From Micromonospora sp. NBC_01813 (GTDB lineage: Bacteria > Actinomycetota > Actinomycetes > Mycobacteriales > Micromonosporaceae), in contig NZ_CP109067.1 in the NCBI RefSeq assembly GCF_035917335.1, forward strand, positions 4,339,001 to 4,403,000: 64,000 nt of DNA. The letters run 5' to 3'. This document shows positions 1 through 64,000 of the stretch, piece by piece (within the stretch, counting starts at the first letter, position 1; each line of letters begins with the position of its first letter). The position numbers and the translations under genes are program-made. Below the pieces are notes generated by a model. It did not search any database. It was not told the origin of the DNA and saw nothing but the letters and a program-made list of their open reading frames with translations.

Positions 1-2
1 CC

Positions 3-1715
3 GACCTCGCCGGCCGGTTGGCAGCCATCCGGCAGACCCTGGCCGACCCGGTGGTGCACGTCGTCGTCGTCGGCGAGTTCAAACAGGGCAAGAGTTCGCT
101 CGTCAACGCACTGGTCGGGACGAAGATCTGCCCGGTCGACGACGACGTCGCCACCGTGCTGCCGACCTACATCCGATACGGGCAGGAGTCGTCGGCGCAG
201 CTGCTGTTCAATGACGACCCGGCCCGGCGGGAGCCACTCGCGGTCGACCGGGTCCGCGACGTGGTGCTGGAGAACGACGTCGAGGGCACCCCCGACGGTG
301 TCGCCGGGGTTGAGGTCCGGCTGCCGCGCAAGCTGCTCGCCAACGGCCTCGTCATGGTCGACACCCCCGGTGTCGGCGGGCTCGGCTCGGTCCACGCGGC
401 GGCCAGCCTGGCCGCCGCGACGATGGCCGACGCGCTGCTGTTCGTCACCGACGCCGCCCAGGAGCTCACCCGAAGCGAGCTGGACTTCCTGCGGCAGGCC
501 CGCGAGGTGTGCCCCACCGTGGTGTGCGTGATCACCAAGACCGACTTCTATCCACAGTGGCGCAAGATTCGCGACCTGGACGCCGGACACCTGGGCAGCG
601 AGCTGGAGATGCCGATCATCCCGGTCTCGTCCGCGCTGCGGCTGCGCGCCGTGACCGCCAACGACAAGGATCTCAACGTCGAATCCGGCTTCCCGGAGCT
701 GGTCAAGTTCGTGACCCAACGGGTGGCCGGCGGAGCAGCCAGCCGGGTGGCCACCCAGGCCGCGGCCTCGGTCGTCGGGATCTGCGAGCAGATCGAGAAC
801 CAGTTCCAGGCCGAACACGCCGCACTGGCAGACCCGGCGGCCGCCGCCAAGGTGGTGGACGAGCTCACCGCGGTGAAGCAGCGGGTCGAGGCGCTCAAGG
901 CGGCCGCCGCGAAGTGGCAACAAACGCTGACCGACGGGGTCTCCGATCTCAACAGCGACGTCGACCACGATCTACGGGCCCGGCTTCGCCGGATCCTCGA
1001 GGAAGCCGACGCCGCGATCGAGGAGATCGACCCCGCCGATGCCTGGGACGAGACGGAGCGTTGGCTGCAGGCCCGGGTCTCCCATGAGCTGCTCGCCAAC
1101 TACATGATGCTCCGGGACCAGGCGATCGTCCTGAGTGACGAGGTGGCCACCCACTTCCAGGAGGCAGCCGGCCAGGTGCTTCGCCAGGTCGCGGTCACCG
1201 ACCCGGTGCAGCTGGTCGGCAGCGCCCAGGTGGAGCACAAGATCGAGCTGGCGAAGATGAAGCTCGGCAAGCAGGCGATGGTGGCGCTCAAGAGTGCCTA
1301 CGGCGGTGCGCTGATGTTCGTCATGCTGGGTTCGTTGACCGGTATCGCCCTCGGCCCGATCGGAATCGGGATCGGGCTGGTGATGGGTCGCAAAGGTCTG
1401 CGCGACGAAAAGAAGCGGCAGCGCGCGAACCGGCAGGGCCAGGCCAAGAACGCCGTACGGCGCTACTGCGACGAGGTCAGCTTCGTGATGACCAAGGACT
1501 CGCGAGACACGCTGCGCCGGATTCAGCGTCAGCTCCGGGACCACTACAGCGCCCTGGCCGAGGAGCTGTCCCGCTCGAACGCCAAGGCGCTGAGCGCCGC
1601 GTCGGAGGCCGCCCAGCGGACCAAGGCCGAGCGGGAGACCCGGCTACGCGATCTGAAGGCTGAACTGGACCGGCTTCGCCAACTGCGGGAACACGCCACA
1701 GCCATCGTCGGCTGA
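3..1715 (+). CDS. Dynamin-like GTPase, 5' end outside window
   Basis: Large membrane-remodelling GTPase of the bacterial dynamin-like/IniA type. The frame is open to the left edge; a TTG at 18 is the first in-window start but is probably internal. Counted from that TTG, the P-loop GEFKQGKSSLVN is at about residues 18-29, the G3 motif DTPGVGG near 115 and the G4 motif TKTD near 173. A long helical, alanine/charge-rich stretch follows. A glycine-rich hydrophobic hairpin (about 429-457, GALMFVMLG then GPIGIGIGLVMG) fits the membrane paddle. The C-terminus is a basic coiled coil. It converges on an acidic unknown protein. In mycobacteria such GTPases (IniA, IniC) act in the iniBAC envelope-stress operon; a similar role here is inference. 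Confidence 0.85.
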   Translation, partial: DLAGRLAAIRQTLADPVVHVVVVGEFKQGKSSLVNALVGTKICPVDDDVATVLPTYIRYGQESSAQLLFNDDPARREPLAVDRVRDVVLENDVEGTPDGVAGVEVRLPRKLLANGLVMVDTPGVGGLGSVHAAASLAAATMADALLFVTDAAQELTRSELDFLRQAREVCPTVVCVITKTDFYPQWRKIRDLDAGHLGSELEMPIIPVSSALRLRAVTANDKDLNVESGFPELVKFVTQRVAGGAASRVATQAAASVVGICEQIENQFQAEHAALADPAAAAKVVDELTAVKQRVEALKAAAAKWQQTLTDGVSDLNSDVDHDLRARLRRILEEADAAIEEIDPADAWDETERWLQARVSHELLANYMMLRDQAIVLSDEVATHFQEAAGQVLRQVAVTDPVQLVGSAQVEHKIELAKMKLGKQAMVALKSAYGGALMFVMLGSLTGIALGPIGIGIGLVMGRKGLRDEKKRQRANRQGQAKNAVRRYCDEVSFVMTKDSRDTLRRIQRQLRDHYSALAEELSRSNAKALSAASEAAQRTKAERETRLRDLKAELDRLRQLREHATAIVG

Positions 1716-1740
1716 CCGACGCCGGTCGACCCGGAAGCCT

Positions 1741-1808
1741 GATGCTGTTTCAGCGTGATCCCGCAAGGGGATTTTGATCCCGCAAGGGGATCACGCTGAA
1801 ACAGCATC
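1741..1808. terminator. Large inverted repeat between convergent genes, probable bidirectional terminator
   Basis: Perfect 22-bp arms at 1741-1762 and 1787-1808 enclose 24 bases. Nested inside is a 15-bp direct repeat (1757-1771 and 1776-1790, GATCCCGCAAGGGGA) which itself contains the self-complementary element CCCNNNNGGG. There is no long T tract, as is common for actinobacterial terminators. The position between two convergent stop codons (1715 and 1849) supports termination in both directions. Confidence 0.6.
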
Positions 1809-1848
1809 CTTGCGTTGCGGCACCCCACTTCATAAAGCACCTGCCCGG

Positions 1849-2463
1849 CTACATGAGGTCGTCGATCTCCGCAGCACCGTCCGACGCCGACGGACCCGCC
1901 CACGGGTCGACCGGTGACAGCGGATCGTCCGGGAGATCGAGCGAGTCATCCGTACCTTCGAAGTTCACCGGCTCGGCCGCCTCCACGGTCGGGCCGGCGG
2001 CGACGGCGTCGGCCTGTTCCGCCACCGGGCCGTCGCCGTGGCCGAACGACGCCTCCAGCGGAGCGCCGTCGAACGTGTCGGGCCGACCGGCGACGGCGTC
2101 GCTCGCCTCGTCCAGGCTCTCCTCGTCCAGGAAGTGGGCGTCGTCGAGCGACGCGGCGTCGAGCCCATCGTCGTCGAGCCCGGCTGCAGGGGCGGCGGCG
2201 AGCAGATCGAGCGGGGATCCGAACTCGGCCACCGCCGCGCCCTCGTCGCCCGGGACCGGGCTGTTCGCCATGACGAGCGGGGCCAGATGCTCGGCCAGCT
2301 CGGCCGGGGCGGTCTCGGCATAGCTGACCACGGCCTGGGTGAGTAGCTCAGCTGGCAGGTCCGCGTAACCGTTTGCGTGCAGCACGGCATCGACCTCGCC
2401 ATGGGCTGCGGCGTCGCCGGTCAGCCCAGCGAAGATCTCATGCAAGGATCGCGCCGGTGCCAT
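1849..2463 (-). CDS. Acidic low-complexity unknown protein, convergent with dynamin gene
   Basis: A 204-residue protein of unknown function. The first about 65 residues could fold as helices (LHEIFAGL, then ADLPAELLTQAVVSYAETAPAELAEHLAPLV). The rest is strongly acidic, rich in Asp, Ala, Glu and Pro, with no Cys, no signal peptide and no membrane segment, and is probably disordered. It lies tail to tail with the dynamin-like gene. The pattern of a short helical head and a low-complexity tail beside a dynamin gene recalls mycobacterial IniB, but no motif proves it. Reading-frame length and codon bias support a real gene. Confidence 0.6.
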   Translation of the reverse strand: MAPARSLHEIFAGLTGDAAAHGEVDAVLHANGYADLPAELLTQAVVSYAETAPAELAEHLAPLVMANSPVPGDEGAAVAEFGSPLDLLAAAPAAGLDDDGLDAASLDDAHFLDEESLDEASDAVAGRPDTFDGAPLEASFGHGDGPVAEQADAVAAGPTVEAAEPVNFEGTDDSLDLPDDPLSPVDPWAGPSASDGAAEIDDLM

Positions 2464-2549
2464 GTGACCACTGTAAGAAGGTCACCCCTGGCACCGGCAA
2501 GGGGGACATCCCCGATCCTGCCCCTAACCCGGGGTGCCGCCCCCTGCGG

Positions 2550-3431
2550 TCACGAGGTCACGTCCTTGCGGGTGAAGCGCCAGAAGGCCAGGGACAGGAA
2601 GATGGTGGCGTAGGCCAACGCCGCGATGCAGCCGCGCACGATGTCGTCGGTCTGCGTCGGCGTCGACAACAGCCCCAGCCAGGCCGTGCTGAAGTGGGTC
2701 GGCAGAAACTCCCGCAGTACGCCGAGCGCGGTGATCTGGTCCAGGATGCTGGACAGGATCCACAGCAGCACCGCGCCGCCGACCGCGCCGAGCGCCGCGT
2801 CGGTCGACACCGACAGCAGGAACGCCAGCGACGCCACGATCAACAGCACCACCGCCAGGTAGCCGAGGATGCCGAGCAGCCGCAGCACCCCCTCGCCGGC
2901 CGGAATCTCGGCGGCCACCGTCGAACGCAGCGGCGACCAGCCGTACCGCAGGGTGCCGACCAGCAGCGCCGTGGCGGCCAGGGTCAACAGCGACAATCCC
3001 GAGTACGCCAGGGCGACGACCAGCTTCACCGCCAGCAGTCTGGCCCGGGGCACCGGCACGGCCAGCAGATAGCGCAGACTTCCCCAACTGGCCTCGCTGG
3101 CCACCGTGTCGCCGCAGAACAGCGCCACCGCCACCACCAGCAGGAACGTCGACGACACGAAGATCGTGAACAGGGTGAAGTTCAGCCCGCCGGAGGTGGC
3201 CAACTCGACCAGGCTGGCGAACTCGCCGCCGCCGTTGTCGTCGTCACCGTCGTCGAACTCGAAGGCGATCAGCACGATCAACGGCAGCAGCACCATGAAG
3301 CCCAGCGTCAGCTGGGTGCGCCGGCGGGCCGCCTGGCGGCGTACCTCGGCCCACAACGGCAAGGTGGCGCGGGCCCGGTAGCCGCCGGCGGCGCCGGACG
3401 GGTCGGCCGGTGATTCCACAGCAGACATCAA
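2550..3431 (-). CDS. ABC-2 type exporter permease
   Basis: A 293-residue integral membrane protein, the permease partner of the ATPase fusion encoded just upstream (4-bp ATGA overlap at 3428-3431, so translation is probably coupled). The cytoplasmic N-terminus carries a basic patch (RRQAARRRTQ), followed by about six hydrophobic segments starting LGFMVLLPLIVLIAFEF. The acidic extracytoplasmic loop after the first segment (FDDGDDDNGGG) is typical of ABC-2 exporters. The motif-poor sequence SEASWGSLRYLLAVPVPRARLL after the second segment is the usual ABC-2 coupling region. Substrate is unknown; drug, lipid or peptide export are all possible. Confidence 0.85.
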   Translation of the reverse strand: MMSAVESPADPSGAAGGYRARATLPLWAEVRRQAARRRTQLTLGFMVLLPLIVLIAFEFDDGDDDNGGGEFASLVELATSGGLNFTLFTIFVSSTFLLVVAVALFCGDTVASEASWGSLRYLLAVPVPRARLLAVKLVVALAYSGLSLLTLAATALLVGTLRYGWSPLRSTVAAEIPAGEGVLRLLGILGYLAVVLLIVASLAFLLSVSTDAALGAVGGAVLLWILSSILDQITALGVLREFLPTHFSTAWLGLLSTPTQTDDIVRGCIAALAYATIFLSLAFWRFTRKDVTS

Positions 3432-6253
3432 CGGTCTCCGCTTCCCCGTGAGTTCTCGCCGACCAGGGCGAGGAAGGCATCCTCCAGGCGGCGACGTGGC
3501 ACCACCCGGTCCACCGCCACCCCGGCCCGGACCAGCTCCGCGACCACCTCGCTGCGGGCGGTGCCGTTGACGTCGACGATCAGTCCGGCACCTTCGGCGC
3601 CGACGGTACGCACCCCGGGCAGCCGATCCAGCACCGCCTCGGCGGCGGCCACGTCCGAGACGTCGAACTGCACGCTCGGCGAGTCACCGACGATGTCGTC
3701 GACCGGGCCGGCGGCCACGATCCGGCCCTTGTTGACCACCACCGCGTGGGTGCAGGTCTGCTCCACCTCGGCCAGCAGGTGGCTGGAGACCAGCACTGCC
3801 CGCCCGCCGGTGGCGTACCGCCTGAGGACCCGGCGCATCTCGGCGATCTGCGGCGGATCGAGCCCGTCGGTCGGTTCGTCGAGCACCAGCAGCTCCGGCA
3901 GGCCGAGCATGGCCTGGGCGATGGCGAGTCGCTGCCGCATTCCGTGGCTGTAGTTGCGGATCTTCCGGTGCACCGAATCCCCGAGGCCCGCGGTTTCCAG
4001 CGCCTCGTCGAAGTGCGCATCCGCCGCCGGGCGTCCGGTGGCCCGCCAGTACGCCCGCAGGTTGTCGATGCCGGACAGGTGCGGCAGGAATCCGGGCCCT
4101 TCGACGAGGGATCCGATCCGGGACAGCACCGGTGAGCCGGGCACCAGCCGGTGGCCGAAGACCAGGATCTCGCCGGTGGTCGGCTGGGTCAGGCCCATCA
4201 GCACCCGCAGCGTGGTGGTCTTGCCGGCACCGTTCGGCCCGAGCAGGCCGACGACCTGGCCGCGCTCGACGGTGAAGTCCACCCGTTGCACGGCGACGAA
4301 GCCGTCGGCGTACTCCTTGCGCAGGTTGCGCACGACCAGCGGGGTCTGCGCGTGTTCGGCGTCCACGGTGTGCTCCACCCGGCGGTGCCGCAGCCGGACG
4401 ACGGCCAGCACGACGATCAGCCCGATGGCGATCGCGGCGATCAGCCCGGCGAGCACCCAGCGCCACAGCGCCGCCGAGGTGGCGATCGGCTCCCCGGCGA
4501 CCTGCGGCAGGGTCACCGGCGCGGTGTCGGCCGTCCCGCCGGTGCCGACGGCGACGGTGTAGACGGTCGGCTCGGCCGGGGTGGCGTACGCCTGGTCGGA
4601 GGTGGCGACGACGACCCGCAGCAGGTTGCCGGCCTCGAAGCGGTGCACGATCGCCGGCAGGGTCACCTCGACGCCGGTGGCGTCGGCGATGTCGGCCGGC
4701 AGCCCGGTCAACCGCACCGGGGCGACCAGCCCGCCGGGCAGGTTCATCGTGCCGTTCGGGTCCACGTCGTAGAGCTTGACGAACAGCACCGCCTCGCCGG
4801 TCGGCGACGCGGCCCGGATCGTCACGGTCGGGGCACCGACCACGTCGAGCGGGTCGGCCAGCGGCGCCGAGTCGAAGTGGCCGTGCTGACCGGGCAGGTC
4901 CTGGACGAAGCCGCCGGCCAGGCCGGCCAGCCCGCCGCCGATCGGCAGCGAGGAGATCGCCGCCGGGTTGCCGGCCGGCGGGTTGACGACCGGCTGCGCC
5001 GGCCCGCCGACGGTCACCCGCGTCGTGCCGGTGCCGCCGGTGCCCGGGTAGTCGGTGATCCGGTACCCGGTGGCGACCAGGCCACGGTCCATCGCGTCGA
5101 AGCCGGCGATCCGTGACCAGGTGAAGCTGTCGTCCGGGGCGTCGCCGTTGCCGGCCACGTAGTGGTCGAGCCAGCCGGCGGTGAGGAACTTGACCCGGTC
5201 CTGGTCGGTCAGCGGGCCGGCACCGCCGTCGTGGCCGCCGGTGTACCAGGCGACCCGTACCGGGGTGCCGTTCGCGGCGATGCCCCGGGCGTTGGCGTCG
5301 GCTTCGGCGAGCGGGAACAGGGTGTCCGCGCCGCCCTGGACCAGCAGGGTCGGTGCGGTGATCTGATCGAGTACGCGGTCCGGGCTCGACTGGTCGAGCA
5401 GCGCCACCGCCTCGGGGGTGCCGCGCCCGTCGGTGGCGATCTGCAGGTACGCGGCGCACACGTCGGCGGCGAACCGCCCGCACGCCGGGTCGAGGCCGGC
5501 AAGGTCGACCGGCATGCCCGCCGCCCCGTCCGGCATTCCCGCCGCCCCGGCGGGCAGGCCGGCGGGCACCGCGCCGCTGCCGAAGAACAGCCCCGCCCAG
5601 CCCTTCTTGAACACTCCGTCCACTGTGTCCGCGCCACTGGCCTCGGGCAGGAACGACCGGGCCAGGTCGTTCCAGGTGATCATCGGCACGATCGCGTCGA
5701 CCCGGTCGTCCTGGGCTGCCAGCAGCAGCGCCAGCGCACCGCCGTACGAACCGCCGACCACGCCGACCTGCGGATCCCCGGCCGCGTCGGTGCGTACCTC
5801 GGGCCGCTGCGCCAGCCAGTCGAGCAGCCGTTGGGCGTCGCGTACCTCGTAGTCGGGGTTGTTCAGGTGGATCTGCCCGCCGCTGGCCCCGAACCCGCGC
5901 GCCGTGTACGCCAGGACGGCGTACCCGAGGGCGGCAAGCTCCTCGGCGTCGGCGGCGATCGTCTGCTTCGAGCCGCCGAAGCCGTGGGCGAGCAGCACCG
6001 ACGGCACCGGGTCGGTCGCCGACGCGGACTTCGGCAGGTAGAACGTGGTGTCCAGGTCCACCGGCTGGTCGCCGTCCGGCCCGGACAGTACGGAGATCCG
6101 CTGCTCGGCGGTGGTGTACGGCACCGACTCCGGCCAGAGCGCCCAGGTGACCACCCCGGCGACGACGGCGAGCGCCAGCAGCCCGCCAGCCAGCCGCCGC
6201 TGGTTGGGGCGGGGCAGGGCACGGCGGAGCCGCGCGGACATCGGAGTCGGCAT
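3428..6253 (-). CDS. Membrane-anchored S15-type hydrolase fused to ABC transporter ATPase
   Basis: A 941-residue two-part protein. An N-terminal anchor (about residues 21-38) is followed by an alpha/beta-hydrolase of the X-Pro dipeptidyl-peptidase/CocE type. Its nucleophile elbow is GGSYGG, the acid lies in GGADTLFP, the His in YTGGHDGG, and a jelly-roll C-terminal domain follows. A second hydrophobic segment (about 596-621) leads to an ABC ATPase with Walker A GPNGAGKTTT near 672, signature YSHGMRQRLAIA, Walker B LLVLDEPTDGLDP and H-loop SSHLL. The predicted topology puts the hydrolase outside and the ATPase inside, working with the downstream permease. The frame runs on to 7441 upstream, but that part is antisense to the AAA gene; the ATG at 6253 starts the anchor. 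No frameshift is needed to read both halves. Confidence 0.85.
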   Translation of the reverse strand: MPTPMSARLRRALPRPNQRRLAGGLLALAVVAGVVTWALWPESVPYTTAEQRISVLSGPDGDQPVDLDTTFYLPKSASATDPVPSVLLAHGFGGSKQTIAADAEELAALGYAVLAYTARGFGASGGQIHLNNPDYEVRDAQRLLDWLAQRPEVRTDAAGDPQVGVVGGSYGGALALLLAAQDDRVDAIVPMITWNDLARSFLPEASGADTVDGVFKKGWAGLFFGSGAVPAGLPAGAAGMPDGAAGMPVDLAGLDPACGRFAADVCAAYLQIATDGRGTPEAVALLDQSSPDRVLDQITAPTLLVQGGADTLFPLAEADANARGIAANGTPVRVAWYTGGHDGGAGPLTDQDRVKFLTAGWLDHYVAGNGDAPDDSFTWSRIAGFDAMDRGLVATGYRITDYPGTGGTGTTRVTVGGPAQPVVNPPAGNPAAISSLPIGGGLAGLAGGFVQDLPGQHGHFDSAPLADPLDVVGAPTVTIRAASPTGEAVLFVKLYDVDPNGTMNLPGGLVAPVRLTGLPADIADATGVEVTLPAIVHRFEAGNLLRVVVATSDQAYATPAEPTVYTVAVGTGGTADTAPVTLPQVAGEPIATSAALWRWVLAGLIAAIAIGLIVVLAVVRLRHRRVEHTVDAEHAQTPLVVRNLRKEYADGFVAVQRVDFTVERGQVVGLLGPNGAGKTTTLRVLMGLTQPTTGEILVFGHRLVPGSPVLSRIGSLVEGPGFLPHLSGIDNLRAYWRATGRPAADAHFDEALETAGLGDSVHRKIRNYSHGMRQRLAIAQAMLGLPELLVLDEPTDGLDPPQIAEMRRVLRRYATGGRAVLVSSHLLAEVEQTCTHAVVVNKGRIVAAGPVDDIVGDSPSVQFDVSDVAAAEAVLDRLPGVRTVGAEGAGLIVDVNGTARSEVVAELVRAGVAVDRVVPRRRLEDAFLALVGENSRGSGDR

Positions 6254-6352
6254 GAGCCACACGGTACGGCCACCACCCGGCGCGGACCTGTGAACCCTCT
6301 CAGCCGGCACCGCAGCCAGCGGTGGGGTGCGCCCGGCGGTTAGTCTCGGCGG

Positions 6353-8578
6353 GTGGCCGACCCTGAACTGACCTTGACCGCCAGCCTGCGCCCTGCGGCG
6401 CTGGACGCCCGTCGGGGCATCGTCCGGCTGCACCCGGAGGTGCTGGCCGCGCTCGGTATCGCCGCCGGCGCGCCGGTGCGGCTGACCGGCCGGCGGACCA
6501 GCGCCGGAGTGGCCGCCCGCGCCGAGGCCGGCGCCAGCCGGGCCCTGCTGTACGCCGACGACCTGACGCTGGGCAATCTCGGTCTGCGTGACGGCGGTCA
6601 GGTGACGGTGTCGCCAGCACCGGAGGTGGCCGCCCGGCGGGTGACGCTGGACGGCCCGGCGGAGATCATCGCCGTGGTGAGCCCGGAGATGCTGCGGTTG
6701 GCGCTGCTCGGCAAGGTGGTCACCACCGGTGACAACGTGTCGCTGCTGCCGCAGGACGTCCTCTCCGACGTGGCGCACCGCGGCCTGATCGAGGCGGCCC
6801 GGCGCAGCCTGGCCAACGTCGTCGGGTACGCCTGGACCAGCACCCTGCTGACGGTGACCGCGGCCGAACCGGCTGACGAGTCGCTGCTGGTCACCATGGA
6901 CACGGTCGTCGGCTGGCAGCACGGTGCCGTCACCCACGGCTCGACCGGTGAGGAGGTCCGCCCGCTCGGGCGGGTCTCGCCGGCCGAGGCCCCGGACTTC
7001 GTCGACGAGCCGCTGCCCAACCTGGACGACCTGCCCGGTCTGCGGGCGCAGGCCGACGAGCTCACCGAGCTGCTCGATCTCGGTTTCCACCATCGTGAGG
7101 TGCTGACCCGGCTCGGCACCACCGTGTCGCTCGGCGTACTGCTCAGCGGGCCGGCCGGATCCGGCAAGTCGGCGCTGGTCAAGGCGGTGGCCGCCGCGTT
7201 GGACGCCCGGGTCGAGGCGCTCTGGGCGCCGGAGGTCGCCGCGCTGACCAACGACGCGGCCGCCCAGCGGCTGCGTCGGGCCGCCGCCTCGGTACGCCGG
7301 GGCGACGCGGCGGTGCTGCTGATCTCGGACGTGGACGCGCTGGCACCACGTGACGAGCCAGGGCCGTTGGCGACGGTGTTCCGGCAGTTGCTGGCCGAGA
7401 CGGTGGCCGCCGGAGCGGCGGTGGTCTGCACCACCAGTCACCCGGAGGCGCTGGACCCGGACCTGCGCGGGCCGGATCTGCTGGCGGTGCAGATCGCGGT
7501 GCCGCTGCCGGACGCCGCGATGCGCCGCGAGCAGCTGACCGTGCTGACCCGGGGCATGCCGTTGGAGGAGGGCGTGCGGCTCGACGACGTCGCCGGGCGT
7601 ACCCCCGGGTTCGTCGCCGCCGATCTGGCCGCGCTGGTCCGCGAGGCCGGCGTGCGGGCGGCGCTGCGGCAGAAGTCGGCGGACGCGCCGGTGGTCACCA
7701 TGGCCGACTTCGACGCGGCGCTGGAGGTGGTCCGGCCGACGTCGATGGCCACGTCCACGCTGGAGCTGGCCCGGGTGACGTTGGACGACGTCGGCGACAT
7801 GGCCGAGGTCAAGGAGATGCTCACCGAGTCGGTGTTGTGGCCGTTGACCTACCCGGACACCTTCGCCCGGCTCGGCGTGCAGCCGCCGCGCGGGGTGCTG
7901 CTGTACGGTCCGCCGGGCTGCGGCAAGACGTTCCTGGTGACCGCGCTGGCCGGCACCGGCAAGGCGAACGTGTTGTCGGTCAAGGGTGCCGAGCTGCTGT
8001 CCAAGTGGGTCGGCGAGAGCGAACGCGCGGTGCGTGAACTGTTCCGCCGGGCCCGCGAGGCGGCACCGACCCTGGTCTTCCTGGACGAGGTGGACGCCCT
8101 CGCGCCGGTACGCGGTCAGGCGTCCGACGGCGGCACCACCGACCGGGTGGTGGCGGCGCTGCTGACCGAGCTCGACGGGGTGGAGGCGCTGCGCAACGTG
8201 GTGGTGATCGGGGCGACGAACCGGCCCGACCTGATCGATCCGGCGCTGCTGCGGCCGGGCCGGCTGGAGCGGCTGGTGTACGTGCCGCCACCGGACGGCG
8301 AGGCCCGGGTGGCGATCCTCAAGGCGGCGTCGAAGTCGGTGCCGCTCGCCGAGGACGTCGACCTGGTCGAGCTGGGTGAGTCGTTGGACGGTTTCTCGGC
8401 GGCCGACTGCGCGGCGCTGATCCGCGAGGCGGCGCTCGCCGCGATGCGGGAGTCACTGGAGGCGTCGTCGGTGACGGCGGCGCACGTCGCGTCGGCCCGG
8501 GACCGGATCCGGCCGTCCCTGGACCCGGCACAGGTCGCCTGGCTGGCCGCCTACGCGGACCAGCAGTCCGCCCGGTGA
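6353..8578 (+). CDS. CDC48-family AAA ATPase with two AAA domains
   Basis: A 741-residue p97/CDC48-like ATPase. The N-domain is a double-psi-barrel type (ARRGIVRLHPEVLAALGI). AAA domain 1 has Walker A GPAGSGKS near residue 266, but its Walker B reads LLISDVDAL, with Ser and Asp where Asp-Glu is usual. AAA domain 2 is canonical: GPPGCGKT near 520, FLDEVDAL near 576, sensor 1 GATNRPD, and the arginine-finger segment LLRPGRLERLVY. Such proteins unfold substrates, in some actinobacteria together with the proteasome/Pup system, though no proteasome gene is seen here. The GTG start at 6353 follows a TAGTCT box (6341-6346) by six bases, so the mRNA may be leaderless. Confidence 0.9.
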   Translation: MADPELTLTASLRPAALDARRGIVRLHPEVLAALGIAAGAPVRLTGRRTSAGVAARAEAGASRALLYADDLTLGNLGLRDGGQVTVSPAPEVAARRVTLDGPAEIIAVVSPEMLRLALLGKVVTTGDNVSLLPQDVLSDVAHRGLIEAARRSLANVVGYAWTSTLLTVTAAEPADESLLVTMDTVVGWQHGAVTHGSTGEEVRPLGRVSPAEAPDFVDEPLPNLDDLPGLRAQADELTELLDLGFHHREVLTRLGTTVSLGVLLSGPAGSGKSALVKAVAAALDARVEALWAPEVAALTNDAAAQRLRRAAASVRRGDAAVLLISDVDALAPRDEPGPLATVFRQLLAETVAAGAAVVCTTSHPEALDPDLRGPDLLAVQIAVPLPDAAMRREQLTVLTRGMPLEEGVRLDDVAGRTPGFVAADLAALVREAGVRAALRQKSADAPVVTMADFDAALEVVRPTSMATSTLELARVTLDDVGDMAEVKEMLTESVLWPLTYPDTFARLGVQPPRGVLLYGPPGCGKTFLVTALAGTGKANVLSVKGAELLSKWVGESERAVRELFRRAREAAPTLVFLDEVDALAPVRGQASDGGTTDRVVAALLTELDGVEALRNVVVIGATNRPDLIDPALLRPGRLERLVYVPPPDGEARVAILKAASKSVPLAEDVDLVELGESLDGFSAADCAALIREAALAAMRESLEASSVTAAHVASARDRIRPSLDPAQVAWLAAYADQQSAR

Positions 8579-8592
8579 CAGTGCGGTGCGGG

Positions 8593-9159
8593 TCAGCCGG
8601 CTAAGTCGGTGGTGAAGGCCTCGTCGAGCCAGAACCGGGCCTGCACCTGGCCCTGCTCGACGCCGATGACCGCACCGCTGCGGCGCAGCAGGTTGATCGC
8701 GGCCCGGTTGGTTGGGGTGGTCCGGGCGACGACGAGGTGGGCGCCGAGCCGGACCGCCTCGTCGAGGACCGCCCGCAGCGCGGCGGAGGCGATGCCCCGG
8801 CCACGGGCGGACCGGCCGAGCCAGATGCCGGTCTCCACCACGCCGACCGGGGTGTCGAGTCGGGTGAGCCGGACCCCACCGACGACGTCCCCGCCGACGG
8901 TGACCGCGTACATGATGCTGCCGGCGGGACCAACCTGGCCGCCGCCGAAGTGGGAGCGGTGGAACTCGCGGAACGCGTCCCGGCGGGCGGCGGTCCAGCC
9001 GGCCGGTCCGGGGACCGGCGGCATCACCTCGCCAGGCTCGGCTTCGGCCACGGCGGCGGAGAGCAACGGCTCGAGCAGCTCGTCTCTCATCGGTGTCAAC
9101 CGCACGTCATGCCGCACGGCGGTAGTCTCCCAGGCCGGTGCCGACTCCGTCTTACTCAT
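8593..9159 (-). CDS. GNAT family N-acetyltransferase
   Basis: A 188-residue GNAT acetyltransferase that would transfer acetyl from acetyl-CoA to an unknown amine, possibly a ribosomal-protein N-terminus (RimJ/RimL-like). The acetyl-CoA loop is SARGRGIASAALRAVL (Q/R-x-x-G-x-G/A), preceded by strand ETGIWLG. The typical NRAAINLLRRSGA motif follows, with Asn contacting CoA and the helix packing after strand 5. The start at 9159 is chosen because a strong GGGAGG site precedes it; the frame is open to 9192 but has no better site. It converges on the AAA ATPase gene with only 14 bases between stops. Confidence 0.85.
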   Translation of the reverse strand: MSKTESAPAWETTAVRHDVRLTPMRDELLEPLLSAAVAEAEPGEVMPPVPGPAGWTAARRDAFREFHRSHFGGGQVGPAGSIMYAVTVGGDVVGGVRLTRLDTPVGVVETGIWLGRSARGRGIASAALRAVLDEAVRLGAHLVVARTTPTNRAAINLLRRSGAVIGVEQGQVQARFWLDEAFTTDLAG

Positions 9160-9320
9160 TCCGCACCTCCCATCTACCCAGCTACTGGCCACTGTGATGG
9201 TTATTTGCTCAGCGGCGGCCTCGGCGAAACGGCACCTTCGGCGTCAGCGCCGGGGCGGATGACACCCGGCACCACCGCCACGACCTGTCGTTCCAGCTCA
9301 GAGCGGATCGACAGCCGGCA

Positions 9321-10229
9321 TCACCCGCCATCGAAAAGACAAAATACGGCGGTCGCGTCGTCGTGCTGTTTGTGGCGGGGCGCCCGGCCGGCATGATCTA
9401 CCGCACACTCCGCCGCGCGTACCCGGCGGATCAGTTCGGCCGGGCCGGCGGTGCCGAGCAGGTCCAGCAGCCCGGCCCAGTCGAACAACTCGAACTGTTC
9501 GACCGCGCGGGACGCTCCGTCGCTGAGCAGGGCGGCCCGGACGATCCGACCCGGGCCGGTCAGCGGCAGGGTGCCGCAGAGCGCCCGGTCGGCGGCGGCC
9601 GGGTCAGCGGCGGCCACCCAGTAGCCGGCCGGCTGGTTGGTGTGCTGACGCTGCCACCGGACCGCCCGTCGATAGCTCGCCTGCTGGTCGTTCGGGCCGT
9701 CGGACCGGTGCCGGTCGGGCTGTCGGGCCATTGCCACGGCCAGTCGGTCGTCGGCCACCACCCCGACCTCGCCGTCGCTGCCGAAGACCAGCGGGCTGTC
9801 GCAGAGCACCAGATAGTCCAGGTGGCCACCGGAGCAGCGGAGCAGGGACACCGTCGACGACGGGGTCCCCGGATGCGCGAGATCGCACCGGCCGCCGTGA
9901 TCGTCGCGTACCGCCTGGATGGCGGCGGCGAGCAGGCCGGCCAGCGGTGCGGTGGGCGCGTCCGCGGCGGCCAGCCCGATCCGGGCGGCGAGCCGCCGTA
10001 CGTACCAGGCCGGCCCGTGGACGCAGCCGCTGTCGAACCCGACCGGTGCGGTGGCACCGTCGAGTACGCCGACGAGGTTCCCGTACTGGAAGATCTGGTC
10101 TTCGTTGTCCGATTGGCCGGGTGCGGCGACCGAGCAGGCGTCGACCCGCATCGTCGGTGGGGCGGGCATCGCCGTCGACTCGGTCGTCAGGGGCTGGTGG
10201 TCGAGGCCGTCGGGAATCACCCTGAGCAT
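9321..10229 (-). CDS. PP2C-like phosphatase domain protein
   Basis: A 302-residue cytoplasmic protein with a compact PP2C-like layout: SDNEDQI near residue 39 (the metal-binding NEDR-type motif), VLDGAT near 54 (DG motif), a central LLSDGAS, and a C-terminal HDDATAVF (the DN/DD-x-T motif). These match the metal-coordinating aspartates of Ser/Thr phosphatases of the PPM family. A family member of this size without other domains probably dephosphorylates a small set of proteins or acts in a signalling cassette. No kinase lies nearby, so the partner is unknown. The first 25 residues before the conserved part are weakly supported; a Met at residue 21 or 27 could be the true start. Confidence 0.65.
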   Translation of the reverse strand: MLRVIPDGLDHQPLTTESTAMPAPPTMRVDACSVAAPGQSDNEDQIFQYGNLVGVLDGATAPVGFDSGCVHGPAWYVRRLAARIGLAAADAPTAPLAGLLAAAIQAVRDDHGGRCDLAHPGTPSSTVSLLRCSGGHLDYLVLCDSPLVFGSDGEVGVVADDRLAVAMARQPDRHRSDGPNDQQASYRRAVRWQRQHTNQPAGYWVAAADPAAADRALCGTLPLTGPGRIVRAALLSDGASRAVEQFELFDWAGLLDLLGTAGPAELIRRVRAAECAVDHAGRAPRHKQHDDATAVFCLFDGG

Positions 10230-10345
10230 CTCTCATTAACTCTCGGAATCGGGTCCGTCACCGAAGGTAGCTTGACCGTAGGTGGGTGTCGAGAATCTTC
10301 AGCCGCGCGGCGCGCGTCGACACCAGGACGCAGGGGGTCAGCCGA

Positions 10346-10558
10346 ATGTTGCAGCAACTGCACGAGAAGGGTCTTCGGGCCGAGCACATGTACGCCGCTG
10401 GCATGGTCAGCATCGCGCTGTCGTTCACCAGCTGGGTGCTGTCGAAGAAGTTCGAAGCGGCGGGGATCGAACGGGCCGACCGGTGGGGAATCTTCGTCGG
10501 CGAGTGGGCGCCGACGTTCATCGCGCTCGGCAACGGCCTGAAGATGTACGAAAAGTAG
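10346..10558 (+). CDS. Small membrane-associated unknown protein
   Basis: A 70-residue protein starting MLQQLHEKGLRAEHMYAAG, with a GGGGG-containing ribosome site about nine bases upstream. One moderately hydrophobic helix (AAGMVSIALSFTSWVLS) is followed by an amphipathic, charged C-terminus ending in Lys. The length, one helix and good ribosome site suggest a real small gene. Function unknown. Its stop abuts the convergent DUF3263 gene. An 8-bp inverted repeat (10285-10292 and 10317-10324) lies in the upstream region and may be regulatory. Confidence 0.6.
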   Translation: MLQQLHEKGLRAEHMYAAGMVSIALSFTSWVLSKKFEAAGIERADRWGIFVGEWAPTFIALGNGLKMYEK

Positions 10559-11053
10559 TCAGCGGCGGCGGGCCCGCGACCGCGTGGCCCGCAGCCGACG
10601 CAGCCGGGCCACCAGCACCGGCTCAGCGGCCAGCGCCGCCGGATTGTCCAACAGTTGGTTGAGCAACTGGTAGTAACGGGTCGCGGAGAGTCCGAAGGTG
10701 TCCCGGACCGACTGCTCCTTGGCGCCCGCGTGTTTCCACCACTGGCGTTCGAAGTCGAGGATCCGCTGCTCGCGCTCGGTCAGGGTCGCGCCGGCCGGCT
10801 CGACCGCCGGCCTCGCCGAGTCGCCGTCGGCCGGTGGATCGACATCGACTTGGCCATCTACGTCAGCACTGGCACTGGCACCGGCCGGATCGTCGCTGTC
10901 GGCCGGCGGGTCGGCGGCGAACCGTTGCCGAGGTACGCCGGTCGACGCGCGAGGCTCCGCACCCGGGCCGGGTCCGGTCCGGGGTTCGTCAGCAGCCGGC
11001 ACCTCACCAGCGTAATCGCCGTCCAGCCGGGACGCATCCGCCAGCTTGCCCAC
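10559..11053 (-). CDS. DUF3263 domain protein
   Basis: A 164-residue protein with the actinobacterial DUF3263 domain in its C-terminal half: LTEREQRILDFERQWWKHAG, AKEQSVRDTFGLSATRYYQLLNQLL and a basic tail RLRRLRATRSRARRR. The predicted helix-turn-helix character of the middle part (FGLSATRYYQLL) and the basic tail suggest nucleic-acid binding, but no member has a firm function that I can name. The first about 85 residues are Pro/Ala/Asp-rich and probably disordered; the exact start is uncertain. It converges end to end with the small membrane-protein gene. Confidence 0.8.
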   Translation of the reverse strand: MGKLADASRLDGDYAGEVPAADEPRTGPGPGAEPRASTGVPRQRFAADPPADSDDPAGASASADVDGQVDVDPPADGDSARPAVEPAGATLTEREQRILDFERQWWKHAGAKEQSVRDTFGLSATRYYQLLNQLLDNPAALAAEPVLVARLRRLRATRSRARRR

Positions 11054-11178
11054 CGGTGGCCGTGTCGGGCGACCTTCGTCACCCGCACGGCCAGGCCGCG
11101 CTCGCGCGGGCCGTGGCCGCGCTCGCGCGGCAGCGCCCGGCGGGGTGCCGGCTCAGCGTGCCGGCTCAGCGTGCCGGC

Positions 11179-12192
11179 TCAGCTGATGTCGCGGCGGCGC
11201 ATCAGCCACGCCGCCACCCCGAGCACCAGTGCCAGCGCCACGACCAGCAGCCCACCGGTGTGGACCCAGGTCAACTCGAACGTCGGCGGCACGCAGTCCG
11301 CCGGCTGCTCGTTGCACGCCCGCCAGTTGGTCACCTCGACCGACGAGTCCATCCAGGCGATCCAGTAGGTCGGCAGCAGCCACAACTCGATATACCGCAC
11401 CTCGAGCGCCCCGGCGATGGCAGCGAGGCCGGACTGGCCGACCACCAGGACGCCGAGCACGCTGCCGAGCGCCAGCGCAGTGTGCCGGCCGATCGAGGCC
11501 AGGCCGAACCCGGCGGCGGCCGCCGCGACGACCAACGCCACCGACCGTAGTTCGGTCAACGCGAACGAGCGCCAGACGTCGGCGGTCACTCCTTCGGTGC
11601 TGCCGCGCAGCAGGGCCGTCGACCAGTACGCCACCGTCCACAGCACCATGGCGGGCACCGAGACCGCCAGTACCCCGGTGAGCAGCGCGGCGAGTTTGGT
11701 GAACAGCACCCGCAGCCGCTGCGGTCGCCACAGCAGCAGATTCATCATCGCGCCGGAGGTCCACTCGGCTCCCACGAACGAGGCGCCGGCCACGAAGAAC
11801 ACCAGGACCAGCAGACTGGTGAACGTGTACAGGGTGGCGGGGAACTCGTCGCGGAACACGAAAGTCGGCGGCAGGTGGTACTCGGCCGGGAACATGTCGC
11901 GGGTGGGCGGGACGATGTCGGCGCAGTTCGGTGGGAACCGGTTGAGATCGGGTTCGCCGGAGGCGTGGCTGCGCTCGCACTCCGCCTGCCACCGCTCCGT
12001 TTCCTCGACGACACTGTTGAACTCGCGCTCGGCGGTGCGCTCGGCCTGTGCCACCGCGCCCGCGCCGACCTTCTCGTTGGACAGGAACGCCCCGGCGACG
12101 ACCGCGACCAGCACCAGCAGGGCGGCGAGCACCAGGTAGCGCACGAAACGGCGCTTGCCGAGCCGCAGCAGCTCCGCCCGGTAGAGGTTCAT
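11179..12192 (-). CDS. ABC-2 type exporter permease
   Basis: A 337-residue membrane protein encoded downstream of and overlapping (4 bp) the ATPase at 12189. A cytoplasmic N-terminus, MNLYRAELLRLGKRRFVRYLV, runs into the first hydrophobic segment. A large extracytoplasmic region (about residues 45-115, containing two Cys) separates it from the remaining segments. The coupling motif GAEWTSGAMMNLLLWRPQRLRVL is the strongest family signature. Near the C-terminus a short extracytoplasmic loop with paired Cys precedes the last segment and a basic tail (LMRRRDIS). It probably exports a drug, lipid or peptide; substrate not deducible. Confidence 0.85.
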   Translation of the reverse strand: MNLYRAELLRLGKRRFVRYLVLAALLVLVAVVAGAFLSNEKVGAGAVAQAERTAEREFNSVVEETERWQAECERSHASGEPDLNRFPPNCADIVPPTRDMFPAEYHLPPTFVFRDEFPATLYTFTSLLVLVFFVAGASFVGAEWTSGAMMNLLLWRPQRLRVLFTKLAALLTGVLAVSVPAMVLWTVAYWSTALLRGSTEGVTADVWRSFALTELRSVALVVAAAAAGFGLASIGRHTALALGSVLGVLVVGQSGLAAIAGALEVRYIELWLLPTYWIAWMDSSVEVTNWRACNEQPADCVPPTFELTWVHTGGLLVVALALVLGVAAWLMRRRDIS

Positions 12193-13184
12193 CGCCCGGC
12201 TCCTGTCTCGTCGCCGCCGGTCAGCTCCAGGAAGACGTCTTCCAGATCCACTGTGACCGGGGACAGTTCGCTGACGTACAGGTCGGCGGCGGCCAGGGTG
12301 CGGGTCACCCAGGCGGGCTGGTCGACGCCGTGCACCAGCAGATGGTCGGCCTGCCGGTGCACGGTGACCGGGGTTTCGGCCGACGGGTCCGGGGTGGTTT
12401 CGGCCGACGGGGCCGGCGGGGTCTCAGCGGCCCGGATCAGCGCCGTCTCGGCGGCCGGCAGGTCGGCGACGGCTTCCAGGCGTACCCGCAGTCCGCCGCC
12501 GGAATGGGCGGCCATCACCTCGGCGACCGGCCCGGCGGTGATCCGCCGGCCCCGCGCGATGATCGTGACCGAGTCGCAGATCAGCTGGATCTCGCCGAGG
12601 ATGTGGCTGGACAGCACCACGGTGGTGCCGCTGGCGACGAGATCGCGCATCAGGGTGCGCATCTCGCGGATGCCGGCCGGGTCGAGCCCGTTGGCCGGCT
12701 CGTCGAGAATCAGCAGCTCGGGTTCCTTGAGCAGCGCCGACGCGACGGCGAGCCGTTGACGCATGCCGAGGGAGTAGGTCCGGACCCGGTCGCCGGCCCG
12801 ATCGGTGAGCCCGACGAGGTCCAGCACGGCCGGCACCCGCTGCGGCGCCACCCCGCCGGCCCGCGCGAGCAGGGACAGCGTCTCCGTGGCGCTGAAGTGT
12901 GGAAAGAACTGTGGACTTTCCACGATGGCGCCGACCCGGCGGATCACGTCCGGCAGTTGCTCGGGGACCGGCTGGCCGAGGATCGCCATCCGGCCGCCGT
13001 TCGGGGCGACCAGGCCGAGCAGGGTACGCAGCGTGGTGGTCTTGCCGGAGCCGTTCGGGCCGAGGAATCCGTGCACCTGACCGGCTTCCACCCGCATGTC
13101 GAAGCCGTCGAGGGCGTGGCGGACCTCGCCCCGGCGGCCACGGTACGTCTTGCGTAGCCCGGAAATCTCCAGTACGGCCGCCAT
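12189..13184 (-). CDS. ABC exporter ATP-binding protein
   Basis: A 331-residue ATPase of the DrrA/CcmA-like exporter group, energising the overlapping permease at 11179. Walker A GPNGSGKTTT lies near residue 43, the signature is YSLGMRQRLAVA, Walker B is LLILDEPANGLDP and the switch His lies in SSHILGE. The C-terminal about 100 residues form the extra domain typical of drug exporters, with a Ser/Pro-rich insert (ETPPAPSAETTPDPSAETP) and the ending DLEDVFLELTGGDE. The nearest upstream gene on this strand is the DeoR-type regulator at 13277-14062, which looks unrelated. No resistance or biosynthetic gene is adjacent. Confidence 0.9.
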   Translation of the reverse strand: MAAVLEISGLRKTYRGRRGEVRHALDGFDMRVEAGQVHGFLGPNGSGKTTTLRTLLGLVAPNGGRMAILGQPVPEQLPDVIRRVGAIVESPQFFPHFSATETLSLLARAGGVAPQRVPAVLDLVGLTDRAGDRVRTYSLGMRQRLAVASALLKEPELLILDEPANGLDPAGIREMRTLMRDLVASGTTVVLSSHILGEIQLICDSVTIIARGRRITAGPVAEVMAAHSGGGLRVRLEAVADLPAAETALIRAAETPPAPSAETTPDPSAETPVTVHRQADHLLVHGVDQPAWVTRTLAAADLYVSELSPVTVDLEDVFLELTGGDETGAGR

Positions 13185-13276
13185 CCGCCGCCCTCCCCCG
13201 CGTACCTGCCGTCAGGACAGCGCACACCATACGCGGAGCCGGCCCCGGCCGGTGACCGCCGAGCGGTGACGACGGA

Positions 13277-14062
13277 TCAGGCGGTGACGACGGTCAGGCC
13301 GAGCTCGCGGAACGCCGCGACGGTCTGTGGGTCCGCGCCGGAGTCGGTGACCAGCGTGTCGACCCGGTCGATCGGGCAGATCCGGGCGAAGGCGTGCCCG
13401 CCGAGTTTCGACGCGTCGGCGATGATCACCACCCGTTTGGCGCGGGCCACCATCAGCGCGTTCATCGAGGCCTCGCCCTCGTGGTGGGCGGCGGCGCCGA
13501 GCTGCGGGTCGATCGCGTCGACGCCGAGCAGGGCGATGTCCAGGGTGACCTCCCGCAGCAGCGCCCCGCCGAGCGGCCCGACCAGCTCGAACGACTGTGG
13601 GCGGACCACGCCACCGGCGACGACGATCTTCATCCGGGAGCGGACCAGCAGCTCGTTGGCGATGTTCAGCGCGTTGGTGACCACGGTCAGTTGGGCACCG
13701 TCCGCGCTGGTGTTCAGATCCGGCCGTACGGCGAGCGCCCGGGCGACCTCGGTGGTGGTGGTGCCGCCGTTGAGGCCGACGACCGTGCCGGGTGTGACGA
13801 GGGCGGCGGCCGCCGCGCCGATGCGCTGCTTCTCCGCCGAGTTCTTGGCGGTTTTGTAGCGCAGGGGCAGATCGTAGGAGACGCCGTTGGCGACCGCGCC
13901 GCCCCTGGTCCGGGTGATCATCTGCTGCTGGGCGAGTTGGTCGAAGTCACGGCGGATGGTGGCCTGGGACACCTCGAGGCGGTCGGCGGCGTCCTCGACG
14001 GTGATTCGGCCACTGTCGGTGAGCAGTTCCAGCAGCGCGTTCCAGCGCGCGTACCGGTCCAT
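13277..14062 (-). CDS. DeoR/GlpR family regulator of amino-sugar operon
   Basis: A 261-residue repressor. The DeoR-type winged helix spans about residues 1-57 (RITVEDAADRLEVSQATIRRDFDQLAQQ), followed by a sugar-phosphate-binding domain with the family motif GLNGGTTTTEVA and the end segment FARICPIDRVDTLVTDSGADP. It is divergent from the SIS-ROK-nagA genes, which it most likely controls in response to a sugar phosphate. The start at 14062 is preceded by GGGGGCGG; the longer frame to 14125 lacks such a site. The 216-bp divergent gap holds two ACTAGT hexamers (14109-14114 and 14124-14129) placed as a possible operator. Confidence 0.85.
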   Translation of the reverse strand: MDRYARWNALLELLTDSGRITVEDAADRLEVSQATIRRDFDQLAQQQMITRTRGGAVANGVSYDLPLRYKTAKNSAEKQRIGAAAAALVTPGTVVGLNGGTTTTEVARALAVRPDLNTSADGAQLTVVTNALNIANELLVRSRMKIVVAGGVVRPQSFELVGPLGGALLREVTLDIALLGVDAIDPQLGAAAHHEGEASMNALMVARAKRVVIIADASKLGGHAFARICPIDRVDTLVTDSGADPQTVAAFRELGLTVVTA

Positions 14063-14278
14063 TCCGCCCCCTTTTCCCGCCTTCTCGCGCGTTGCTGCGC
14101 AGACGGTGACTAGTTTGCTGCACACTAGTGCGCGAAACGCCGTTAGGCAAAAACTCTGTCTGCGCGATCTGGCCAGGTTGTTGCCACTTGATCAATGTCG
14201 CGAGCACAATGACGCTCGAAAAGCTGTCGGTTCAAGCTGGAACGCGCAGCGGTTCCAGGGTCAGCGAGGAGGATGGCG

Positions 14279-15208
14279 ATGACGTACGTCGACGCCGAGA
14301 TCGCCAGCCAACCGGACTGCTGGCGCCAGGCCGCCGACCAGGCGACCGGCGCGGGCACCGCCCTGCCCCGGCCCGGCGAGCGGGTCGCCGCCGTCGGCTG
14401 CGGCACCTCCTGGTTCATGGCGATGGCGTACGCCGGGCTGCGGGAGCGGGCCGGCCACGGTGAGACCGACGCCTTCCAGGCCTCCGAGTTCCCGGCCGGG
14501 CGGTCCTACGACCGGGTGATCGCGATCAGCCGCTCCGGCACCACCACCGAGATCACCGACCTGCTCGGCGCCGTCGACGACCGGCAGCGGACCACGGTGC
14601 TGGTCGGCGACCCGGGTTCGCCCGCCGCCCAGCTCGCCGGGCACGTCGTCGCCCTGCCGTACGCCGACGAACGCTCCGTCGTGCAGACCCGCTTCGCCAC
14701 CAGCGTGCTGGCGTTGCTGCGCGCCCACCTCGGCGAGGAGATCGCGGCGATCGCCGCCGACGCCGAGGTGGCCGTCCGGGCACCGCTGCCGATCAACCCG
14801 GCCCTGATCGACCAGGCCACCTTCCTCGGCCGGGGATGGACCGTCGGGCTCGCCCACGAGGCCGCGCTGAAGTGCCGGGAAGCGGCGACGTTCTGGTCCG
14901 AGGCGTACCCGGCGATGGACTACCGGCACGGCCCGATCGCGATCGCCGGACCGCACCGGATGGTCTGGGCCTTCGGCGACATCCCGGACCACCTCGCCGA
15001 CGACGTCGCGGCCACCGGCGCGGCCTTCGTGCACAGCCGGACCAACGGGGTGTACGCGGTACTCGACCGGTGGGCCGCCGGCCGCCGCCCACTCGACCCG
15101 ATGGCCGATCTGATCCTCGCCCAGCGGTTCGCGGTCGCTCTCGCCGTCAGCCGGGGGCTGGATCCGGACAACCCCCGGCACCTGACCCGCTCGGTCGTCC
15201 TGACGTGA
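14279..15208 (+). CDS. SIS domain amino-sugar isomerase/deaminase
   Basis: A 309-residue protein with two SIS domains, related to the isomerase half of GlmS and to AgaS/FrlB-type enzymes. SIS 1 shows GCGTSWFMAMA and ISRSGTTTE (phosphosugar binding). SIS 2 shows GRGWTVGLAHEAALKCREA and AEAYPAMDYRHGP-like ESEAY/HGP features. Being first in an operon with a ROK kinase and nagA, it probably converts glucosamine-6-phosphate to fructose-6-phosphate and ammonia (a NagB-II-type deaminase); this is inference. GAGGAGG sits directly against an ATG at 14273, so the ATG at 14279, with six bases of spacing, is the better start. Confidence 0.8.
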   Translation: MTYVDAEIASQPDCWRQAADQATGAGTALPRPGERVAAVGCGTSWFMAMAYAGLRERAGHGETDAFQASEFPAGRSYDRVIAISRSGTTTEITDLLGAVDDRQRTTVLVGDPGSPAAQLAGHVVALPYADERSVVQTRFATSVLALLRAHLGEEIAAIAADAEVAVRAPLPINPALIDQATFLGRGWTVGLAHEAALKCREAATFWSEAYPAMDYRHGPIAIAGPHRMVWAFGDIPDHLADDVAATGAAFVHSRTNGVYAVLDRWAAGRRPLDPMADLILAQRFAVALAVSRGLDPDNPRHLTRSVVLT

Positions 15209-16170
15209 CCCCAGCTGGACCCGCGTCAGCCGCACCGCCGGACGAGGTCGTGGTCGCGTTGGACGTCGGCGGCACCAGCATCAAGGCGGCGCTGGTCGGG
15301 CGCGGCGACCGGACGGTACGGCACACCGAACGGCAGGTCACCGGGGCGGCCCGGGGACCGGCCGCCGTCATCGACACGATCTGCGACCTCGCCGGCCGGC
15401 TCGCCGACACCGCACGGGCCGACGGGCTCACCCCGATCGCGGTCGGCATCGCCGTCCCCGGAGTGGTCGACGAGACAGCCGGAGTGGCAGTCTGGTCGGC
15501 CAACCTCGGCCTGCGCGACGTACCGCTGCGGGATCTGGTGGCCGCGCGCACCGGCCTGCCGACGGCGCTCGGCCACGACGTACGCGCCGGTGGGGTGGCC
15601 GAGGCCCGGGTCGGCGCCGGACGGGGCAGCCGGCATGTGCTGTTCGTCGCGATCGGCACCGGCATCGCCGCCGCGGCCGTCGTCGACGGTGCCAGCTTCG
15701 CCGGTGCGCACGGTGCCGCCGGCGAACTCGGACACGTGGTGGTGCGACCCGGCGGTCCCCGGTGCGGCTGCCGGCAGTCCGGCTGTCTGGAAGCCATCGC
15801 CTCGGCCGCTGCGGTGGCCCGCCGGTACGCCGAACAGGCCGGCCGCACCCCGGACGGGGCCGCCGAGGTGGCCCGGCTGGCGGCGGCGGGCGACCCGGTC
15901 GCCGCCCAGGTGTGGCGCGAGACGGTCGACGTGCTCGCCGACGGTCTGCTGATCGGCCAGGCGATGTTCGACCCGGCGGTGGTGGTGCTCGGCGGCGGGC
16001 TGGCCGAGGCCGGCGACCAGCTGATCGGACCGCTGGCCGAGACTCTGCGGCAGCGGGTCACCTTCCACCGGCTGCCCCGGCTGATGCCGGCCGCGCTCGG
16101 CGACGAGGCCGGCTGCATCGGTGCCGCGCTGCTCGCCTCCGATCTGGTCGAGGTAGGCGCCCAGTGCTGA
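15205..16170 (+). CDS. ROK family sugar kinase (probable N-acetylglucosamine or glucosamine kinase)
   Basis: A 321-residue ROK kinase. Phosphate-binding motif VALDVGGTSIKAALV is at the N-terminus, the substrate/catalytic region LGHDVRAGGVAEARVGAGRG lies centrally, and the ROK zinc motif follows as GELGHVV then CGCRQSGCLE. The GTG start at 15205 overlaps the SIS stop by four bases and the stop overlaps nagA by seven, so the three genes are one translationally coupled unit. Context with nagA favours GlcNAc to GlcNAc-6-phosphate; glucose or glucosamine remain possible. No N-terminal DNA-binding domain is present, so it is an enzyme, not a ROK repressor. Confidence 0.85.
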   Translation: MTPAGPASAAPPDEVVVALDVGGTSIKAALVGRGDRTVRHTERQVTGAARGPAAVIDTICDLAGRLADTARADGLTPIAVGIAVPGVVDETAGVAVWSANLGLRDVPLRDLVAARTGLPTALGHDVRAGGVAEARVGAGRGSRHVLFVAIGTGIAAAAVVDGASFAGAHGAAGELGHVVVRPGGPRCGCRQSGCLEAIASAAAVARRYAEQAGRTPDGAAEVARLAAAGDPVAAQVWRETVDVLADGLLIGQAMFDPAVVVLGGGLAEAGDQLIGPLAETLRQRVTFHRLPRLMPAALGDEAGCIGAALLASDLVEVGAQC

Positions 16171-17273
16171 TCCACGGCCGGCTGGTCACGCCGGACGGGG
16201 TGCTGGAGCACGGCCGGGTGACCGTCGACGGCGACACGATCACCGCCGTCGAACCTGTCCCCGATGCGGACGCCGCAGCTGCGACCGGCTGGATCGTGCC
16301 GGGCTTCGTCGACATCCACCACCACGGCGGCGGCGGGCACACCGTCACCACCGGCGACGCCGACGCGACCCGCCGGGCAGCCGCCTTCCACCTGGCGCAC
16401 GGCACCACCACCCTGCTGGCCAGCCTGGTCAGCTCGCCGGTGGAGCTGATGCGCCACGCCGTCACCGCGTACGCCCCGCTGGTCGGTGACGACACCCTCG
16501 CCGGCCTGCACTTCGAAGGCCCATATCTGTCCACTGTGCGGTGCGGGGCGCAGAATCCGGCGTACCTGCGCGACCCAGATCCGGCCGAGTTGGCCGCGCT
16601 ACTCGACCTCGGTGCCGGCAGCATCCGGATGGTGACCCTCGCGCCGGAACGCCCCGGTGCGCTCGCCGCGATCGCGCGCCTGGTCGACGCCGGGGTGGTG
16701 GCCGCGATCGGCCACACCGACGCCAGCTACGACCAGACCCGGGCAGCGATCGACGCCGGCGCGAGCGTCGGTACGCACGTCTTCAACGGCATGCGCCCGC
16801 CGCACCACCGCGAGCCCGGCCCGGTGTTCGCCCTGCTCGGCGACGCCCGGGTGATCTGCGAACTGGTCGCCGACGGGGTGCACCTGCATGACGGCACCCT
16901 GGCGTTCGCCGCGTCGGTCACCGGCCCGCGTCGGGCCGCGCTGATCACCGACGCGATGGCCGCCGCCGGCATGCCCGACGGCGAGTACGAACTCGGCGGC
17001 CAGCCGGTGGTGGTCGCCGACTCGGTGGCCCGGCTGGCCCGGGACTCCTCGATCGCCGGCAGCACGCTCACCATGGACGCGGCGCTGCGCCGGGCCGTCG
17101 CCGCCGGCATCGACATCGTCGACGCCGCCGCGATGGCGGCCACCACGCCAGCGGCGGCGATCGGGCTGGCCGGCCAGGTGGGCGCGCTCGTCCCCGGCCT
17201 GCGCGCCGACCTGGTCGAGCTCGACGACGCCCTGCGGGTCCGCCGGGTGCTGCGCGCCGGCAACTGGGTGTAG
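16164..17273 (+). CDS. nagA: N-acetylglucosamine-6-phosphate deacetylase
   Basis: A 369-residue amidohydrolase removing acetate from GlcNAc-6-phosphate. Metal-site and substrate motifs in order: PGFVDIHHHGGGGH, the HFEGPYLS motif (Glu metal ligand), the AIGHTDA His, the THVFNGM His, and the catalytic Asp in LITDAMAAAG. Length matches the family (about 370-390). The GTG at 16164 lies inside the ROK gene end. With the kinase and SIS protein this completes a route from GlcNAc to fructose-6-phosphate, fitting growth on chitin or peptidoglycan amino sugars. Confidence 0.92.
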   Translation: MLIHGRLVTPDGVLEHGRVTVDGDTITAVEPVPDADAAAATGWIVPGFVDIHHHGGGGHTVTTGDADATRRAAAFHLAHGTTTLLASLVSSPVELMRHAVTAYAPLVGDDTLAGLHFEGPYLSTVRCGAQNPAYLRDPDPAELAALLDLGAGSIRMVTLAPERPGALAAIARLVDAGVVAAIGHTDASYDQTRAAIDAGASVGTHVFNGMRPPHHREPGPVFALLGDARVICELVADGVHLHDGTLAFAASVTGPRRAALITDAMAAAGMPDGEYELGGQPVVVADSVARLARDSSIAGSTLTMDAALRRAVAAGIDIVDAAAMAATTPAAAIGLAGQVGALVPGLRADLVELDDALRVRRVLRAGNWV

Positions 17274-17288
17274 TCAGCGCCTGGTTGC

Positions 17289-17330
17289 GGTCAGTCCAGG
17301 CCGGTCAGTCCAGGCCGGTCAGGACAGGCC
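17289..17330. repeat. Three tandem 14-bp repeats at the PAP2 stop codon
   Basis: Unit GGTCAGTCCAGGCC at 17289-17302 and 17303-17316, with a third copy (two changes) at 17317-17330. The stop codon of the minus-strand PAP2 gene (17319-17321) lies inside the third unit. It fills most of the 45-bp gap between convergent nagA and PAP2 genes. Probably a slippage-prone minisatellite; no protein-coding role. Confidence 0.7.
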
Positions 17331-18098
17331 GGCGGGGCGGTCCAGGCCGCCGGGCAACAGCGACGGCAGCCGTACGGTGTCCCACGGCACCCGCTGCAGC
17401 AGACGCAGCAGCAGCCAGCCGAGTAGCAGCCCGGCGATCGAGTCGGTCAGCCAGTGGTAACCGAGGTAGACCGTGCTGCAGAAGATGACGGCGGCGGGCA
17501 GGTACCGCAGCGCCAGGTAGCCGGGGAACGGCCGCCGGGGCGGGACGGGCCGGCCGTACGCCCGCCGTAGCGCGGTGATCAGCAGTGCGATCACCGCGTA
17601 CCAGATGACCGCGTTCGCGACGTGCCCGGACGGGTACGCCATCGCCGGGGTCGCCTCGGTGAACAGCCGCTCCGGGAACGGGTCGTCGGGGTCGCTCGGG
17701 TAGGCCCGGGGCAGCAGGACCTTCATCGCGCCGACAGTCAGGTACGTCAGCGCCACCGCGGCGAGCACCGGCAGCACCGGGCGCACCGAGCGGACCCGCC
17801 GGGCCAGCCAGATCGCCAGCAGACTGGAGACCGGGATCAGCACCCAGCCGCCCTGGCCGAAGAAGTTGAACACCGAGGCGATCCAGAAGCCAACGGGAGG
17901 CCGGTGCGCGTCGACCCAGTCCCGTACCGCCAGGTCGGTGTCGAGGAACACACCGGCGGCGAGCGCACCGGTCAGCCCGGCCAGGGCGGCGACCAGCAGT
18001 ACGTCGAACCACCAGCCGGCCGGGGTCGGGCCAGGTCGGCGAGGTGCGGCGGTGCCGGCTGCGGCGCGCGGTGGCGGGGCGGTGGTCGACTCGGGCAC
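17319..18098 (-). CDS. PAP2 family membrane phosphatase
   Basis: A 259-residue integral membrane phosphatase acting on lipid phosphates or polyprenyl pyrophosphates at the outer face of the membrane. The three PAP2 motifs are visible: KVLLPRAYP (K-x6-RP region), YPSGHVANA (PSGH), and STVYLGYHWLTDSIAG (S/R-x5-H-x3-D), although Arg is replaced by Ser in the third motif. About six hydrophobic segments are present, after a Pro/Ala-rich cytoplasmic N-terminus of about 28 residues. It faces away from the DUF4032 gene and converges on nagA. Undecaprenyl-pyrophosphate recycling is a plausible role. Confidence 0.85.
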   Translation of the reverse strand: MPESTTAPPPRAAAGTAAPRRPGPTPAGWWFDVLLVAALAGLTGALAAGVFLDTDLAVRDWVDAHRPPVGFWIASVFNFFGQGGWVLIPVSSLLAIWLARRVRSVRPVLPVLAAVALTYLTVGAMKVLLPRAYPSDPDDPFPERLFTEATPAMAYPSGHVANAVIWYAVIALLITALRRAYGRPVPPRRPFPGYLALRYLPAAVIFCSTVYLGYHWLTDSIAGLLLGWLLLRLLQRVPWDTVRLPSLLPGGLDRPAGLS

Positions 18099-18261
18099 GT
18101 CGCCAGGCTACCCAAGACCAGGCTGGCTGAGACCAGGCGTGAAGATGGTGTGTCGCGGCGGCGACAGGATGACGGCCGGAACGCCCTATATCTGACAAAT
18201 ATGGATGAAGTGCCAGTGTTAGCCAAGCCACGGTAGGCGGCATGCGGGCGGCGTACCCGTC

Positions 18262-19482
18262 ATGCTTGACCCCGTGCGGATCACCTCGGCCCTTGTGGAC
18301 CCGGCGCTGCTCGACCTGCCCTGGTCGACACCGCTGGAGCAGTGGCCTGCCGATCACCTGGTGGCGCTGCCGCAGGGCATCTCCCGGCACATCGTCCGGT
18401 TCGTGCGACTCGCCGGCACCGTCTACGCGGTCAAGGAGACCGGCGAGCGGGTCGCCGAACGCGAATACGACCTGCTCCGCGCCCTGGAACGGATCGACTT
18501 CCCCGCCGTGGAGGCGGTCGCCATCGTCGCCGACCGCACCGACGCCGACGGCGAACCACTCGACCCGGTGCTGATCACCCGGCACCTGCAGTTCTCCCTG
18601 CCGTACCGGGCGCTGTTCTCCAACCAGCTACGCCCGGAGACCCTGGCCCGGCTGCTCGACGCGCTCGCCGCACTGATCGTCCGGATGCACCTGACCGGCT
18701 TCTTCTGGGGCGACTGCTCGCTGTCGAACACCCTGTTCCGCCGGGACGCGGGCGCGTTCGCCGCCTACCTCGTCGACGCCGAGACCGGGGCGCTGCGCCC
18801 CGCGCTGTCCAACGGCCAGCGCGGCGAGGACCTGGAGATCGCCCGGGTCAACATCTTCGGCGAGGCGCTCGACCTGCAGGCCGCCGGTCTGCTGCACGAG
18901 TCGATCGACCCGGAGACGGTCGCCGACGAGGTCGTCGCCCGCTACGAACGGCTCTGGCACGAGATCACCTACGAACAGCACGTCGAACGCGAGTCGCGGC
19001 ACGACATCGAACGGCGGATCCGCCGACTCAACGAACTCGGCTTCGACGTCGCCGAGGTCGCCATGTCGCTCGTCGACCGCGGCTCCTACCTGGTCCGCCC
19101 GAAGGTCGTTGACGCCGGCTACCACAGCCGCCGGCTGCTGCGGCTGACCGGCCTGGACGCCGAGGAGAACCAGGCCCGCCGGCTGCTCAACGACCTCGAC
19201 GCGTACCGGGCGGAGAGCGACCTCACCGACGAACAGCAGGCCTCACACCGCTGGCTGACCGAGGTGTTCGAGCCGGTGGTCCGGGCGGTGCCGGCCCACC
19301 TGCGCCGAAAGGTCGAGCCGTCGGAGCTGTTCGCCCAGGTCATCGAGCACCGGTGGCGGCTGTCCGAGCAGGCCGGGCGCGACGTCGGACTCGCCCCGGC
19401 CGTCCAGTCGTTCCTCGCCGACGTGCTGGTGCACTACCCCGACGAGCAGGCCGTACTCGGCGCCGAGGTGCCGGCCGCCTGA
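18262..19482 (+). CDS. DUF4032 domain protein, kinase-like fold
   Basis: A 406-residue cytoplasmic protein of the actinobacterial DUF4032 family. The N-terminal part resembles lipopolysaccharide/protein kinase folds: a possible ATP-binding Lys in YAVKETGERVAEREYDLLRAL, then a catalytic-loop-like LTGFFWGDCSLSNTLFRRD and a metal-binding-like LVDAETG. The C-terminal half carries the DUF4032-specific helical domain (HYSRRLLRLTGLDAEENQAR-type sequence, here HSRRLLRLTGLDAEENQA). The substrate is unknown. It converges with the channel-like gene, with nine bases between stops. Confidence 0.8.
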   Translation: MLDPVRITSALVDPALLDLPWSTPLEQWPADHLVALPQGISRHIVRFVRLAGTVYAVKETGERVAEREYDLLRALERIDFPAVEAVAIVADRTDADGEPLDPVLITRHLQFSLPYRALFSNQLRPETLARLLDALAALIVRMHLTGFFWGDCSLSNTLFRRDAGAFAAYLVDAETGALRPALSNGQRGEDLEIARVNIFGEALDLQAAGLLHESIDPETVADEVVARYERLWHEITYEQHVERESRHDIERRIRRLNELGFDVAEVAMSLVDRGSYLVRPKVVDAGYHSRRLLRLTGLDAEENQARRLLNDLDAYRAESDLTDEQQASHRWLTEVFEPVVRAVPAHLRRKVEPSELFAQVIEHRWRLSEQAGRDVGLAPAVQSFLADVLVHYPDEQAVLGAEVPAA

Positions 19483-19491
19483 CCGCCGGGG

Positions 19492-21243
19492 TCACACCGC
19501 CTGCTCCGGGTCGGCTGCCGGCTCAGACGCCTGCTTGAGCAGCCAACTCAGCCCGGACCGCCGGGCCACCACCGTGATCCGATCCCGGGCGTGCAGCCGG
19601 AAACCCGAACCCGGCAGCCAGATCGGCCCCGGCTCGCCGAAGTGGGCGAACGCGATGACCCGTACCCCCGGATTTGCCCCGGCGGCGGCGAGCGTCCGAC
19701 CGTCCAGCGCCGATCCGGCGGCGACGATCACCTCGGCGACCAGCAGGACGTGCCGGCCGACCGGGATCGTCGCGATCACCTCCCGGTCCATCAGCGCGGC
19801 GGCGAACGCCGGCGCCGCCAGGTAGGAGACGCTGCGCGAGATGCCGATGTTGAAGGTCCGCTGGATCCGGCCGGCGAACTCGCCGTCGAACAACCGCAGT
19901 ACGACGTGCACCTCGCTGTTGAGCTCCCGGGCGTAGAGAGCGGCCTGCAGGTTCGTCACGTCGTCGGTTGAGACGATCACCAACGCCCGGCAGGTCGCCA
20001 CCGACGCGCTGCGCAGGATCTCCTCCTGCGAGCCGTCACCGATGACGGTGAAGATGCCCAGCTGCCGGGCGACCGACACACCCCGCGCCTCCGGATCCTT
20101 GTCCACCCCGACCACCTCGACGCCGAGGTCGTGCAGCTGCCACATCACCCGGGTACCGACGTTGCCCAGCCCGACCACCACCACGTGACCGCCGCGTTCC
20201 GCCCGGGTCCGTTGGTCGGTCAACGCCAGCCGGGCGTTCACCACCCCGTCCACCACCGCAGCGGTCAGCAACGGGATCAACGCCAGCCCGGCCAGGCTCA
20301 ACACCACCTGCATGACCTGCACGGCGGCCGACTTGCCCAGATCCGGATCTGATCCGCTCAGCGTCATCACCACGGTCAGATAGACCGCCTGGGCGACACT
20401 GACCCCCTCCGCCCGGGACAGCAGCATCCCGAAGACCACCACCACGGCCAGTACGCCGATCGTCGCGATGCCGATCTTGCGGGTCGCGAAGGAGCGCAGC
20501 GCCCGCACCGGTTCCCGCCACACCCGGGCACGCTGGCGGGCCCGGGAGATGCGTCGCGCCGCCCGCACCGGACCAGCCTGCGCACCGACCGCCTCGGCCA
20601 GCACCAGATCGGCGCTGGCGGAATCGGCCGGCAGCACCCGGGGAGCGCTGGCGTCACGCAGATCCGCCAACCCGCAGATCACCTGCTCGGCCCGGACCTC
20701 GTCCCGCGCGGCAACATGCAAGGTGCGGCCGCCGTGACGGAAATGAGTCGGTGACACCACGCCCAGCGCCGCCGCGACGAACGCCGGGGCGGCCATCGAC
20801 GCGTCGGAGAGCACCTCGCAGTCGGCGAACAGCCGCTTCACCCGGTTGCCCAGCCGGGTGTTGAACATTCGCATCACCACCCGCAGGTTCGGCTCCACCT
20901 CCTGCGCGCAGAGCGCCGCGTTGATGTTGCCGACATCGTCCTGGGCCAGCAGCGCCAGACCCCGCGCACCGGCCAACCCGGCCAGCCGGAACGTGCGCTC
21001 GGTGAGCCGGTCGGCCCGCAGCAGCCGAACCCCCTTGATGGTGCGCATGTCGGGTCCGTCAGGCCGCAGCCGGGTCGGCACGATCACCGTCACCGCCGCG
21101 GACGCGGCCACCAACTCGTTGACCAGACGGAACGCCAGTGGATCCTGCCCACAGACCACGTAGTGCGGACGGTTGTCACCATTGCCCCGCAGCCGGCCGC
21201 CGACGACTCGACGGGCACGATCACGCCAAGGGTCGGCAGCCAT
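19492..21243 (-). CDS. Potassium-channel-like protein with two RCK/TrkA-N domains
   Basis: A 583-residue protein of the CASTOR/POLLUX-like ion channel group. A first TrkA-N/RCK domain begins HYVVCGQDPLAFRLVNEL. A central membrane part follows with a helix IGIATIGVLAVVVVFGMLL, a re-entrant segment VAQAVYLTVVMTLSGSDPD and a second helix. The second NAD-binding RCK domain has VVVVGLGNVGTRVMWQL and VVGVDKDPEA, then a TrkA-C-like domain. The filter-like TLSGSDPD differs from the usual TVGYG, so ion selectivity is uncertain. The start at 21243 (MAADPWRD) is preferred to a longer frame to 21315. The gene is divergent from the flavoprotein at 21371. Confidence 0.75.
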   Translation of the reverse strand: MAADPWRDRARRVVGGRLRGNGDNRPHYVVCGQDPLAFRLVNELVAASAAVTVIVPTRLRPDGPDMRTIKGVRLLRADRLTERTFRLAGLAGARGLALLAQDDVGNINAALCAQEVEPNLRVVMRMFNTRLGNRVKRLFADCEVLSDASMAAPAFVAAALGVVSPTHFRHGGRTLHVAARDEVRAEQVICGLADLRDASAPRVLPADSASADLVLAEAVGAQAGPVRAARRISRARQRARVWREPVRALRSFATRKIGIATIGVLAVVVVFGMLLSRAEGVSVAQAVYLTVVMTLSGSDPDLGKSAAVQVMQVVLSLAGLALIPLLTAAVVDGVVNARLALTDQRTRAERGGHVVVVGLGNVGTRVMWQLHDLGVEVVGVDKDPEARGVSVARQLGIFTVIGDGSQEEILRSASVATCRALVIVSTDDVTNLQAALYARELNSEVHVVLRLFDGEFAGRIQRTFNIGISRSVSYLAAPAFAAALMDREVIATIPVGRHVLLVAEVIVAAGSALDGRTLAAAGANPGVRVIAFAHFGEPGPIWLPGSGFRLHARDRITVVARRSGLSWLLKQASEPAADPEQAV

Positions 21244-21370
21244 GCCCGGATGGTAGCCATCGACGGCACGCGCGGGGTGCCCCAAAGCCCCCTGCGGCAC
21301 CCGGCCAACCGGCACACTGGACCAGTGCCGACCGGCACGCTGGACCGGTCAGCCGGCGGAAGGAGCAACC

Positions 21371-22909
21371 TTGGGACTGTCCCGAGCGGTCGGCCGGCTC
21401 CTCGGCGTACGGTCCGAACTGGTGCCGACCGACTCGGCCGGCACCGATCGGGTCGCCGCCGGCACCGACGCGTTGGTGGTCGGTGGCGGCATCGCCGGCA
21501 TGTCCGCGGCGATCGTCCTCGCCGAACGCGGCGTACGGGTGACAGTGCTCGAACGCGCCGCCCAACTCGGTGGCCGGCTCGCCAGCTGGCCGGAAACGCT
21601 CGACGACGGCACCGAGCAACCGGTCGACCACGGCTTCCACGCCTTCTTCCGCCAGTACTACAACTGGCGGGCGATCCTGCGCCGGGCCGACCCGGCGCTG
21701 CGGATGCTGCATCCGGTCGACGGCTATCCGGTGTGGTCGGCTCGGTGGCCGACGGAGGAGTTCGGCCGGCTGCCGACCACGCCGCCGCTGAGCCTGCTCG
21801 CGCTGCTGCTGCGCAGCCCGAGCCTGCGGCTACGCGAGCTGCGGACGATGGACCGGCAGGCCGCGCTGCCGCTGCTGGCCTACCATCCGGACCGGACGTA
21901 CGCGGAGCTCGACCGGCGTACCGCCGCCGACCTGCTGGACTCGCTGCGCCTGCCGGACCGGGCCCGCGCGATGCTGTTCGAGGTCTTCTCCCACTCGTTC
22001 TTCAACCACGAGCGGGACATGTCGGCCGCCGAGTTGGTGGCCAACTTCCACTTCTACTTCCTGGGCAACCCGGAAGGGCTCGGCTTCGACGCCCCGGATC
22101 TCGACTACGACACCGCCATCTGGCAGCCGCTGCTGGAGCATCTGCGCCGGCACGGCGGCCGGGTGGTCACCGGCGACGAGGTCCAGACGATCACGCCCCG
22201 GCGGGCCAACGGCTGGCAGGTACGGTGCGCCTCCGGCGCCGCGCACACCGCCCGGTACGTGGTGCTGGCCGTCGACCCGCCGGCGCTACGGACGTTGCTG
22301 ACCGACTCGCCCCGGTTGGCCGAGTCTGCGCCGGCCCTGGCCGACCAGGTCGACGGGTTGGGCGTCGGACCGCCGTACGCGGTCGCCCGGCTCTGGCTCG
22401 GCGGCGACGTCGCGCCCGACCGGCCGGTGTTCAGCGGGGTGTCACGCCAGCCGACCCTCGACTCGGTCACCCTCTACCACCGGCTGGAACAGCAGGCCCG
22501 CCGGTGGGCGCAACGCAGCCGGGGCGCGGTGCTGGAATTGCACGCGTACGCCTGCCCGGAGCAGACGCCGGCCGAGGTGCTCGCCGACCGGATGCGCACC
22601 GAGTTGGCGGCGCTCTGGCCGGAGGTGGCCGACCTGCCGGTGGTTCGCACGCAGGCGCGGGTGCAGGCGCAGGCGCCGGCGTTCGCACCGGGGGCGGCAG
22701 CGAACCGGCCCGGGGTGACGACCGACGCGGACGGGTTGTTCCTGGCCGGCGACGGGATCGGCACCGACCTGCCGAGCGCATTGATGGAGCGGGCCGCGGT
22801 GACCGGCATCCTCGCCGCGAACCACATCCTGCGCCGGGAAGGTGCGGCCACCGAGCCGCTGCGGACCATTCGACGGTACGGCCTACTCGCCCGGACATCG
22901 GACGAGTAG
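21371..22909 (+). CDS. FAD-dependent carotenoid-desaturase-like oxidoreductase (CrtU-like)
   Basis: A 512-residue flavoprotein of the phytoene desaturase/amine oxidase superfamily. The FAD-binding dinucleotide motif is ALVVGGGIAGMSAAIVLAERG, followed by VTVLERAAQLGGRL; the C-terminal FAD motif is GLFLAGDGIGTDLPSALMERAAVTG. The segment VDHGFHAFFRQYYNWRAIL is characteristic of the CrtU/isorenieratene-synthase-like branch. No other carotenoid gene is nearby, so the substrate is unsure. The TTG start at 21371 has an AGGAG site six bases upstream. The last codons lie inside a terminator-like hairpin. Confidence 0.75.
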   Translation: MGLSRAVGRLLGVRSELVPTDSAGTDRVAAGTDALVVGGGIAGMSAAIVLAERGVRVTVLERAAQLGGRLASWPETLDDGTEQPVDHGFHAFFRQYYNWRAILRRADPALRMLHPVDGYPVWSARWPTEEFGRLPTTPPLSLLALLLRSPSLRLRELRTMDRQAALPLLAYHPDRTYAELDRRTAADLLDSLRLPDRARAMLFEVFSHSFFNHERDMSAAELVANFHFYFLGNPEGLGFDAPDLDYDTAIWQPLLEHLRRHGGRVVTGDEVQTITPRRANGWQVRCASGAAHTARYVVLAVDPPALRTLLTDSPRLAESAPALADQVDGLGVGPPYAVARLWLGGDVAPDRPVFSGVSRQPTLDSVTLYHRLEQQARRWAQRSRGAVLELHAYACPEQTPAEVLADRMRTELAALWPEVADLPVVRTQARVQAQAPAFAPGAAANRPGVTTDADGLFLAGDGIGTDLPSALMERAAVTGILAANHILRREGAATEPLRTIRRYGLLARTSDE

Positions 22910-22918
22910 GCCGTACCG
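22874..22918. terminator. Stem-loop overlapping the flavoprotein stop codon
   Basis: Perfect 16-bp arms (22874-22889, CGGTACGGCCTACTCG, and 22903-22918) with a 13-base loop. The TAG stop of the upstream gene (22907-22909) lies in the right arm, so the last dozen codons form half of the hairpin. It separates this gene from the convergent gene ending at 22942 and probably terminates both. Confidence 0.6.
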
Positions 22919-22941
22919 CAGCAGTAGTCGGTGCGCCAGGC

Positions 22942-23646
22942 TCAGCTGGTCTGCTCGACCGCGTCCCGGATCTCGACGAGCGCGGCACCGGCTTCCGCAC
23001 CGGTGCTGAAGTAGAACACGTACAGCACCAGGGCACCGCGGCTCGACCAGACGCAGACCCCACCGGGGATGCCTTCGAGGTCGGCGTCGCCACACCGCGC
23101 GGTGCCGCCCTTCGGACCGGCGTCGACGTCGGTGATGTTGGTCATCCCGAGGCCCATCGCGTCGCCTTCGGTGGCGTCGGCCAGCTCCTGCTCCGGGTCG
23201 GCCATCACGCCGGAGACGCCGGCGATCATCACCAGGTTCTCCTGCTCGATGTCGCCGTAGAACGCGCCGATGGAGCTGGTCGACTCGGGCACGTCGGCCG
23301 CCAGCCCGGCGCCCATCTCCTCGGCGAGGCTCTGGAACTCGGGGTCGGCGTTGAGGTCGCGGCCGGCGATGGTGTCCGGGGTGACCAGGCGGGTCTGGGT
23401 CGCCTCGATGACCTCACCGACGGTGTCCCGGACCGCGAAGTAGGTGATGGCCGACCCGCCGATGCAGAGCAGCAGCACGACGGCGAGCACGATCAGGATG
23501 ATCTTGCCGGCCTTGGACTTCTTGGGCGGCGCGGCCATCGGCGCTACCGGCTGGCCGGGGTACGCCGGGTCCGGGGCGGCACCAGCCGGCGGCACCGGCT
23601 GCCCGCCAGGCGCACCCGGATACTGCGGCACAGAGGGGTCAGACAT
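22942..23646 (-). CDS. Membrane-anchored secreted unknown protein
   Basis: A 234-residue protein with a cytoplasmic Pro/Gly/Ala-rich head (about 1-43, PQYPGAPGGQPVPPAG), a single transmembrane segment (about 47-70, IILIVLAVVLLLCIGGSAITYFA) and an extracytoplasmic domain of about 160 residues. The outer domain has two Cys (GTARCGDADLEGIPGGVCVW) that could form a disulfide. This head-anchor-domain layout is common among actinobacterial envelope proteins of unknown function. It is single and monocistronic. It marks the left flank of the accessory region that follows. Confidence 0.75.
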   Translation of the reverse strand: MSDPSVPQYPGAPGGQPVPPAGAAPDPAYPGQPVAPMAAPPKKSKAGKIILIVLAVVLLLCIGGSAITYFAVRDTVGEVIEATQTRLVTPDTIAGRDLNADPEFQSLAEEMGAGLAADVPESTSSIGAFYGDIEQENLVMIAGVSGVMADPEQELADATEGDAMGLGMTNITDVDAGPKGGTARCGDADLEGIPGGVCVWSSRGALVLYVFYFSTGAEAGAALVEIRDAVEQTS

Positions 23647-23954
23647 GTTCTACCTACTCCTTGAAGAGGGCCCCCGTGGGCGCCTGTCGAAACAGGCAGC
23701 TTGGAGCTGGCTGGCAACCTGCTGTACGCAGGGCCGGCTGATGCTATCGGAGCCAGGCGACAAGAGGTCTGCCCCGGAAGGACGTTCGGGCTCGGATCAC
23801 CATCGAACCGTGACCTTGTGGGCCGACAGAGCCCCAGCCAAGTCTCCGTTGTCGACGACGCGTTCGCTCATCCCAAGCCCGCAGGCTGGTGGGCGCCGTT
23901 TCAACCCTTGGTCGTTGAGTGGCGCTCGGTCACGGGTTGGACTCTCGAGCGTCA

Positions 23955-23983
23955 TTGCGACCTTGGTTGGCCGGCGCTAGGCT
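23955..23983 (+). promoter_or_regulatory. Sigma70-like promoter, TTGCGA-N17-TAGGCT
   Basis: A -35 box TTGCGA (23955-23960) and -10 box TAGGCT (23978-23983) are separated by 17 bases in the 459-bp gap between the unknown membrane protein and the first GntR gene. No plus-strand gene starts downstream; a hairpin with a T tract follows within about 16 bases. The short transcript, if made, would point antisense to the GntR gene. The rest of 23647-24105 shows nothing recognisable. Confidence 0.45.
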
Positions 23984-23998
23984 CGGCGGCATACACCA

Positions 23999-24022
23999 CC
24001 CGGCCTCGAGGGGCCGGGTTTT
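23999..24022 (+). terminator. Intrinsic terminator, GC stem plus T tract
   Basis: Arms CCCGGCC (23999-24005) and GGCCGGG (24012-24018) with a six-base loop are followed by TTTTCTCTTT. This is one of the few classic Rho-independent terminators in the window. It sits about 15 bases after the promoter-like element at 23955-23983 and downstream of no plus-strand gene, so it may end a very short RNA or shield the region from read-through. Confidence 0.6.
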
Positions 24023-24105
24023 CTCTTTGGGCCGACTCTGCCAGGGCTGGTTCACGAGACCCATCCCCAGCCGGGCACGCAGTGGCACTGCAAAAGCGTC
24101 CACCG

Positions 24106-24324
24106 TTACTTCGACTCGGCCACGAAGACGCCGACTCCTTCGAGGGTCTCGGTCAGCCCGGTGGCACGCAGGATCATCATCGCCTTGCCGACGACGGTGT
24201 CCGACACGCCGTACTCGCGGCAGAGCTCGGATCGGCTTGGCAGCTTGGTGCCCGGTGGCCACTCGCCAGACTCGATCTTCGCTCGGAGTTCGTCGGCAAG
24301 AACTTGGTACTGCTGCTTGGGCAT
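24106..24324 (-). CDS. Small GntR-type winged-helix regulator
   Basis: A 72-residue protein that is only a GntR DNA-binding domain: YQVLADELRAKIESGEWPPG, TKLPSRSELCREYGVSDTVVGKAM, then wing GVGVFVAES. No effector domain follows. Such minimal GntR/Kor-like repressors are typical of actinomycete integrative elements and plasmids. The ATG at 24324 has a GGGGAG site five bases upstream. It follows the second GntR gene on the same strand at a gap of 138 bases. Confidence 0.8.
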   Translation of the reverse strand: MPKQQYQVLADELRAKIESGEWPPGTKLPSRSELCREYGVSDTVVGKAMMILRATGLTETLEGVGVFVAESK

Positions 24325-24462
24325 ACACACTCCCCGGATGGCATGCCCATTTGATCACGCCCTGGTTGCCGACCACGTCGATCTACTCGGGGAAGCTTCG
24401 CCGACGAACGATCTCCACAGTCCTCGTCCGTGACACGCCCCCGAGCATCGTGGCGAGTCCTG

Positions 24463-24738
24463 TCAGATTTCGAACTCCGGCTCGTCATCGTCGTCGTCGC
24501 CGTCGGGCAGCAGCCACCGGTCGCGGGGCTCGACAAAGGTGCCTTTGCCCTGGTGGCGCCGGACCAGCCGACGTGCTTCCAGCCGCACGAGCACCATTTT
24601 GATGGTCGTGGCACCGACCGTGTAGCGCTTGCTCATTTCGGCGATCGAGGGCAGCTTCTCCCCCGGCTTGAGCCGGCCGCTGACGATCGCGGCGGCGTAG
24701 GCATCCGAAATCCGGACATAGTCGGGCTGCGTGGGCAA
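24463..24738 (-). CDS. Small GntR-type regulator, divergent from DivIVA-like operon
   Basis: A 91-residue protein with a GntR winged helix (YVRISDAYAAAIVSGRLKPG, EKLPSIAEMSKRYTVGATTIKMVL, wing HQGKGTFVEP) and a short acidic tail (DGDDDDDEPEFEI). The TTG start at 24738 has a perfect AAGGAG site six bases upstream; the longer frame to 24807 would run through the promoter/operator. It is divergent from the DivIVA-like gene, and the palindrome at 24804-24828 between them is its most likely binding site, so it probably represses that operon and perhaps itself. Confidence 0.8.
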   Translation of the reverse strand: MPTQPDYVRISDAYAAAIVSGRLKPGEKLPSIAEMSKRYTVGATTIKMVLVRLEARRLVRRHQGKGTFVEPRDRWLLPDGDDDDDEPEFEI

Positions 24739-24800
24739 TTGAGTCTCCTTGCACGGCAACCCGATTCGATCACGAAACACGTGACTGCGACAAGGACTCG

Positions 24801-24832
24801 TTGACATAGGCGGCTTAGCCGCCTATGTTTTT
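24801..24832 (+). promoter_or_regulatory. Promoter coinciding with a 25-bp palindromic operator
   Basis: A consensus -35 TTGACA (24801-24806), 17-base spacer and -10 TATGTT (24824-24829) overlap a perfect palindrome at 24804-24828 with 11-bp arms (ACATAGGCGGC, spacer TTA). A protein bound to the palindrome would cover the whole promoter. Divergent GntR genes lie on one side, the DivIVA-like operon on the other. The T run after the right arm also makes it terminator-like, but the matched promoter boxes favour an operator. A leader of about 250 bases with no convincing gene follows before 25092. Confidence 0.65.
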
Positions 24833-25091
24833 GGCGAGCACTCCTTGCACGGCAGCTTGGGGCGCTCACCTCCGGTCGGGGCGTGCAGCGAGTCATGCCG
24901 TTGGGCGTCCCGGCCCCGAAAGTTTGCCCTGGTCGCCGTACCGCCAAGGAAGGCTGCGGCGATTGGCGGCAGGGGTGGCCCCGCCGGCAACGGCAAGCGG
25001 CAGGGCCACCCCATCCACCCGTACCCGGCACCGGGCACTACCCGCACCACAAACGAGCGAGGCAGACCACCGCCAAGGGGAGGAACACGTG

Positions 25092-25496
25092 ATGCGAGAG
25101 CTCTGGCGACGCTGGCGACTACGCCGGCAACGACGCAAGATGGCGACCACACCGCCGGCCACCTGGCCGAACGGCGGCGGCAACGGCGTCTACCGGGCAC
25201 CCGGCAGCACCGCTGGCCGCAACCAGCGGGCGGCGGCGTACCGGCCGATCCGGCCCTGGCAGATCCGCAGCCAGCGCTTCCCGACGGTCAGCCGACGCGG
25301 CGGCGGCCGCGGCCTGGACCCCGCCGAAGTCGCCGCGTTCCTCGACCGCGTCGCCCACGACCTCGGCATCCTGTACGCCGAGCTGGACCGCACGTGGGAG
25401 CAGAACGACCGGATCAAGGACGCGTTGCGCCGCTGGCAGTCCACCCAGGCAACCCTGAGCCAGTCCAGCGCCTACCCGGCGGGCGCGCACCGGTGA
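25092..25496 (+). CDS. DivIVA-like domain protein of accessory module
   Basis: A 134-residue protein with a very basic N-terminus (WRRWRLRRQRRK) and a C-terminal DivIVA-like segment (GLDPAEVAAFLDRVAHDLGI, then LYAELDRTWEQNDRIKDALRRW). DivIVA N-domains bind curved membranes and the rest usually forms a coiled coil, which is nearly absent here, so this may be an adaptor rather than a polar scaffold. AAGGGGAGG precedes the start; a GTG three bases upstream is an alternative. It overlaps the next gene by four bases (GTGA). Confidence 0.7.
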   Translation: MRELWRRWRLRRQRRKMATTPPATWPNGGGNGVYRAPGSTAGRNQRAAAYRPIRPWQIRSQRFPTVSRRGGGRGLDPAEVAAFLDRVAHDLGILYAELDRTWEQNDRIKDALRRWQSTQATLSQSSAYPAGAHR

Positions 25497-27346
25497 CCCG
25501 GCTGACACCACCAGCGGGCGGGGCAGTCACCATCGTCAACTGCCCCGCCTGCACCACCAAAGACCCCGGTGCCGTCGCTGGCGCGGAGTGTCGCCGCTGC
25601 GGCGGCCACGGCAAACGGCGCGCACAGCTCGTCCTCACCGTCGCGAACATCGACACCGGAGCCGTCACCTCCGCCACCGTGACACCCGGCTCGATCTTGC
25701 CGACCCGCGACGCCGACAACCTCTTCTGGTGCCTCGATCTGACCCCGGTCGTCGCCGACCTCGCCGACGAAGTCGGCGCGACGCACATCTACGAGCCAGA
25801 CCAGCCCGACGACCCGGTCTTCGCCCCGTGGACCGACCTGCCGAAAGGTTGGCAGCCCGACCTGCCCGCCGCGCAACGTCTCGCCTACGAAACCGAGGCG
25901 ATCGCCGACGAGGCCCGCGACCCGTGGCAGATCTGGCTCGGACGCAGCACCGAACCGCCACCTGCCGACCCGGCACGCCGGCTCGCCAACCTCTGCGAAG
26001 TCGCCGAACTACTCTGCCTCGACCTGGTCATCGAAGCCCGCCGAACCACACCCGACAGTGACACGCTCGGCTGGGACGTACGCTTCGAACTGCCCGGCAG
26101 CCCGGCCGGTGACCGCCTCGCCCCCTGGTCCGACCTGGCCGAAGCCACCGTCATGACCACCGTGAACCGAGCCGCCGCGAACCTGGTCGAGCACGGCCGG
26201 CACGCCCCCGCCCACTACATCGCCCCCCGCACTGGCAACGCCGACGGCGGCCCCGGCACCAGGGACGTCACGAGCCTCGGCCCGCCCAAGGTCGACGTCG
26301 ACCAGCTCGAACGCCGCATTCTCGCCGACTGCACCACCCTGCTGACCGGCGAGCCGACACCCGGCGCGCACGCCATCTGGCGCGACGGTCGCTGGTGGCA
26401 CACCACGCTGCGGCTTGCGGGCAAGGCCGCACACCGGGCCTGGCAGCCGCCCCCGCCCTCATGGCAGGGCCCGCCGATCCCGTACGCCCCGTGCCCGAGC
26501 TGCCCGCCCACCCCTGACCTGAGCCTCTGCCAGTGCCCCCGGATCGGCGGCTGCCTCACCTGCCACGGCACCCACCGGATTTTCCACGGCACGACCGTCT
26601 CCATCTTCGACGGTGGCCGCCGGGTCCGGCACCTCACCTGGCCAACCCCACACCCCACCGAGTACGCCGCCCTACCCGTCGTCGCCCCGCCGGTCGACAC
26701 GCAGTCCAGTAGTCAACTTGTCCGTCAACTACCGCCCGAGTACCAGCTCCGGCCCCAGCTCACCGCACTCGGCTTCGACCCGGACGGCATCGCACCACTG
26801 ATCGACGCCAGCTACCTGCCGGAGCACGATCTGCTCGACGGCCACGTCTGCCTGCCCCACGCCGACGCCGATCCACTGGACACCTACCTGCGGCACGTCA
26901 CCACTGGGCAGCCCGGCGGCCGGATCCTCTTACAGGTCACCCCATCGGCCGCCCCGTCACTGGCCACCATGGTCAGGCTCGTGCACGCTCTCGGCTTGGT
27001 CGTTGTGCTGTCCGTCGCTGACCACCGCGCCAATGCAGGTGCGCCCAACCTCGTACAAGGGCTTCGTTGGGGTGCCCGCGTCGCGCCGCCCGATGCCACC
27101 ACCGACCTACTCCGCTGGGCCCCCGGCGCTCACCACCGCACCGTCTCCCGTGCCGTCGACCATGCCCTGCGCGATCTCCGCAACGCCAGCGACCGCGCTG
27201 TGCCCACCGACCCGTACACCGCGATCCCGGTGCCCACCAACATCAACACCGTCAGTGTTGGCGTCGGCCACTCTCGTGACGTGCTGCTGGTCAGGACGAC
27301 CCGGTGCTCCTGCTCACCACACTCGCCGCCAAGTACCCCGGTGTGA
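25493..27346 (+). CDS. Cysteine-cluster unknown protein of accessory module
   Basis: A 617-residue protein I cannot assign to a function. Two cysteine clusters look zinc-binding: C17-x2-C20-x12-C33-x2-C36 near the start, and C334-x2-C337 with C346, C348, C354 and C357 in the middle. Each sits beside a DnaJ-zinc-finger-like CxxCxGxG fragment (CRRCGGHGK, CLTCHGTHR). The last about 250 residues resemble the protein cut by the window edge at 63063-64000 (for example RQLPPEYQL against WQLPEHYQV, and a matching LVHALGLVVVLSVADH / LVRGLGLALDLTVTDH). It overlaps DivIVA-like upstream and the small gene downstream. Context with GntR regulators suggests a mobile-element or variable-locus cassette. Confidence 0.7.
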   Translation: MTRLTPPAGGAVTIVNCPACTTKDPGAVAGAECRRCGGHGKRRAQLVLTVANIDTGAVTSATVTPGSILPTRDADNLFWCLDLTPVVADLADEVGATHIYEPDQPDDPVFAPWTDLPKGWQPDLPAAQRLAYETEAIADEARDPWQIWLGRSTEPPPADPARRLANLCEVAELLCLDLVIEARRTTPDSDTLGWDVRFELPGSPAGDRLAPWSDLAEATVMTTVNRAAANLVEHGRHAPAHYIAPRTGNADGGPGTRDVTSLGPPKVDVDQLERRILADCTTLLTGEPTPGAHAIWRDGRWWHTTLRLAGKAAHRAWQPPPPSWQGPPIPYAPCPSCPPTPDLSLCQCPRIGGCLTCHGTHRIFHGTTVSIFDGGRRVRHLTWPTPHPTEYAALPVVAPPVDTQSSSQLVRQLPPEYQLRPQLTALGFDPDGIAPLIDASYLPEHDLLDGHVCLPHADADPLDTYLRHVTTGQPGGRILLQVTPSAAPSLATMVRLVHALGLVVVLSVADHRANAGAPNLVQGLRWGARVAPPDATTDLLRWAPGAHHRTVSRAVDHALRDLRNASDRAVPTDPYTAIPVPTNINTVSVGVGHSRDVLLVRTTRCSCSPHSPPSTPV

Positions 27347-27552
27347 CGCTCACCGTGCTCCTCACCCCGGACCGCTACGAAGTCCACCTACCGCGGGAAC
27401 CGCGACCACCCGCCGAAACCAACGCGGGCCCTCTCAAGGTCGTCTTCACCGCCCCGACCCTCGCCGAAGCGGTCGCCGCCGCCGGCTCCGCGCCCCCTGA
27501 ACCGATCGAGGTACGTGCAGCGCAGGGCAGAGACGACGGGGACTGGAATTGA
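27304..27552 (+). CDS. Small unknown protein overlapping the cysteine-cluster gene
   Basis: An 82-residue product from a GTG at 27304 in another frame, overlapping the end of the preceding gene by 43 bases. The segment LLTTLAAKYPGVTLTVLLTPDRYEVHLP resembles the C-terminal end of the paralogue at 63063-64000 (FITEVRRLAATQPGHAATIRLHPDGTHT), where it is part of one continuous protein. So this is either a separate, coupled gene or a C-terminal piece split off by a frameshift around 27280-27300. A TGA at 27277-27279 closes its frame upstream. Confidence 0.5.
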   Translation: MLLLTTLAAKYPGVTLTVLLTPDRYEVHLPREPRPPAETNAGPLKVVFTAPTLAEAVAAAGSAPPEPIEVRAAQGRDDGDWN

Positions 27553-27604
27553 GATGACGCGCGTCACCGGGGTTGCCGGTGGCCCGCGTTGGTGCAGTTG
27601 GGGA

Positions 27605-27647
27605 TGGAGCCCCGGGCCGGGATCGAACCGGCGACATCTCGCTTACA
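27605..27647 (-). repeat. Duplicated tRNA-Thr 3' half (attachment-site copy)
   Basis: These 43 bases match 29919-29961, the 3' half of the intact tRNA-Thr gene, at 42 of 43 positions; the only change is at 27614. The copied part runs from the anticodon through the variable and T arms to CCA. There is no 5' half next to it, so it is not a tRNA gene. This is the classic scar of integration into a tRNA 3' end. Confidence 0.85.
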
Positions 27648-27873
27648 CCTTCTGCCCGCTTCGTCCGGCGCGCCCCGTCGACCGTTGTCGAGCTTTGGCC
27701 GCGCAAGCATCACGAGCAGGTGGCCAGACTTCGCCTCGTGGCGCTCAGGTCCGGCCGGTCTACAAGACCGATGTTGCCTTCTGCCGCCTCGCTGCACCCT
27801 ACGCGTCACTCCAGCACAGGCACGCAACCCAACGCATGCCTTCACACACAGAAAGTCAGCCTTGCGGGGCAAC

Positions 27874-27909
27874 CTGCTAACCTTCCTGCTAATCTTCCTG
27901 CTAATCACG
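27874..27909. repeat. Three tandem 12-bp repeats upstream of the AlbA/GHKL gene
   Basis: Unit CTGCTAATCTTC occurs at 27874-27885 (one change), 27886-27897 and 27898-27909 (last three bases changed). The array ends about 30 bases before the GTG start of the cargo gene. The spacing near a gene start fits an operator array for autoregulation by the winged-helix protein it precedes, but a simple slippage repeat is equally possible. Confidence 0.6.
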
Positions 27910-27941
27910 GATGAGCAGGAAGACGCAGGGAAGGCCCCGCA

Positions 27942-29711
27942 GTGAACGCTGAAGAACTAGCCGAGATCGTGGAGAACCTCCGCATACTGGGCAGCGATGT
28001 AGCAGACGTTGAGGTGAAGAGAGCGCTCGGCGGCCTACCTCGAAGCGTCCGGGAGACTCTCTCCTCGTTTTCTAACACGCACGGCGGCGTCATCATTCTC
28101 GGCCTAGACGAGAGTGACGGGTTTGCCGCCACCGGCCTGATCGATGCCGCGAAGATTGCCGCAAACTTTGCCTCGACTTGCTCAGATGAGATGGAACCTC
28201 CGGTCCGCGCATTGGTGAAGATTCAGGAATTTGAAGGCACACAGGTGCTAGTGGCCGAGATTCCAGAAATTGACCGAAGCCAGAAACCCTGCTACTACAA
28301 GGGTGCCGGGTTAACGAAAGGTGCCTACATTCGCGTACATGATAGCGATCGACAGTTGTCTAGCTACGAAGTTCAGGTAATGCTGTCTTCTCGCGGGCAG
28401 CCTTTAGATGATTCCCAACCGATCCCAGGCGTCGGTCTAGAGGAACTTGATCGAACCCTAACCACCTTGACAGTCCTCCGACTGAGAGAAAGTCGGCCGT
28501 ACGCATACCGCGATCTCGAAACAGACGGGGTCCTACGAAAAGCCAAAATTTTGACTTCTGACGGCAACGGAGACGAAGTGGTCTCGCTAGCCGGCTTGAT
28601 GGCGTTGGGCAAGTACCCACAAGAACACTTCCCCCAACTCATGCTCAGCTTCGTGCACTATCCGACTGACTCTGGGCAAGACAACGAAACTGGAGTTCGC
28701 TTCCTCGACAGCATCGCCATCGAAGGTCCGATTCCCGCTATGGTCCGGGATGCCATGAGCGCCATACGCCGCAACATGGCTCGTCGGTCCATCGTAACCG
28801 GCGCTGGACGCCAGGACATTTGGGAGTACCCCGAGACGGCCCTCAGAGAAGCAATCACGAACGCCCTAGTGCACCGCGACCTATCGCCAGCAGCTCGGGG
28901 CACGCAAGTGCAGGTCGAGATGTACCCCAACCGGCTGGTGATAAAGAACCCTGGCGGACTGTACGGTCCAGTGACCGTAGAGAACCTCGGAGAGGAGGGT
29001 GTTTCTTCGTCGCGAAACGCCTTACTTCTTCGAATTCTGGAAGACGTTCCGATCCCCGGAGAAGAACGGACGATCTGCGAGAACAGAGGGTCTGGAATTC
29101 GCGCAATGGTCGGCTCATTGCGTCGAGCCGGGATGACTGCACCAATATTTGACGACAGAATCTCAGCTTTCGTCGTCGGCTTCCCGAATCACTCCCTACT
29201 GAACAACGAAACAGTGCAGTGGATCACGAGCCTAGGCGAGGCCAAACTAACCGACAGCCAATGTCTAGCTCTTGCCATCCTCCACAATGGATCTTCGCTT
29301 GATAACGCCACTTACCGAAAGGCCGCAGGATTAGATTCCAGGGTGGCCACCATAGAACTACAAGACCTCGTGGCTCGCGAATTAGTCGAGCAGATCGGCA
29401 CTAGAAGATGGGCGCGATACAAACTTTCTCCTCGCGTCGAACAGCACACAGAACATGGAGAGCGCCCGCGTCGCCGAGCACCTGCGGACCGACGGCAAGA
29501 AATCTTGGATGCCCTTGGAGAACAGACACTGTCTCGCGCCGAACTGGCTGATGCAACCGGGCTGACTGATCAAACCGTTCGCCGTTGGCTCCTGGTTCTT
29601 CGACACGAAGGATTGGTAACGACGACAGAGGGCTCCACTTCAAGCAAAAACACGAAGTACCGTCGCATCGCCGGCAGACAACTAGACCAGCCCTTGCCAT
29701 TTACCAGCTAA
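27942..29711 (+). CDS. AlbA_2/GHKL ATPase-like protein with winged-helix C-terminus
   Basis: A 589-residue protein of the Schlafen-AlbA_2 plus HATPase_c_4 type (often labelled transcriptional regulator or RecG-like). The AlbA_2 core is VRETLSSFSNTHGGVIILGL at about residues 36-55, with KGAYIRV further on. The GHKL N-box is ALREAITNALVHRDL near 300 and the G-box is NRGSGIRAMVG near 381. Two winged-helix stretches close the protein (about 430-490, and ELADATGLTDQTVRRWLLVL near 540). It is the only gene in the tRNA-Thr insertion and its codons are visibly AT-richer. Related proteins occur in mobile and defence islands; regulation or phage defence is inference. Confidence 0.8.
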   Translation: MNAEELAEIVENLRILGSDVADVEVKRALGGLPRSVRETLSSFSNTHGGVIILGLDESDGFAATGLIDAAKIAANFASTCSDEMEPPVRALVKIQEFEGTQVLVAEIPEIDRSQKPCYYKGAGLTKGAYIRVHDSDRQLSSYEVQVMLSSRGQPLDDSQPIPGVGLEELDRTLTTLTVLRLRESRPYAYRDLETDGVLRKAKILTSDGNGDEVVSLAGLMALGKYPQEHFPQLMLSFVHYPTDSGQDNETGVRFLDSIAIEGPIPAMVRDAMSAIRRNMARRSIVTGAGRQDIWEYPETALREAITNALVHRDLSPAARGTQVQVEMYPNRLVIKNPGGLYGPVTVENLGEEGVSSSRNALLLRILEDVPIPGEERTICENRGSGIRAMVGSLRRAGMTAPIFDDRISAFVVGFPNHSLLNNETVQWITSLGEAKLTDSQCLALAILHNGSSLDNATYRKAAGLDSRVATIELQDLVARELVEQIGTRRWARYKLSPRVEQHTEHGERPRRRAPADRRQEILDALGEQTLSRAELADATGLTDQTVRRWLLVLRHEGLVTTTEGSTSSKNTKYRRIAGRQLDQPLPFTS

Positions 29712-29918
29712 GGGCCGACAACACCGGCAAAAGGGAAAAGCCGCAGCCGAGGCAAAGTCCAGAAGGGCTGCCGTCCCGCGTGCCATCCAACCTTGCCAAA
29801 GCTCAGTGACCGCAGCCGGCGCACACACGGTTACCCGAGTGGTCGGCGCGGCTTGCGCCCCACACGCCGCCGCCGAAGCCGGCCTGGCTCCACCGGGCTG
29901 GACTTCCCAGGCTGGTGC

Positions 29919-29995
29919 TGGAGCCCCCGGCCGGGATCGAACCGGCGACATCTCGCTTACAAGGCGAGTGCTCTGGCCATCTGAGCTACAGGGGC
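29919..29995 (-). tRNA. tRNA-Thr (UGU anticodon)
   Basis: Complete cloverleaf on the minus strand. The acceptor stem GCCCCTG pairs with CGGGGGC, the D stem is GCTC/GAGC, the anticodon stem CTCGC/GCGAG encloses CTTGTAA (anticodon TGT), and the T arm is GCCGG-TTCGATC-CCGGC. The discriminator is T and CCA is encoded (29919-29921). Its 3' half is the attachment site of the insertion to its left, which left the gene intact. Confidence 0.95.
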
Positions 29996-30109
29996 AGTGT
30001 CGTACAGGGTCAGCATAGCCACTGACGTGGCGTTACCGCCGCATCGGCCGGTCTGTCCTATCGATCTTTCCCGCTGTCGGCCGGCCTGCGGCGACCGGAA
30101 GGTCGACGG

Positions 30110-30129
30110 AGGGTGGTGATCACCACCCT
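30110..30129. promoter_or_regulatory. Perfect 20-bp palindrome upstream of MsiK-type ATPase gene
   Basis: AGGGTGGTGATCACCACCCT is a perfect palindrome about 200 bases before the msiK-like start, in a 335-bp gap (29996-30330) that otherwise holds no gene. The size and symmetry fit a dimeric repressor site. The binding protein is unknown; the sequence differs from the LacI-like sites at 42 kb. A GAGAGGAAG ribosome site precedes the ATG at 30331. Confidence 0.4.
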
Positions 30130-30330
30130 GGTTTCCGTTAAGTCCCTAAATCTGCGGTACTGGTAGGCCGTCCCGGTCTTGGCAGCCGGCCAAATCCCGT
30201 TTACCGTGGCGTGACACGAACGACACGTGGCCACGCGGCCGGGTGCGTCCGTGGGCCGGCGTAGAGCGCCGGTCGCTCCTTCACTCGGATCGTCCGGCAC
30301 GTTCCTGCCGGTGGAGAGGAAGCATCAACC

Positions 30331-31422
<1,092 letters not shown>

Positions 31423-31466
31423 GCGACACCACTGACAGCCGGCGCTGACCGGCACCCGGCACGAGA

Positions 31467-31501
31467 GACGGCCGGCCTCCCCGCAAGGGAGGCCGGCCGT
31501 C
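31467..31501. terminator. Perfect 15-bp stem-loop, bidirectional terminator
   Basis: Arms GACGGCCGGCCTCCC (31467-31481) and its complement (31487-31501) with a five-base loop CGCAA, between the convergent msiK-like and PL9 lyase genes. No T tract follows. Location and stem strength support termination from both sides. Confidence 0.75.
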
Positions 31502-31569
31502 CGCCGTTCATCGGTTCCCGCTCGGGTCGAGCTACCAGTCGATCGTTCGCCGTCGGGCGACCGCACCGG

Positions 31570-33375
31570 TCACTGCGTCACCACGCGACCGCCGAAGGTC
31601 ACCACGAGACGTCCGTCGGAGGCGAAGGACCAACCCAGAGCGCCGGAGTACGTCGAACACCGGGATCCGTTCGAGCCGGACCAGAACTGGTTCGAGCTGT
31701 CGGAGTTTCCGATGATCCGGTCGGTGGAGCCGCTGTCACACGAGGTGTTGTCGCGGAACACCGAGGAGCCGCCGTCGAAGTTGAAGTTGCGTTCCTCGCT
31801 GCCGATGCCGACATTGTTCGACACGGTCATCGTGCCCAGGTTCCGGTTGTAGGTGAAACCGTGCTTGCCGTTGCCGTACGCGATGTTGCCCCGGATGATG
31901 TGGTTGACGCCGATGTCCTCGCCGCCGAGCTTGTAGCCGTTTCGGTCGCCGTTGCCGGCCTGACCTCCGTTGCTCAGGGTGCCATTGTCGTAGGCGAGGG
32001 AGTTCTCGATCGTCACCGCGCCGATCGCGCCGGTGTCGCTCTTGGTGTAGAGGTCGTAGCCGTCGTCGATGTTGTTGTGGGCCACCGTGTACCGGAAGAT
32101 GTTTCCGGGGCCGACGGTGAGCTTCGGGGCAAAGCCGTCCGCGTCCTCGCCGTCGGAGTCGACGTTGTCGTGCGACACCGCGCTGAGCACCAGGTTGTTT
32201 GACGGCCACTGGTCGCGGGGTGCACCGGCGACCAGCCGCGACAGCTGCAACCCCGAGTCGCGGTTGTGACGGGTCACCGTACGTTCGATGATGTTGTTGT
32301 TGCCGGCGAGCAGGATTCCGTTGTCACCGGCACGTTCGACGACGATGCCGTGGATGTGCCAGTACGACCCGCCGACTTCGATCCCCCGGTTGGCCGGGTC
32401 CTCGCTCTGTGCGGAGAAGTTCAGCACCGGGGTCTCGCCGGGGTACGCGTACAGCTTCTTGCGCGCGTTCGACGTGCCGTTGTTGCCCTGGCCGATGGTG
32501 ATGGTCTGCGAGTAGCGGTAGGTGCCGCCGCGCAGGTAGATCGTCCCGCCGGCGGCGATCCGGGTGATCGCCGAGGTGAGGGTCGTCGGGTTCGAGATGG
32601 TTCCGGCCGCGCTGTCGCTGCCGTTGGGCGCCACGTACAGCGTGTCGCCGGTCGTCGGGGGTGCCGTGGTGGGCGGGGCCGTGGTCGGTGGTGCCGTGGT
32701 CGGTGGTGCGGTCGTGGCCGGCGGCGTCGTCGGGGCCGGACCACCGCCGATGGTGTCCACGCTGACATCGTCGAAGCTGGCACCGGCGTACCCGGTGACC
32801 AGTGCGATCCGGCCGGAGCCGAAGGCACCGTCACTGCCGGAGCCGATCTGGCTGCCGTTGACGAAACCGCGGATGGTGCTGCCGCTCGACTCGATCCGCA
32901 GGGTGTACCAGGTGCCGGTGGCGACGCTCAGCGACGCCGAGCCGAGCACGGTGACCGAGCTTCCGTTGACCACCTGCAGTTCGGCACGGTTGCTGTTGAT
33001 CAGCGCCAGTCGGTACATCTTGGTGTTGCTGGCGACCCGGGTGGCGATGCCGACGAACCGGTTGGAACCGTTGAACGACAACGGCTTGACCCGGGCCTGC
33101 AACTGGTAGTCGGTCCAGCTGGTGCTGCCGGCGAAGAACCGCGCCAGGTTGCTGCCGGTGTTGTCCTGCCGCAGCACCTGGCTGCCGTCGGAGACGACTT
33201 CCCAGCTGCCACCGGACTTGGACCAGCCGCTGGTTCCGCCGCTTTCGAAGTCGTCGGAGAACAAGGTGGCCGCCTGGGCGTTGGTGGTCACCCCGACGAT
33301 CAGCGCCGCGGTGATGGCGCTCGCACCGAGCGCGGTCAACAGGCCGCGTCGGCGATTTCTCCCTCTGCTCTGCAC
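31570..33375 (-). CDS. Secreted PL9-type pectate lyase with N-terminal accessory domain
   Basis: A 601-residue secreted beta-helix polysaccharide lyase. The signal peptide (RGRNRRRGLLTALGASAITA...) ends near AQA-A at about residue 36. An N-terminal jelly-roll-like domain (FSDDFESGGTSGWSKSGGSW, then YTLRIESSGSTIRGFVNGSQ) may bind glycans. A linker of APPTT repeats follows, then a right-handed beta-helix of the PL9 type (GGTIYLRGGTYRYSQTITIG, GNNNIIERTVTRHNRDSGLQ, SDGEDADGFAPKLTVGPGN). It would cleave polygalacturonate or rhamnogalacturonan outside the cell. The GTG at 33375 has AAGGAG upstream; a longer frame reaches 33399. Confidence 0.85.
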   Translation of the reverse strand: MQSRGRNRRRGLLTALGASAITAALIVGVTTNAQAATLFSDDFESGGTSGWSKSGGSWEVVSDGSQVLRQDNTGSNLARFFAGSTSWTDYQLQARVKPLSFNGSNRFVGIATRVASNTKMYRLALINSNRAELQVVNGSSVTVLGSASLSVATGTWYTLRIESSGSTIRGFVNGSQIGSGSDGAFGSGRIALVTGYAGASFDDVSVDTIGGGPAPTTPPATTAPPTTAPPTTAPPTTAPPTTGDTLYVAPNGSDSAAGTISNPTTLTSAITRIAAGGTIYLRGGTYRYSQTITIGQGNNGTSNARKKLYAYPGETPVLNFSAQSEDPANRGIEVGGSYWHIHGIVVERAGDNGILLAGNNNIIERTVTRHNRDSGLQLSRLVAGAPRDQWPSNNLVLSAVSHDNVDSDGEDADGFAPKLTVGPGNIFRYTVAHNNIDDGYDLYTKSDTGAIGAVTIENSLAYDNGTLSNGGQAGNGDRNGYKLGGEDIGVNHIIRGNIAYGNGKHGFTYNRNLGTMTVSNNVGIGSEERNFNFDGGSSVFRDNTSCDSGSTDRIIGNSDSSNQFWSGSNGSRCSTYSGALGWSFASDGRLVVTFGGRVVTQ

Positions 33376-33392
33376 GGGCACTCCTTCGGTTG

Positions 33393-33412
33393 GCACCACG
33401 ACGTCGTGGTGC
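33393..33412. promoter_or_regulatory. Perfect 20-bp palindrome just upstream of the PL9 lyase
   Basis: GCACCACGACGTCGTGGTGC lies 18 bases before the PL9 start codon, within the probable 5' untranslated region. It could be a repressor site or an mRNA hairpin affecting translation. Its sequence is not related to the GCAAA/TTTGC sites near the LacI gene. The remaining bases of the 256-bp gap to the PL1 gene (33376-33631) show no other clear feature. Confidence 0.4.
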
Positions 33413-33631
33413 GCCTGGGGGTGGGCCGGCGAGTGTCTCGCCGACCCACCGCTGGTAGCGCCGACCGGGGCCGTGGAGGGGTGCGGGAAACCCGGGCTGT
33501 AGTCGCCCGTACCCCTGGGTCCTGGTCGGTTGTGGGCCCGCGGGCAGCGGGGCCGCCACTGCCCGCGGGGGTCTGGTGGGATGAGCCGCCGAGGCCGCAG
33601 CCGGCTCAGACCGGCAGCCGGGGTCTGTGGC

Positions 33632-34990
33632 TCAGACCGGCAGCTTGCCGGCGCCGGCGGTGAGCTTGGTGTAGAGCGGGACGGCGACGGCCGGCAGGAC
33701 CGGGCCGTGCCGCAGGGTCGGCGTCCAGCCGGCGTCGGCGCCGAGGTCTGGTTCGTTCACCGCGTTGTACGCGTCGAGCAGGCTGGCCGGGCGCAGTGGC
33801 CGATGTCCTTGCGCCACCCAGCTGCCCTTTTCGGAGAGCACGGTGCCGCCCCAGTCGTAGAGCAGGTCCGCGGTGGCGATGCCGGGAGCCAGGTCGAACG
33901 CGTTGTTCTCCAGGTACGGCGCACCCTGTACGCCGACGCCGATCGCGTACTGGAAATCCTCGCCGGACAGATTGTAGTGATTGTTGTAGACGTCGATCTG
34001 GCCGAATCGGATCCGGGGCAGCCGCTGCAGGCTGCCGTCGAAGATGTTGTGGTGCAGGGTGACGTTGAGCCGGCCGACGTCCGGGCCGACGGTGTTGGAC
34101 GAACCGATCAGCATGACCTTGTCGCGCCCGTCGAACTTGTTGTAGGAAACGGTCACCAGGCTCGCGGTGTGGGTGATGTCGAGCGCACCGTCGTGCACCT
34201 GCAGCGGCCGGCCGAAGTGGACAGGTTGGGCGCTGTCCGGGTTGTCGCCGTCGGTGAAGGTGTTGTGGTCGACCCAGACGTTCTCCGAGCGCCGTACCGA
34301 CATCAGGTCGTACTGCGAGTTCCAGTTGCCGGCGTCGCCGTCGTTGGGCGACCAGGCGGGAAAGCAGTCGTACGCGTCGTCGAATGCCATGTTGCGGACG
34401 ATGACGTTGTTGGCGCTGTCGACCATCAGGGTGAGGTTCTCGAAGGTCGCGCCGCGCAGGCCGATGATGGTGGTGTTGGGGCCGACGTTGATCTGCGTCT
34501 GCGCGGTCTGGTTGGTCACCGACCGACGCCGGGCGTCCTCCAGCGGCCCGCTGGGATTCACCCGACCCCACACCGCCGGGTCGTAGGTGGCCAGGAACTC
34601 GTCGAAGTCGTATTCGGGGTCGGCCAGGTCGGCGCAGTGCAGGCGGGTGCCGTCGGGGTCGTCGAAGCCGTTGACGGTGCCTTTGACGTAGATGATTTTC
34701 GGGGTGGCGTTGGTCCGGTTGGTGGCGTTGTCGCCGCCGAGCGCGTCGACCAGCTCGGTACGGTTGTCGACGACGTACACCTGATCGGCGCTGGCCGCCG
34801 CGCCGCCGGTGGTGCCGGGGCCGGCGGCGGCCCAGCCGTCGTTGGTCGGCAGCACCTGCCGGCCCAGCGACCGGGCCACCCAGGACAGCCGGTCGGAGTC
34901 CTGGTCGTCGCCCCCGGCCACCGCAGCTCCCGGCAGCACCGCCACGAGGGCCACTCCGGCCACGACGGCAGTCATTCTCCTCAGTCGCAT
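33632..34990 (-). CDS. Secreted PL1-type pectate lyase
   Basis: A 452-residue pectate lyase of polysaccharide lyase family 1. A signal peptide (MRLRRMTAVVAGVALVAVLPGAAVA) is followed by a right-handed beta-helix. Family signatures seen in order: NTTIIGLRGATFENLTLMV, the calcium-site region VIVRNMAFDDAYDCFPAW, VWVDHNTFTDGD (the vWiDH motif) and the catalytic RLPRIRFGQIDVYNNHY (RxPxxR). The start at 34990 is supported by GGAG seven bases upstream; the frame continues to 35032. It follows the Gfo/Idh gene on the same strand but has its own promoter region (35033-35213), which is unusually AT-rich. Confidence 0.9.
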   Translation of the reverse strand: MRLRRMTAVVAGVALVAVLPGAAVAGGDDQDSDRLSWVARSLGRQVLPTNDGWAAAGPGTTGGAAASADQVYVVDNRTELVDALGGDNATNRTNATPKIIYVKGTVNGFDDPDGTRLHCADLADPEYDFDEFLATYDPAVWGRVNPSGPLEDARRRSVTNQTAQTQINVGPNTTIIGLRGATFENLTLMVDSANNVIVRNMAFDDAYDCFPAWSPNDGDAGNWNSQYDLMSVRRSENVWVDHNTFTDGDNPDSAQPVHFGRPLQVHDGALDITHTASLVTVSYNKFDGRDKVMLIGSSNTVGPDVGRLNVTLHHNIFDGSLQRLPRIRFGQIDVYNNHYNLSGEDFQYAIGVGVQGAPYLENNAFDLAPGIATADLLYDWGGTVLSEKGSWVAQGHRPLRPASLLDAYNAVNEPDLGADAGWTPTLRHGPVLPAVAVPLYTKLTAGAGKLPV

Positions 34991-35055
34991 TGCCACACTC
35001 CGCACTATCGTTAGGGGTGGATCACGTAACACTCACGCAATCTTCCTGATCCCAA

Positions 35056-35113
35056 ACGATAAAATGTTACGAAGAAGCAAGTCAATGGACTGCGTTTGCA
35101 GATTGTTTGCAGA
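35056..35113 (-). promoter_or_regulatory. Promoter and tandem TTTGCAG elements upstream of PL1 lyase
   Basis: Read on the minus strand: -35 TTGACT (35080-35085), an 18-base spacer and -10 TATCGT (35056-35061), about 66 bases before the start codon. Directly upstream of the -35 are two CTGCAAAC elements (on the plus strand TTTGCAG around 35095-35101 and 35106-35112). The same core occurs in the operators around the LacI gene at 42 kb, so the lyase may be in that regulon. Confidence 0.5.
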
Positions 35114-35213
35114 TGAATCGGGCACAATTTGTTTACGCGGCGAAGATTCGCCGAGGTCGGTGATGCTTCGTCCGATTTTCTCAATACCGATATGGCTGGC
35201 GATTTGCAAGGGC

Positions 35214-36401
35214 TCAGCCGCCGGCCGTCACCTCCCGATCCAGTCGGGTCCGCTGCGGGCGTACCGCCCATGCCACGTCGAGCTCGGAGAAGAGCGACAA
35301 CTCGGCGGCGGCCCGCCGCACCATCGCGTTGATTCCCTTGATCGTCACGACCCGGTCGGTGCCGGCCACCCCGGTCGCCACCACGTGCTCCGCCCCGACC
35401 AGCTGCGGCTCGACCGCCGCCTGCACCACTTCCAGCAGGCCGGTGAACGGCTCGGTGCGGGCCAGCGGGGCGATCAACGGCACCCCGACCGGGTCCCGCC
35501 GGTGGGCCAGCAGGTTCTCCAGCAGCCCGACCCGGCCCGGCACCGGCCGCAACGTCGGCTCGGCGGGCAGCCGCAACCGGTCCGTCGGATACTCCAGCAC
35601 GGCGGTGCCGGCCGTGCCGTGCACCAGCACCTCGCCGGGAACGAAGTCCTCGCCGGCCAGGGTCACCGCGACCACGATCGCCAACCCGGATTCCAGGGTG
35701 ATCCGCATCGACGCGGTGTCGTCCACCTCGATCGGGCGGACCCGGTAGCGCTCCAGCTCCACCAGCACCGGCGGGCTGCCGTCCACCGCGCCGGCCACCG
35801 CCAGGCACTGCATGGTGGCGTGCGCCAGCGGGTTGGCCAGCGCGCCGTCCAGCGACGGCCGGCCGTCGACGGTGCGCCGCCCGGCCCACGGCGACCGCCG
35901 GTAGTAGGCGTCGTCGCGCTGCCAGGAAGCCACCGTCGAGATGCCGGTGACGGTGCCGAGCCGGCCGTCGGTCGCCGCCGCGGTCAACTCGGCCAGCGCC
36001 GCCGACCCGAGCGCCTGGAAGCCGACCTGACACACCCGGCCGTGTCGGGCCAGGGCGGCGGCGAGCCGCCGGTGCTCGTCGAGCGAGAGCACCGGCGGCT
36101 TCTCCAACAACAGGTCCGCCCCGGCGGCCAGGGCGTCGAGGGCGATCGGCAGATGGGTGTACGGCGGGGTGCAGATCACCACCACGTCCGGCCGGGTCCG
36201 CGCCAGCAACCGCCGATGGTCGGTGAGGACCTCGACCCCGGCCGGGATCGGCGCGTCCGGCGCCGGCCCGACCGGGCGTACGTCGACCAGCCCGACCAGC
36301 CGCAGCGCGCCGCTGTCGTGCAGTGGGGCGATCTGCCGCCGGTGCCACAGTCCGTGGCCGTTGGCGCCGATCAGGGCCACCCGGGGCGGCTCGGTCGTCA
36401 C
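35214..36401 (-). CDS. Gfo/Idh/MocA family oxidoreductase
   Basis: A 395-residue NAD(P)-dependent oxidoreductase with an N-terminal Rossmann fold (VALIGANGHGLWHRR; VVVICTPPYTHLPIALDAL; the family EKPP motif in DLLLEKPPVL) and a C-terminal alpha/beta substrate domain (SLDGALANPLAHATMQCLA). The usual EKP Lys is kept. Substrate is probably a sugar or uronate derivative given its place at the end of the uronate operon. The GTG at 36401 is chosen because GGAGG lies eight bases upstream; an ATG at 36416 would contain that site. Confidence 0.8.
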   Translation of the reverse strand: MTTEPPRVALIGANGHGLWHRRQIAPLHDSGALRLVGLVDVRPVGPAPDAPIPAGVEVLTDHRRLLARTRPDVVVICTPPYTHLPIALDALAAGADLLLEKPPVLSLDEHRRLAAALARHGRVCQVGFQALGSAALAELTAAATDGRLGTVTGISTVASWQRDDAYYRRSPWAGRRTVDGRPSLDGALANPLAHATMQCLAVAGAVDGSPPVLVELERYRVRPIEVDDTASMRITLESGLAIVVAVTLAGEDFVPGEVLVHGTAGTAVLEYPTDRLRLPAEPTLRPVPGRVGLLENLLAHRRDPVGVPLIAPLARTEPFTGLLEVVQAAVEPQLVGAEHVVATGVAGTDRVVTIKGINAMVRRAAAELSLFSELDVAWAVRPQRTRLDREVTAGG

Positions 36402-36429
36402 GTCGCAAACCTCCATTGCGGATAGCCGG

Positions 36430-37923
36430 TCAGGGTGCGGCCTTGGCCAACGCGTCGACCGCGCCGTGCTTGTGCAGTGCGGTCAGCCAGCCGACGATGC
36501 TTTCCCGGACGACCGGGTCGGCGGCCAGCTCGGGTGGGAAGACCTCGGTCAGCCCGAGCAGGGCGTCGACGACGGAGGCGGGGGTGCCGGCGCTGCCGGC
36601 CAGCGCCGCCCGGATCGGCCCGGCCAGCGGGTCGTCCAACGGCAACTCGGCGCCGTCGTCGGCGCGGCCCTGGACGAACCGCATCCAGGCCGCGACGACC
36701 AGTGCCGACCAGTACGGCGGCTGTCCGGCCGCCCTGCGGTCCGCCATGGTGTGCAGCACCCGCTGCGGCAGCTTCTGGCTGCCGTCCATCGCCACCTGGA
36801 TGGTGCGGTGCCGGATCGCCGGGTTGGCGAACCGCTCCAGCACCGATTCGCCGTAGTCGACCACCGACACCCCGGCCGGCGGGGCGAAGCTGGTGGCGAC
36901 GTCCTCGGCGACGATGCGCCGCAGCACGTCGGCCAGCCCGGGAATCCGCAGCGCCTCGGCGATCGTCTCCCGGCCGGCCAGCGCACCCAGGTACGCGATC
37001 GCCGAGTGCACGCCGTTGAGGCCGCGCAGCTTGAGCCGCTCCCACGGCCCGGCGTCGTCGGTCAGCACCGCGCCGGCCCGGTCCCAGGCCGGCCGGCCGC
37101 CGGGGAAGTCGTCCTCGATCACCCACTGCGAGTACGGCTCCCCGGCGATCGCCGCCAGGTCGGTCACGCCCAGCACCTGCCGGGCGGTGGCCAGCGTCTG
37201 CGCGGTGGCGGCCGGGACGATCCGGTCGACCATGGTGGCGGGGAAGGTGACGTTGGCGTGCACCCAGTCGGCCGCCTCGTCGGGGACCTTCGCGTACGCC
37301 AGGGCCTCGCTGACCAGGCCGTGCAGCCGGCGGCCGTTCGACGGCAGGTTGTCGCAGCTGACCAGGGCCAGCGGCCCGGCGTCGGCGGCGGCGCGGGCGA
37401 GCAGCCCGCGCAGCAGCAGCCCCGGCACGGTGACCGGGGCGCGGTCGGTGCTCAGGTCGGCGGTGACGTCGTCGTCCGGGCGCAGCCGCCCGGTGACCGG
37501 ATCCAGCTGGTACGCCTTCTCCGTCACGGTCAGCGTGACCACTCGGATCGCCGGGTCGGCGAGCAGCGCCACGATCGCCGCCGGGTCACTGGCGGCGTGC
37601 CGTACGCCGGCGAAGGCCCCGACCACCTGGGCCTGCGCCCCGGCGGCGGACAGGGTGGTGACGCTGAACAGGCCGTCCTGGTCGGCGAGGCGGCGTACCA
37701 CGTCGAGGCTGCGTGGGGCGACGCCGATGATGCCCCAGTCGCCGCCGGCCCGCGCGATCGCCTGCTCGGTGTAGACCGCCTGGTGGGCGCGGTGGAACGC
37801 GCCGAGTCCGAGGTGGACGATGCCGGCGCCGACGTCGCCGGGGCGGACCAGTGGCCGGCTGGCCGCCGGCACCCGGTCGAGGGTGCCCAGGCCGAGCAGC
37901 GGGGCGTCGCCGTTCACCGCCAT
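36430..37923 (-). CDS. uxuB: Mannitol-dehydrogenase-family fructuronate/tagaturonate reductase
   Basis: A 497-residue NAD-dependent long-chain polyol dehydrogenase. The N-terminal motif VGAGIVHLGLGAFHRAHQAVY binds NAD, VVTLTVTEKAYQLD is a family signature, and the catalytic region is the conserved KLRGLNGVHSAIAYLG with Lys, Asn and His. Reduces fructuronate to mannonate (UxuB) or tagaturonate to altronate (UxaB-like); sequence alone cannot decide. It overlaps the dehydratase gene by ten bases and follows isomerase genes in the same operon, consistent with step two of uronate catabolism. Confidence 0.85.
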   Translation of the reverse strand: MAVNGDAPLLGLGTLDRVPAASRPLVRPGDVGAGIVHLGLGAFHRAHQAVYTEQAIARAGGDWGIIGVAPRSLDVVRRLADQDGLFSVTTLSAAGAQAQVVGAFAGVRHAASDPAAIVALLADPAIRVVTLTVTEKAYQLDPVTGRLRPDDDVTADLSTDRAPVTVPGLLLRGLLARAAADAGPLALVSCDNLPSNGRRLHGLVSEALAYAKVPDEAADWVHANVTFPATMVDRIVPAATAQTLATARQVLGVTDLAAIAGEPYSQWVIEDDFPGGRPAWDRAGAVLTDDAGPWERLKLRGLNGVHSAIAYLGALAGRETIAEALRIPGLADVLRRIVAEDVATSFAPPAGVSVVDYGESVLERFANPAIRHRTIQVAMDGSQKLPQRVLHTMADRRAAGQPPYWSALVVAAWMRFVQGRADDGAELPLDDPLAGPIRAALAGSAGTPASVVDALLGLTEVFPPELAADPVVRESIVGWLTALHKHGAVDALAKAAP

Positions 37924-39224
37924 ACCGGGCCGTCCGGGAACGCGTACTCGGCGATCGACTCAGGCTTCATGGTGGCGCTGTAGCCGGGCTGGTCGGGCAC
38001 CAGGTAGCGCCCGCCCCGGGTGCGGACCGGGTCGACGAAGTGTTCGTGCAGGTGGTCGACGTACTCGACCATCCGCCCGTCCAGCGACGTGCCGACCCGC
38101 AGAAAGTCGAAGATCGCCAGGTGCTGCACGTACTCGCAGAGGCCGACGCCGCCGGCGTGCGGGCAGATCGGCACGCCGAACTTGGCGGCCATCAGGATCA
38201 CCGACAGCACCTCGTTGACCCCGGCGATGCGGCACGCGTCGATCTGGCAGACCCGGATCGCCTCGGCCTGCATCAGCTGTTTGAAGATCACCCGGTTGGC
38301 GGCGACCTCACCGGTGGCCACCCGGCAACGCCCGTCGGACAGCTCGGTGACGGCGGCGGCGATCCGGGCGTGGCCGAGCACGTCGTCGGCGTGCGTCGGC
38401 TCCTCGATCCAGTACGGGTCGGCCTCGACCAGCCGGGCCATGTTGGCGATCGCCTCGTCGACGTCCCACACCTGGTTGGCGTCCATCATCAGCAGCGCGT
38501 CCGGGCCGATCTCGGCGCGGATGATCCGAGCCCGGCGGACGTCGTCGTCGATCGGGCCGCCGACCTTCATCTTCATCGCCCGCCAACCGTCGGCGTACGC
38601 CGCCCGGGTCAACGCCCGGACCTTGTCGTCGGGGTAGCCGAGCCAGCCGACCGAGGTGGTGTACGACGGGAACCCGTCGCGCTCCAACTCGGCGAGTCGG
38701 TCGGCCTGCCCGACGAGGCCTTTGTCCAGGATCGCGGCGGCCTCGTCCGGGGTGATCGCGTCGGTGATGTGGTGGAAGTCGATGTTGGCGACGAGTTCGT
38801 CGGTCGGCAGCTCGGCGAGCAGCCGCCACAGCGGTTTGCCCTCCAGTTTGGCCCGCAGGTCCCAGACGGCGTTGACCAGGGCGCCGGATGCCATGTGGAT
38901 GACGCCCTTCTCCGGCCCGAGCCAGCGCAGTTGCACGTCGGCGGTGAGCGAACGCCAGAAGGCGACCGGTTCGGCGAAGATGTCGGCGACGGTACGGCCG
39001 GTGACGTGGTGCGCCAACGCGCGTACCGCCGCGCAGGTGATCTCGTTGCCGCGGCCGTTGGTGAAGGTGAAGCCGGCACCGAAGACCCCGTCGGGTGAGT
39101 CGGTGCGCAGCTCGACGTAGGTCGCCGAGTAGTCGCCCCGGTTGATGGCGTCCGAGCCGTCGCCGGCCGCCGCGGTCGGGAACCGTACGTCGTGCACGTC
39201 GACGCCGGTGATGGTGACACTCAT
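37914..39224 (-). CDS. Enolase-superfamily sugar-acid dehydratase (L-fuconate-dehydratase-like)
   Basis: A 436-residue enolase-superfamily dehydratase. Conserved features resemble L-fuconate dehydratase along the length: DVRFPT near the start, QLRWLGPEKGVIHMASGALVNAVWDL, the catalytic KMKVGG Lys region, metal ligands in MMDANQVWD, IEEPTHADDVLGH and VATGEVAANRVIF, and the C-terminal FPHAGGVGLCEYVQH-type His motif (here ICPHAGGVGLCEYVQH). Embedded between uxaC and a uronate reductase with no uxaA or uxuA in sight, it may dehydrate altronate or mannonate instead of fuconate. It overlaps uxaC by four bases and the reductase gene by ten. Confidence 0.8.
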   Translation of the reverse strand: MSVTITGVDVHDVRFPTAAAGDGSDAINRGDYSATYVELRTDSPDGVFGAGFTFTNGRGNEITCAAVRALAHHVTGRTVADIFAEPVAFWRSLTADVQLRWLGPEKGVIHMASGALVNAVWDLRAKLEGKPLWRLLAELPTDELVANIDFHHITDAITPDEAAAILDKGLVGQADRLAELERDGFPSYTTSVGWLGYPDDKVRALTRAAYADGWRAMKMKVGGPIDDDVRRARIIRAEIGPDALLMMDANQVWDVDEAIANMARLVEADPYWIEEPTHADDVLGHARIAAAVTELSDGRCRVATGEVAANRVIFKQLMQAEAIRVCQIDACRIAGVNEVLSVILMAAKFGVPICPHAGGVGLCEYVQHLAIFDFLRVGTSLDGRMVEYVDHLHEHFVDPVRTRGGRYLVPDQPGYSATMKPESIAEYAFPDGPVWR

Positions 39225-40714
39225 CCGAGGCTCTCTCCGATCTTGAAGACCCGCTTGGGCAGCCGGTATGCCAGGTCGACGATGGTTTCGGCGGCCTCGT
39301 CGAGGCTGAGCCGGTGCTCGGCGACGAGCCGGGCCAGGTAGCCGGCGTCGACGCGGCGGGCCACGTCGTGGCGGGCCGGGATGGAGCAGAACGCCCGGGT
39401 GTCGTCGACGAACCCGGCGGTGTTGTAGAAGCCGGCGGTCTCGGTGACCGCCTCGCGGAAGCGCCGCAGCACCTCCGGGGAGTCCAGGAACCACCACGGG
39501 GCACCGAGGTAGAGGGCGGCGTACCCGCCGGCCAGCGGGGCCAGCTCCCGGGTGAACGTGTACTCGTCGAGGGTGTAGACGACCAGCCGCAGCCGCGGGT
39601 CGTTGCCGTAGGAGTCGAGCAGCGCCGTCAACGCGTGCAGGTACTCGGTGGCCTGCGGGATGTCGCCGCCGACGTCGCGGCCGTGGTTGGTGTACAGCCA
39701 TTTGTTGTGGTTGCGCACCGAGCCGGGGTGCAGCTGCATCACCAGGCCGTCCTCGATGGACATCCGGGCGAACTCGACCAGCATGTGCGCCCGGAACGCC
39801 TCGGCGTCGGCGACGGTGGCGTCGCCGCGCAGCCCACGCTCGTACAGCTCGGCGGCCTCGCGTCGGTCCAGGTCGAGAGTGAGCGCGGTCAGGTGGCCGT
39901 GGTCGGAGCTGGTCGCCCCGGCGGCGATGAAGGCCTGCCGGCGGAGGCGCAGCGCGGCGAGGAACCCGGCGTACGTCTCGGTGTCCTCGCCGGTGATGGT
40001 GCCCAGCGTGGTGACGTTGTCGCGCCAGTCGTCGAACTCGAAGTCGACGACGTTGTCCGGCCGGAACGTGGTGATCACCCGACCGCCGGGGCCGCCCCAG
40101 CCGTCGGCGGCCAGCTTGGCGTGCCGGCCGAGATCGTCCAGCGGGGATTCGGTGGTGGCCAGCACCTCGATGTTGAAGCGGTCGAACAGCGCCCGGGGCC
40201 GGTATGCCGGCTCGGCCAGCCTGGCCGCGATCGCGTCGTAGATCTCGTCGGCGGTCGCCGGGCTCAGCGCGGCGGTCACTCCGAACACCTCGGCGAAGGT
40301 CTTCTCCAGCCACATCCGCGACGGGGTGCCCCGGAACAGGTGCCAGTTGGCGGCGAGTCGGCGCCAGATGGCCCGGCCGTCGGTCTCGGTGGCGTAGCCG
40401 CCGTCGCCGGCCGGTGGGTGGGCCCGGACGCCGGGCCGGGTCGGCACGCCCAGCTCGCCGGGTGGGATGCCCTGGCTGAGCAGCATCCGGGTCACGTAGT
40501 GGTCCGGCACCACGAGCAGCCGCGCCGGGTCCGGGAACGGTTCGTCGTCGGCCAGCAGCGCCGGATCGACATGGCCGTGCGGGGAGATGATCGGCAACGG
40601 CCGGGCGTACGCGTACAGCTCGCGGGCGATCGACCGCTGGGTGGGTTCGGCCGGAAACAGCTGGTCGGCCAGCGGGCCGGCGCTCGCGGATGCCGGATCG
40701 GGTTGAGGGGACAC
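39221..40714 (-). CDS. uxaC: Glucuronate/galacturonate isomerase
   Basis: A 497-residue uronate isomerase (UxaC) of the amidohydrolase superfamily, converting galacturonate to tagaturonate or glucuronate to fructuronate. Family motifs: ISPHGHVDP (metal-binding His pair), GTPSRMWLEKTFAEVFGV, FDRFNIEVLATTESPLDDL, VITTFRPD, MQLHPGSVRNHN and the C-terminal GAPWWFLDSPEV. Length fits the family (about 470-500). The GTG start at 40714 has a GAGGAG site upstream. First enzyme of the inferred catabolic order, and translationally coupled to the dehydratase. Confidence 0.92.
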   Translation of the reverse strand: MSPQPDPASASAGPLADQLFPAEPTQRSIARELYAYARPLPIISPHGHVDPALLADDEPFPDPARLLVVPDHYVTRMLLSQGIPPGELGVPTRPGVRAHPPAGDGGYATETDGRAIWRRLAANWHLFRGTPSRMWLEKTFAEVFGVTAALSPATADEIYDAIAARLAEPAYRPRALFDRFNIEVLATTESPLDDLGRHAKLAADGWGGPGGRVITTFRPDNVVDFEFDDWRDNVTTLGTITGEDTETYAGFLAALRLRRQAFIAAGATSSDHGHLTALTLDLDRREAAELYERGLRGDATVADAEAFRAHMLVEFARMSIEDGLVMQLHPGSVRNHNKWLYTNHGRDVGGDIPQATEYLHALTALLDSYGNDPRLRLVVYTLDEYTFTRELAPLAGGYAALYLGAPWWFLDSPEVLRRFREAVTETAGFYNTAGFVDDTRAFCSIPARHDVARRVDAGYLARLVAEHRLSLDEAAETIVDLAYRLPKRVFKIGESLG

Positions 40715-40759
40715 GGAAGCAGGCTCCTCGCGGGTACGCAGGGTCGGGGTGGTCGCCGG

Positions 40760-42088
40760 TCAGTCGACGGTGAGCAGGTCGGCGACCTGCACGGGTTGGC
40801 CGGTTTCGAAGGACCGGTTGGCGGCCAGGCCGGTGAGCAGCGCGAGGGCGCCGTCGCGGGCGGTGGCGGCGCGGCCCATCGGGTCGGTTTCGCCGCCGAA
40901 GAGCACGGCGGTCATCTTGGCGTCGGCGCCGCCGTGGCCGGTCCGGGTGTAGCCGGTGACCGGCACCTGGCGGGGCTGCTCCCAGAACGGCCGGACGGTG
41001 ATCTTCGCCCAGCCCTCCTCGACCGCCGCCTGGACGCCGTGCAACGCGGCGCCCTTGAGCTCGCCGGCGGCGTACGGGCTGACGAAGTCGCTCTCCACCA
41101 CCTCCAGCTCGAGCCGACCCCGGCTGCCATTGAACATCACCCGGTAGCCCTCCCACGGCGCGTACGCGGTGAGGTGGTAGGTCATCGTGGCGCCGGTGGA
41201 GTAGGTGGCCAGCACCGACATGTCGTCCTCGATGGTCACGCCGGGGGCGAAGACGTTCTGGTCTCGGTGGTAGCCGTCCTCGGTCTCGGCTTCCAGGTAG
41301 AGCGCGCGCAGCCGGGGGTGGGCGGCGAGTTGCAGGGCGAACGGGTCTCCGGCGGCGGCGACGGCACCGTGGGCCCGGTCGTAGTCGCGGGCGTAGCCGT
41401 GCCGGCGGCCGGGCTCGCCGTAGAAGAACAGCCGGCCGGCCGCGTAGACCTGCACCGGGACCGCGTCGAGCCACCAGTTGACCAGGTCGAAGTGGTGGCC
41501 GGCCTTGTGGACCATCAGCCCGCCGGAGTTGGCCTTGTCGCGGTGCCAGCGGCGGAAGTAGTCGGCGCCGTGGCGTACGTCGAGCAGCCATTCGAAGTGC
41601 ACCGAGCCGACTTCGCCGATCTCGCCGTCGGCGAGCACCTGGCGGACGCGTTCGTGCAGCGGGTTGTAGCGGTAGTTGAACGCGACCCGCACGCCGCGCC
41701 CGGTCTGCGCCACCGCGTCGAGGATGCGGCGGCAGCCCGGCACGTCGACGGTCATCGGCTTCTCGGTGATCACGTCGCAGCCGGCGTGCAGGGCGGCGAC
41801 GATGTACTCGTCGTGGGTGCGGTCGACGGTGGTGACCAGGACGACGTCGACCCGTTCCTTGCCCAGCATGGCGACGAACTCGCTGGCCGGGTAGGTCGCG
41901 ACGGCGTCGCGGCCGAGTTCTTCGAGCCAGGAGTTGTGCGCGTCCATCCGGGCCTGGTTGTTGTCGGCGAAGGCGACGAGTTCGGCGGTGTCCCGGTGGT
42001 CGAGCACCAGGGCGCGGACGAACATCTCGGCGCGGGCGCCGGTGCCGACGAGCGCGTAGCGCAGCCGCCGTTCGGGTTCTGGGGACAT
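40760..42088 (-). CDS. Gfo/Idh/MocA family oxidoreductase, first gene of the uronate operon
   Basis: A 442-residue NAD(P)-dependent oxidoreductase. The Rossmann part is RYALVGTGARAEMFVRAL and VDVVLVTTVDRTHDEYIVAAL, the family EKP motif is CDVITEKPMTVDVPG, and the C-terminal domain includes GGLMVHKAGHHFDLVNWWL. The related motif GHHFD suggests a sugar-acid or glycoside substrate, such as unsaturated or branched uronosyl units. The start at 42088 has GGAGGCGGAG upstream; the frame runs to 42202 through the operator region. It is the promoter-proximal gene of the minus-strand operon and is divergent from the LacI gene. Confidence 0.82.
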   Translation of the reverse strand: MSPEPERRLRYALVGTGARAEMFVRALVLDHRDTAELVAFADNNQARMDAHNSWLEELGRDAVATYPASEFVAMLGKERVDVVLVTTVDRTHDEYIVAALHAGCDVITEKPMTVDVPGCRRILDAVAQTGRGVRVAFNYRYNPLHERVRQVLADGEIGEVGSVHFEWLLDVRHGADYFRRWHRDKANSGGLMVHKAGHHFDLVNWWLDAVPVQVYAAGRLFFYGEPGRRHGYARDYDRAHGAVAAAGDPFALQLAAHPRLRALYLEAETEDGYHRDQNVFAPGVTIEDDMSVLATYSTGATMTYHLTAYAPWEGYRVMFNGSRGRLELEVVESDFVSPYAAGELKGAALHGVQAAVEEGWAKITVRPFWEQPRQVPVTGYTRTGHGGADAKMTAVLFGGETDPMGRAATARDGALALLTGLAANRSFETGQPVQVADLLTVD

Positions 42089-42118
42089 CGCTGCTCCGCC
42101 TCCGGTTGGCCGCAGTCT

Positions 42119-42152
42119 TCGCTGCAGTGGTCGCTGCAAAGGTTTGCAGCGA
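42119..42152. promoter_or_regulatory. LacI-type operator with extra half-site
   Basis: A perfect palindrome at 42131-42152 has 10-bp arms TCGCTGCAAA and TTTGCAGCGA around GG. A further direct copy of TCGCTGCA lies at 42119-42126. The array sits 31-64 bases before the start of the uronate operon's first gene, in the gap shared with the divergent LacI gene. The GCAAA/TTTGC core is typical of LacI-family sites. Confidence 0.6.
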
Positions 42153-42275
42153 AGTTGCCATGAGACGGATACCTTCGTCAATGGAATCCGCCAAACCGGC
42201 ACTTCTTGTCCTGAATTGCCCGTCTATGATCACCCCGCAGGTCGCCAGCCGCAACAAATACGCAATCGAAGACCG

Positions 42276-42304
42276 TTGACACGTGAGCAACCGTTTGCAT
42301 TAAT
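42276..42304 (+). promoter_or_regulatory. Promoter with embedded LacI-type operator before lacI-type gene
   Basis: A -35 TTGACA (42276-42281) and -10 ATTAAT (42299-42304) with a 17-base spacer precede the LacI gene. The spacer contains GCAACCGTTTGC, a GCAA-n-CG-n-TTGC palindrome with the central CG expected of LacI-family operators. This suggests the regulator represses its own gene and, through 42119-42152, the divergent uronate operon. Confidence 0.6.
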
Positions 42305-42316
42305 TGGCGAACCAAC

Positions 42317-43414
42317 GTGACCCCAGCCACACCGGCAACCACCTGCGCCGGCGGCGGCCATCCGACCGAAGGGCTCTGCGTGCCAGCCACCATTCGAGAC
42401 GTCGCACGGGCCTGCGGAGTGCACATCTCCACGGTCTCCCGCACGTTCTCGGCCCCGCACCTGGTCAACCCGGAGACCCGCAGCCGGGTGCTGGCCTGCG
42501 CGGAGAACCTCGGCTACCGCCCCAACCGGGCGGCCCGCGCGCTGATCACCGGGCGTACCCACAACATCGGGCTGATCGTCGCCGACATCGCCAACCCGTT
42601 CTTCCCGCCCCTGATCAAGGCGGCGGAGAGCGCGGCCCGCAACCGCGACTACCACATCTTCGTCACCGACACGAACGAAGACCCGGCGGTCGAGGAGGAG
42701 TTGGTCCACGCCCTCGCCAAACAGGTGGACGGGGTGCTGCTGTGCAGCCCCCGGATGAGCAACAGCCTGATCGAGCAGCTCAGCCGGGAAGTGCCGCTCG
42801 TGGTGATCAACCGCCAGGTGACCGGCCTGCCGAACGTGCTGATCGACGTCGGCCAGGGCGCCCGACTCGCCGTGGAGCACCTGATCGGCCTCGGCCACCG
42901 CCAGATCGCGCTGCTCGGCGGGCCGCGCGGCTCGTGGACCAACCGGGAGATCCGCCGGACCGCCACCGCCGCGGCCCGCTCGGCGGACGTCACGTTGACC
43001 GTGATCGGCCCCAACCCGCCCACCGAGGACGGCGGCATCGCCGCGGCGGAACAGGTCCGCCGGGCCGAAGTCACCGCCGTGCTCGCCTACAACGACCTGA
43101 TGGCGATCGGCCTGCTCGAAGGGCTCGACGCACACGGGATCGTGGTACCCCGGGACATCAGCGTGGTCGGCATCGACGACATCGCGCTGAGCCGGCTCCT
43201 GCGACCCAAACTGACGACGGTGGCCACACCGAACGCGGCCGCCGGCCGGGCGGCCGTCGACATGCTGCTCCAGCATGGCGACGACCGTCGCACCACCGCC
43301 CAGGTAACGCTCCAGACCGAGTTGGTCATCCGCGACTCGACGGGCCCGGGGCCGCACAGCCATGCGGACCCGGGCGACGCGGCGACTGCCGCGCCGGCCG
43401 ATGTCGCCTCCTAA
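42317..43414 (+). CDS. LacI family transcriptional regulator
   Basis: A 365-residue LacI-type repressor. The helix-turn-helix is ATIRDVARACGVHISTVSRTF with the hinge helix NRAARALITG, followed by a periplasmic-binding-protein-like effector domain (IGLIVADIANPFF, VDGVLLCSPRMSN, LGHRQIALLGG, LAYNDLMAIGLLEGL, ISVVGIDDIALS). It is divergent from the uronate operon and directly upstream of the sugar importer genes, so it probably senses a uronate or pectin fragment. The GTG at 42317 would add 21 low-complexity residues; a GTG at 42380 with GAAGGG upstream is a good alternative start. Confidence 0.9.
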   Translation: MTPATPATTCAGGGHPTEGLCVPATIRDVARACGVHISTVSRTFSAPHLVNPETRSRVLACAENLGYRPNRAARALITGRTHNIGLIVADIANPFFPPLIKAAESAARNRDYHIFVTDTNEDPAVEEELVHALAKQVDGVLLCSPRMSNSLIEQLSREVPLVVINRQVTGLPNVLIDVGQGARLAVEHLIGLGHRQIALLGGPRGSWTNREIRRTATAAARSADVTLTVIGPNPPTEDGGIAAAEQVRRAEVTAVLAYNDLMAIGLLEGLDAHGIVVPRDISVVGIDDIALSRLLRPKLTTVATPNAAAGRAAVDMLLQHGDDRRTTAQVTLQTELVIRDSTGPGPHSHADPGDAATAAPADVAS

Positions 43415-43432
43415 CCCCAAGGAGTGAGCGCA

Positions 43433-44782
43433 ATGCACCCCGCAACATCACCGACGGCGAACACGCCTGCCACGCGTGCTCACCGTACCCCCTTCGGTCG
43501 GCGGCGCCTGCTGCGCGCCGTCGCCGCCACCGCCGTCGTACCGCTGGTCATCGGCATCGCCGCGTGCGGTGACGACGGCGCATCGACCGACCCGGACGCC
43601 CCGGTCACCGTCGAGTTCTTCTGGTGGGGCGGGGAGGCCCGCGCCGAACTCACCGAGCAGGCCCTCGACCTGTACGAGGAGAAGAACCCGAACGTCACCA
43701 TCAACCCGACCTGGCAGGCGTTCACCGGCTACTACGACAAGCTGGCCACCATCTCGGCCGGCGGCAACGCACCGGACATCTTCCAGATCGACGACAACGG
43801 CCTGGCCGAGTACGCCGGGCGCAACGTCACCCTGGACCTGACCCCGTTCGTCGAATCCGGCACTATCGACCTGGGCAACCATCCGGAGAGCCTGACGCAG
43901 TACGGGCAGATCGGCGGCAAGCAGGTCGCGGTCGCCGCCGGCGAGAACACCCCGGCCCTGGTGTACGACAAGACCAAGCTCGCCGAGCTGGGTGTGCCGG
44001 AGCCGGAGACCGGCTGGACCTACGACGAGTTCATCACCTGGGCGGCCGACGTCAGCAGCAAGGCCGGCGGCGACTACTGGGGCGCGATGGACCCGAGCGC
44101 CGACTACAAGGCACTCTGGCTCTGGCTGCGCTCGCAGGGCAAGGAGTTCTACGACGGGTCGCAGCTGGCGTTCACCGAATCCGACCTGGTCACCTGGTTC
44201 GAGCTGTGGCAGGAAGCCCGCGAAAAGGGCGCCACCCCGCCGGCCGACGTCGTGCACGAGGCGGTCGGCGGCGGCGTCGCCGACCAACTGGTGGTCACCG
44301 GCAAGGGCGCGACCTCGTTCATGTGGTCCAACCAGCTCGCCGAGCTGGGCAAGTCGACCAGCAGCGAGCTGGGCATGGTCGCGTACCCGGGGGACCCGAA
44401 GGGCCAGTGGGCGCGGGCCTCGCTGTACTGGGCGGGGTCGCGCTCGACCGACCACCCGGAGACCGTCGCCGACATCATCGACTTCCTGGCCAACGACCCG
44501 GAGGCCGCCGAGATCCTCGGCGTCGACCGCGGCCTGCCGTCCAACCTGGACAACCGTACGGCGGTCGAGTCCACCCTCGACGACCCGTACATGACCGCGA
44601 CCGTCACCTTCGAAAACGAGCTGATCCCGCAGATGGGGCCGGCGCCCGCGCCACCGCCGCAGGGCCACGGCCCGCTGCGCTCCACCCTGGTCACCGTCGC
44701 CGAAAGCGTCACCTACGGCCAGGCCACCCCGGCCGACGCCGCCGCCGAGTTCTTCCGGCAGGCAGCGGCCACCCTCAAGTAG
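43433..44782 (+). CDS. Sugar-binding lipoprotein of ABC importer
   Basis: A 449-residue extracellular solute-binding protein (family 1, CUT1 systems). The N-terminus is basic (GRRRLLRAV) with a hydrophobic stretch and a lipobox ending GIAAC, so it is a membrane-tethered lipoprotein. The mature part starts VTVEFFWWGGEARAELTEQA and contains YYDKLATISAGGNAPDIFQID and ALVYDKTKLAELG, typical of oligosaccharide-binding proteins. AAGGAG lies eight bases before the ATG at 43433. It follows the LacI gene and is separated from the permease genes by an 18-bp stem-loop. Pectic oligomers are the inferred ligand. Confidence 0.9.
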   Translation: MHPATSPTANTPATRAHRTPFGRRRLLRAVAATAVVPLVIGIAACGDDGASTDPDAPVTVEFFWWGGEARAELTEQALDLYEEKNPNVTINPTWQAFTGYYDKLATISAGGNAPDIFQIDDNGLAEYAGRNVTLDLTPFVESGTIDLGNHPESLTQYGQIGGKQVAVAAGENTPALVYDKTKLAELGVPEPETGWTYDEFITWAADVSSKAGGDYWGAMDPSADYKALWLWLRSQGKEFYDGSQLAFTESDLVTWFELWQEAREKGATPPADVVHEAVGGGVADQLVVTGKGATSFMWSNQLAELGKSTSSELGMVAYPGDPKGQWARASLYWAGSRSTDHPETVADIIDFLANDPEAAEILGVDRGLPSNLDNRTAVESTLDDPYMTATVTFENELIPQMGPAPAPPPQGHGPLRSTLVTVAESVTYGQATPADAAAEFFRQAAATLK

Positions 44783-44800
44783 TCCGGGCCGGACCTGTGC

Positions 44801-44843
44801 GGTCGTGGTGCCCGTGGCGAACTCTGCCACGGGCACCACGACC
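44801..44843. repeat. 18-bp stem-loop between binding-protein and permease genes
   Basis: Perfect 18-bp arms (44801-44818 and 44826-44843) with a seven-base loop, placed 19 bases after the binding-protein stop and 26 before the permease start. In other ABC operons such hairpins protect the upstream mRNA or attenuate read-through, giving more binding protein than permease. No T tract follows, so partial rather than full termination is likely. Confidence 0.7.
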
Positions 44844-44869
44844 CATGACCTGCAGAGAGGAGCCAGATC

Positions 44870-45859
44870 GTGGCCCTGACCACGAAACAAGTCCCGGCCA
44901 CGACCACTTCCGCACCGGCTGGCGCCACCAGTCGGCGCAGCCGGGCCGCAAGCAACCGCCGCCGGCACGGCGAAGGACTCGCCGGGTACGTCTTCCTGTC
45001 CCCGTGGCTGCTGGGGTTGATGGCGATCACCGCCTTCCCCATGCTGTTCTCGCTGTACCTGAGCTTCACCAACTACGACATCCTGTCGTCCTGGGAGTTC
45101 GTCGAGTGGGTGGGCTTCGAGAACTACTGGGACCTGTTCGTCAACGACCAGACGTTCCGCCACTCGGTGCAGGTGACGCTGATCTTCGCGTTCGTAGCCG
45201 TACCGTTGAAGTTGGCCGCCGCCCTCGGCGTCGCGCTGCTGCTCAACCGGGAGTCGCGCGGTGTCGGCCTGTTCCGCAGCCTGTTCTACCTGCCGTCGCT
45301 GCTCGGCGGCAGCGTCGCCCTGGCGCTGATCTGGCGGGCGATGTTCAGCGGTGACGGCGCGGTCAACGGCTTCCTCGGCCTGTTCGGCATCACCGGCCGG
45401 CCGTGGGTCAACGACCCCACCTGGTCGCTGGAAACCCTGATGGTGCTGGCCATCTGGCAGTTCGGCGCCCCGATGGTGATCTTCCTGGCCGGCCTCAAGC
45501 AGGTGCCGACCGAGTTGTACGAGGCCGCGTCGGTCGACGGCGCCGGCAAGATCCGGCAGTTCTTCAACGTGACCCTGCCAATGCTCTCCCCGGTGATCTT
45601 CTTCAACCTGGTGCTGGAGACCATCAACGGCTTCCAGGGCTTCACCGCCGCGTTCGTGATCAGCAACGGCACCGGCGGCCCGGTCGACTCGACCATGCTC
45701 TACACGCTGTACCTCTACGAAAAGGGCTTCACCGAGTTCCAGATGGGGTACGCGTCCGCGCTCGCCTGGATCTTCCTGCTCGCGATCGGCCTGATCACGG
45801 TGCTGTTCTTCAGCACCGGGCGGTTCTGGGTGCACTACTCGGACGGAGACAACGACTGA
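44870..45859 (+). CDS. Sugar ABC importer permease, MalF-like
   Basis: A 329-residue inner-membrane permease of the binding-protein-dependent (CUT1) type with about six hydrophobic segments after a basic cytoplasmic head. The EAA coupling motif is seen as ELYEAASVDGAGKIRQFFNVTLPML, which contacts the ATPase. First of the two permeases; pairs with the gene at 45859, whose start overlaps this stop by one base (TGATG). A GTG start at 44870 follows AGAGGAG. No ATPase gene in the operon. Confidence 0.92.
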   Translation: MALTTKQVPATTTSAPAGATSRRSRAASNRRRHGEGLAGYVFLSPWLLGLMAITAFPMLFSLYLSFTNYDILSSWEFVEWVGFENYWDLFVNDQTFRHSVQVTLIFAFVAVPLKLAAALGVALLLNRESRGVGLFRSLFYLPSLLGGSVALALIWRAMFSGDGAVNGFLGLFGITGRPWVNDPTWSLETLMVLAIWQFGAPMVIFLAGLKQVPTELYEAASVDGAGKIRQFFNVTLPMLSPVIFFNLVLETINGFQGFTAAFVISNGTGGPVDSTMLYTLYLYEKGFTEFQMGYASALAWIFLLAIGLITVLFFSTGRFWVHYSDGDND

Positions 45860-46731
45860 TGGCAACCCAAGCTGCGCCGATCTCCCGCCGCCGGGCCGGC
45901 ACCGGCCCACGCGCCGTCGCCCGGGTGGCGATCCTGGTCGCCATCCTGGTCGTGGTCCTCTACCCACTGATCTGGGTGGTCGGCTCATCGCTGAAGTCGC
46001 CGACCGAGGTGGCCAGCAACCTGTCGGTGATCCCGCAGGATCCGACCTGGGCCAACTACCCGGACGGCTGGAACTACCTGCGCAACATCTCGTTCGGCCG
46101 GTTCTTCTGGAACAGCACGGTGATCGCCACCGCGACGGTGATCGCCAACGCGGTCTCCTGCCTGCTGGCCGCGTACGCCTTCGCCCGGCTGCGGTTCCGG
46201 GCCCGCAAGTTCTGGTTCGCCATCATGATCGGCACCCTGCTACTGCCCAGCCACGTACTGATCGTGCCGCAGTACATCATGTTCAACACCTTCGGCTGGA
46301 TCGACACCCCACTGCCGCTGATCGTGCCGAAGCTGCTGGCCACCGAGGCGTTCTTCGTCTTCCTGATGGTCCAGTTCATGCGGGGCATCCCCCGCGACCT
46401 CGACGACGCGGCGAAGATCGACGGCTGCTCGCCGTTCGGGGTGTTCCGGTACGTGATCGTGCCGCTGGCCCGCCCGGCGCTCGTCACCACGGCGATCTTC
46501 TCGTTCATCTGGACCTGGAACGACTTCCTCACCCAGCTGATCTACCTGCCGAGCGTGGAAAGCTACACGGTGCCGATCGGCCTGCGGCTGTTCATCGACT
46601 CCAGTGGGCAGACCTCACTCGGCCCGATGTTCGCCATGTCCGTACTCTCGCTGTTGCCGGTCTTCCTCTTCTTCCTGGCGTTCCAGAAAATGTTGGTGCA
46701 GGGCATCAACACCAGCGGCCTCAAGGGGTGA
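45859..46731 (+). CDS. Sugar ABC importer permease, MalG-like
   Basis: A 290-residue permease, partner of the preceding gene. About six transmembrane segments; the EAA motif is RDLDDAAKIDGCSPFGVFRYVIVPLARP, and the family sequence TWNDFLTQLIYL follows. The start is coupled to the upstream stop, and its end overlaps the next gene by four bases (GTGA). Together with the lipoprotein it forms an importer that must borrow an ATPase, plausibly the MsiK-type protein at 30331. Confidence 0.92.
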   Translation: MATQAAPISRRRAGTGPRAVARVAILVAILVVVLYPLIWVVGSSLKSPTEVASNLSVIPQDPTWANYPDGWNYLRNISFGRFFWNSTVIATATVIANAVSCLLAAYAFARLRFRARKFWFAIMIGTLLLPSHVLIVPQYIMFNTFGWIDTPLPLIVPKLLATEAFFVFLMVQFMRGIPRDLDDAAKIDGCSPFGVFRYVIVPLARPALVTTAIFSFIWTWNDFLTQLIYLPSVESYTVPIGLRLFIDSSGQTSLGPMFAMSVLSLLPVFLFFLAFQKMLVQGINTSGLKG

Positions 46732-47417
46732 CATTGCCGCAGCCTGACTGGCCGGACAATCCGGTGGCACCGCGCGCCGACTGGCGGGACACCCTGCGGG
46801 CCGCCACCGACCTGGCGCTACTCGGCATCGTCACCACGCTCGCCTCGGCCGCGGTGCTGACGGCGGGCGCGGCGCTGGCCACCGCCAGCGGCGCGATCCA
46901 CCGGTGGACGGTGGACGGCCACTGGCCGAGCCTGCGGGAGCTGGCCGGCACCTTCTGGCGGGGTCTGCTGCCCGGCGCGGTGGCCAGCGCGGTCGCACTG
47001 GTCGGTGTGGCGCTGCTCGGCGGCAATGCCGTGCTGATCTCGGCCGGGGTGGTGCCCGGCGGCCCGGTGATGCTGGCCGGCACCCTGCTGCTGATCGCCC
47101 TGGTGGCCGGTCTTGCCGGCATCGTCGTGGTCGAGATCGGCCGCGCGGGCCTCGACCCGCCGGCCGAGAGCGACCCGCCGGCCGAGAGCGACCCGCCGGC
47201 CGAGAGCGACCCGCCGGCCGGGAGCGGTTGGCGGGCGGCGGCCCGCGCCGCCTGGCTCATCGCCGAACGCCGGCCGCTGGCCGTGCTGTCGGCGGCCGGC
47301 GTGGTCAGCCTGGCTGCCCTGCTCACCGCGCTCACCATGCCGATCCTGGCGCCGATCCTGCTCGGCTACACCCTTTTCGCGCTGCACACCGTGCTGCGCC
47401 GCCTCGCCCCACAGTGA
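46728..47417 (+). CDS. YesL/DUF624-like membrane protein of sugar-uptake operon
   Basis: A 229-residue membrane protein with about five hydrophobic segments (LALLGIVTTLASAAVLTAGAAL; GLLPGAVASAVALVGVALLG; GPVMLAGTLLLIALVAGLAG and two near the C-terminus). Its layout and its place after two sugar permeases fit YesL-type proteins, which in Bacillus accompany pectin-related importers; exact role unknown. A cytoplasmic loop carries four DPPAES-type repeats encoded by an 18-bp tandem array. GTG start at 46728 overlaps the permease stop. Confidence 0.7.
   Translation: MTLPQPDWPDNPVAPRADWRDTLRAATDLALLGIVTTLASAAVLTAGAALATASGAIHRWTVDGHWPSLRELAGTFWRGLLPGAVASAVALVGVALLGGNAVLISAGVVPGGPVMLAGTLLLIALVAGLAGIVVVEIGRAGLDPPAESDPPAESDPPAESDPPAGSGWRAAARAAWLIAERRPLAVLSAAGVVSLAALLTALTMPILAPILLGYTLFALHTVLRRLAPQ
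47153..47224. repeat. Four in-frame 18-bp tandem repeats
   Basis: Unit CGACCCGCCGGCCGAGAG is present as three identical copies at 47153-47206 and a fourth with changes at 47207-47224, encoding (DPPAES)n in the YesL-like protein. Because the unit length is a multiple of three, copy-number change would alter only the loop length. Nearly identical copies suggest recent expansion. Confidence 0.85.
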
Positions 47418-47452
47418 CGGACCGTGACGGACACCGAGGTAGCCATGCGTTC

Positions 47453-47500
47453 TGGTGGTATGCCGCTCTGGCATATTCATTCCGCAGCGGCATACCACCA
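47453..47500. terminator. 15-bp inverted repeat between convergent operons
   Basis: Arms TGGTGGTATGCCGCT (47453-47467) and AGCGGCATACCACCA (47486-47500) with an 18-base loop, followed by AAAA on the plus strand, which gives a short U tract for the minus-strand transcript. It lies between the sugar-importer operon and the Hsp70-like gene and probably terminates both. Confidence 0.65.
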
Positions 47501-47530
47501 AAACAGACGTGCCCTTCTGGCTGCGTCGGC

Positions 47531-50164
47531 TCAGTCCGCGACGAAGCGGTGCACGACGAAGCCGTCGCTAGTCGGGCAGATGATCGAGGTCTGGTCCCAG
47601 GAGCAGGCGCCCGCCCGTACTCCCGCCAGCACGCCGAGTTCGCGCAGGTCGCCGGGGGCCGCAGCCGGCACGCCCGCCACGCTGGCGTCGTCGGAGTAGC
47701 TGCTCGGATTCTCCCGGAACCACAGCAGGTTCGCCCGGTCGAGCCGGACAGCCACCCCGGCCCGGTCCAGCACCTCGTTACCGTCGGCGTCGAGCAGCCG
47801 GGACAGATAGTCACCGGACGTACGGCGCAGCAGGATGTGTTCGCCGACCGGCACCACGACGGAGAAGTCGGGGGCCTCGACCCGCCACCGCACCCCGCCC
47901 TGCGCCAGGTCGATCACCACGAGCTCGTTGGTCTCGGCGCTGAACCCGGCCGACTCCAGCAGGCAGACCAGCTCGGCGCCACACGGCACCATGGCCTGCA
48001 ACCGCCGCTGGTCGTCCTGCGGGGTGTAGAGGTTGACCGCCTCGCCGGTGGTCGACAGGTCGTACGCGGCCAACCGGAAGTCCCCGCTGCTGGATGCGAT
48101 CAACAGTTGCCCGTCGTACACGAGGGCGTTGTCGGTCGGCGTCGCCACGTTGGGGCGTTCGCCGAGCAGTTCCCCGCTCTTGGCGTCGAAGACCCGCGCC
48201 TGACGGTCCGCGGTGAGCTGCACGATCCGCTGGTCGCCGTCGCGGTCCGGCGCGGTCGGCTGGCCCTCGAACCCGGCCGGTCCGGTCAGGTCGGCCGAGG
48301 TGCCCGCCGCGTACACGGCGGCGGCGGTGTCGTCGTACTCGTCGGCCGGGTTGTCGTGCGCCCAGCGCTCGGTGCCGTCGCGCAGGTCAAGACCGACCAG
48401 CCGGGCACCTTCGCTGTCGGACCACACGAGCACGCCGTCGCGGACGAAGAGCCGGTCGTCGCGCAGCACGTCGAACGTCCACAGCTGGCGGCCGTCGGCC
48501 GGGTCCAGCACCACCACCGGGTACGGGGTGCTGCCCGAGGCGTCGGCGAAGACGACCAACGCGTCCGGGGTGGCCAGCAGGCCGCCCCACCGATCGGCCG
48601 TCGCCTCGGTCGCGGCGTCCCACAGCTGATCCCCGGTGGCCGGGTCGATCGCGACCACCCCGAACCGGCCGTCGTCGCGGACGTGGCCGCCGTACGCCCG
48701 GCCGTCGACCAGCTGTGTGTAGTCGGCGCTCGTGTCGTCGGGCAGCACGATCGCGTCGCCGACCTGGCTGAACACCCGGAAGTCGATCGGCCGGGCCGAG
48801 TCGCGCAGCAGGTATACCGCCGCGGCGGCGACCACCGCGATCAGGGCCAGCGCCGCACCGCCGACCAGCCACGGCAGCCGTCGGGTAGATCGCCCCGACG
48901 TGACCGGCGGCGACGCGGAATGCGGCGCGGGCGGCGCCATCTGTGGCGGTCCGGCGGGCATCGATGTGGGCGGCGGCGATGTGGGGGCGGCGGCCGGCGA
49001 GACCGGGCCGGGACCGGTTGGGCCGGCCGGGCCGGCGGGCAGCTCGGCCAGGGCTCCTTCGGCGACCGGCAGCTCCGGCTGCTCCAGCACGGTCGGCGCG
49101 ACGCCGAGTTCGCTGTGCAGTAGCCGGGCCACCAGCGGCACCCGCGACGAGCCGCCGACCAGGAACAGGCCGGCGAGCTGGTCACGGTCGAGGCCGCAGG
49201 CGGCGATCACCCGGGCCACCTCCAGCACGCCCCGGCGTACCAGCGGGGTGGCGACCTGCTCCAGCTCGTCGCGGGTCAGGTGCACCGCCTGGTCCATCCC
49301 GGGTACGGCGACCGGCGCCGACGACGACCGGGACAGCATCTCCTTGGCGCCGCGTACGTCGTCCCAGAACTGCCGCCGCTCGCGCGACTGCGCCGGGGTG
49401 GTCGGAGCGGTGAGCTGCTGCCGCACCTGCGGGTCGAGCACCCCGCCGAGGTGTTCGACCAGCGCCGCGTCCAGGTCGAGCCCGCCGAGTTCGGCGACCC
49501 CGCCGGACCCGATCACCGCGAAGCGGGCCCGGCCATCCGGGTCGGTCCCCTCGTTGCGGACCACCGCGATGTCCAGCGTGCCGCCGCCGAAGTCGAACAC
49601 GGCCAGGGCCTGCCCGACCGGCACCGGCCGGCACAGCACGTCGGCGAAGTAGCGGGCGGCGGCCACCGGCTCCGGCACCAGCCTGGTCCCGCCAGGTCCA
49701 CCGGGTCCCGCTGGTCCGGTGGTTCCCGGCTGGGCCACCGGCGGCCAGCCGGCGCGGGCGACCGCCTGCGCGAGGACGTCGCGCCGCCGGCTGCCCCAGG
49801 CGGCCGGGTAGGTCAGCGCCGCCGGTGGCAGAAACCCGACCGCTTCCACCGCCGCGCGGGCGACCGCACCGAGTACGGCGGCGAGCAGGTCGACGGTCGG
49901 GACTTCCCGGTCGCCGAGCAGCACCGACGGCTCGTCGACCCGGCGTTTCGGGTTCGGCTCGAACCGGGCCGGGTCGGTCTGGGCGAGCCGCAGCGCGTCC
50001 CGCCCGACGTACAGCCGGTCGCCGAGGAACACCCCGGACGGCAGGATCGGCGCGCCGTCGAAGAGCAACGGTCGGGTCCGCCCGTCCGGCCAGCGCAGCA
50101 CCGCCACCGTGTTGGAGGTGCCCAGGTCGACGCCGAGAGCGAAGCCCCCGTCCTGCCCTGCCAT
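47531..50164 (-). CDS. Hsp70-like ATPase fused via a transmembrane segment to a PQQ-type beta-propeller
   Basis: An 877-residue three-part protein. Residues about 1-385 form an Hsp70/actin-like nucleotide-binding domain (GVDLGTSNTVAVL, VFDFGGGTLDIAVV, FLVGGSSRVPLVARLL) without the usual peptide-binding domain. A Pro-rich linker leads to one transmembrane segment (about 431-456, WLVGGAALALIAVVAAAAVYLL). The C-terminal about 400 residues are repeats of the VVAIDPATGDQLWD and VVVLDPADGRQLWTF kind, a PQQ-like beta-propeller predicted to lie outside the membrane. The layout suggests an ATP-dependent sensor or envelope-assembly factor; function is inference. Confidence 0.85.
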   Translation of the reverse strand: MAGQDGGFALGVDLGTSNTVAVLRWPDGRTRPLLFDGAPILPSGVFLGDRLYVGRDALRLAQTDPARFEPNPKRRVDEPSVLLGDREVPTVDLLAAVLGAVARAAVEAVGFLPPAALTYPAAWGSRRRDVLAQAVARAGWPPVAQPGTTGPAGPGGPGGTRLVPEPVAAARYFADVLCRPVPVGQALAVFDFGGGTLDIAVVRNEGTDPDGRARFAVIGSGGVAELGGLDLDAALVEHLGGVLDPQVRQQLTAPTTPAQSRERRQFWDDVRGAKEMLSRSSSAPVAVPGMDQAVHLTRDELEQVATPLVRRGVLEVARVIAACGLDRDQLAGLFLVGGSSRVPLVARLLHSELGVAPTVLEQPELPVAEGALAELPAGPAGPTGPGPVSPAAAPTSPPPTSMPAGPPQMAPPAPHSASPPVTSGRSTRRLPWLVGGAALALIAVVAAAAVYLLRDSARPIDFRVFSQVGDAIVLPDDTSADYTQLVDGRAYGGHVRDDGRFGVVAIDPATGDQLWDAATEATADRWGGLLATPDALVVFADASGSTPYPVVVLDPADGRQLWTFDVLRDDRLFVRDGVLVWSDSEGARLVGLDLRDGTERWAHDNPADEYDDTAAAVYAAGTSADLTGPAGFEGQPTAPDRDGDQRIVQLTADRQARVFDAKSGELLGERPNVATPTDNALVYDGQLLIASSSGDFRLAAYDLSTTGEAVNLYTPQDDQRRLQAMVPCGAELVCLLESAGFSAETNELVVIDLAQGGVRWRVEAPDFSVVVPVGEHILLRRTSGDYLSRLLDADGNEVLDRAGVAVRLDRANLLWFRENPSSYSDDASVAGVPAAAPGDLRELGVLAGVRAGACSWDQTSIICPTSDGFVVHRFVAD

Positions 50165-50217
50165 CAGCTGTTTTCCTCCGCCACCCGAGACGACCCGACC
50201 TGGGGCATGCTACGGGT

Positions 50218-50252
50218 GGCTGACCCGCCGATCAGCGATCGGCCGGTCAGCC
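50218..50252 (-). terminator. Stem-loop downstream of rlmB
   Basis: The arms GGCTGACC and GGTCAGCC enclose, after one C-C mismatch, GCCGATC and GATCGGC around a three-base loop. It lies 26 bases beyond the rlmB stop and upstream of nothing on the plus strand. No T tract. A likely terminator for the cysS-rlmB transcript, keeping it separate from the Hsp70-like gene. Confidence 0.55.
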
Positions 50253-50277
50253 GATCAACGGACGTAGCGTCGTGCAA

Positions 50278-51429
50278 TCAGCCGGTTACCCTGCGGCGGG
50301 CCACCTCGGCGAGAGTCACCGCGGCGGCGACGCTGGCGTTGAGCGACTCGACGTCGGAGTGCATCGGGATGCTCACCCGCAGGTCACAGGTCTCCCCGAC
50401 CAGCCGGGACAGGCCCCGACCCTCGGAGCCGACGACCACCACCAGCGGGCCGACCGATGCTTCCAGGTCGTACAGGTCGACCTCGCCGTCGGCGTCGAGA
50501 CCGACCACGACGAACCCTTCCGCCTGGCACTTCTTCACCGCCCGGGTCAGGTTCACGACCTGGCTGACCGGCATCCGGGCGGCGGCACCGGCGCTGGTCC
50601 GCCACGCGGTGGCGGTGATCCCGGCGGCCCGCCGCTCCGGCACGAACACGCCGTGCGCGCCGAACGCGGCAGCCGACCGGATCACCGCACCGAGGTTGCG
50701 CGGGTCGGTCACCCCGTCCAACGCGACCAGCAGCGGCGCCGGCTGCTCGACCGCCGCCGCCAGCATGTCCTCGAACGACTCGTACGCGAACCCGGGCACC
50801 TGCAGGCCGACGCCCTGGTGCAGCACCCCGCCGGTCATCCGGTCCAGCTCGGCCCGGCTGATCTCCAGGATCGCGATGCCCCGGTCACCGGCGGCCCGCA
50901 CCAGCTCGGTCACCCGCTCGTCGACGTCGATGCCCTGGGCGATGTAGAGCGCCGTGGCCGGCACGTTGGCGCGCAGCGCCTCGACCACCGGGTTCCGCCC
51001 GACCAGCAACTCGGGGGCGTCCTTCGGCGGGTGCGACTTACGGCCTGGGGAGACCCGCGGGCCGGACCTGCCACCACCGCCGCCCCGGGTGGCTTTGCCT
51101 GCGGCCGGGCCGCCCCGGGAGGCCTTGCCGGCGGTCGGACCGCCACGGGTGCGGCCACCGCCGCCCCAGGTGGTGTCCTTGCTGCCGGGCTGGCCGATCT
51201 TCGGGGCCCGGCCCTCAGCCTCGGCCGCCCGGCGTTCCTTCTGCTGCTTCCAGGCGGTCTTGCTCGGCAGCTTCTCGGTGCCGGAGTAGCCCTTGTGCCA
51301 GGGCCGTTCGTCGGCCGGCAGGGTGCGGCCCTTACCGGTCAGGCTGGAACGGTTCTTGCCGCCGGTGCCACCGGCGGCACCCTTCTTGGGGGTGACCCGC
51401 CGGCCACGTCGCTGCGAATTGCCGGGCAT
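50278..51429 (-). CDS. rlmB: 23S rRNA (guanosine-2'-O)-methyltransferase, SpoU/TrmH family
   Basis: A 383-residue methyltransferase modifying ribose in 23S rRNA (G2251 in E. coli numbering for RlmB). A basic, Gly/Lys/Arg-rich extension of about 135 residues precedes the SpoU substrate-binding domain ([17 protein letters not shown]) and the knotted catalytic domain: [32 protein letters not shown], and [18 protein letters not shown]. The extension is common in actinobacterial homologues. The ATG at 51429 overlaps the cysS stop by one base, so the two are coupled. Confidence 0.9.
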
Positions 51430-52856
51430 CAGGTCTGCTCTCCAATGGTCCATCGGGGTCCGTGCGGGGTGTCCTCGACCGCGATGCCAGCCTGCTTGAG
51501 CTGGTCACGCACCGCGTCAGCGGCGGCCCAGTCGCGGCGGGCCCGGGCCTGCGCCCGCTGGTCGAGGGCGAGAGCGATCAGGGCGTCGACCGCACCGCGC
51601 AGCTCGTCGGCCGGGCCGGCGTCGCCCCACGCCGGGTCGAGCGGGTCCAAGCCGAGCACGCCCAACATGGCGCGGACCCGTCCCAGGCTAGCCCGGATCG
51701 CCGCGTCGTCGGAATCGGCGCTGGTGCCGGCCAGCAGGTTGTTGCCGTCGCGGACCTCGTCGTGCAGCACCGCGAAGGCCGCCGACGTGTTCAGGTCGTC
51801 GTCCATCGCCGCCGCGAACGCCGCCGGGACCGCGTCCGGCGCGACCGCGCCGACCTGCTCGACGGCCCGACGGACGAAGCCTTCGACCCGCCGGTACGCG
51901 GTGGCGCTCTCCCGCAGGGCGTCGTCGGAGTAGTCGATGCGCGACCGGTAGTGCGCGGCGGTCAGGTAGTAGCGCAGCTCGACCGGACGCACCCCGATCT
52001 CGGCGACGTGGCCGAGGTCGACGACGTTGCCCAGCGACTTGCTCATCTTCGCCGCGCCCAGGTTGAGCAGCCCGTGATGCACCCAGTAGCGGGCGAACGG
52101 CAGCCCGGCCGCCTTGGACTGGGCGATCTCGTTCTCGTGGTGCGGGAAGGTCAGATCCAGCCCGCCGCCGTGGATGTCGAACTCGGCACCCAGGTAACGC
52201 CAGCACATCGCCGAGCATTCGATGTGCCAGCCGGGGCGGCCCGGACCCCACGGCGACGGCCAGGCCGCGTCGGCGGGCTCGTCCGGCTTGACGCCCTTCC
52301 ACAGTGCGAAGTCGCGGGGATCCCGCTTGGCCCGCCCGACGCAGTCCTCGGCCGGCTGCATCGCGTCGAGCCGCTGCCCGGACAGCGCACCGTAGTCGGC
52401 GTACGAGGCGACGTCGAAGTAGACGTCACCGCTGCCGTCGCCGGCCGGGTAGGCGTGGCCGCGCTCGATCAACTGGCCGATCAGCTGGTGCATCTCCGGG
52501 ATGTGCCCGGTGGCACGCGGCTCGTACGTCGGCGGTGACACGTTCAGCGACCGGTACGCCCCGGCCAGCACCAACTCGTTGGCGTACGCGATCGACCAGA
52601 ACGGCTGGCCGGCGGCGGCCGCCTTGTCCAGCACCTTGTCGTCGACGTCGGTGATGTTGCGGATGAAGGTGACCCGCAGACCCCGGTGGGTCAGCCAGCG
52701 GCGCAGCACGTCGTAGTTGACGCCGGAGCGAAGGTGACCGATGTGCGGGGCCGACTGGACGGTGAGCCCACACAGGTAGATCGAGACCTCGCCGGGCTGG
52801 CGGGGCACGAAGTCCCGCACGGACCGGGTCGCGGTGTCGTACAAGCGGAGCGTCAC
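51429..52856 (-). CDS. cysS: Cysteinyl-tRNA synthetase
   Basis: A 475-residue class I aminoacyl-tRNA synthetase. The zinc and HIGH region reads [20 protein letters not shown], zinc ligands continue in WHIECSAMC and HHENE, and the KMSKS loop is [12 protein letters not shown]. The anticodon-binding helical domain follows. The usual CGPTVY is CGLTVQ here, a minor variation. The GTG start at 52856 has no ribosome site but lies six bases after TACCCT (52863-52868 on the minus strand), a leaderless pattern. rlmB is cotranscribed. Confidence 0.93.
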
Positions 52857-52862
52857 GGTAGA

Positions 52863-52892
52863 AGGGTACCGACTGGCAGCCGCCCGTACGCT
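52863..52892. promoter_or_regulatory. Back-to-back leaderless promoters of cysS and the IclR gene
   Basis: On the minus strand TACCCT (52863-52868) is six bases from the cysS GTG; on the plus strand TACGCT (52887-52892) is six bases from the IclR GTG. Both fit TAnnnT-N6-GTG, typical of leaderless actinobacterial mRNAs. The two -10 boxes are only 18 bases apart, so the -35 regions overlap and the promoters may compete. Confidence 0.55.
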
Positions 52893-52898
52893 GTCGGT

Positions 52899-53585
52899 GT
52901 GGACGCAGCGGACCCGGCCGGAGCCGACGGCGGAGCCGGCCCCCGGCCGGTCGAGACGGCACAGACCCTGGACCGGGGGCTGCGCCTGCTGCGGCTGGTC
53001 GCCGAGGCCGCCGGCGGGGTCACCGTCACCGAGGCCGCCCACCAGCTCGACGTCGGTCGGGCGGCCGTCTACCGGCTGGCCACCACGTTGGCCGCGCACG
53101 GCATGCTGCGCCGCGACGCGACCGGCCGGCTGCGGCTGGGTGCCGGGCTGCTGCAGCTGGCCCGCCGCGCCCAGCCGCTGCTGGCCGACACCGCCCTGCC
53201 GGCGCTGCGCCAACTCGCCGAGTCCTCCGGTGCCACCGCCCACCTGACCGTCGCCGAAGGCGCCGAGGCGGTGGCGCTCGCCGTCGTCGAGCCGAGCTGG
53301 ACGGCGTTCCACGTCGCGTACCGGGCGGGGTCGCGGCACCCGGTGGGTCGCGGCGCCGCCGGCCGCGCCATCCTGGCCGGCCGCGACGGTACGCCCGGAC
53401 CGGTGACCAGCAGCGGCGAGCTGCAGCCCGGCGCGTACGGTGTCGCCGCCCCGGTGCTCGGCGTGCCCGGCCTGGAGGCCAGCGTCGGGGTGGTGGCGAT
53501 GGGCACGCTCGACGTGCCGGCGATCAGCGCACAGGTGCAGGCGACCGCCGAGACCGTCGCCCGGCTGCTGGCCGGCGAGGCGTGA
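52899..53585 (+). CDS. IclR family transcriptional regulator
   Basis: A 228-residue regulator with an N-terminal winged helix ([42 protein letters not shown], in two parts) and a C-terminal GAF-like effector domain ([53 protein letters not shown]). Slightly shorter than typical (about 250). The target is unknown; the divergent cysS gene is housekeeping and is not an obvious target. The start at 52899 is based on the leaderless promoter pattern; the frame runs further upstream through cysS. Confidence 0.85.
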
Positions 53586-53594
53586 ACACCCGAC

Positions 53595-53654
53595 TCAGAA
53601 CAGGCCGGCTCGGAGCAGGTCGGCTCGGAACAGGTCGGCTCAGAACAAGTCGGC
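53595..53654. repeat. Four tandem 15-bp repeats at the HAD gene stop
   Basis: Four units of the form TCGGAACAGGTCGGC at 53595-53609, 53610-53624, 53625-53639 and 53640-53654, each differing at one to three positions. The HAD stop codon (53640-53642, minus strand) is inside the last unit. Resembles the 14-bp array at 17289-17330 in composition and in its place at the end of a minus-strand gene. Confidence 0.7.
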
Positions 53655-54317
53655 GAGGGCGGCGGGCAGCTGCGCCAGCGTGGTGACCTGGGCGTCCGGG
53701 CACACCTCGGGCGGGCAGGACTCGCCACGCCGGTTCAGCCAGATCGCCCGCAGCCCCGCCGACTGCGGGCCGACCACGTCATGCGGGATCGAGTCGCCGA
53801 CGTAGACGACCCGGTCGGCGCTCGCATCGGCGGCGGTCAGCACGGCGGCGTAGAACCGCTGGTCCGGCTTCTTCGGCAGGCCGTCGACGTGCGCGTACAC
53901 CTCGAAGGCGAACTGGCCGCGCAGCCCGCACCGGTCGGCGCGGCTGTTGCCGTTGGTGGCCAGGCCGACCGCGTACCGGCGGCGCAGCTGGCCCAGGGCG
54001 GGCAGCGTGTCGGCGTACGGCCGGCTGAGTGCGAACCGGCGGGCGAAGAAGATGTCGGTGATCCGGTCCAGTTCGTGCGGCAGGCCGACCCGGGCGACGG
54101 AGCGGGCCAGGGCGGCACGGCGGATCGACATCACCGGCGCGGACGGGTCGTCGGCGAACGCGGCCGCCCAGTCGTCGGCCATGTCGTCGAGGGTCAACTC
54201 GGCGGCGCGGGGGGTCAGCTGGCGCAGCTCGGCGAGGACGGTCCGCAGCGCGCCGGTGACCGCGGGCCGCAGGTCGACGAGGGTCTCGTCGACGTCGAAC
54301 ACCACGGTGGTAATCAC
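53640..54317 (-). CDS. HAD family hydrolase
   Basis: A 225-residue haloacid-dehalogenase-fold phosphatase. Motif I is VVFDVDETLVDLRP with the nucleophile Asp, motif II Thr/Ser in GLATNGNSRADRCG, Lys motif III in GLPKKPDQRFY, and motif IV VVYVGDSIPHDVVGPQSAGL. Cap domain residues 20-110 are helical, as in phosphoglycolate-phosphatase or YjjG-like enzymes. Substrate not assignable. It stands alone, 19 bases after the fumC end on the same strand. Confidence 0.88.
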   Translation of the reverse strand: MITTVVFDVDETLVDLRPAVTGALRTVLAELRQLTPRAAELTLDDMADDWAAAFADDPSAPVMSIRRAALARSVARVGLPHELDRITDIFFARRFALSRPYADTLPALGQLRRRYAVGLATNGNSRADRCGLRGQFAFEVYAHVDGLPKKPDQRFYAAVLTAADASADRVVYVGDSIPHDVVGPQSAGLRAIWLNRRGESCPPEVCPDAQVTTLAQLPAALADLF

Positions 54318-54336
54318 TCCACCAGGGTATGCCTGC

Positions 54337-55740
54337 TCAGCCGGGGCGGGTCATCCGCAGAACGTCCAACGCCTCGTCCAGCTCGGCGGCGGTCAGCGTG
54401 CCGGCGTCCACGTGGCCGCGTTCCAGGACGACCGCGCGGATCGACTTGTTCTCGGCGAGGGCCTGCTTGGCGATCGAGGCGGCCTCGTCGTAGCCGAGGT
54501 GCCGGTTGAGCGGGGTGACGATCGACGGTGACCCTTCGGCGTACGCCAGGCAGGTTTCCGGGTTGGCGGCCAACTCGGCGACGCAGCGGCGGGCGAGCAG
54601 CCGGCTGGCGGCGGCGATCAGCCGGACCGCTTCGAGCAGGTTGCTGCCCATCACCGGCAGCATCACGTTGAGCTCGAAGTCGCCCTGGCTGCCGGCGAAC
54701 GCGATCGTCGCGTCGTTGCCGATCACCTGGGCGCAGACCTGGCGTACCGATTCGCAGACCACCGGGTTCACCTTGCCCGGCATGATCGACGAGCCGGGCT
54801 GCAGGTCGGGGATGCGCAGTTCACCGAGGCCGGCGCGGGGGCCGGAGCCCATCCACCGGATGTCGTTGGCGATCTTGTACAGGCCGACGGCGATGGTGCG
54901 CAGTTGCCCGGAGGTCTCCACCAGGGCGTCGCGGGCCCCCTGGGCCTCGAAGTGGTTACGGGCCTCGGTCAACGGCAGCCCGGTCGCCTCGGCCAGCTTC
55001 GCGATGACGGCGGCGGCGAACCCGGGCGGGGTGTTCACCCCGGTGCCGACGGCGGTGCCGCCCAGCGGCAGTTCGGCCAGTCGGGGCAGGATCGAACGCA
55101 GCCGTTCCTGGCCGTAGCGGACCTGGGCGGCGTAGCCGGAGAACTCCTGGCCGAGGGTGACCGGGGTGGCGTCCATCAGATGGGTACGCCCGGCCTTGAC
55201 CACGGTGGCGAACTCGTCGACCTTGCCTTCCAGCGCGGTCGCCAGCTCGTCGAGGGCCGGGATCAGCTCGTGCACCACCTGGTGCGATGCGGCCAGGTGG
55301 ATCGAGGTCGGGAAGACGTCGTTGCTCGACTGCGAGGCGTTGACATGGTCGTTGGGGTGCACCGGCCGGTCCAGTTCGCGGGCGGCGAGGGTGGCCAGCA
55401 CCTCGTTGGTGTTCATGTTCGACGAGGTGCCCGAGCCGGTCTGGAACACGTCCACCGGGAACTGGTCGTCGTATCCGCCGGACGCGACGTGCGCGGCGGC
55501 GGTGGCGATCGCCTCGGCGATGCCGGCCGGGATCACCCCGAGGTCGGCGTTGACCTGCGCGGCGGCACCCTTGATCTGGGCGAGCGCGCGGATCTGGGCG
55601 GATTCGAGCGTACGGCCGGAGACCGGGAAGTTCTCCAACGCGCGCTGGGTCTGCGCCCGCCACAGCGCGTCGGCGGGCACCCGTACCTCGCCCATGGTGT
55701 CGCGTTCGATCCGGTAGCCCTCGTCAGTCACCCTTCCCAT
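54337..55740 (-). CDS. fumC: Fumarate hydratase, class II
   Basis: A 467-residue fumarase interconverting fumarate and malate in the citric acid cycle. The signature [16 protein letters not shown] lies near residue 318, with family features [30 protein letters not shown] and [19 protein letters not shown]. Length agrees with class II enzymes (about 460-470). Start uncertain between the ATG at 55740 and a GTG at 55731; neither has a well-spaced ribosome site. The longer frame to 55884 is antisense noise. Confidence 0.93.
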
Positions 55741-55777
55741 CCTGCCCCGAGTGGCGGCACTCCGCAGATGATGTCGG

Positions 55778-56128
55778 TTACGCCTCGCGGGTGGTGGCGT
55801 CGCTGGTCGAGCCGCCGGCCGGCGTACCCATGCCGCCGCTGGTCGCGTCGCCGGTCGTCGTCGGCGCCACCTTCTGCCCACCACGGTTGCGGTCCTTGAC
55901 CCGGCGGACGCTGGCCGGCCCGGCGGCGCCGCCGGTGGTGGTCAGTCCGCCACCGGAGCGGGTCGGGCCGCCGTCGCGCAGCACCTCGGGGGGAGTCTGC
56001 ACGTTGTTCGGCGGCGCGATGACGTCGTCCAGAACCTCCTGGCGGTACATCGTCCCCTGCTCCAGATCGTCGGCGAACGCCTGCCCCTCGTCGCCCTCGT
56101 GTCCGGTGTCGCCAGTGCGTCGCCCCAT
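55778..56128 (-). CDS. Small hydrophilic unknown protein
   Basis: A 116-residue soluble protein rich in Gly, Thr, Asp and Arg, with no membrane segment or known motif. The conserved-looking middle is [20 protein letters not shown], then [17 protein letters not shown], and the C-terminus is Gly/Thr low complexity. A strong GGGAGGGG site stands seven bases before the ATG at 56128, which supports expression. Probably disordered; function unknown. It lies just upstream of fumC on the same strand. Confidence 0.65.
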
Positions 56129-56207
56129 GTCGCCACCCCTCCCGTCGGTGGCGGGGTGCCCCGATCGGCGGCGGCAAAACCTGTGCCGGTCGCCGGGTCG
56201 GCTCAGC

Positions 56208-57359
56208 TCACCCGGCGTCGCCGGCGACCCGTACCCGTTGGCTTTCGCCGTCGGAGAGCAACGCCGCCACCCGCTCCCCCTGCTCGGCCACGGCGGCGCG
56301 GTCGGTGCGGGAGAAGACACGCAGCGGGGTAACGGTCACGGTGCCGGCGTCGGCGCTGGTGCCGGCGCTGGTGCCGGCGTCGACGGTCCAGGTGGCGGCC
56401 ACCCGGCCGTCGACCAGCACCACCCGCGCCCCGGCGACGGACAGGCCCCGGTGAGCGTCGTCGATGATCCGGCTGCGGTCGTCGTAGCCGAGGATCGCGT
56501 TGTCGAACGCCGGCAGGAACCGCACCGGCGCGGGGGTGTCCGGGTCGGGTCGCGGGGCGTCGGGCAGGTCCAGCAGTTGCCGGCCGCGCTGGTCGCGGAA
56601 GACGACCAGCTCGTCGCGGATCGCGGTCACTGCGGCGGGCAGCCCGGCCAGCCCACACCAGGCGCGCAGGTCGGCGCTGGCGGCCGGCCCGTACGCGGCC
56701 AGGTACCGCCGTACCAGTGTCTGGCCGACCTGGTCGACGCCGCCGTCCTGCGCCGCGCTTCCGTCGGTGGCCGGCTGGTCGGGGTCGAGTCCCGCCCACT
56801 CCGCCAGCGGCCGGTAGCGCGCACCGCCAGTGGCCCGCCACAGCCCACGTGGCGGCAGCTGCACCACCGGGATCAACGCCGCGACCAGCATCTCCCCGAG
56901 CGCTCTCGGCTCCAGCTTCGACCACGGATCGGGCAGGGCGCGGGCCAGCCCGGTCATCGTCCGGGGTTCGCCGTCGGCGAGCACCGCCCGGCCGGCCGCC
57001 GCGAGCGCGTCGAGGTCGACCCCGGCGAGCTCGCGGCGGTAGACGGCGAGGACCCGTTGCCGCAGCATGGCGTCGTGGCGGGGACGCCAGGCCACGGCAT
57101 CGGCGGCGGTGAGCAGATGGACGGTCCGGCGCATCAGATGGGTCCGGACCACCGCGCGGCGCAGCAGCAGGTCCGACAGGTCCGCCGGGTCGAAGCCGCG
57201 CAGCCGGCTCCACAGCCCGACGAACGGCTCCTGCGGTTCCTGCGCCTGCAGTCCGCCGAGATGCGCGACGGCGTCGTACACCGGCAGGTCCGCGCGGTCG
57301 AGCAGCAACTGCCGGGCCAGCGTCGCGCGGTTGAGCGCCCGGATGTCCAGCACCGTCAT
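56208..57359 (-). CDS. AlkZ/HTH_42-type winged-helix DNA-binding protein
   Basis: A 383-residue protein of the winged-helix HTH_42 family that includes the DNA glycosylases AlkZ and YcaQ, which unhook interstrand crosslinks. Family features: ARQLLLDRADLP near the start, HLGGLQAQEPQEPFVGLW (the Q-x-Q/D catalytic region in AlkZ relatives) and RTHLMRRTVHLL, with FLPAFDNAILGYDDRSRII in the C-terminal half. Whether glycosylase activity is present cannot be told from sequence. A Gly/Thr-rich repeat (GTSAGTSADAGT) interrupts the C-terminal domain. Confidence 0.8.
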   Translation of the reverse strand: MTVLDIRALNRATLARQLLLDRADLPVYDAVAHLGGLQAQEPQEPFVGLWSRLRGFDPADLSDLLLRRAVVRTHLMRRTVHLLTAADAVAWRPRHDAMLRQRVLAVYRRELAGVDLDALAAAGRAVLADGEPRTMTGLARALPDPWSKLEPRALGEMLVAALIPVVQLPPRGLWRATGGARYRPLAEWAGLDPDQPATDGSAAQDGGVDQVGQTLVRRYLAAYGPAASADLRAWCGLAGLPAAVTAIRDELVVFRDQRGRQLLDLPDAPRPDPDTPAPVRFLPAFDNAILGYDDRSRIIDDAHRGLSVAGARVVLVDGRVAATWTVDAGTSAGTSADAGTVTVTPLRVFSRTDRAAVAEQGERVAALLSDGESQRVRVAGDAG

Positions 57360-57374
57360 CGGTCGCGCTCCTGA

Positions 57375-57797
57375 CTACCCGTTGTACGGGGCGGCGGCGT
57401 CGACGACCCAGACGACGCCGAACCGGTCCCGCACCATCCCGTACGCCGGTGCCCAGCCGGCCGGGCCGAGCGGGACCACCACGGTCGCCCCGTCGACGAG
57501 TTTCTCCCAGTAGCCGGTGACCTCCTCGACCGACTCACCGCGTACGGAGACGAAGTATGCGTTCTCCCCCTGGTCGTAGCCCAGTCGAGCCGGCACGTCG
57601 TACGCCATGACGTGGAAGCCGTCGGCCGCGCGGACCTGGCCCCACATCACCTGGTCGGCCTCGGATTCGTCCTGGACGTTACCGGCGTCGGCGTACGTCA
57701 GCACGACGAGATCGCCGCCGAAGACGGACTGGTAGAACTCCAACGCCGCCCGCGCCTCGCCGCGAAAGTTGAGATGAGTGGTGGTGGTGATCGACAA
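57375..57797 (-). CDS. VOC/PhnB-like glyoxalase-fold protein
   Basis: A 140-residue vicinal-oxygen-chelate fold protein resembling PhnB/3-demethylubiquinone-like proteins. Typical segments are HLNFRGEARAALEFYQSVFG, QVMWGQVRAADGFHVMAYDV and the C-terminal PAYGMVRDRFGVVWVVD. Probably binds a small molecule, with unknown activity. A TTG start at 57797 is favoured by GAGGGG six bases upstream. Divergent from the WYL regulator at 57909, which often controls such genes. Confidence 0.8.
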   Translation of the reverse strand: MSITTTTHLNFRGEARAALEFYQSVFGGDLVVLTYADAGNVQDESEADQVMWGQVRAADGFHVMAYDVPARLGYDQGENAYFVSVRGESVEEVTGYWEKLVDGATVVVPLGPAGWAPAYGMVRDRFGVVWVVDAAAPYNG

Positions 57798-57864
57798 GGT
57801 CGGCCCCTCTGGCTGTGCGATACAGACCCGACGGGTGTCGGGTGCGGGGGCAACACTCGCAGCG

Positions 57865-57889
57865 GTAGCGGCCAGTTTGTGTCCGCTAC
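57865..57889. promoter_or_regulatory. Inverted repeat in the VOC/WYL divergent gap
   Basis: GTAGCGG (57865-57871) and CCGCTAC (57883-57889) are separated by 11 bases, which puts the half-sites on the same face of the helix about 18 bases apart. It is the only clear symmetry in the 111-bp gap between the VOC gene and its divergent regulator. A likely binding site for the WYL/YafY-type protein. Confidence 0.4.
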
Positions 57890-57908
57890 TGCGGGCAGAA
57901 TGGGAAAC

Positions 57909-58877
57909 ATGCCGAAAACGTCGGAGCGGCTGCTGATGCTGCTGTCGCTGCTGCAGGCCCGCCCCGAGTGGCCGGGCGGGCTGCTGGCCGAGCGGTTGGC
58001 GGTCAGCCCGCGCACCGTCCGGCGCGACGTCGACCGGCTCCGCGCGCTCGGCTACCCGATCACGGCGATCAAGGGACCGGCCGGTGGCTACCGGCTGGAC
58101 GCCGGTGCCCGGCTGCCGCCGCTGCTCTTCGACGACGAGCAGGCGGTCGCCCTCGCCATCGCGCTGCGGACCGCCGCCGCGAGCGGCGCCGGCATCGGGG
58201 AGGCGGCGGCGCGGGCGCTGCACACCGTCCGGCAGGTCATGCCGCAGCGGCTGCGCCACCGTATCGACGCCGTCGAGGCCGTCGCCATCGGGTCAACCGT
58301 CGCGCAGCCGGTCGACACCGCGACGCTGCTGGCGGTGAGCAACGCGGTACGGGCCCACGAGGTGCTGCGCTTCGACTACCGCTCGGCTCCCGTCCCCCGC
58401 CGGGTCGAGCCGCACCATCTGGTCACCTGGCGGGGGCGCTGGTACCTGGTCGGCTGGGATCTCGACCGCGACGACTGGCGGATCTTCCGGGCCGACCGGA
58501 TCACCCCACGCACCCCCACCGGGCCGCGCTTCACCCCACGTGAGCTGCCGGCCGACAGCGTCGCCGCGTTCGTCACCGCCCGGTTCCGGGGCGCGGACGG
58601 TTCCGCTGGCTCCGGCTCCGCTGGCTCGGGTGACTGGCCCTGCCAGGGGCAGGTGATCCTGGACCTTCCGGCCGCCGAGGTGGCCCCGTACGCGTACGGC
58701 GGTCTCGTCGAGGAGATCGATCCACGCCGCTGCCGACTGACCCTGGGCTCGTGGTCCTGGGTGGGTCTGGCGAGCACCGTCGGCCTGTTCGACGCCGACA
58801 TCGAGGTCGTCGGCCCGCCGGAGCTGGCCGCCGCCTTCGCCACCCTGGCCCGCCGCTACGCCGCCGCAGGCGCATAG
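57909..58877 (+). CDS. YafY-type helix-turn-helix WYL-domain regulator
   Basis: A 322-residue regulator. The N-terminal HTH is RLLMLLSLLQARPEWPGG, then LLAERLAVSPRTVRRDVDRL, and the WYL domain is centred on VLRFDYRSA and PHHLVTWRGRWYLVGWDLDR. The C-terminal WCX-like domain has a Gly/Ser insert (GSAGSGSAGSG). WYL domains sense nucleotides or nucleic-acid ligands. An in-frame ATG at 57900 would add three residues. Divergent from the VOC gene, which it probably regulates. Confidence 0.85.
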   Translation: MPKTSERLLMLLSLLQARPEWPGGLLAERLAVSPRTVRRDVDRLRALGYPITAIKGPAGGYRLDAGARLPPLLFDDEQAVALAIALRTAAASGAGIGEAAARALHTVRQVMPQRLRHRIDAVEAVAIGSTVAQPVDTATLLAVSNAVRAHEVLRFDYRSAPVPRRVEPHHLVTWRGRWYLVGWDLDRDDWRIFRADRITPRTPTGPRFTPRELPADSVAAFVTARFRGADGSAGSGSAGSGDWPCQGQVILDLPAAEVAPYAYGGLVEEIDPRRCRLTLGSWSWVGLASTVGLFDADIEVVGPPELAAAFATLARRYAAAGA

Positions 58878-58886
58878 GATCCCCGC

Positions 58887-60251
58887 ATGTCTACACCGAC
58901 CACTGTCGACGCAGCTGTCCCGCAGGTGGCGGATCGACCAGACGCCAACGAGGTGCGGCTCACCGAGCGGCCCGCCCTGGCCGATCTGCACGCCGTGCTG
59001 AGACTGTGTGACTCGGGGCGGTTGCGGTGCAGCGACAAGACGAAACGACCGGCCGCCGCCAGCGTCGTGACCGTCGCCGAGACGCTGTCTGGCGGCGACT
59101 TCTACCCCGACGAGGCGATCGCGGCGTACGCCTGGCCGCTGCTCGTCCAGGCTGGCGGCCTGGCCGAGGTCGTCGGCGGCAAACTGCAGCTGACCGCCCG
59201 GGGTCGCACGGCACTGCGCAAACCGGCGGCGGACATCGTCAAGGGTCTGTGGCGTTCCTGGGTGTCCAAGGCGATCCTCGACGAGCTGAGCCGGGTCGAC
59301 AACATCAAAGGCCAGCGCACCACCAACGTGCTGACCTCGGCGAAGACCCGCCGGCAGCAGGTGTCGGCGGCGCTGGCCAGCTGCCACCCCGGCGACTGGA
59401 TCGCCGTCGACGACCTGTTCGCCGCGATGCGCCGCGCGGGTCTGTCCCCGACGGTGGCCCGCAGCGAACGGGCCCTGTGGCGGTTGTATCTGATCGACCC
59501 GCAGTACGGCAGCCTCGGCTACGCCGGGTTCGGCGAGTGGGAGATCTTGGAGGGCCGCTACACCCTCGCCGTCATCTTCGAGTACGCGGCCACGTTGGGG
59601 CTGGTCGACGTCGCCTACGACGACCCGGCCGGGGCCCGCGTCGACTACCACGGCAACTGGGGTGCCGACGACTTCGACTACCTGAGCCGCTACGACGGGC
59701 TGCGCGCGGTGCGGCTGACCGGGCTCGGCGCGTACACCTTGGATCTGACCCCGTCGTACGCAGCACCGGCCGAGACTGCGCCGACCCAGTCGTTGAAGGT
59801 TCTGCCGAGTCTGGACGTGGTGGCGGTCGGCGAGTTGAGCCCGGCCGACCGGCTGGTCCTCGACGCGTACGCGAAGCAGACCTCGGACCGGGTGTGGGCG
59901 CTCACCTCGGAGACCGTGCTCGCGGCGGTCGCCGCCGGACGCGGCGTCGCCGAGCTGCGCGACTTCCTCACCGGTCGGATGGCGCAGCCGGAGCTGCCCG
60001 GCACGCTGCTGGTGCTGCTCGACGACGCGACAGCCCGCGTCGGGCAACTACGTGACCTGGGCCAGGTGCGTCTGATCGAGTGCGCCGACCCGGCGGTCGC
60101 CGCGCTGATCCGCAACGACCGGCGGCTCCAACCACTGTGTACGGCGGTCGGCGACCGGCACCTCGCGGTCACCCCTGATCAGGAGCCGGGCTTCCGCCGG
60201 GCGCTACAGAAGCTCGGCTACGCCCTGCCGATCCCCGGCACCCGCAACTGA
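58887..60251 (+). CDS. Helicase_C_3 (XPB-associated) domain protein without helicase motor
   Basis: A 454-residue protein whose C-terminal about 150 residues resemble the XPB/Ssl2 helicase-associated domain (LKVLPSLDVVAVGELSPADR; WALTSETVLAAVAAGRGV; ELPGTLLVLLDDATARVGQL; VRLIECADPAVAALI). The N-terminal part contains winged-helix-like regions (LHAVLRLCDSGRLRCSDKTKR, AALASCHPGDWIAVDDLF). There is no Walker A motif, so it is not itself a helicase. It may bind DNA or regulate a separate motor. It follows the WYL regulator by nine bases and may be cotranscribed. Confidence 0.65.
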   Translation: MSTPTTVDAAVPQVADRPDANEVRLTERPALADLHAVLRLCDSGRLRCSDKTKRPAAASVVTVAETLSGGDFYPDEAIAAYAWPLLVQAGGLAEVVGGKLQLTARGRTALRKPAADIVKGLWRSWVSKAILDELSRVDNIKGQRTTNVLTSAKTRRQQVSAALASCHPGDWIAVDDLFAAMRRAGLSPTVARSERALWRLYLIDPQYGSLGYAGFGEWEILEGRYTLAVIFEYAATLGLVDVAYDDPAGARVDYHGNWGADDFDYLSRYDGLRAVRLTGLGAYTLDLTPSYAAPAETAPTQSLKVLPSLDVVAVGELSPADRLVLDAYAKQTSDRVWALTSETVLAAVAAGRGVAELRDFLTGRMAQPELPGTLLVLLDDATARVGQLRDLGQVRLIECADPAVAALIRNDRRLQPLCTAVGDRHLAVTPDQEPGFRRALQKLGYALPIPGTRN

Positions 60252-60264
60252 GCCGGCGTGCCGG

Positions 60265-60711
60265 CTAATCGCCCGGGCCAGGAAGTCTCAGCTGGGCGGT
60301 TGGCCGCCCCAGCAACAGATGCAGGTCCTGTTGGCCGCACAGGTTCTGCATGGGGAGGAAGAGTGGATCAGGCATCGTGGGCGGGGCGGTCCAGCGGAGG
60401 TCGACGAACTTGTCCGGCTCGCGGACCTGCGGACTGCCGCGCAGGTGATCGCTGATCATCCAGATCGTCACGTAGTGCCGGGCGGCGTCGAAGACGTCGT
60501 TGGTGACCGCGCCGAAGCGTACGTTGGTGATCTCGACGCCGGTCTCCTCCGCGACCTCCCGCCGCGCGGTCTGCTCGAAGCTCTCCCCGAGCTCGAGGTG
60601 GCCGCCGGGCAGGGACCAGGTGCCGGCCCCGTGGGCACCTTTGCGGAAGCCCATCAGGAAGCGACCCTCGCTGAGCACGAAGACCGCCACCCCTACCTGA
60701 GGTCGCTGCAC
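60265..60711 (-). CDS. NUDIX hydrolase
   Basis: A 148-residue NUDIX hydrolase that would cleave a nucleoside diphosphate linked to another moiety. The NUDIX box (about residues 36-58) begins GGHLELGESFEQTARREV, followed by AEETGVEI, with all catalytic Glu residues present. The start FVLSEGRFLMGFRKGAHGAG and the tail resemble MutT/NUDT15-like enzymes that clean up nucleotides such as 8-oxo-dGTP. Its stop lies in a small AGCCGGC-GT-GCCGGCT hairpin (60253-60268) shared with the convergent Helicase_C_3 gene. Confidence 0.9.
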   Translation of the reverse strand: MQRPQVGVAVFVLSEGRFLMGFRKGAHGAGTWSLPGGHLELGESFEQTARREVAEETGVEITNVRFGAVTNDVFDAARHYVTIWMISDHLRGSPQVREPDKFVDLRWTAPPTMPDPLFLPMQNLCGQQDLHLLLGRPTAQLRLPGPGD

Positions 60712-60869
60712 GCCGGTCAGCTAACCCGAGCCGCTGGGGGCCGTCAACCGGCCCGTACCACGATCTTCAGTATTGACACTTCTGGATGCGGTCGCTGACA
60801 CTTGTCGGCAACACGCAGGAAACAAAGAGCTTGTTAACGCTCACATGGATGATCGCCCCGGGAGGCGTC

Positions 60870-62345
60870 ATGAGTCACCGCTCGCTGCGTAGGTTGCTAG
60901 CCGCCCTGGTCATCGCGATGACAGCGACAGTCGGCGGCGTCGTTGTCACGTCGTCACCGGCCGCTGCCGCCACCAGTCACTTCCGCGGCATGAACTGGGC
61001 CGTGCTGGGTGACAACTTCAGCACCGGCCCCCTCGTCGTGCACGGCCTGAGCATGTCCGACAGCAACGCGACGGTGCGGGCCAAGGCCAACGCCATCTAC
61101 GACGACATGGCGTCCACCATGGGAGTCAACACCGTCCGGCTGCCCATCAACACCCACACGGTCGGGACGGCGTGGTGGGAGGCCTACCGGGGCGCCATCG
61201 ACGCCGCCACCGCCCGCGGCTTCAAGGTCATCCTGGCCTACTGGGAGGACGGCGCCGCCTCCGGCGGCCGGGTCACGAACCTCGCGGCGTGGAACGCGAT
61301 GTGGTCCACGGTCACCAACACCTACGGCTCGAACACCAACGTCTACTTCGAACCCATGAACGAGCCGCACGGCTACAGCTCGGCGGAGTGGCGCAACGTC
61401 GCGGCCAACTGGCTCAGCTACCACTACTCGGCGGTGCCCAGCCGGGTGCTCATCGGCGGCACCGGCCTCAGCCAGGACCTGCGGGACGTCTGCAACGACA
61501 GCCGCTTCAACTCGACGCTGTTCTCCTTCCACCACTACGCCTTCTTCTACGGCGAAATGTCCTACGACGCCTTCCGCAGCCACATCCAGACCCGCCTCGG
61601 CAACTGCGCCTCCCGCGCGATCGCCACCGAGTTCGGCGCCCCCATGAACGACGGCCGCAACTACGCCGACCCGAACAGCACCGACAACTTCGTCCGCCAC
61701 ATCCGCGCCATGGCCCAGGTGATGCGCGACAACCAGATGGGCGGCACCTACTGGCCCGCCATCGGCGGCAAGACCGGCAACATCGGGTACGACTGGTACT
61801 CGATGTTCTCGCTCAGCGGCAGCGGAACCAGCCTGGACCTGACCGTCCGCAACCCCTCCGGCGCCGACCGGATCCGCTACGGGTGGGGCGACACCGTCAG
61901 CGACGACCCCACGACGCCGCCGACGGGGACGTTCTACCGGATCGACGTCCGGCACAGCGGCAAGGCCATGGACGTCCAGTCACCGAACACCGACAACGGC
62001 TCGCGCGTCGGCCAGTACACCTACAACGGCAACCCGTGGCAGCAGTGGCAGCTCCAGGACGCGGGCAGCGGCTACTGGCGCATCATCAGCCGGCACAGCG
62101 GAAAATGCCTCGACGTGGTGAGCGTTTCCACCGCCGACGGTGCCGAGCTGATCCAGTACACCTGTGGCAGCGGCACCAACCAGCAGTTCCAGATGGTCGC
62201 CAACGGCAGCTACTTCCAGCTCCGGGCCCGGCACAGCGGCAAGTGCGTGGACGTACCGGCCGCCGCGACCGCAGACGGCGTGATCCTCAAGCAGTACTCG
62301 TGCAACACCGGCGCCAACCAGCAGTGGTCCCGTACAGCCGTCTGA
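60870..62345 (+). CDS. Secreted GH5-family glycanase with ricin-type lectin domain
   Basis: A 491-residue secreted enzyme. The signal peptide MSHRSLRRLLAALVIAMTAT ends near SSPAAAA. The (beta/alpha)8 catalytic domain has the GH5 acid/base Glu in YFEPMNEPHG and the nucleophile Glu in ATEFGAP. A Thr/Pro linker (DDPTTPPTG) leads to a C-terminal beta-trefoil lectin (CBM13) with three repeats of the HSGK-C/A-DV kind and QxW-type ends (NPWQQWQL, TNQQFQM, ANQQWSR). Likely endoglucanase, mannanase or related. GGGAGG stands before the ATG at 60870. Confidence 0.88.
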   Translation: MSHRSLRRLLAALVIAMTATVGGVVVTSSPAAAATSHFRGMNWAVLGDNFSTGPLVVHGLSMSDSNATVRAKANAIYDDMASTMGVNTVRLPINTHTVGTAWWEAYRGAIDAATARGFKVILAYWEDGAASGGRVTNLAAWNAMWSTVTNTYGSNTNVYFEPMNEPHGYSSAEWRNVAANWLSYHYSAVPSRVLIGGTGLSQDLRDVCNDSRFNSTLFSFHHYAFFYGEMSYDAFRSHIQTRLGNCASRAIATEFGAPMNDGRNYADPNSTDNFVRHIRAMAQVMRDNQMGGTYWPAIGGKTGNIGYDWYSMFSLSGSGTSLDLTVRNPSGADRIRYGWGDTVSDDPTTPPTGTFYRIDVRHSGKAMDVQSPNTDNGSRVGQYTYNGNPWQQWQLQDAGSGYWRIISRHSGKCLDVVSVSTADGAELIQYTCGSGTNQQFQMVANGSYFQLRARHSGKCVDVPAAATADGVILKQYSCNTGANQQWSRTAV

Positions 62346-62741
62346 CTATGCGACGAGTTCGACTCGACAGTGCGCGCTCGCGGCCCGAGCGAGTCTCCCG
62401 TCGGCAGTCACCAGCGTCAGGGCGCGGCGCTCCGCGAGTGCGACGTAAGGAGCGTCGTACGCGCTGATATTCGCCTTGACCTGCCACATCCGGGTGAGCA
62501 GGTCGTCGACCGGAACGGTGTCGACGCCGAGCCGTCGGATCCGGTCGACCGCCCGTGCCGCCATCTCGTTGGTGATTTTTCCGCCGAGCGCGAGCCCTCG
62601 CATGACGGAGAAGACCTCGACCTTCCAGTGCTCCGGTGCCGCCCACTCGGGATCCCTGCCCAGCACGGCGCGGGCCTTGCGGCCGCGATCGCCGCCGTAC
62701 GCGAGCACGCTCGCGATGACCGAGGCGTCGACGACGATCAC
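62346..62741 (-). CDS. vapC: PIN-domain toxin of VapBC type
   Basis: A 131-residue PIN-domain ribonuclease. Acidic residues expected in the metal site: Asp in IVVDASVIASVL, Glu in EHWKVEVFSVMRG, and Asp in SAYDAPYVALAE and LVTADGRLA. Length is typical (about 130). It overlaps the upstream antitoxin gene by four bases and directly abuts the convergent GH5 gene. As a pair with the ribbon-helix-helix-like protein it should act as a toxin cleaving RNA. Confidence 0.85.
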   Translation of the reverse strand: MIVVDASVIASVLAYGGDRGRKARAVLGRDPEWAAPEHWKVEVFSVMRGLALGGKITNEMAARAVDRIRRLGVDTVPVDDLLTRMWQVKANISAYDAPYVALAERRALTLVTADGRLARAASAHCRVELVA

Positions 62742-63025
62742 GCTACGTCCCGCCCTGTGGTTGCGTCGTCCGGGAGGTCCCGTTCAGCGCGGGCGCGGGC
62801 CAGCAGCTCGGCGGCGTCCGGCGTGGTCGGTCCGGCCCCGCCGCTGCCGCCGTCGAGTTCGTCGCTGAGCTCGTCGAGGAGTTGCCGGTTTCGGCAGAAG
62901 TCGGCCTGCCGGTTGAGGACTGCCAGCAGGTACGCCTGCAGCGACTGGCCGCGTTCGCGGGCCTGCTGGGCTAGGAGGTCTCGGACTTCCTCGGGGACGT
63001 CGCGGATGGTGAGCACGACAGGCAT
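62738..63025 (-). CDS. vapB: Ribbon-helix-helix-like antitoxin of VapBC type
   Basis: A 95-residue protein starting MPVVLTIRDVPEEVRDLLAQ, then ARERGQSLQAYLLAVLNRQA, a FitA/VapB-like DNA-binding ribbon-helix-helix. The Asp/Glu-rich C-terminus (ELLARARAERDLPDD) would wrap and block the PIN active site. No ribosome site is visible before the ATG at 63025, and direct repeats overlap the start, so the pair may be autoregulated and translated from a short or absent leader. Confidence 0.8.
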   Translation of the reverse strand: MPVVLTIRDVPEEVRDLLAQQARERGQSLQAYLLAVLNRQADFCRNRQLLDELSDELDGGSGGAGPTTPDAAELLARARAERDLPDDATTGRDVA

Positions 63026-63054
63026 GACTGCATTTTGACTGCACAATGATTGCA
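63025..63054. promoter_or_regulatory. Three direct repeats with 11-bp period at the antitoxin start
   Basis: TGACTGCA at 63025-63032 and 63036-63043 and TGATTGCA at 63047-63054 start exactly 11 bases apart, one helical turn. They overlap the vapB start codon and the promoter region, and a TTGACT box (63056-63061, minus strand) follows upstream. This is a strong candidate operator for cooperative binding by the antitoxin. Confidence 0.6.
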
Positions 63055-63062
63055 GAGTCAAG

Positions 63063-64000
63063 TCAACTCCTCGGGTCGTCCGGGCTGGTGGTGTGGGTGC
63101 CGTCGGGGTGCAGCCGGATGGTGGCGGCGTGACCGGGCTGGGTGGCGGCGAGGCGGCGTACCTCGGTGATGAAGGCTGCGGTGTCGGGAGCGGGACCGGC
63201 CGACGCGGCCTGTTGTGGCACGGACATCGGTTTCTCGGGGTCGGCGGGGATGGTGGCGCGCAGTGCGCCGTACAGGTAGCGGTGGCAGAGCGCGACGGCT
63301 TCGGGCAGGGCGGCGCAGGTCGGCACCGGGTCGACGGCCATCGGCGCGGCCGGCTCGGCGACCTGGACCGACCAGCTGTGCCCCTGCAGCAACTCCGGAT
63401 GCCCGACGGTGTCGGCGTGGTCGGTGACGGTGAGGTCCAGGGCGAGACCGAGGCCGCGGACCAGTCGGGCGAGTTCGTCGAGGGTGGGGCCGGGCCAGTC
63501 GTTGGCCCGGACCAGGATGCGGGCGCCGTCGTGGGCGGCGGCGGCTTCGGCGAGGTACGCGGCGACCGGGTCCCCGCCCCAGTGGCCGACCTCGCTGACA
63601 CCGGTGCGGAAGTGTTGGTCGAGGACGTGTTCGCCGTCGAGGTCGGTCAGGTCGGTCGGCTGCACGCCGAAGCCGGCCGCCATCGGGCCCACCTGGTAGT
63701 GCTCGGGCAGCTGCCACACGGTGGTGCCGGACGGCCGGTCGGTGAGCGCCCGTACCGGCGGGGTCGGGTCGTCGTCGGGCCGCCAGTTGCGGTGCACGGT
63801 CCGGCCGCGCAGGTCGGTGACGGTCACCACGACACCGCGCCGGACCTGGCGGGTGCCGTAGCAGTCGGTGCAGTACGGCGGATCCGCCACGTCGGCGCAT
63901 CGGGTGCACGGGTGGGTGGGGATCGCCTCGCCCCAGTATTTCGGGGTCGGCGGCTCCCAGCCGCGCCGGAACCGGCCGCCGACGGGTGTCGACGACTCGG
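63063..64000 (-). CDS. Cysteine-cluster unknown protein, paralogue of 25493-27346, 5' end outside window
   Basis: At least 312 residues of a protein cut by the right edge. Near the visible start a zinc-like cluster reads HPCTRCADVADPPYCTDCYG (CxxC-x8-CxxC). The following body (TVWQLPEHYQVGPMAAGFGV; ARILVRANDWPGPTLDELAR; LVRGLGLALDLTVTDHADT) matches the C-terminal half of the protein at 25493-27346 segment by segment, and its end (FITEVRRLAATQPGHAATIR) matches the small gene at 27304-27552. Function unknown. It lies just upstream of the VapBC pair on the same strand. Confidence 0.7.
   Translation of the reverse strand, partial: ESSTPVGGRFRRGWEPPTPKYWGEAIPTHPCTRCADVADPPYCTDCYGTRQVRRGVVVTVTDLRGRTVHRNWRPDDDPTPPVRALTDRPSGTTVWQLPEHYQVGPMAAGFGVQPTDLTDLDGEHVLDQHFRTGVSEVGHWGGDPVAAYLAEAAAAHDGARILVRANDWPGPTLDELARLVRGLGLALDLTVTDHADTVGHPELLQGHSWSVQVAEPAAPMAVDPVPTCAALPEAVALCHRYLYGALRATIPADPEKPMSVPQQAASAGPAPDTAAFITEVRRLAATQPGHAATIRLHPDGTHTTSPDDPRS

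Follow-up and report, generated by a model that had tools for sequence, protein, structure and literature searches.

A single-gene islet between tRNA-Thr(UGU) and a displaced copy of its 3' half in Micromonospora sp. NBC_01813, probably a decayed integrative element

The genome of Micromonospora sp. NBC_01813 carries a small islet, in which one low-GC gene is bracketed by an intact tRNA-Thr(UGU) gene and by a displaced copy of the 3' half of this tRNA. Its anatomy suggests that the islet is probably a decayed, CIME-type remnant of an actinomycete integrative element (AICE), which would have used tRNA-Thr(UGU) as its integration site. The window, meaning the whole stretch of DNA analysed here, comprises 64,000 nucleotides of contig NZ_CP109067.1 (positions 4,339,001 to 4,403,000 of the forward strand). 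All coordinates refer to the window, and the features are collected in Table 1.

Table 1. Features of the islet and its surroundings, in window coordinates.
Feature	Position	Strand	Remarks
Left chromosomal anchor gene	22942..23646	-	near tRNA-Thr in six congeners
Second strain-specific segment, beyond the distal core (left segment)	23816..27604	.	from congener comparison; no outer att copy recognised
GntR-type regulator, left segment	24106..24330	-	
GntR-type regulator, left segment	24463..24807	-	
DivIVA-domain protein, left segment	25083..25496	+	frame as searched, start provisional
607-aa protein, left segment	25523..27346	+	paralogues elsewhere in the genus; frame as searched, start provisional
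Distal attachment core (displaced tRNA 3'-half copy)	27605..27647	.	direct repeat, 42/43; aligned to the tRNAs of relatives
Distal inner arm	27648..27677	.	like the arm of the G005 relic site (22/30 in register); weakly like Micromonospora tRNA-Thr element arms
12-bp repeat in three tandem copies, 5' of the gene	27873..27908	+	possible operator, from sequence
AlbA_2 + HATPase_c_4 + winged-HTH gene, 589 aa	27942..29711	+	sole cargo
207-bp stretch from cargo to tRNA	29712..29918	.	proximal-flank HMM: no hit
tRNA-side attachment core (tRNA 3' half)	29919..29961	.	direct repeat, 42/43
Intact tRNA-Thr(UGU), integration target	29919..29995	-	ARAGORN; Rfam RF00005, 66.7 bits
Right anchor, MsiK-like ABC ATPase	30331..31422	+	behind msiK RNA (30268-30325)

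The two cores form a direct repeat of 43 bp with 42 identical positions, 2.3 kb apart, as had been described in an earlier note on this DNA. The repeat extends from the anticodon (TGT) to the encoded CCA end of the tRNA, and on the inner side the identity ends at the anticodon. No match to this repeat occurred in 100 shuffles of the window, and a 31-bp core was found, with up to three mismatches, at only these two sites in the 7.63-Mb genome. Copies in direct orientation would also result if the tRNA locus had been duplicated, segmentally or in tandem, with no site-specific event involved. However, neither the tRNA 5' half nor the flanking genes are repeated, and in 12 further intervals of the family the limit of identity likewise lies at the anticodon or no more than about five bases away. 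We therefore regard a duplication as extremely improbable, and discard the wider segmental duplication that the earlier note had raised against its own reading.

The cargo gene occupies 1770 of the 2271 bp between distal core and tRNA, which leaves 501 bp outside the gene. With a GC content of 56%, compared with 65-75% across most of the window, it is indeed the single low-GC gene reported before, and matches to the SLFN_AlbA_2, HATPase_c_4 and winged-HTH families agree with the AlbA/GHKL identity given to it then. Apart from one open reading frame overlapping the distal core, the interval holds none of at least 90 aa that lies wholly outside the 589-aa gene. We used 12 tyrosine integrases as tblastn queries, of which 11 belong to elements at tRNA-Thr and tRNA-Gly and one to the own genome, and detected no integrase piece in the interval. 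This result supports the notion of an island without integrase at a tRNA 3' end. In the integrase-bearing intervals that we read elsewhere, the integrase is located on the tRNA side, corresponding to the side of the 207-bp stretch in the islet.

An autonomous AICE has an integrase beside the att site, together with rep and an FtsK-type tra gene. The islet has no such integrase and, as judged from the 501 bp outside the gene, neither rep nor tra. Instead, it is flanked by two related att sites at a position where autonomous elements also insert, and it lacks integration and transfer genes (the former by tblastn with the integrase set, the latter by the list of open reading frames only), which is the composition of a CIME. 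Its core and its crossover side are the same as in the elements at tRNA-Thr(UGU), as is characteristic of a derivative of a tRNA-Thr AICE.

tRNA-Thr(UGU) is an integration hotspot in the family. The 3'-half pattern was detected in 136 of 300 family genomes, and at least 16 genomes, including that of NBC_01813, have same-strand copies less than 45 kb apart on one contig. Whole intervals were read in 11 of the 15 other listed genomes (12 intervals, 0.6 to 19.2 kb), and 20-kb parts only of the remaining four tandem loci. Eight of the 12 intervals have a full-length integrase beside the tRNA, and three have a fragment (80 aa in G294, 63 aa in G240, 44 aa in G156); the last one, G242, has no integrase in the 559 bp between its cores. 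Seven of the full integrases are 90.8-94.9% identical to the eighth, that of G266, and the best match to the latter in the own genome reaches 37%. In two intervals (G240, G159), inspection by eye revealed FtsK/Tra and Rep proteins like those of AICEs. At one tRNA, several stages are thus present side by side: long intervals with integrases, smaller ones in which the integrase is broken, and the one-gene islet.

The arm next to the distal core gives a further indication of origin. When it is compared in register with the arm at a relic site of the congener G005, which was chosen post hoc, 22 of 30 positions agree, a match that none of 200,000 random draws produced. Over a greater length the match weakens (31/60, P 0.0004). 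Among 11 Micromonospora arms, the best one in register agrees at 15 of 21 (P 0.0004), 18 of 30 (P 0.0015) and 29 of 60 positions (P 0.006). An HMM built from these 11 distal arms did not hit the window arm; our early impression that it matches Micromonospora arms was thus not confirmed by the HMM, and the likeness is weak. An HMM of the tRNA-side (proximal) flanks did not hit the window either. This conserved stretch is present in G002 (E 8.7e-7) and G004 (E 6.7e-9), and marginally in G005 (0.0077). In G168 and G254 it was also seen beyond the distal core, which suggests that this stretch may belong to the native flank of the tRNA and not to an arm; its lack in the window therefore counts little. 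As no remains of an integrase were detected in the islet, and the lack of rep and tra was judged by space, descent from an AICE rests on the att anatomy and on the post hoc arm match.

A comparison of seven genomes of the genus, including the own one, shows that the DNA between the anchors is a foreign, strain-specific insertion of ~6.1 kb, at ~23.8-29.9 kb. In all six congeners, tRNA-Thr is flanked by the same left anchor gene and the same MsiK-like ABC gene, with distances from the left gene to the tRNA of 683, 2429, 373, 1574, 1263 and 341 bp, versus 6272 bp here. The stretches first fetched from the congeners (10.9-19.6 kb) contain one tRNA 3' half each, and the tandem att pair is missing at all six tRNA-Thr loci. 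The insertion is hence strain-specific, and it extends beyond the 27.6-29.9 kb given in the earlier note: the islet is the tRNA-side part of a larger piece of inserted DNA.

The left 3.8 kb of this insertion (23.8-27.6 kb) encode two GntR regulators, a DivIVA-domain protein and a 607-aa protein. No third core was found at the outer edge of the segment, either by a T-arm scan up to 6.5 kb from the gene or by a pattern scan of the window. Matches to the gene cluster occur in the six congeners and in three other places of the own genome, with four candidates scored per genome. We considered the left segment as an AICE remnant, with the GntR genes as AICE parts, and rejected this, because the cluster recurs in five regions that we read (three in congeners, two in the own genome) with neither a match to the integrase set nor a tRNA.

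The congener G005 has a second tRNA 3' half, inverted and 8.9 kb from its tRNA. On one side it is bordered by sequence that, by eye, is like the tRNA flank, and on the other side by the arm, beyond which follow NUDIX- and HTH-type genes as in the G159 element (gene lists compared by eye). No integrase match was detected in 39.8 kb there. Because of its inversion, its distance and the AICE-like genes behind it, we interpret the fragment as one end of a separate element that has been rearranged. In form, G005 is the relative with an isolated tRNA fragment that the earlier note had named as speaking against an insertion; in our reading, however, the fragment belongs to a different element.

We infer the following history for the islet. 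The incoming element, which itself bore a tRNA 3'-half copy, would have entered the tRNA gene by recombination close to the anticodon loop, via an integrase of the tRNA-Thr AICE type. Integration would have restored the tRNA and displaced the resident 3' half to position 27605. A later deletion would then have removed the integrase and any replication and transfer genes, leaving the cargo gene beside the distal att site, which is the anatomy of a cis-mobilizable element. The islet would now probably be immobile, unless a new tRNA-Thr element arrives.

The earlier note had offered both a satellite mobilised in trans and a remnant. We favour the remnant, because the own genome has no close integrase of the tRNA-Thr type (the best match being the 37% given above), and because three of the four other small, non-autonomous tRNA-Thr intervals that we read keep integrase fragments. 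As a satellite, the islet would be a minimal cassette, made up of an att core, an arm and a single cargo gene, whose movement would depend on the integrase supplied by a tRNA-Thr AICE passing through. Besides the lack of a close integrase in the own genome, it speaks against such a cassette that no second copy of the islet was found at tRNA-Thr in the 11 of 15 listed tandem loci read whole.

The cargo protein has profile matches to 2KYY, 3LMM and winged-HTH proteins, and a weak one to Schlafen 8 (profile positions 23-59, E 0.0024). The first Foldseek match of its model is DIP2311 of Corynebacterium diphtheriae (PDB 3LMM; 583 columns, E 6e-19, 17% identity), which is also matched by HMM over the GHKL part. 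The TM-score, though, is only 0.28-0.30, the model is of moderate confidence (pLDDT 70, pTM 0.55), and the PDB title states no function. PADLOC matches to pAgo and Aga cover only part of those models, so that the gene does not qualify as a known antiphage system.

Repeats such as those upstream of the cargo gene are common among its homologues. In the window and 40 homologue loci (L131 was excluded for having too little upstream sequence), a repeat with a lag of 12 (at least 11/12) occurs within 150 bp upstream in 18 of 41 sequences, with 0.0 expected, and any other lag from 6 to 24 in at most three. The 12-bp repeats may serve as an operator bound by the winged HTH of the protein itself. The cargo is a single-gene module, most likely an autoregulated regulator or a defence-type gene, presumably kept by selection.

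A homologue at E <=1e-40 was detected in 45 of 354 family genomes, with three candidates scored per genome. A scan at the species level gave 44 loci, of which 41 were used and three (L144-L146) dropped as remote or fragmentary; some loci are from the same genomes as the intervals, for example the Glycomyces locus L128, which is G163. In 14 of the 41 loci a T-arm-like tRNA piece lies up to 1 kb from the homologue, although one of these, in Frankia (L122), looks like chance. T-arm density amounted to 0.202 per kb, versus 0.0475 at 2.5-6 kb; with the three Acrocarpospora loci removed, 11 of 38 loci remain, with a density of 0.164 versus 0.0085. The same scan gave no hit in 78.6 kb of other loci and in 38 kb of the outer parts of the window, and it misses some tRNAs, as in one of these other loci, L012, where ARAGORN found one. 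ARAGORN placed tRNAs in 10 of the 41 loci.

In different actinobacteria, homologues are found up to 1 kb from seven other tRNA species (Gly-CCC, Leu-GAG, Arg-CCT, Arg-ACG, Ser-GCT, Phe-GAA and Met-CAT). We tested nine tRNA loci for a distal copy, leaving out L141, whose tRNA is 5.7 kb away. The homologue lies on the 3' side of the tRNA in all nine, and two, in Glycomyces and Propioniciclava, have a distal copy; in the other seven nothing exceeded the largest of 60 shuffles. The Propioniciclava interval is 7.6 kb long and has an integrase match of 199 aa. The homologue fills most of a tRNA-Ser-bracketed interval in Glycomyces (2.53 kb) and of a tRNA-Gly-bracketed one in Acrocarpospora pleiomorpha (2.23 kb). 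Plasmids and phages gave one and four matches to it, respectively, all of them partial and with 30-36% identity. Since the gene recurs beside several tRNAs, often behind 12-bp repeats, some factor may favour its retention while the remaining DNA disappears. Near one-gene intervals at other tRNAs fit selection or mobilisation in trans at least as well as repeated decay.

The seven loci without a detectable distal copy count against the remnant reading. They fit a rival reading, in which the distal core is a scar left by some unrelated element that came before, while the cargo was acquired later by another route, such as homologous exchange downstream of the tRNA. The left segment, too, shows that more DNA has entered the locus. 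We nevertheless consider a scar quite improbable, as the gene occupies most of the interval between core and tRNA, and does so in Glycomyces and A. pleiomorpha too.

The alternative of a satellite draws on tRNA-Gly(CCC) arrays. With up to three mismatches, the 3' half of this tRNA occurs 14 times in A. pleiomorpha, 6 times in A. catenulata and 10 times in A. macrocephala, mostly on one contig each. In A. pleiomorpha, this gives 13 intervals of 1.1-18.1 kb, ten of them under 4 kb. We read six arrays, three from Acrocarpospora and one each from Microbispora, Planobispora and Planomonospora, in mostly draft assemblies. Together they have 22 intervals under 4 kb, 17 of which contain no integrase piece, including all ten of A. 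pleiomorpha. A 126-bp arm ends each of these ten (83-95% identity) and 8 of the 12 others, and the same arm ends a 14-kb integrase-bearing interval in Planomonospora (92%). The AlbA-type interval is the tenth from the tRNA in A. pleiomorpha. Two blocks of cassette size, pleio_5/macro_5 (shared with A. macrocephala) and pleio_6/caten_2 (shared with A. catenulata), precede it in A. pleiomorpha and follow it in the other species. A third, pleio_11/macro_1, lies on both sides of it in A. pleiomorpha, since a similar block ends pleio_4. Ten hand-picked array proteins match the DUF6461, SnoaL, PIN, FG-GAP, MazE-like, DUF433, DUF5615, DUF2283, DUF4839 and AlbA_2/HATPase families. The array genes come from a codon-score finder that missed the 589-aa gene of the window, so that a gene not called is not necessarily absent.

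It is because of these arrays, with their integrase-free intervals, their shared arm and their differently ordered blocks, and because of the largely one-gene intervals of Glycomyces and A. pleiomorpha, that we retain a satellite moved in trans as an unlikely but serious explanation of the islet. Against it, 5 of the 22 array intervals under 4 kb keep integrase pieces, indicating that some small intervals are decay products. Furthermore, where a tRNA-side interval contains a full-length integrase (three cases), only one ends in the arm, and those of Planobispora and A. pleiomorpha do not.

More broadly, the islet might tentatively be seen as one example of a cassette system widespread in actinobacteria, a possibility that we would rate as low. 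Single genes or small sets (AlbA/GHKL, toxin-antitoxin-like and other genes), each coupled to the 3' half of a tRNA and to an integrase arm, would be collected and reordered behind tRNAs by the integrases of visiting AICEs. If the Acrocarpospora arrays are shuffled in this way, tRNA ends would be gene collection points in large-genome actinomycetes.

For comparison with known systems, we drew on PMC5704250, PMC3146451, PMC3218068 and PMC11389934. In the titles and abstracts listed by our literature searches, neither the recurrence of the gene behind tRNAs nor the Acrocarpospora tRNA-Gly arrays were found described, which is no proof of their absence from print. The arrays, and not the islet, share with attC-site units the lack of an integrase in each unit and a common recombination site. 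They differ in having tRNA 3' halves and an arm, and movement of their units is putative; in a cassette system of this kind the tRNA end would be the recombination site, in place of the attC cassettes of an integron. Closer in layout are the ssrA islands of Dehalococcoides, which are likewise tandem islands between the 3'-end repeats of an RNA gene, many of them without integrase; of 31 such islands, the 15 that have no integration module might be mobilised in cis (PMC3146451). There, a serine recombinase acts with ssrA, whereas here a tRNA and a tyrosine integrase are concerned.

Regarding AICEs, PMC3218068 describes six integrases of the pSE211 type that target a tRNA-Thr gene, tandem copies at one tRNA, and probable tRNA remnants that can serve as sites. 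The islet shares with them integration into a tRNA 3' end at the same kind of site, and its distal arm is like the relic in a congener. It differs in having no integrase piece, and in that the sequence around the gene is too short to accommodate xis, rep and tra. Like the CIMEs defined in PMC5704250, the islet is bracketed by att sites, has no integration or transfer genes and lies at a site of autonomous elements; unlike them, it has only one cargo gene, no adjoining ICE in the genome and an att function that is putative. By anatomy, the islet at tRNA-Thr(UGU) is therefore best placed beside the CIMEs, as a one-gene member with putative att sites.

Tandem repeats precede the AlbA/GHKL gene in the window, and 12-bp repeats were found in the 150 bp upstream of the gene in 18 of the 41 sequences (the window and 40 homologue loci). 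Judged by eye, the repeat sequence varies from homologue to homologue, while the period is kept. On the flanks, the GntR-DivIVA-607-aa cluster has matches in all six congeners and at three further places in its own genome, and an msiK RNA precedes the MsiK-like gene.

Coordinates of repeats, tRNA genes and flanking features
Feature	Location	Remarks
12-bp tandem repeats	window 27873-27908	5' of AlbA/GHKL gene
GntR-DivIVA-607-aa cluster	window 24106-27552	
msiK cis-regulatory RNA	window 30268-30325	RF01747, 49.3 bits
Perfect direct repeat, 107 bp	L143:5697-5803 and 7783-7889	Nocardiopsis sp. TSRI0078
tRNA-Met genes, identical inverted pair, 79 bp	L092 (genome G120):7159-7237 and 10961-11039	
tRNA-Phe	L129:8549-8625	Nonomuraea cavernae

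Other homologues also lie near repeats or tRNA genes. The Nocardiopsis homologue is enclosed by the direct repeat. A 200-aa ORF has the left copy of this repeat at its 3' end, and thus the target may here be a protein gene. In L092, an AlbA-type gene sits between the two tRNA-Met genes, spaced 3.8 kb apart. In N. cavernae, an extra T arm (L129:9673), identical to that of the tRNA-Phe, lies on its 5' side.

At the tRNA-Gly(CCC) locus of Acrocarpospora (L147-L154), up to 14 tRNA-Gly 3' halves are arrayed, with some blocks common to different species in differing order. Ten of the 13 intervals in A. pleiomorpha are shorter than 4 kb, and none of these ten holds integrase pieces. In the congener G005, an isolated and inverted tRNA-Thr 3' half with arm (C1:5636132; L167, L173) has AICE-like neighbouring genes.
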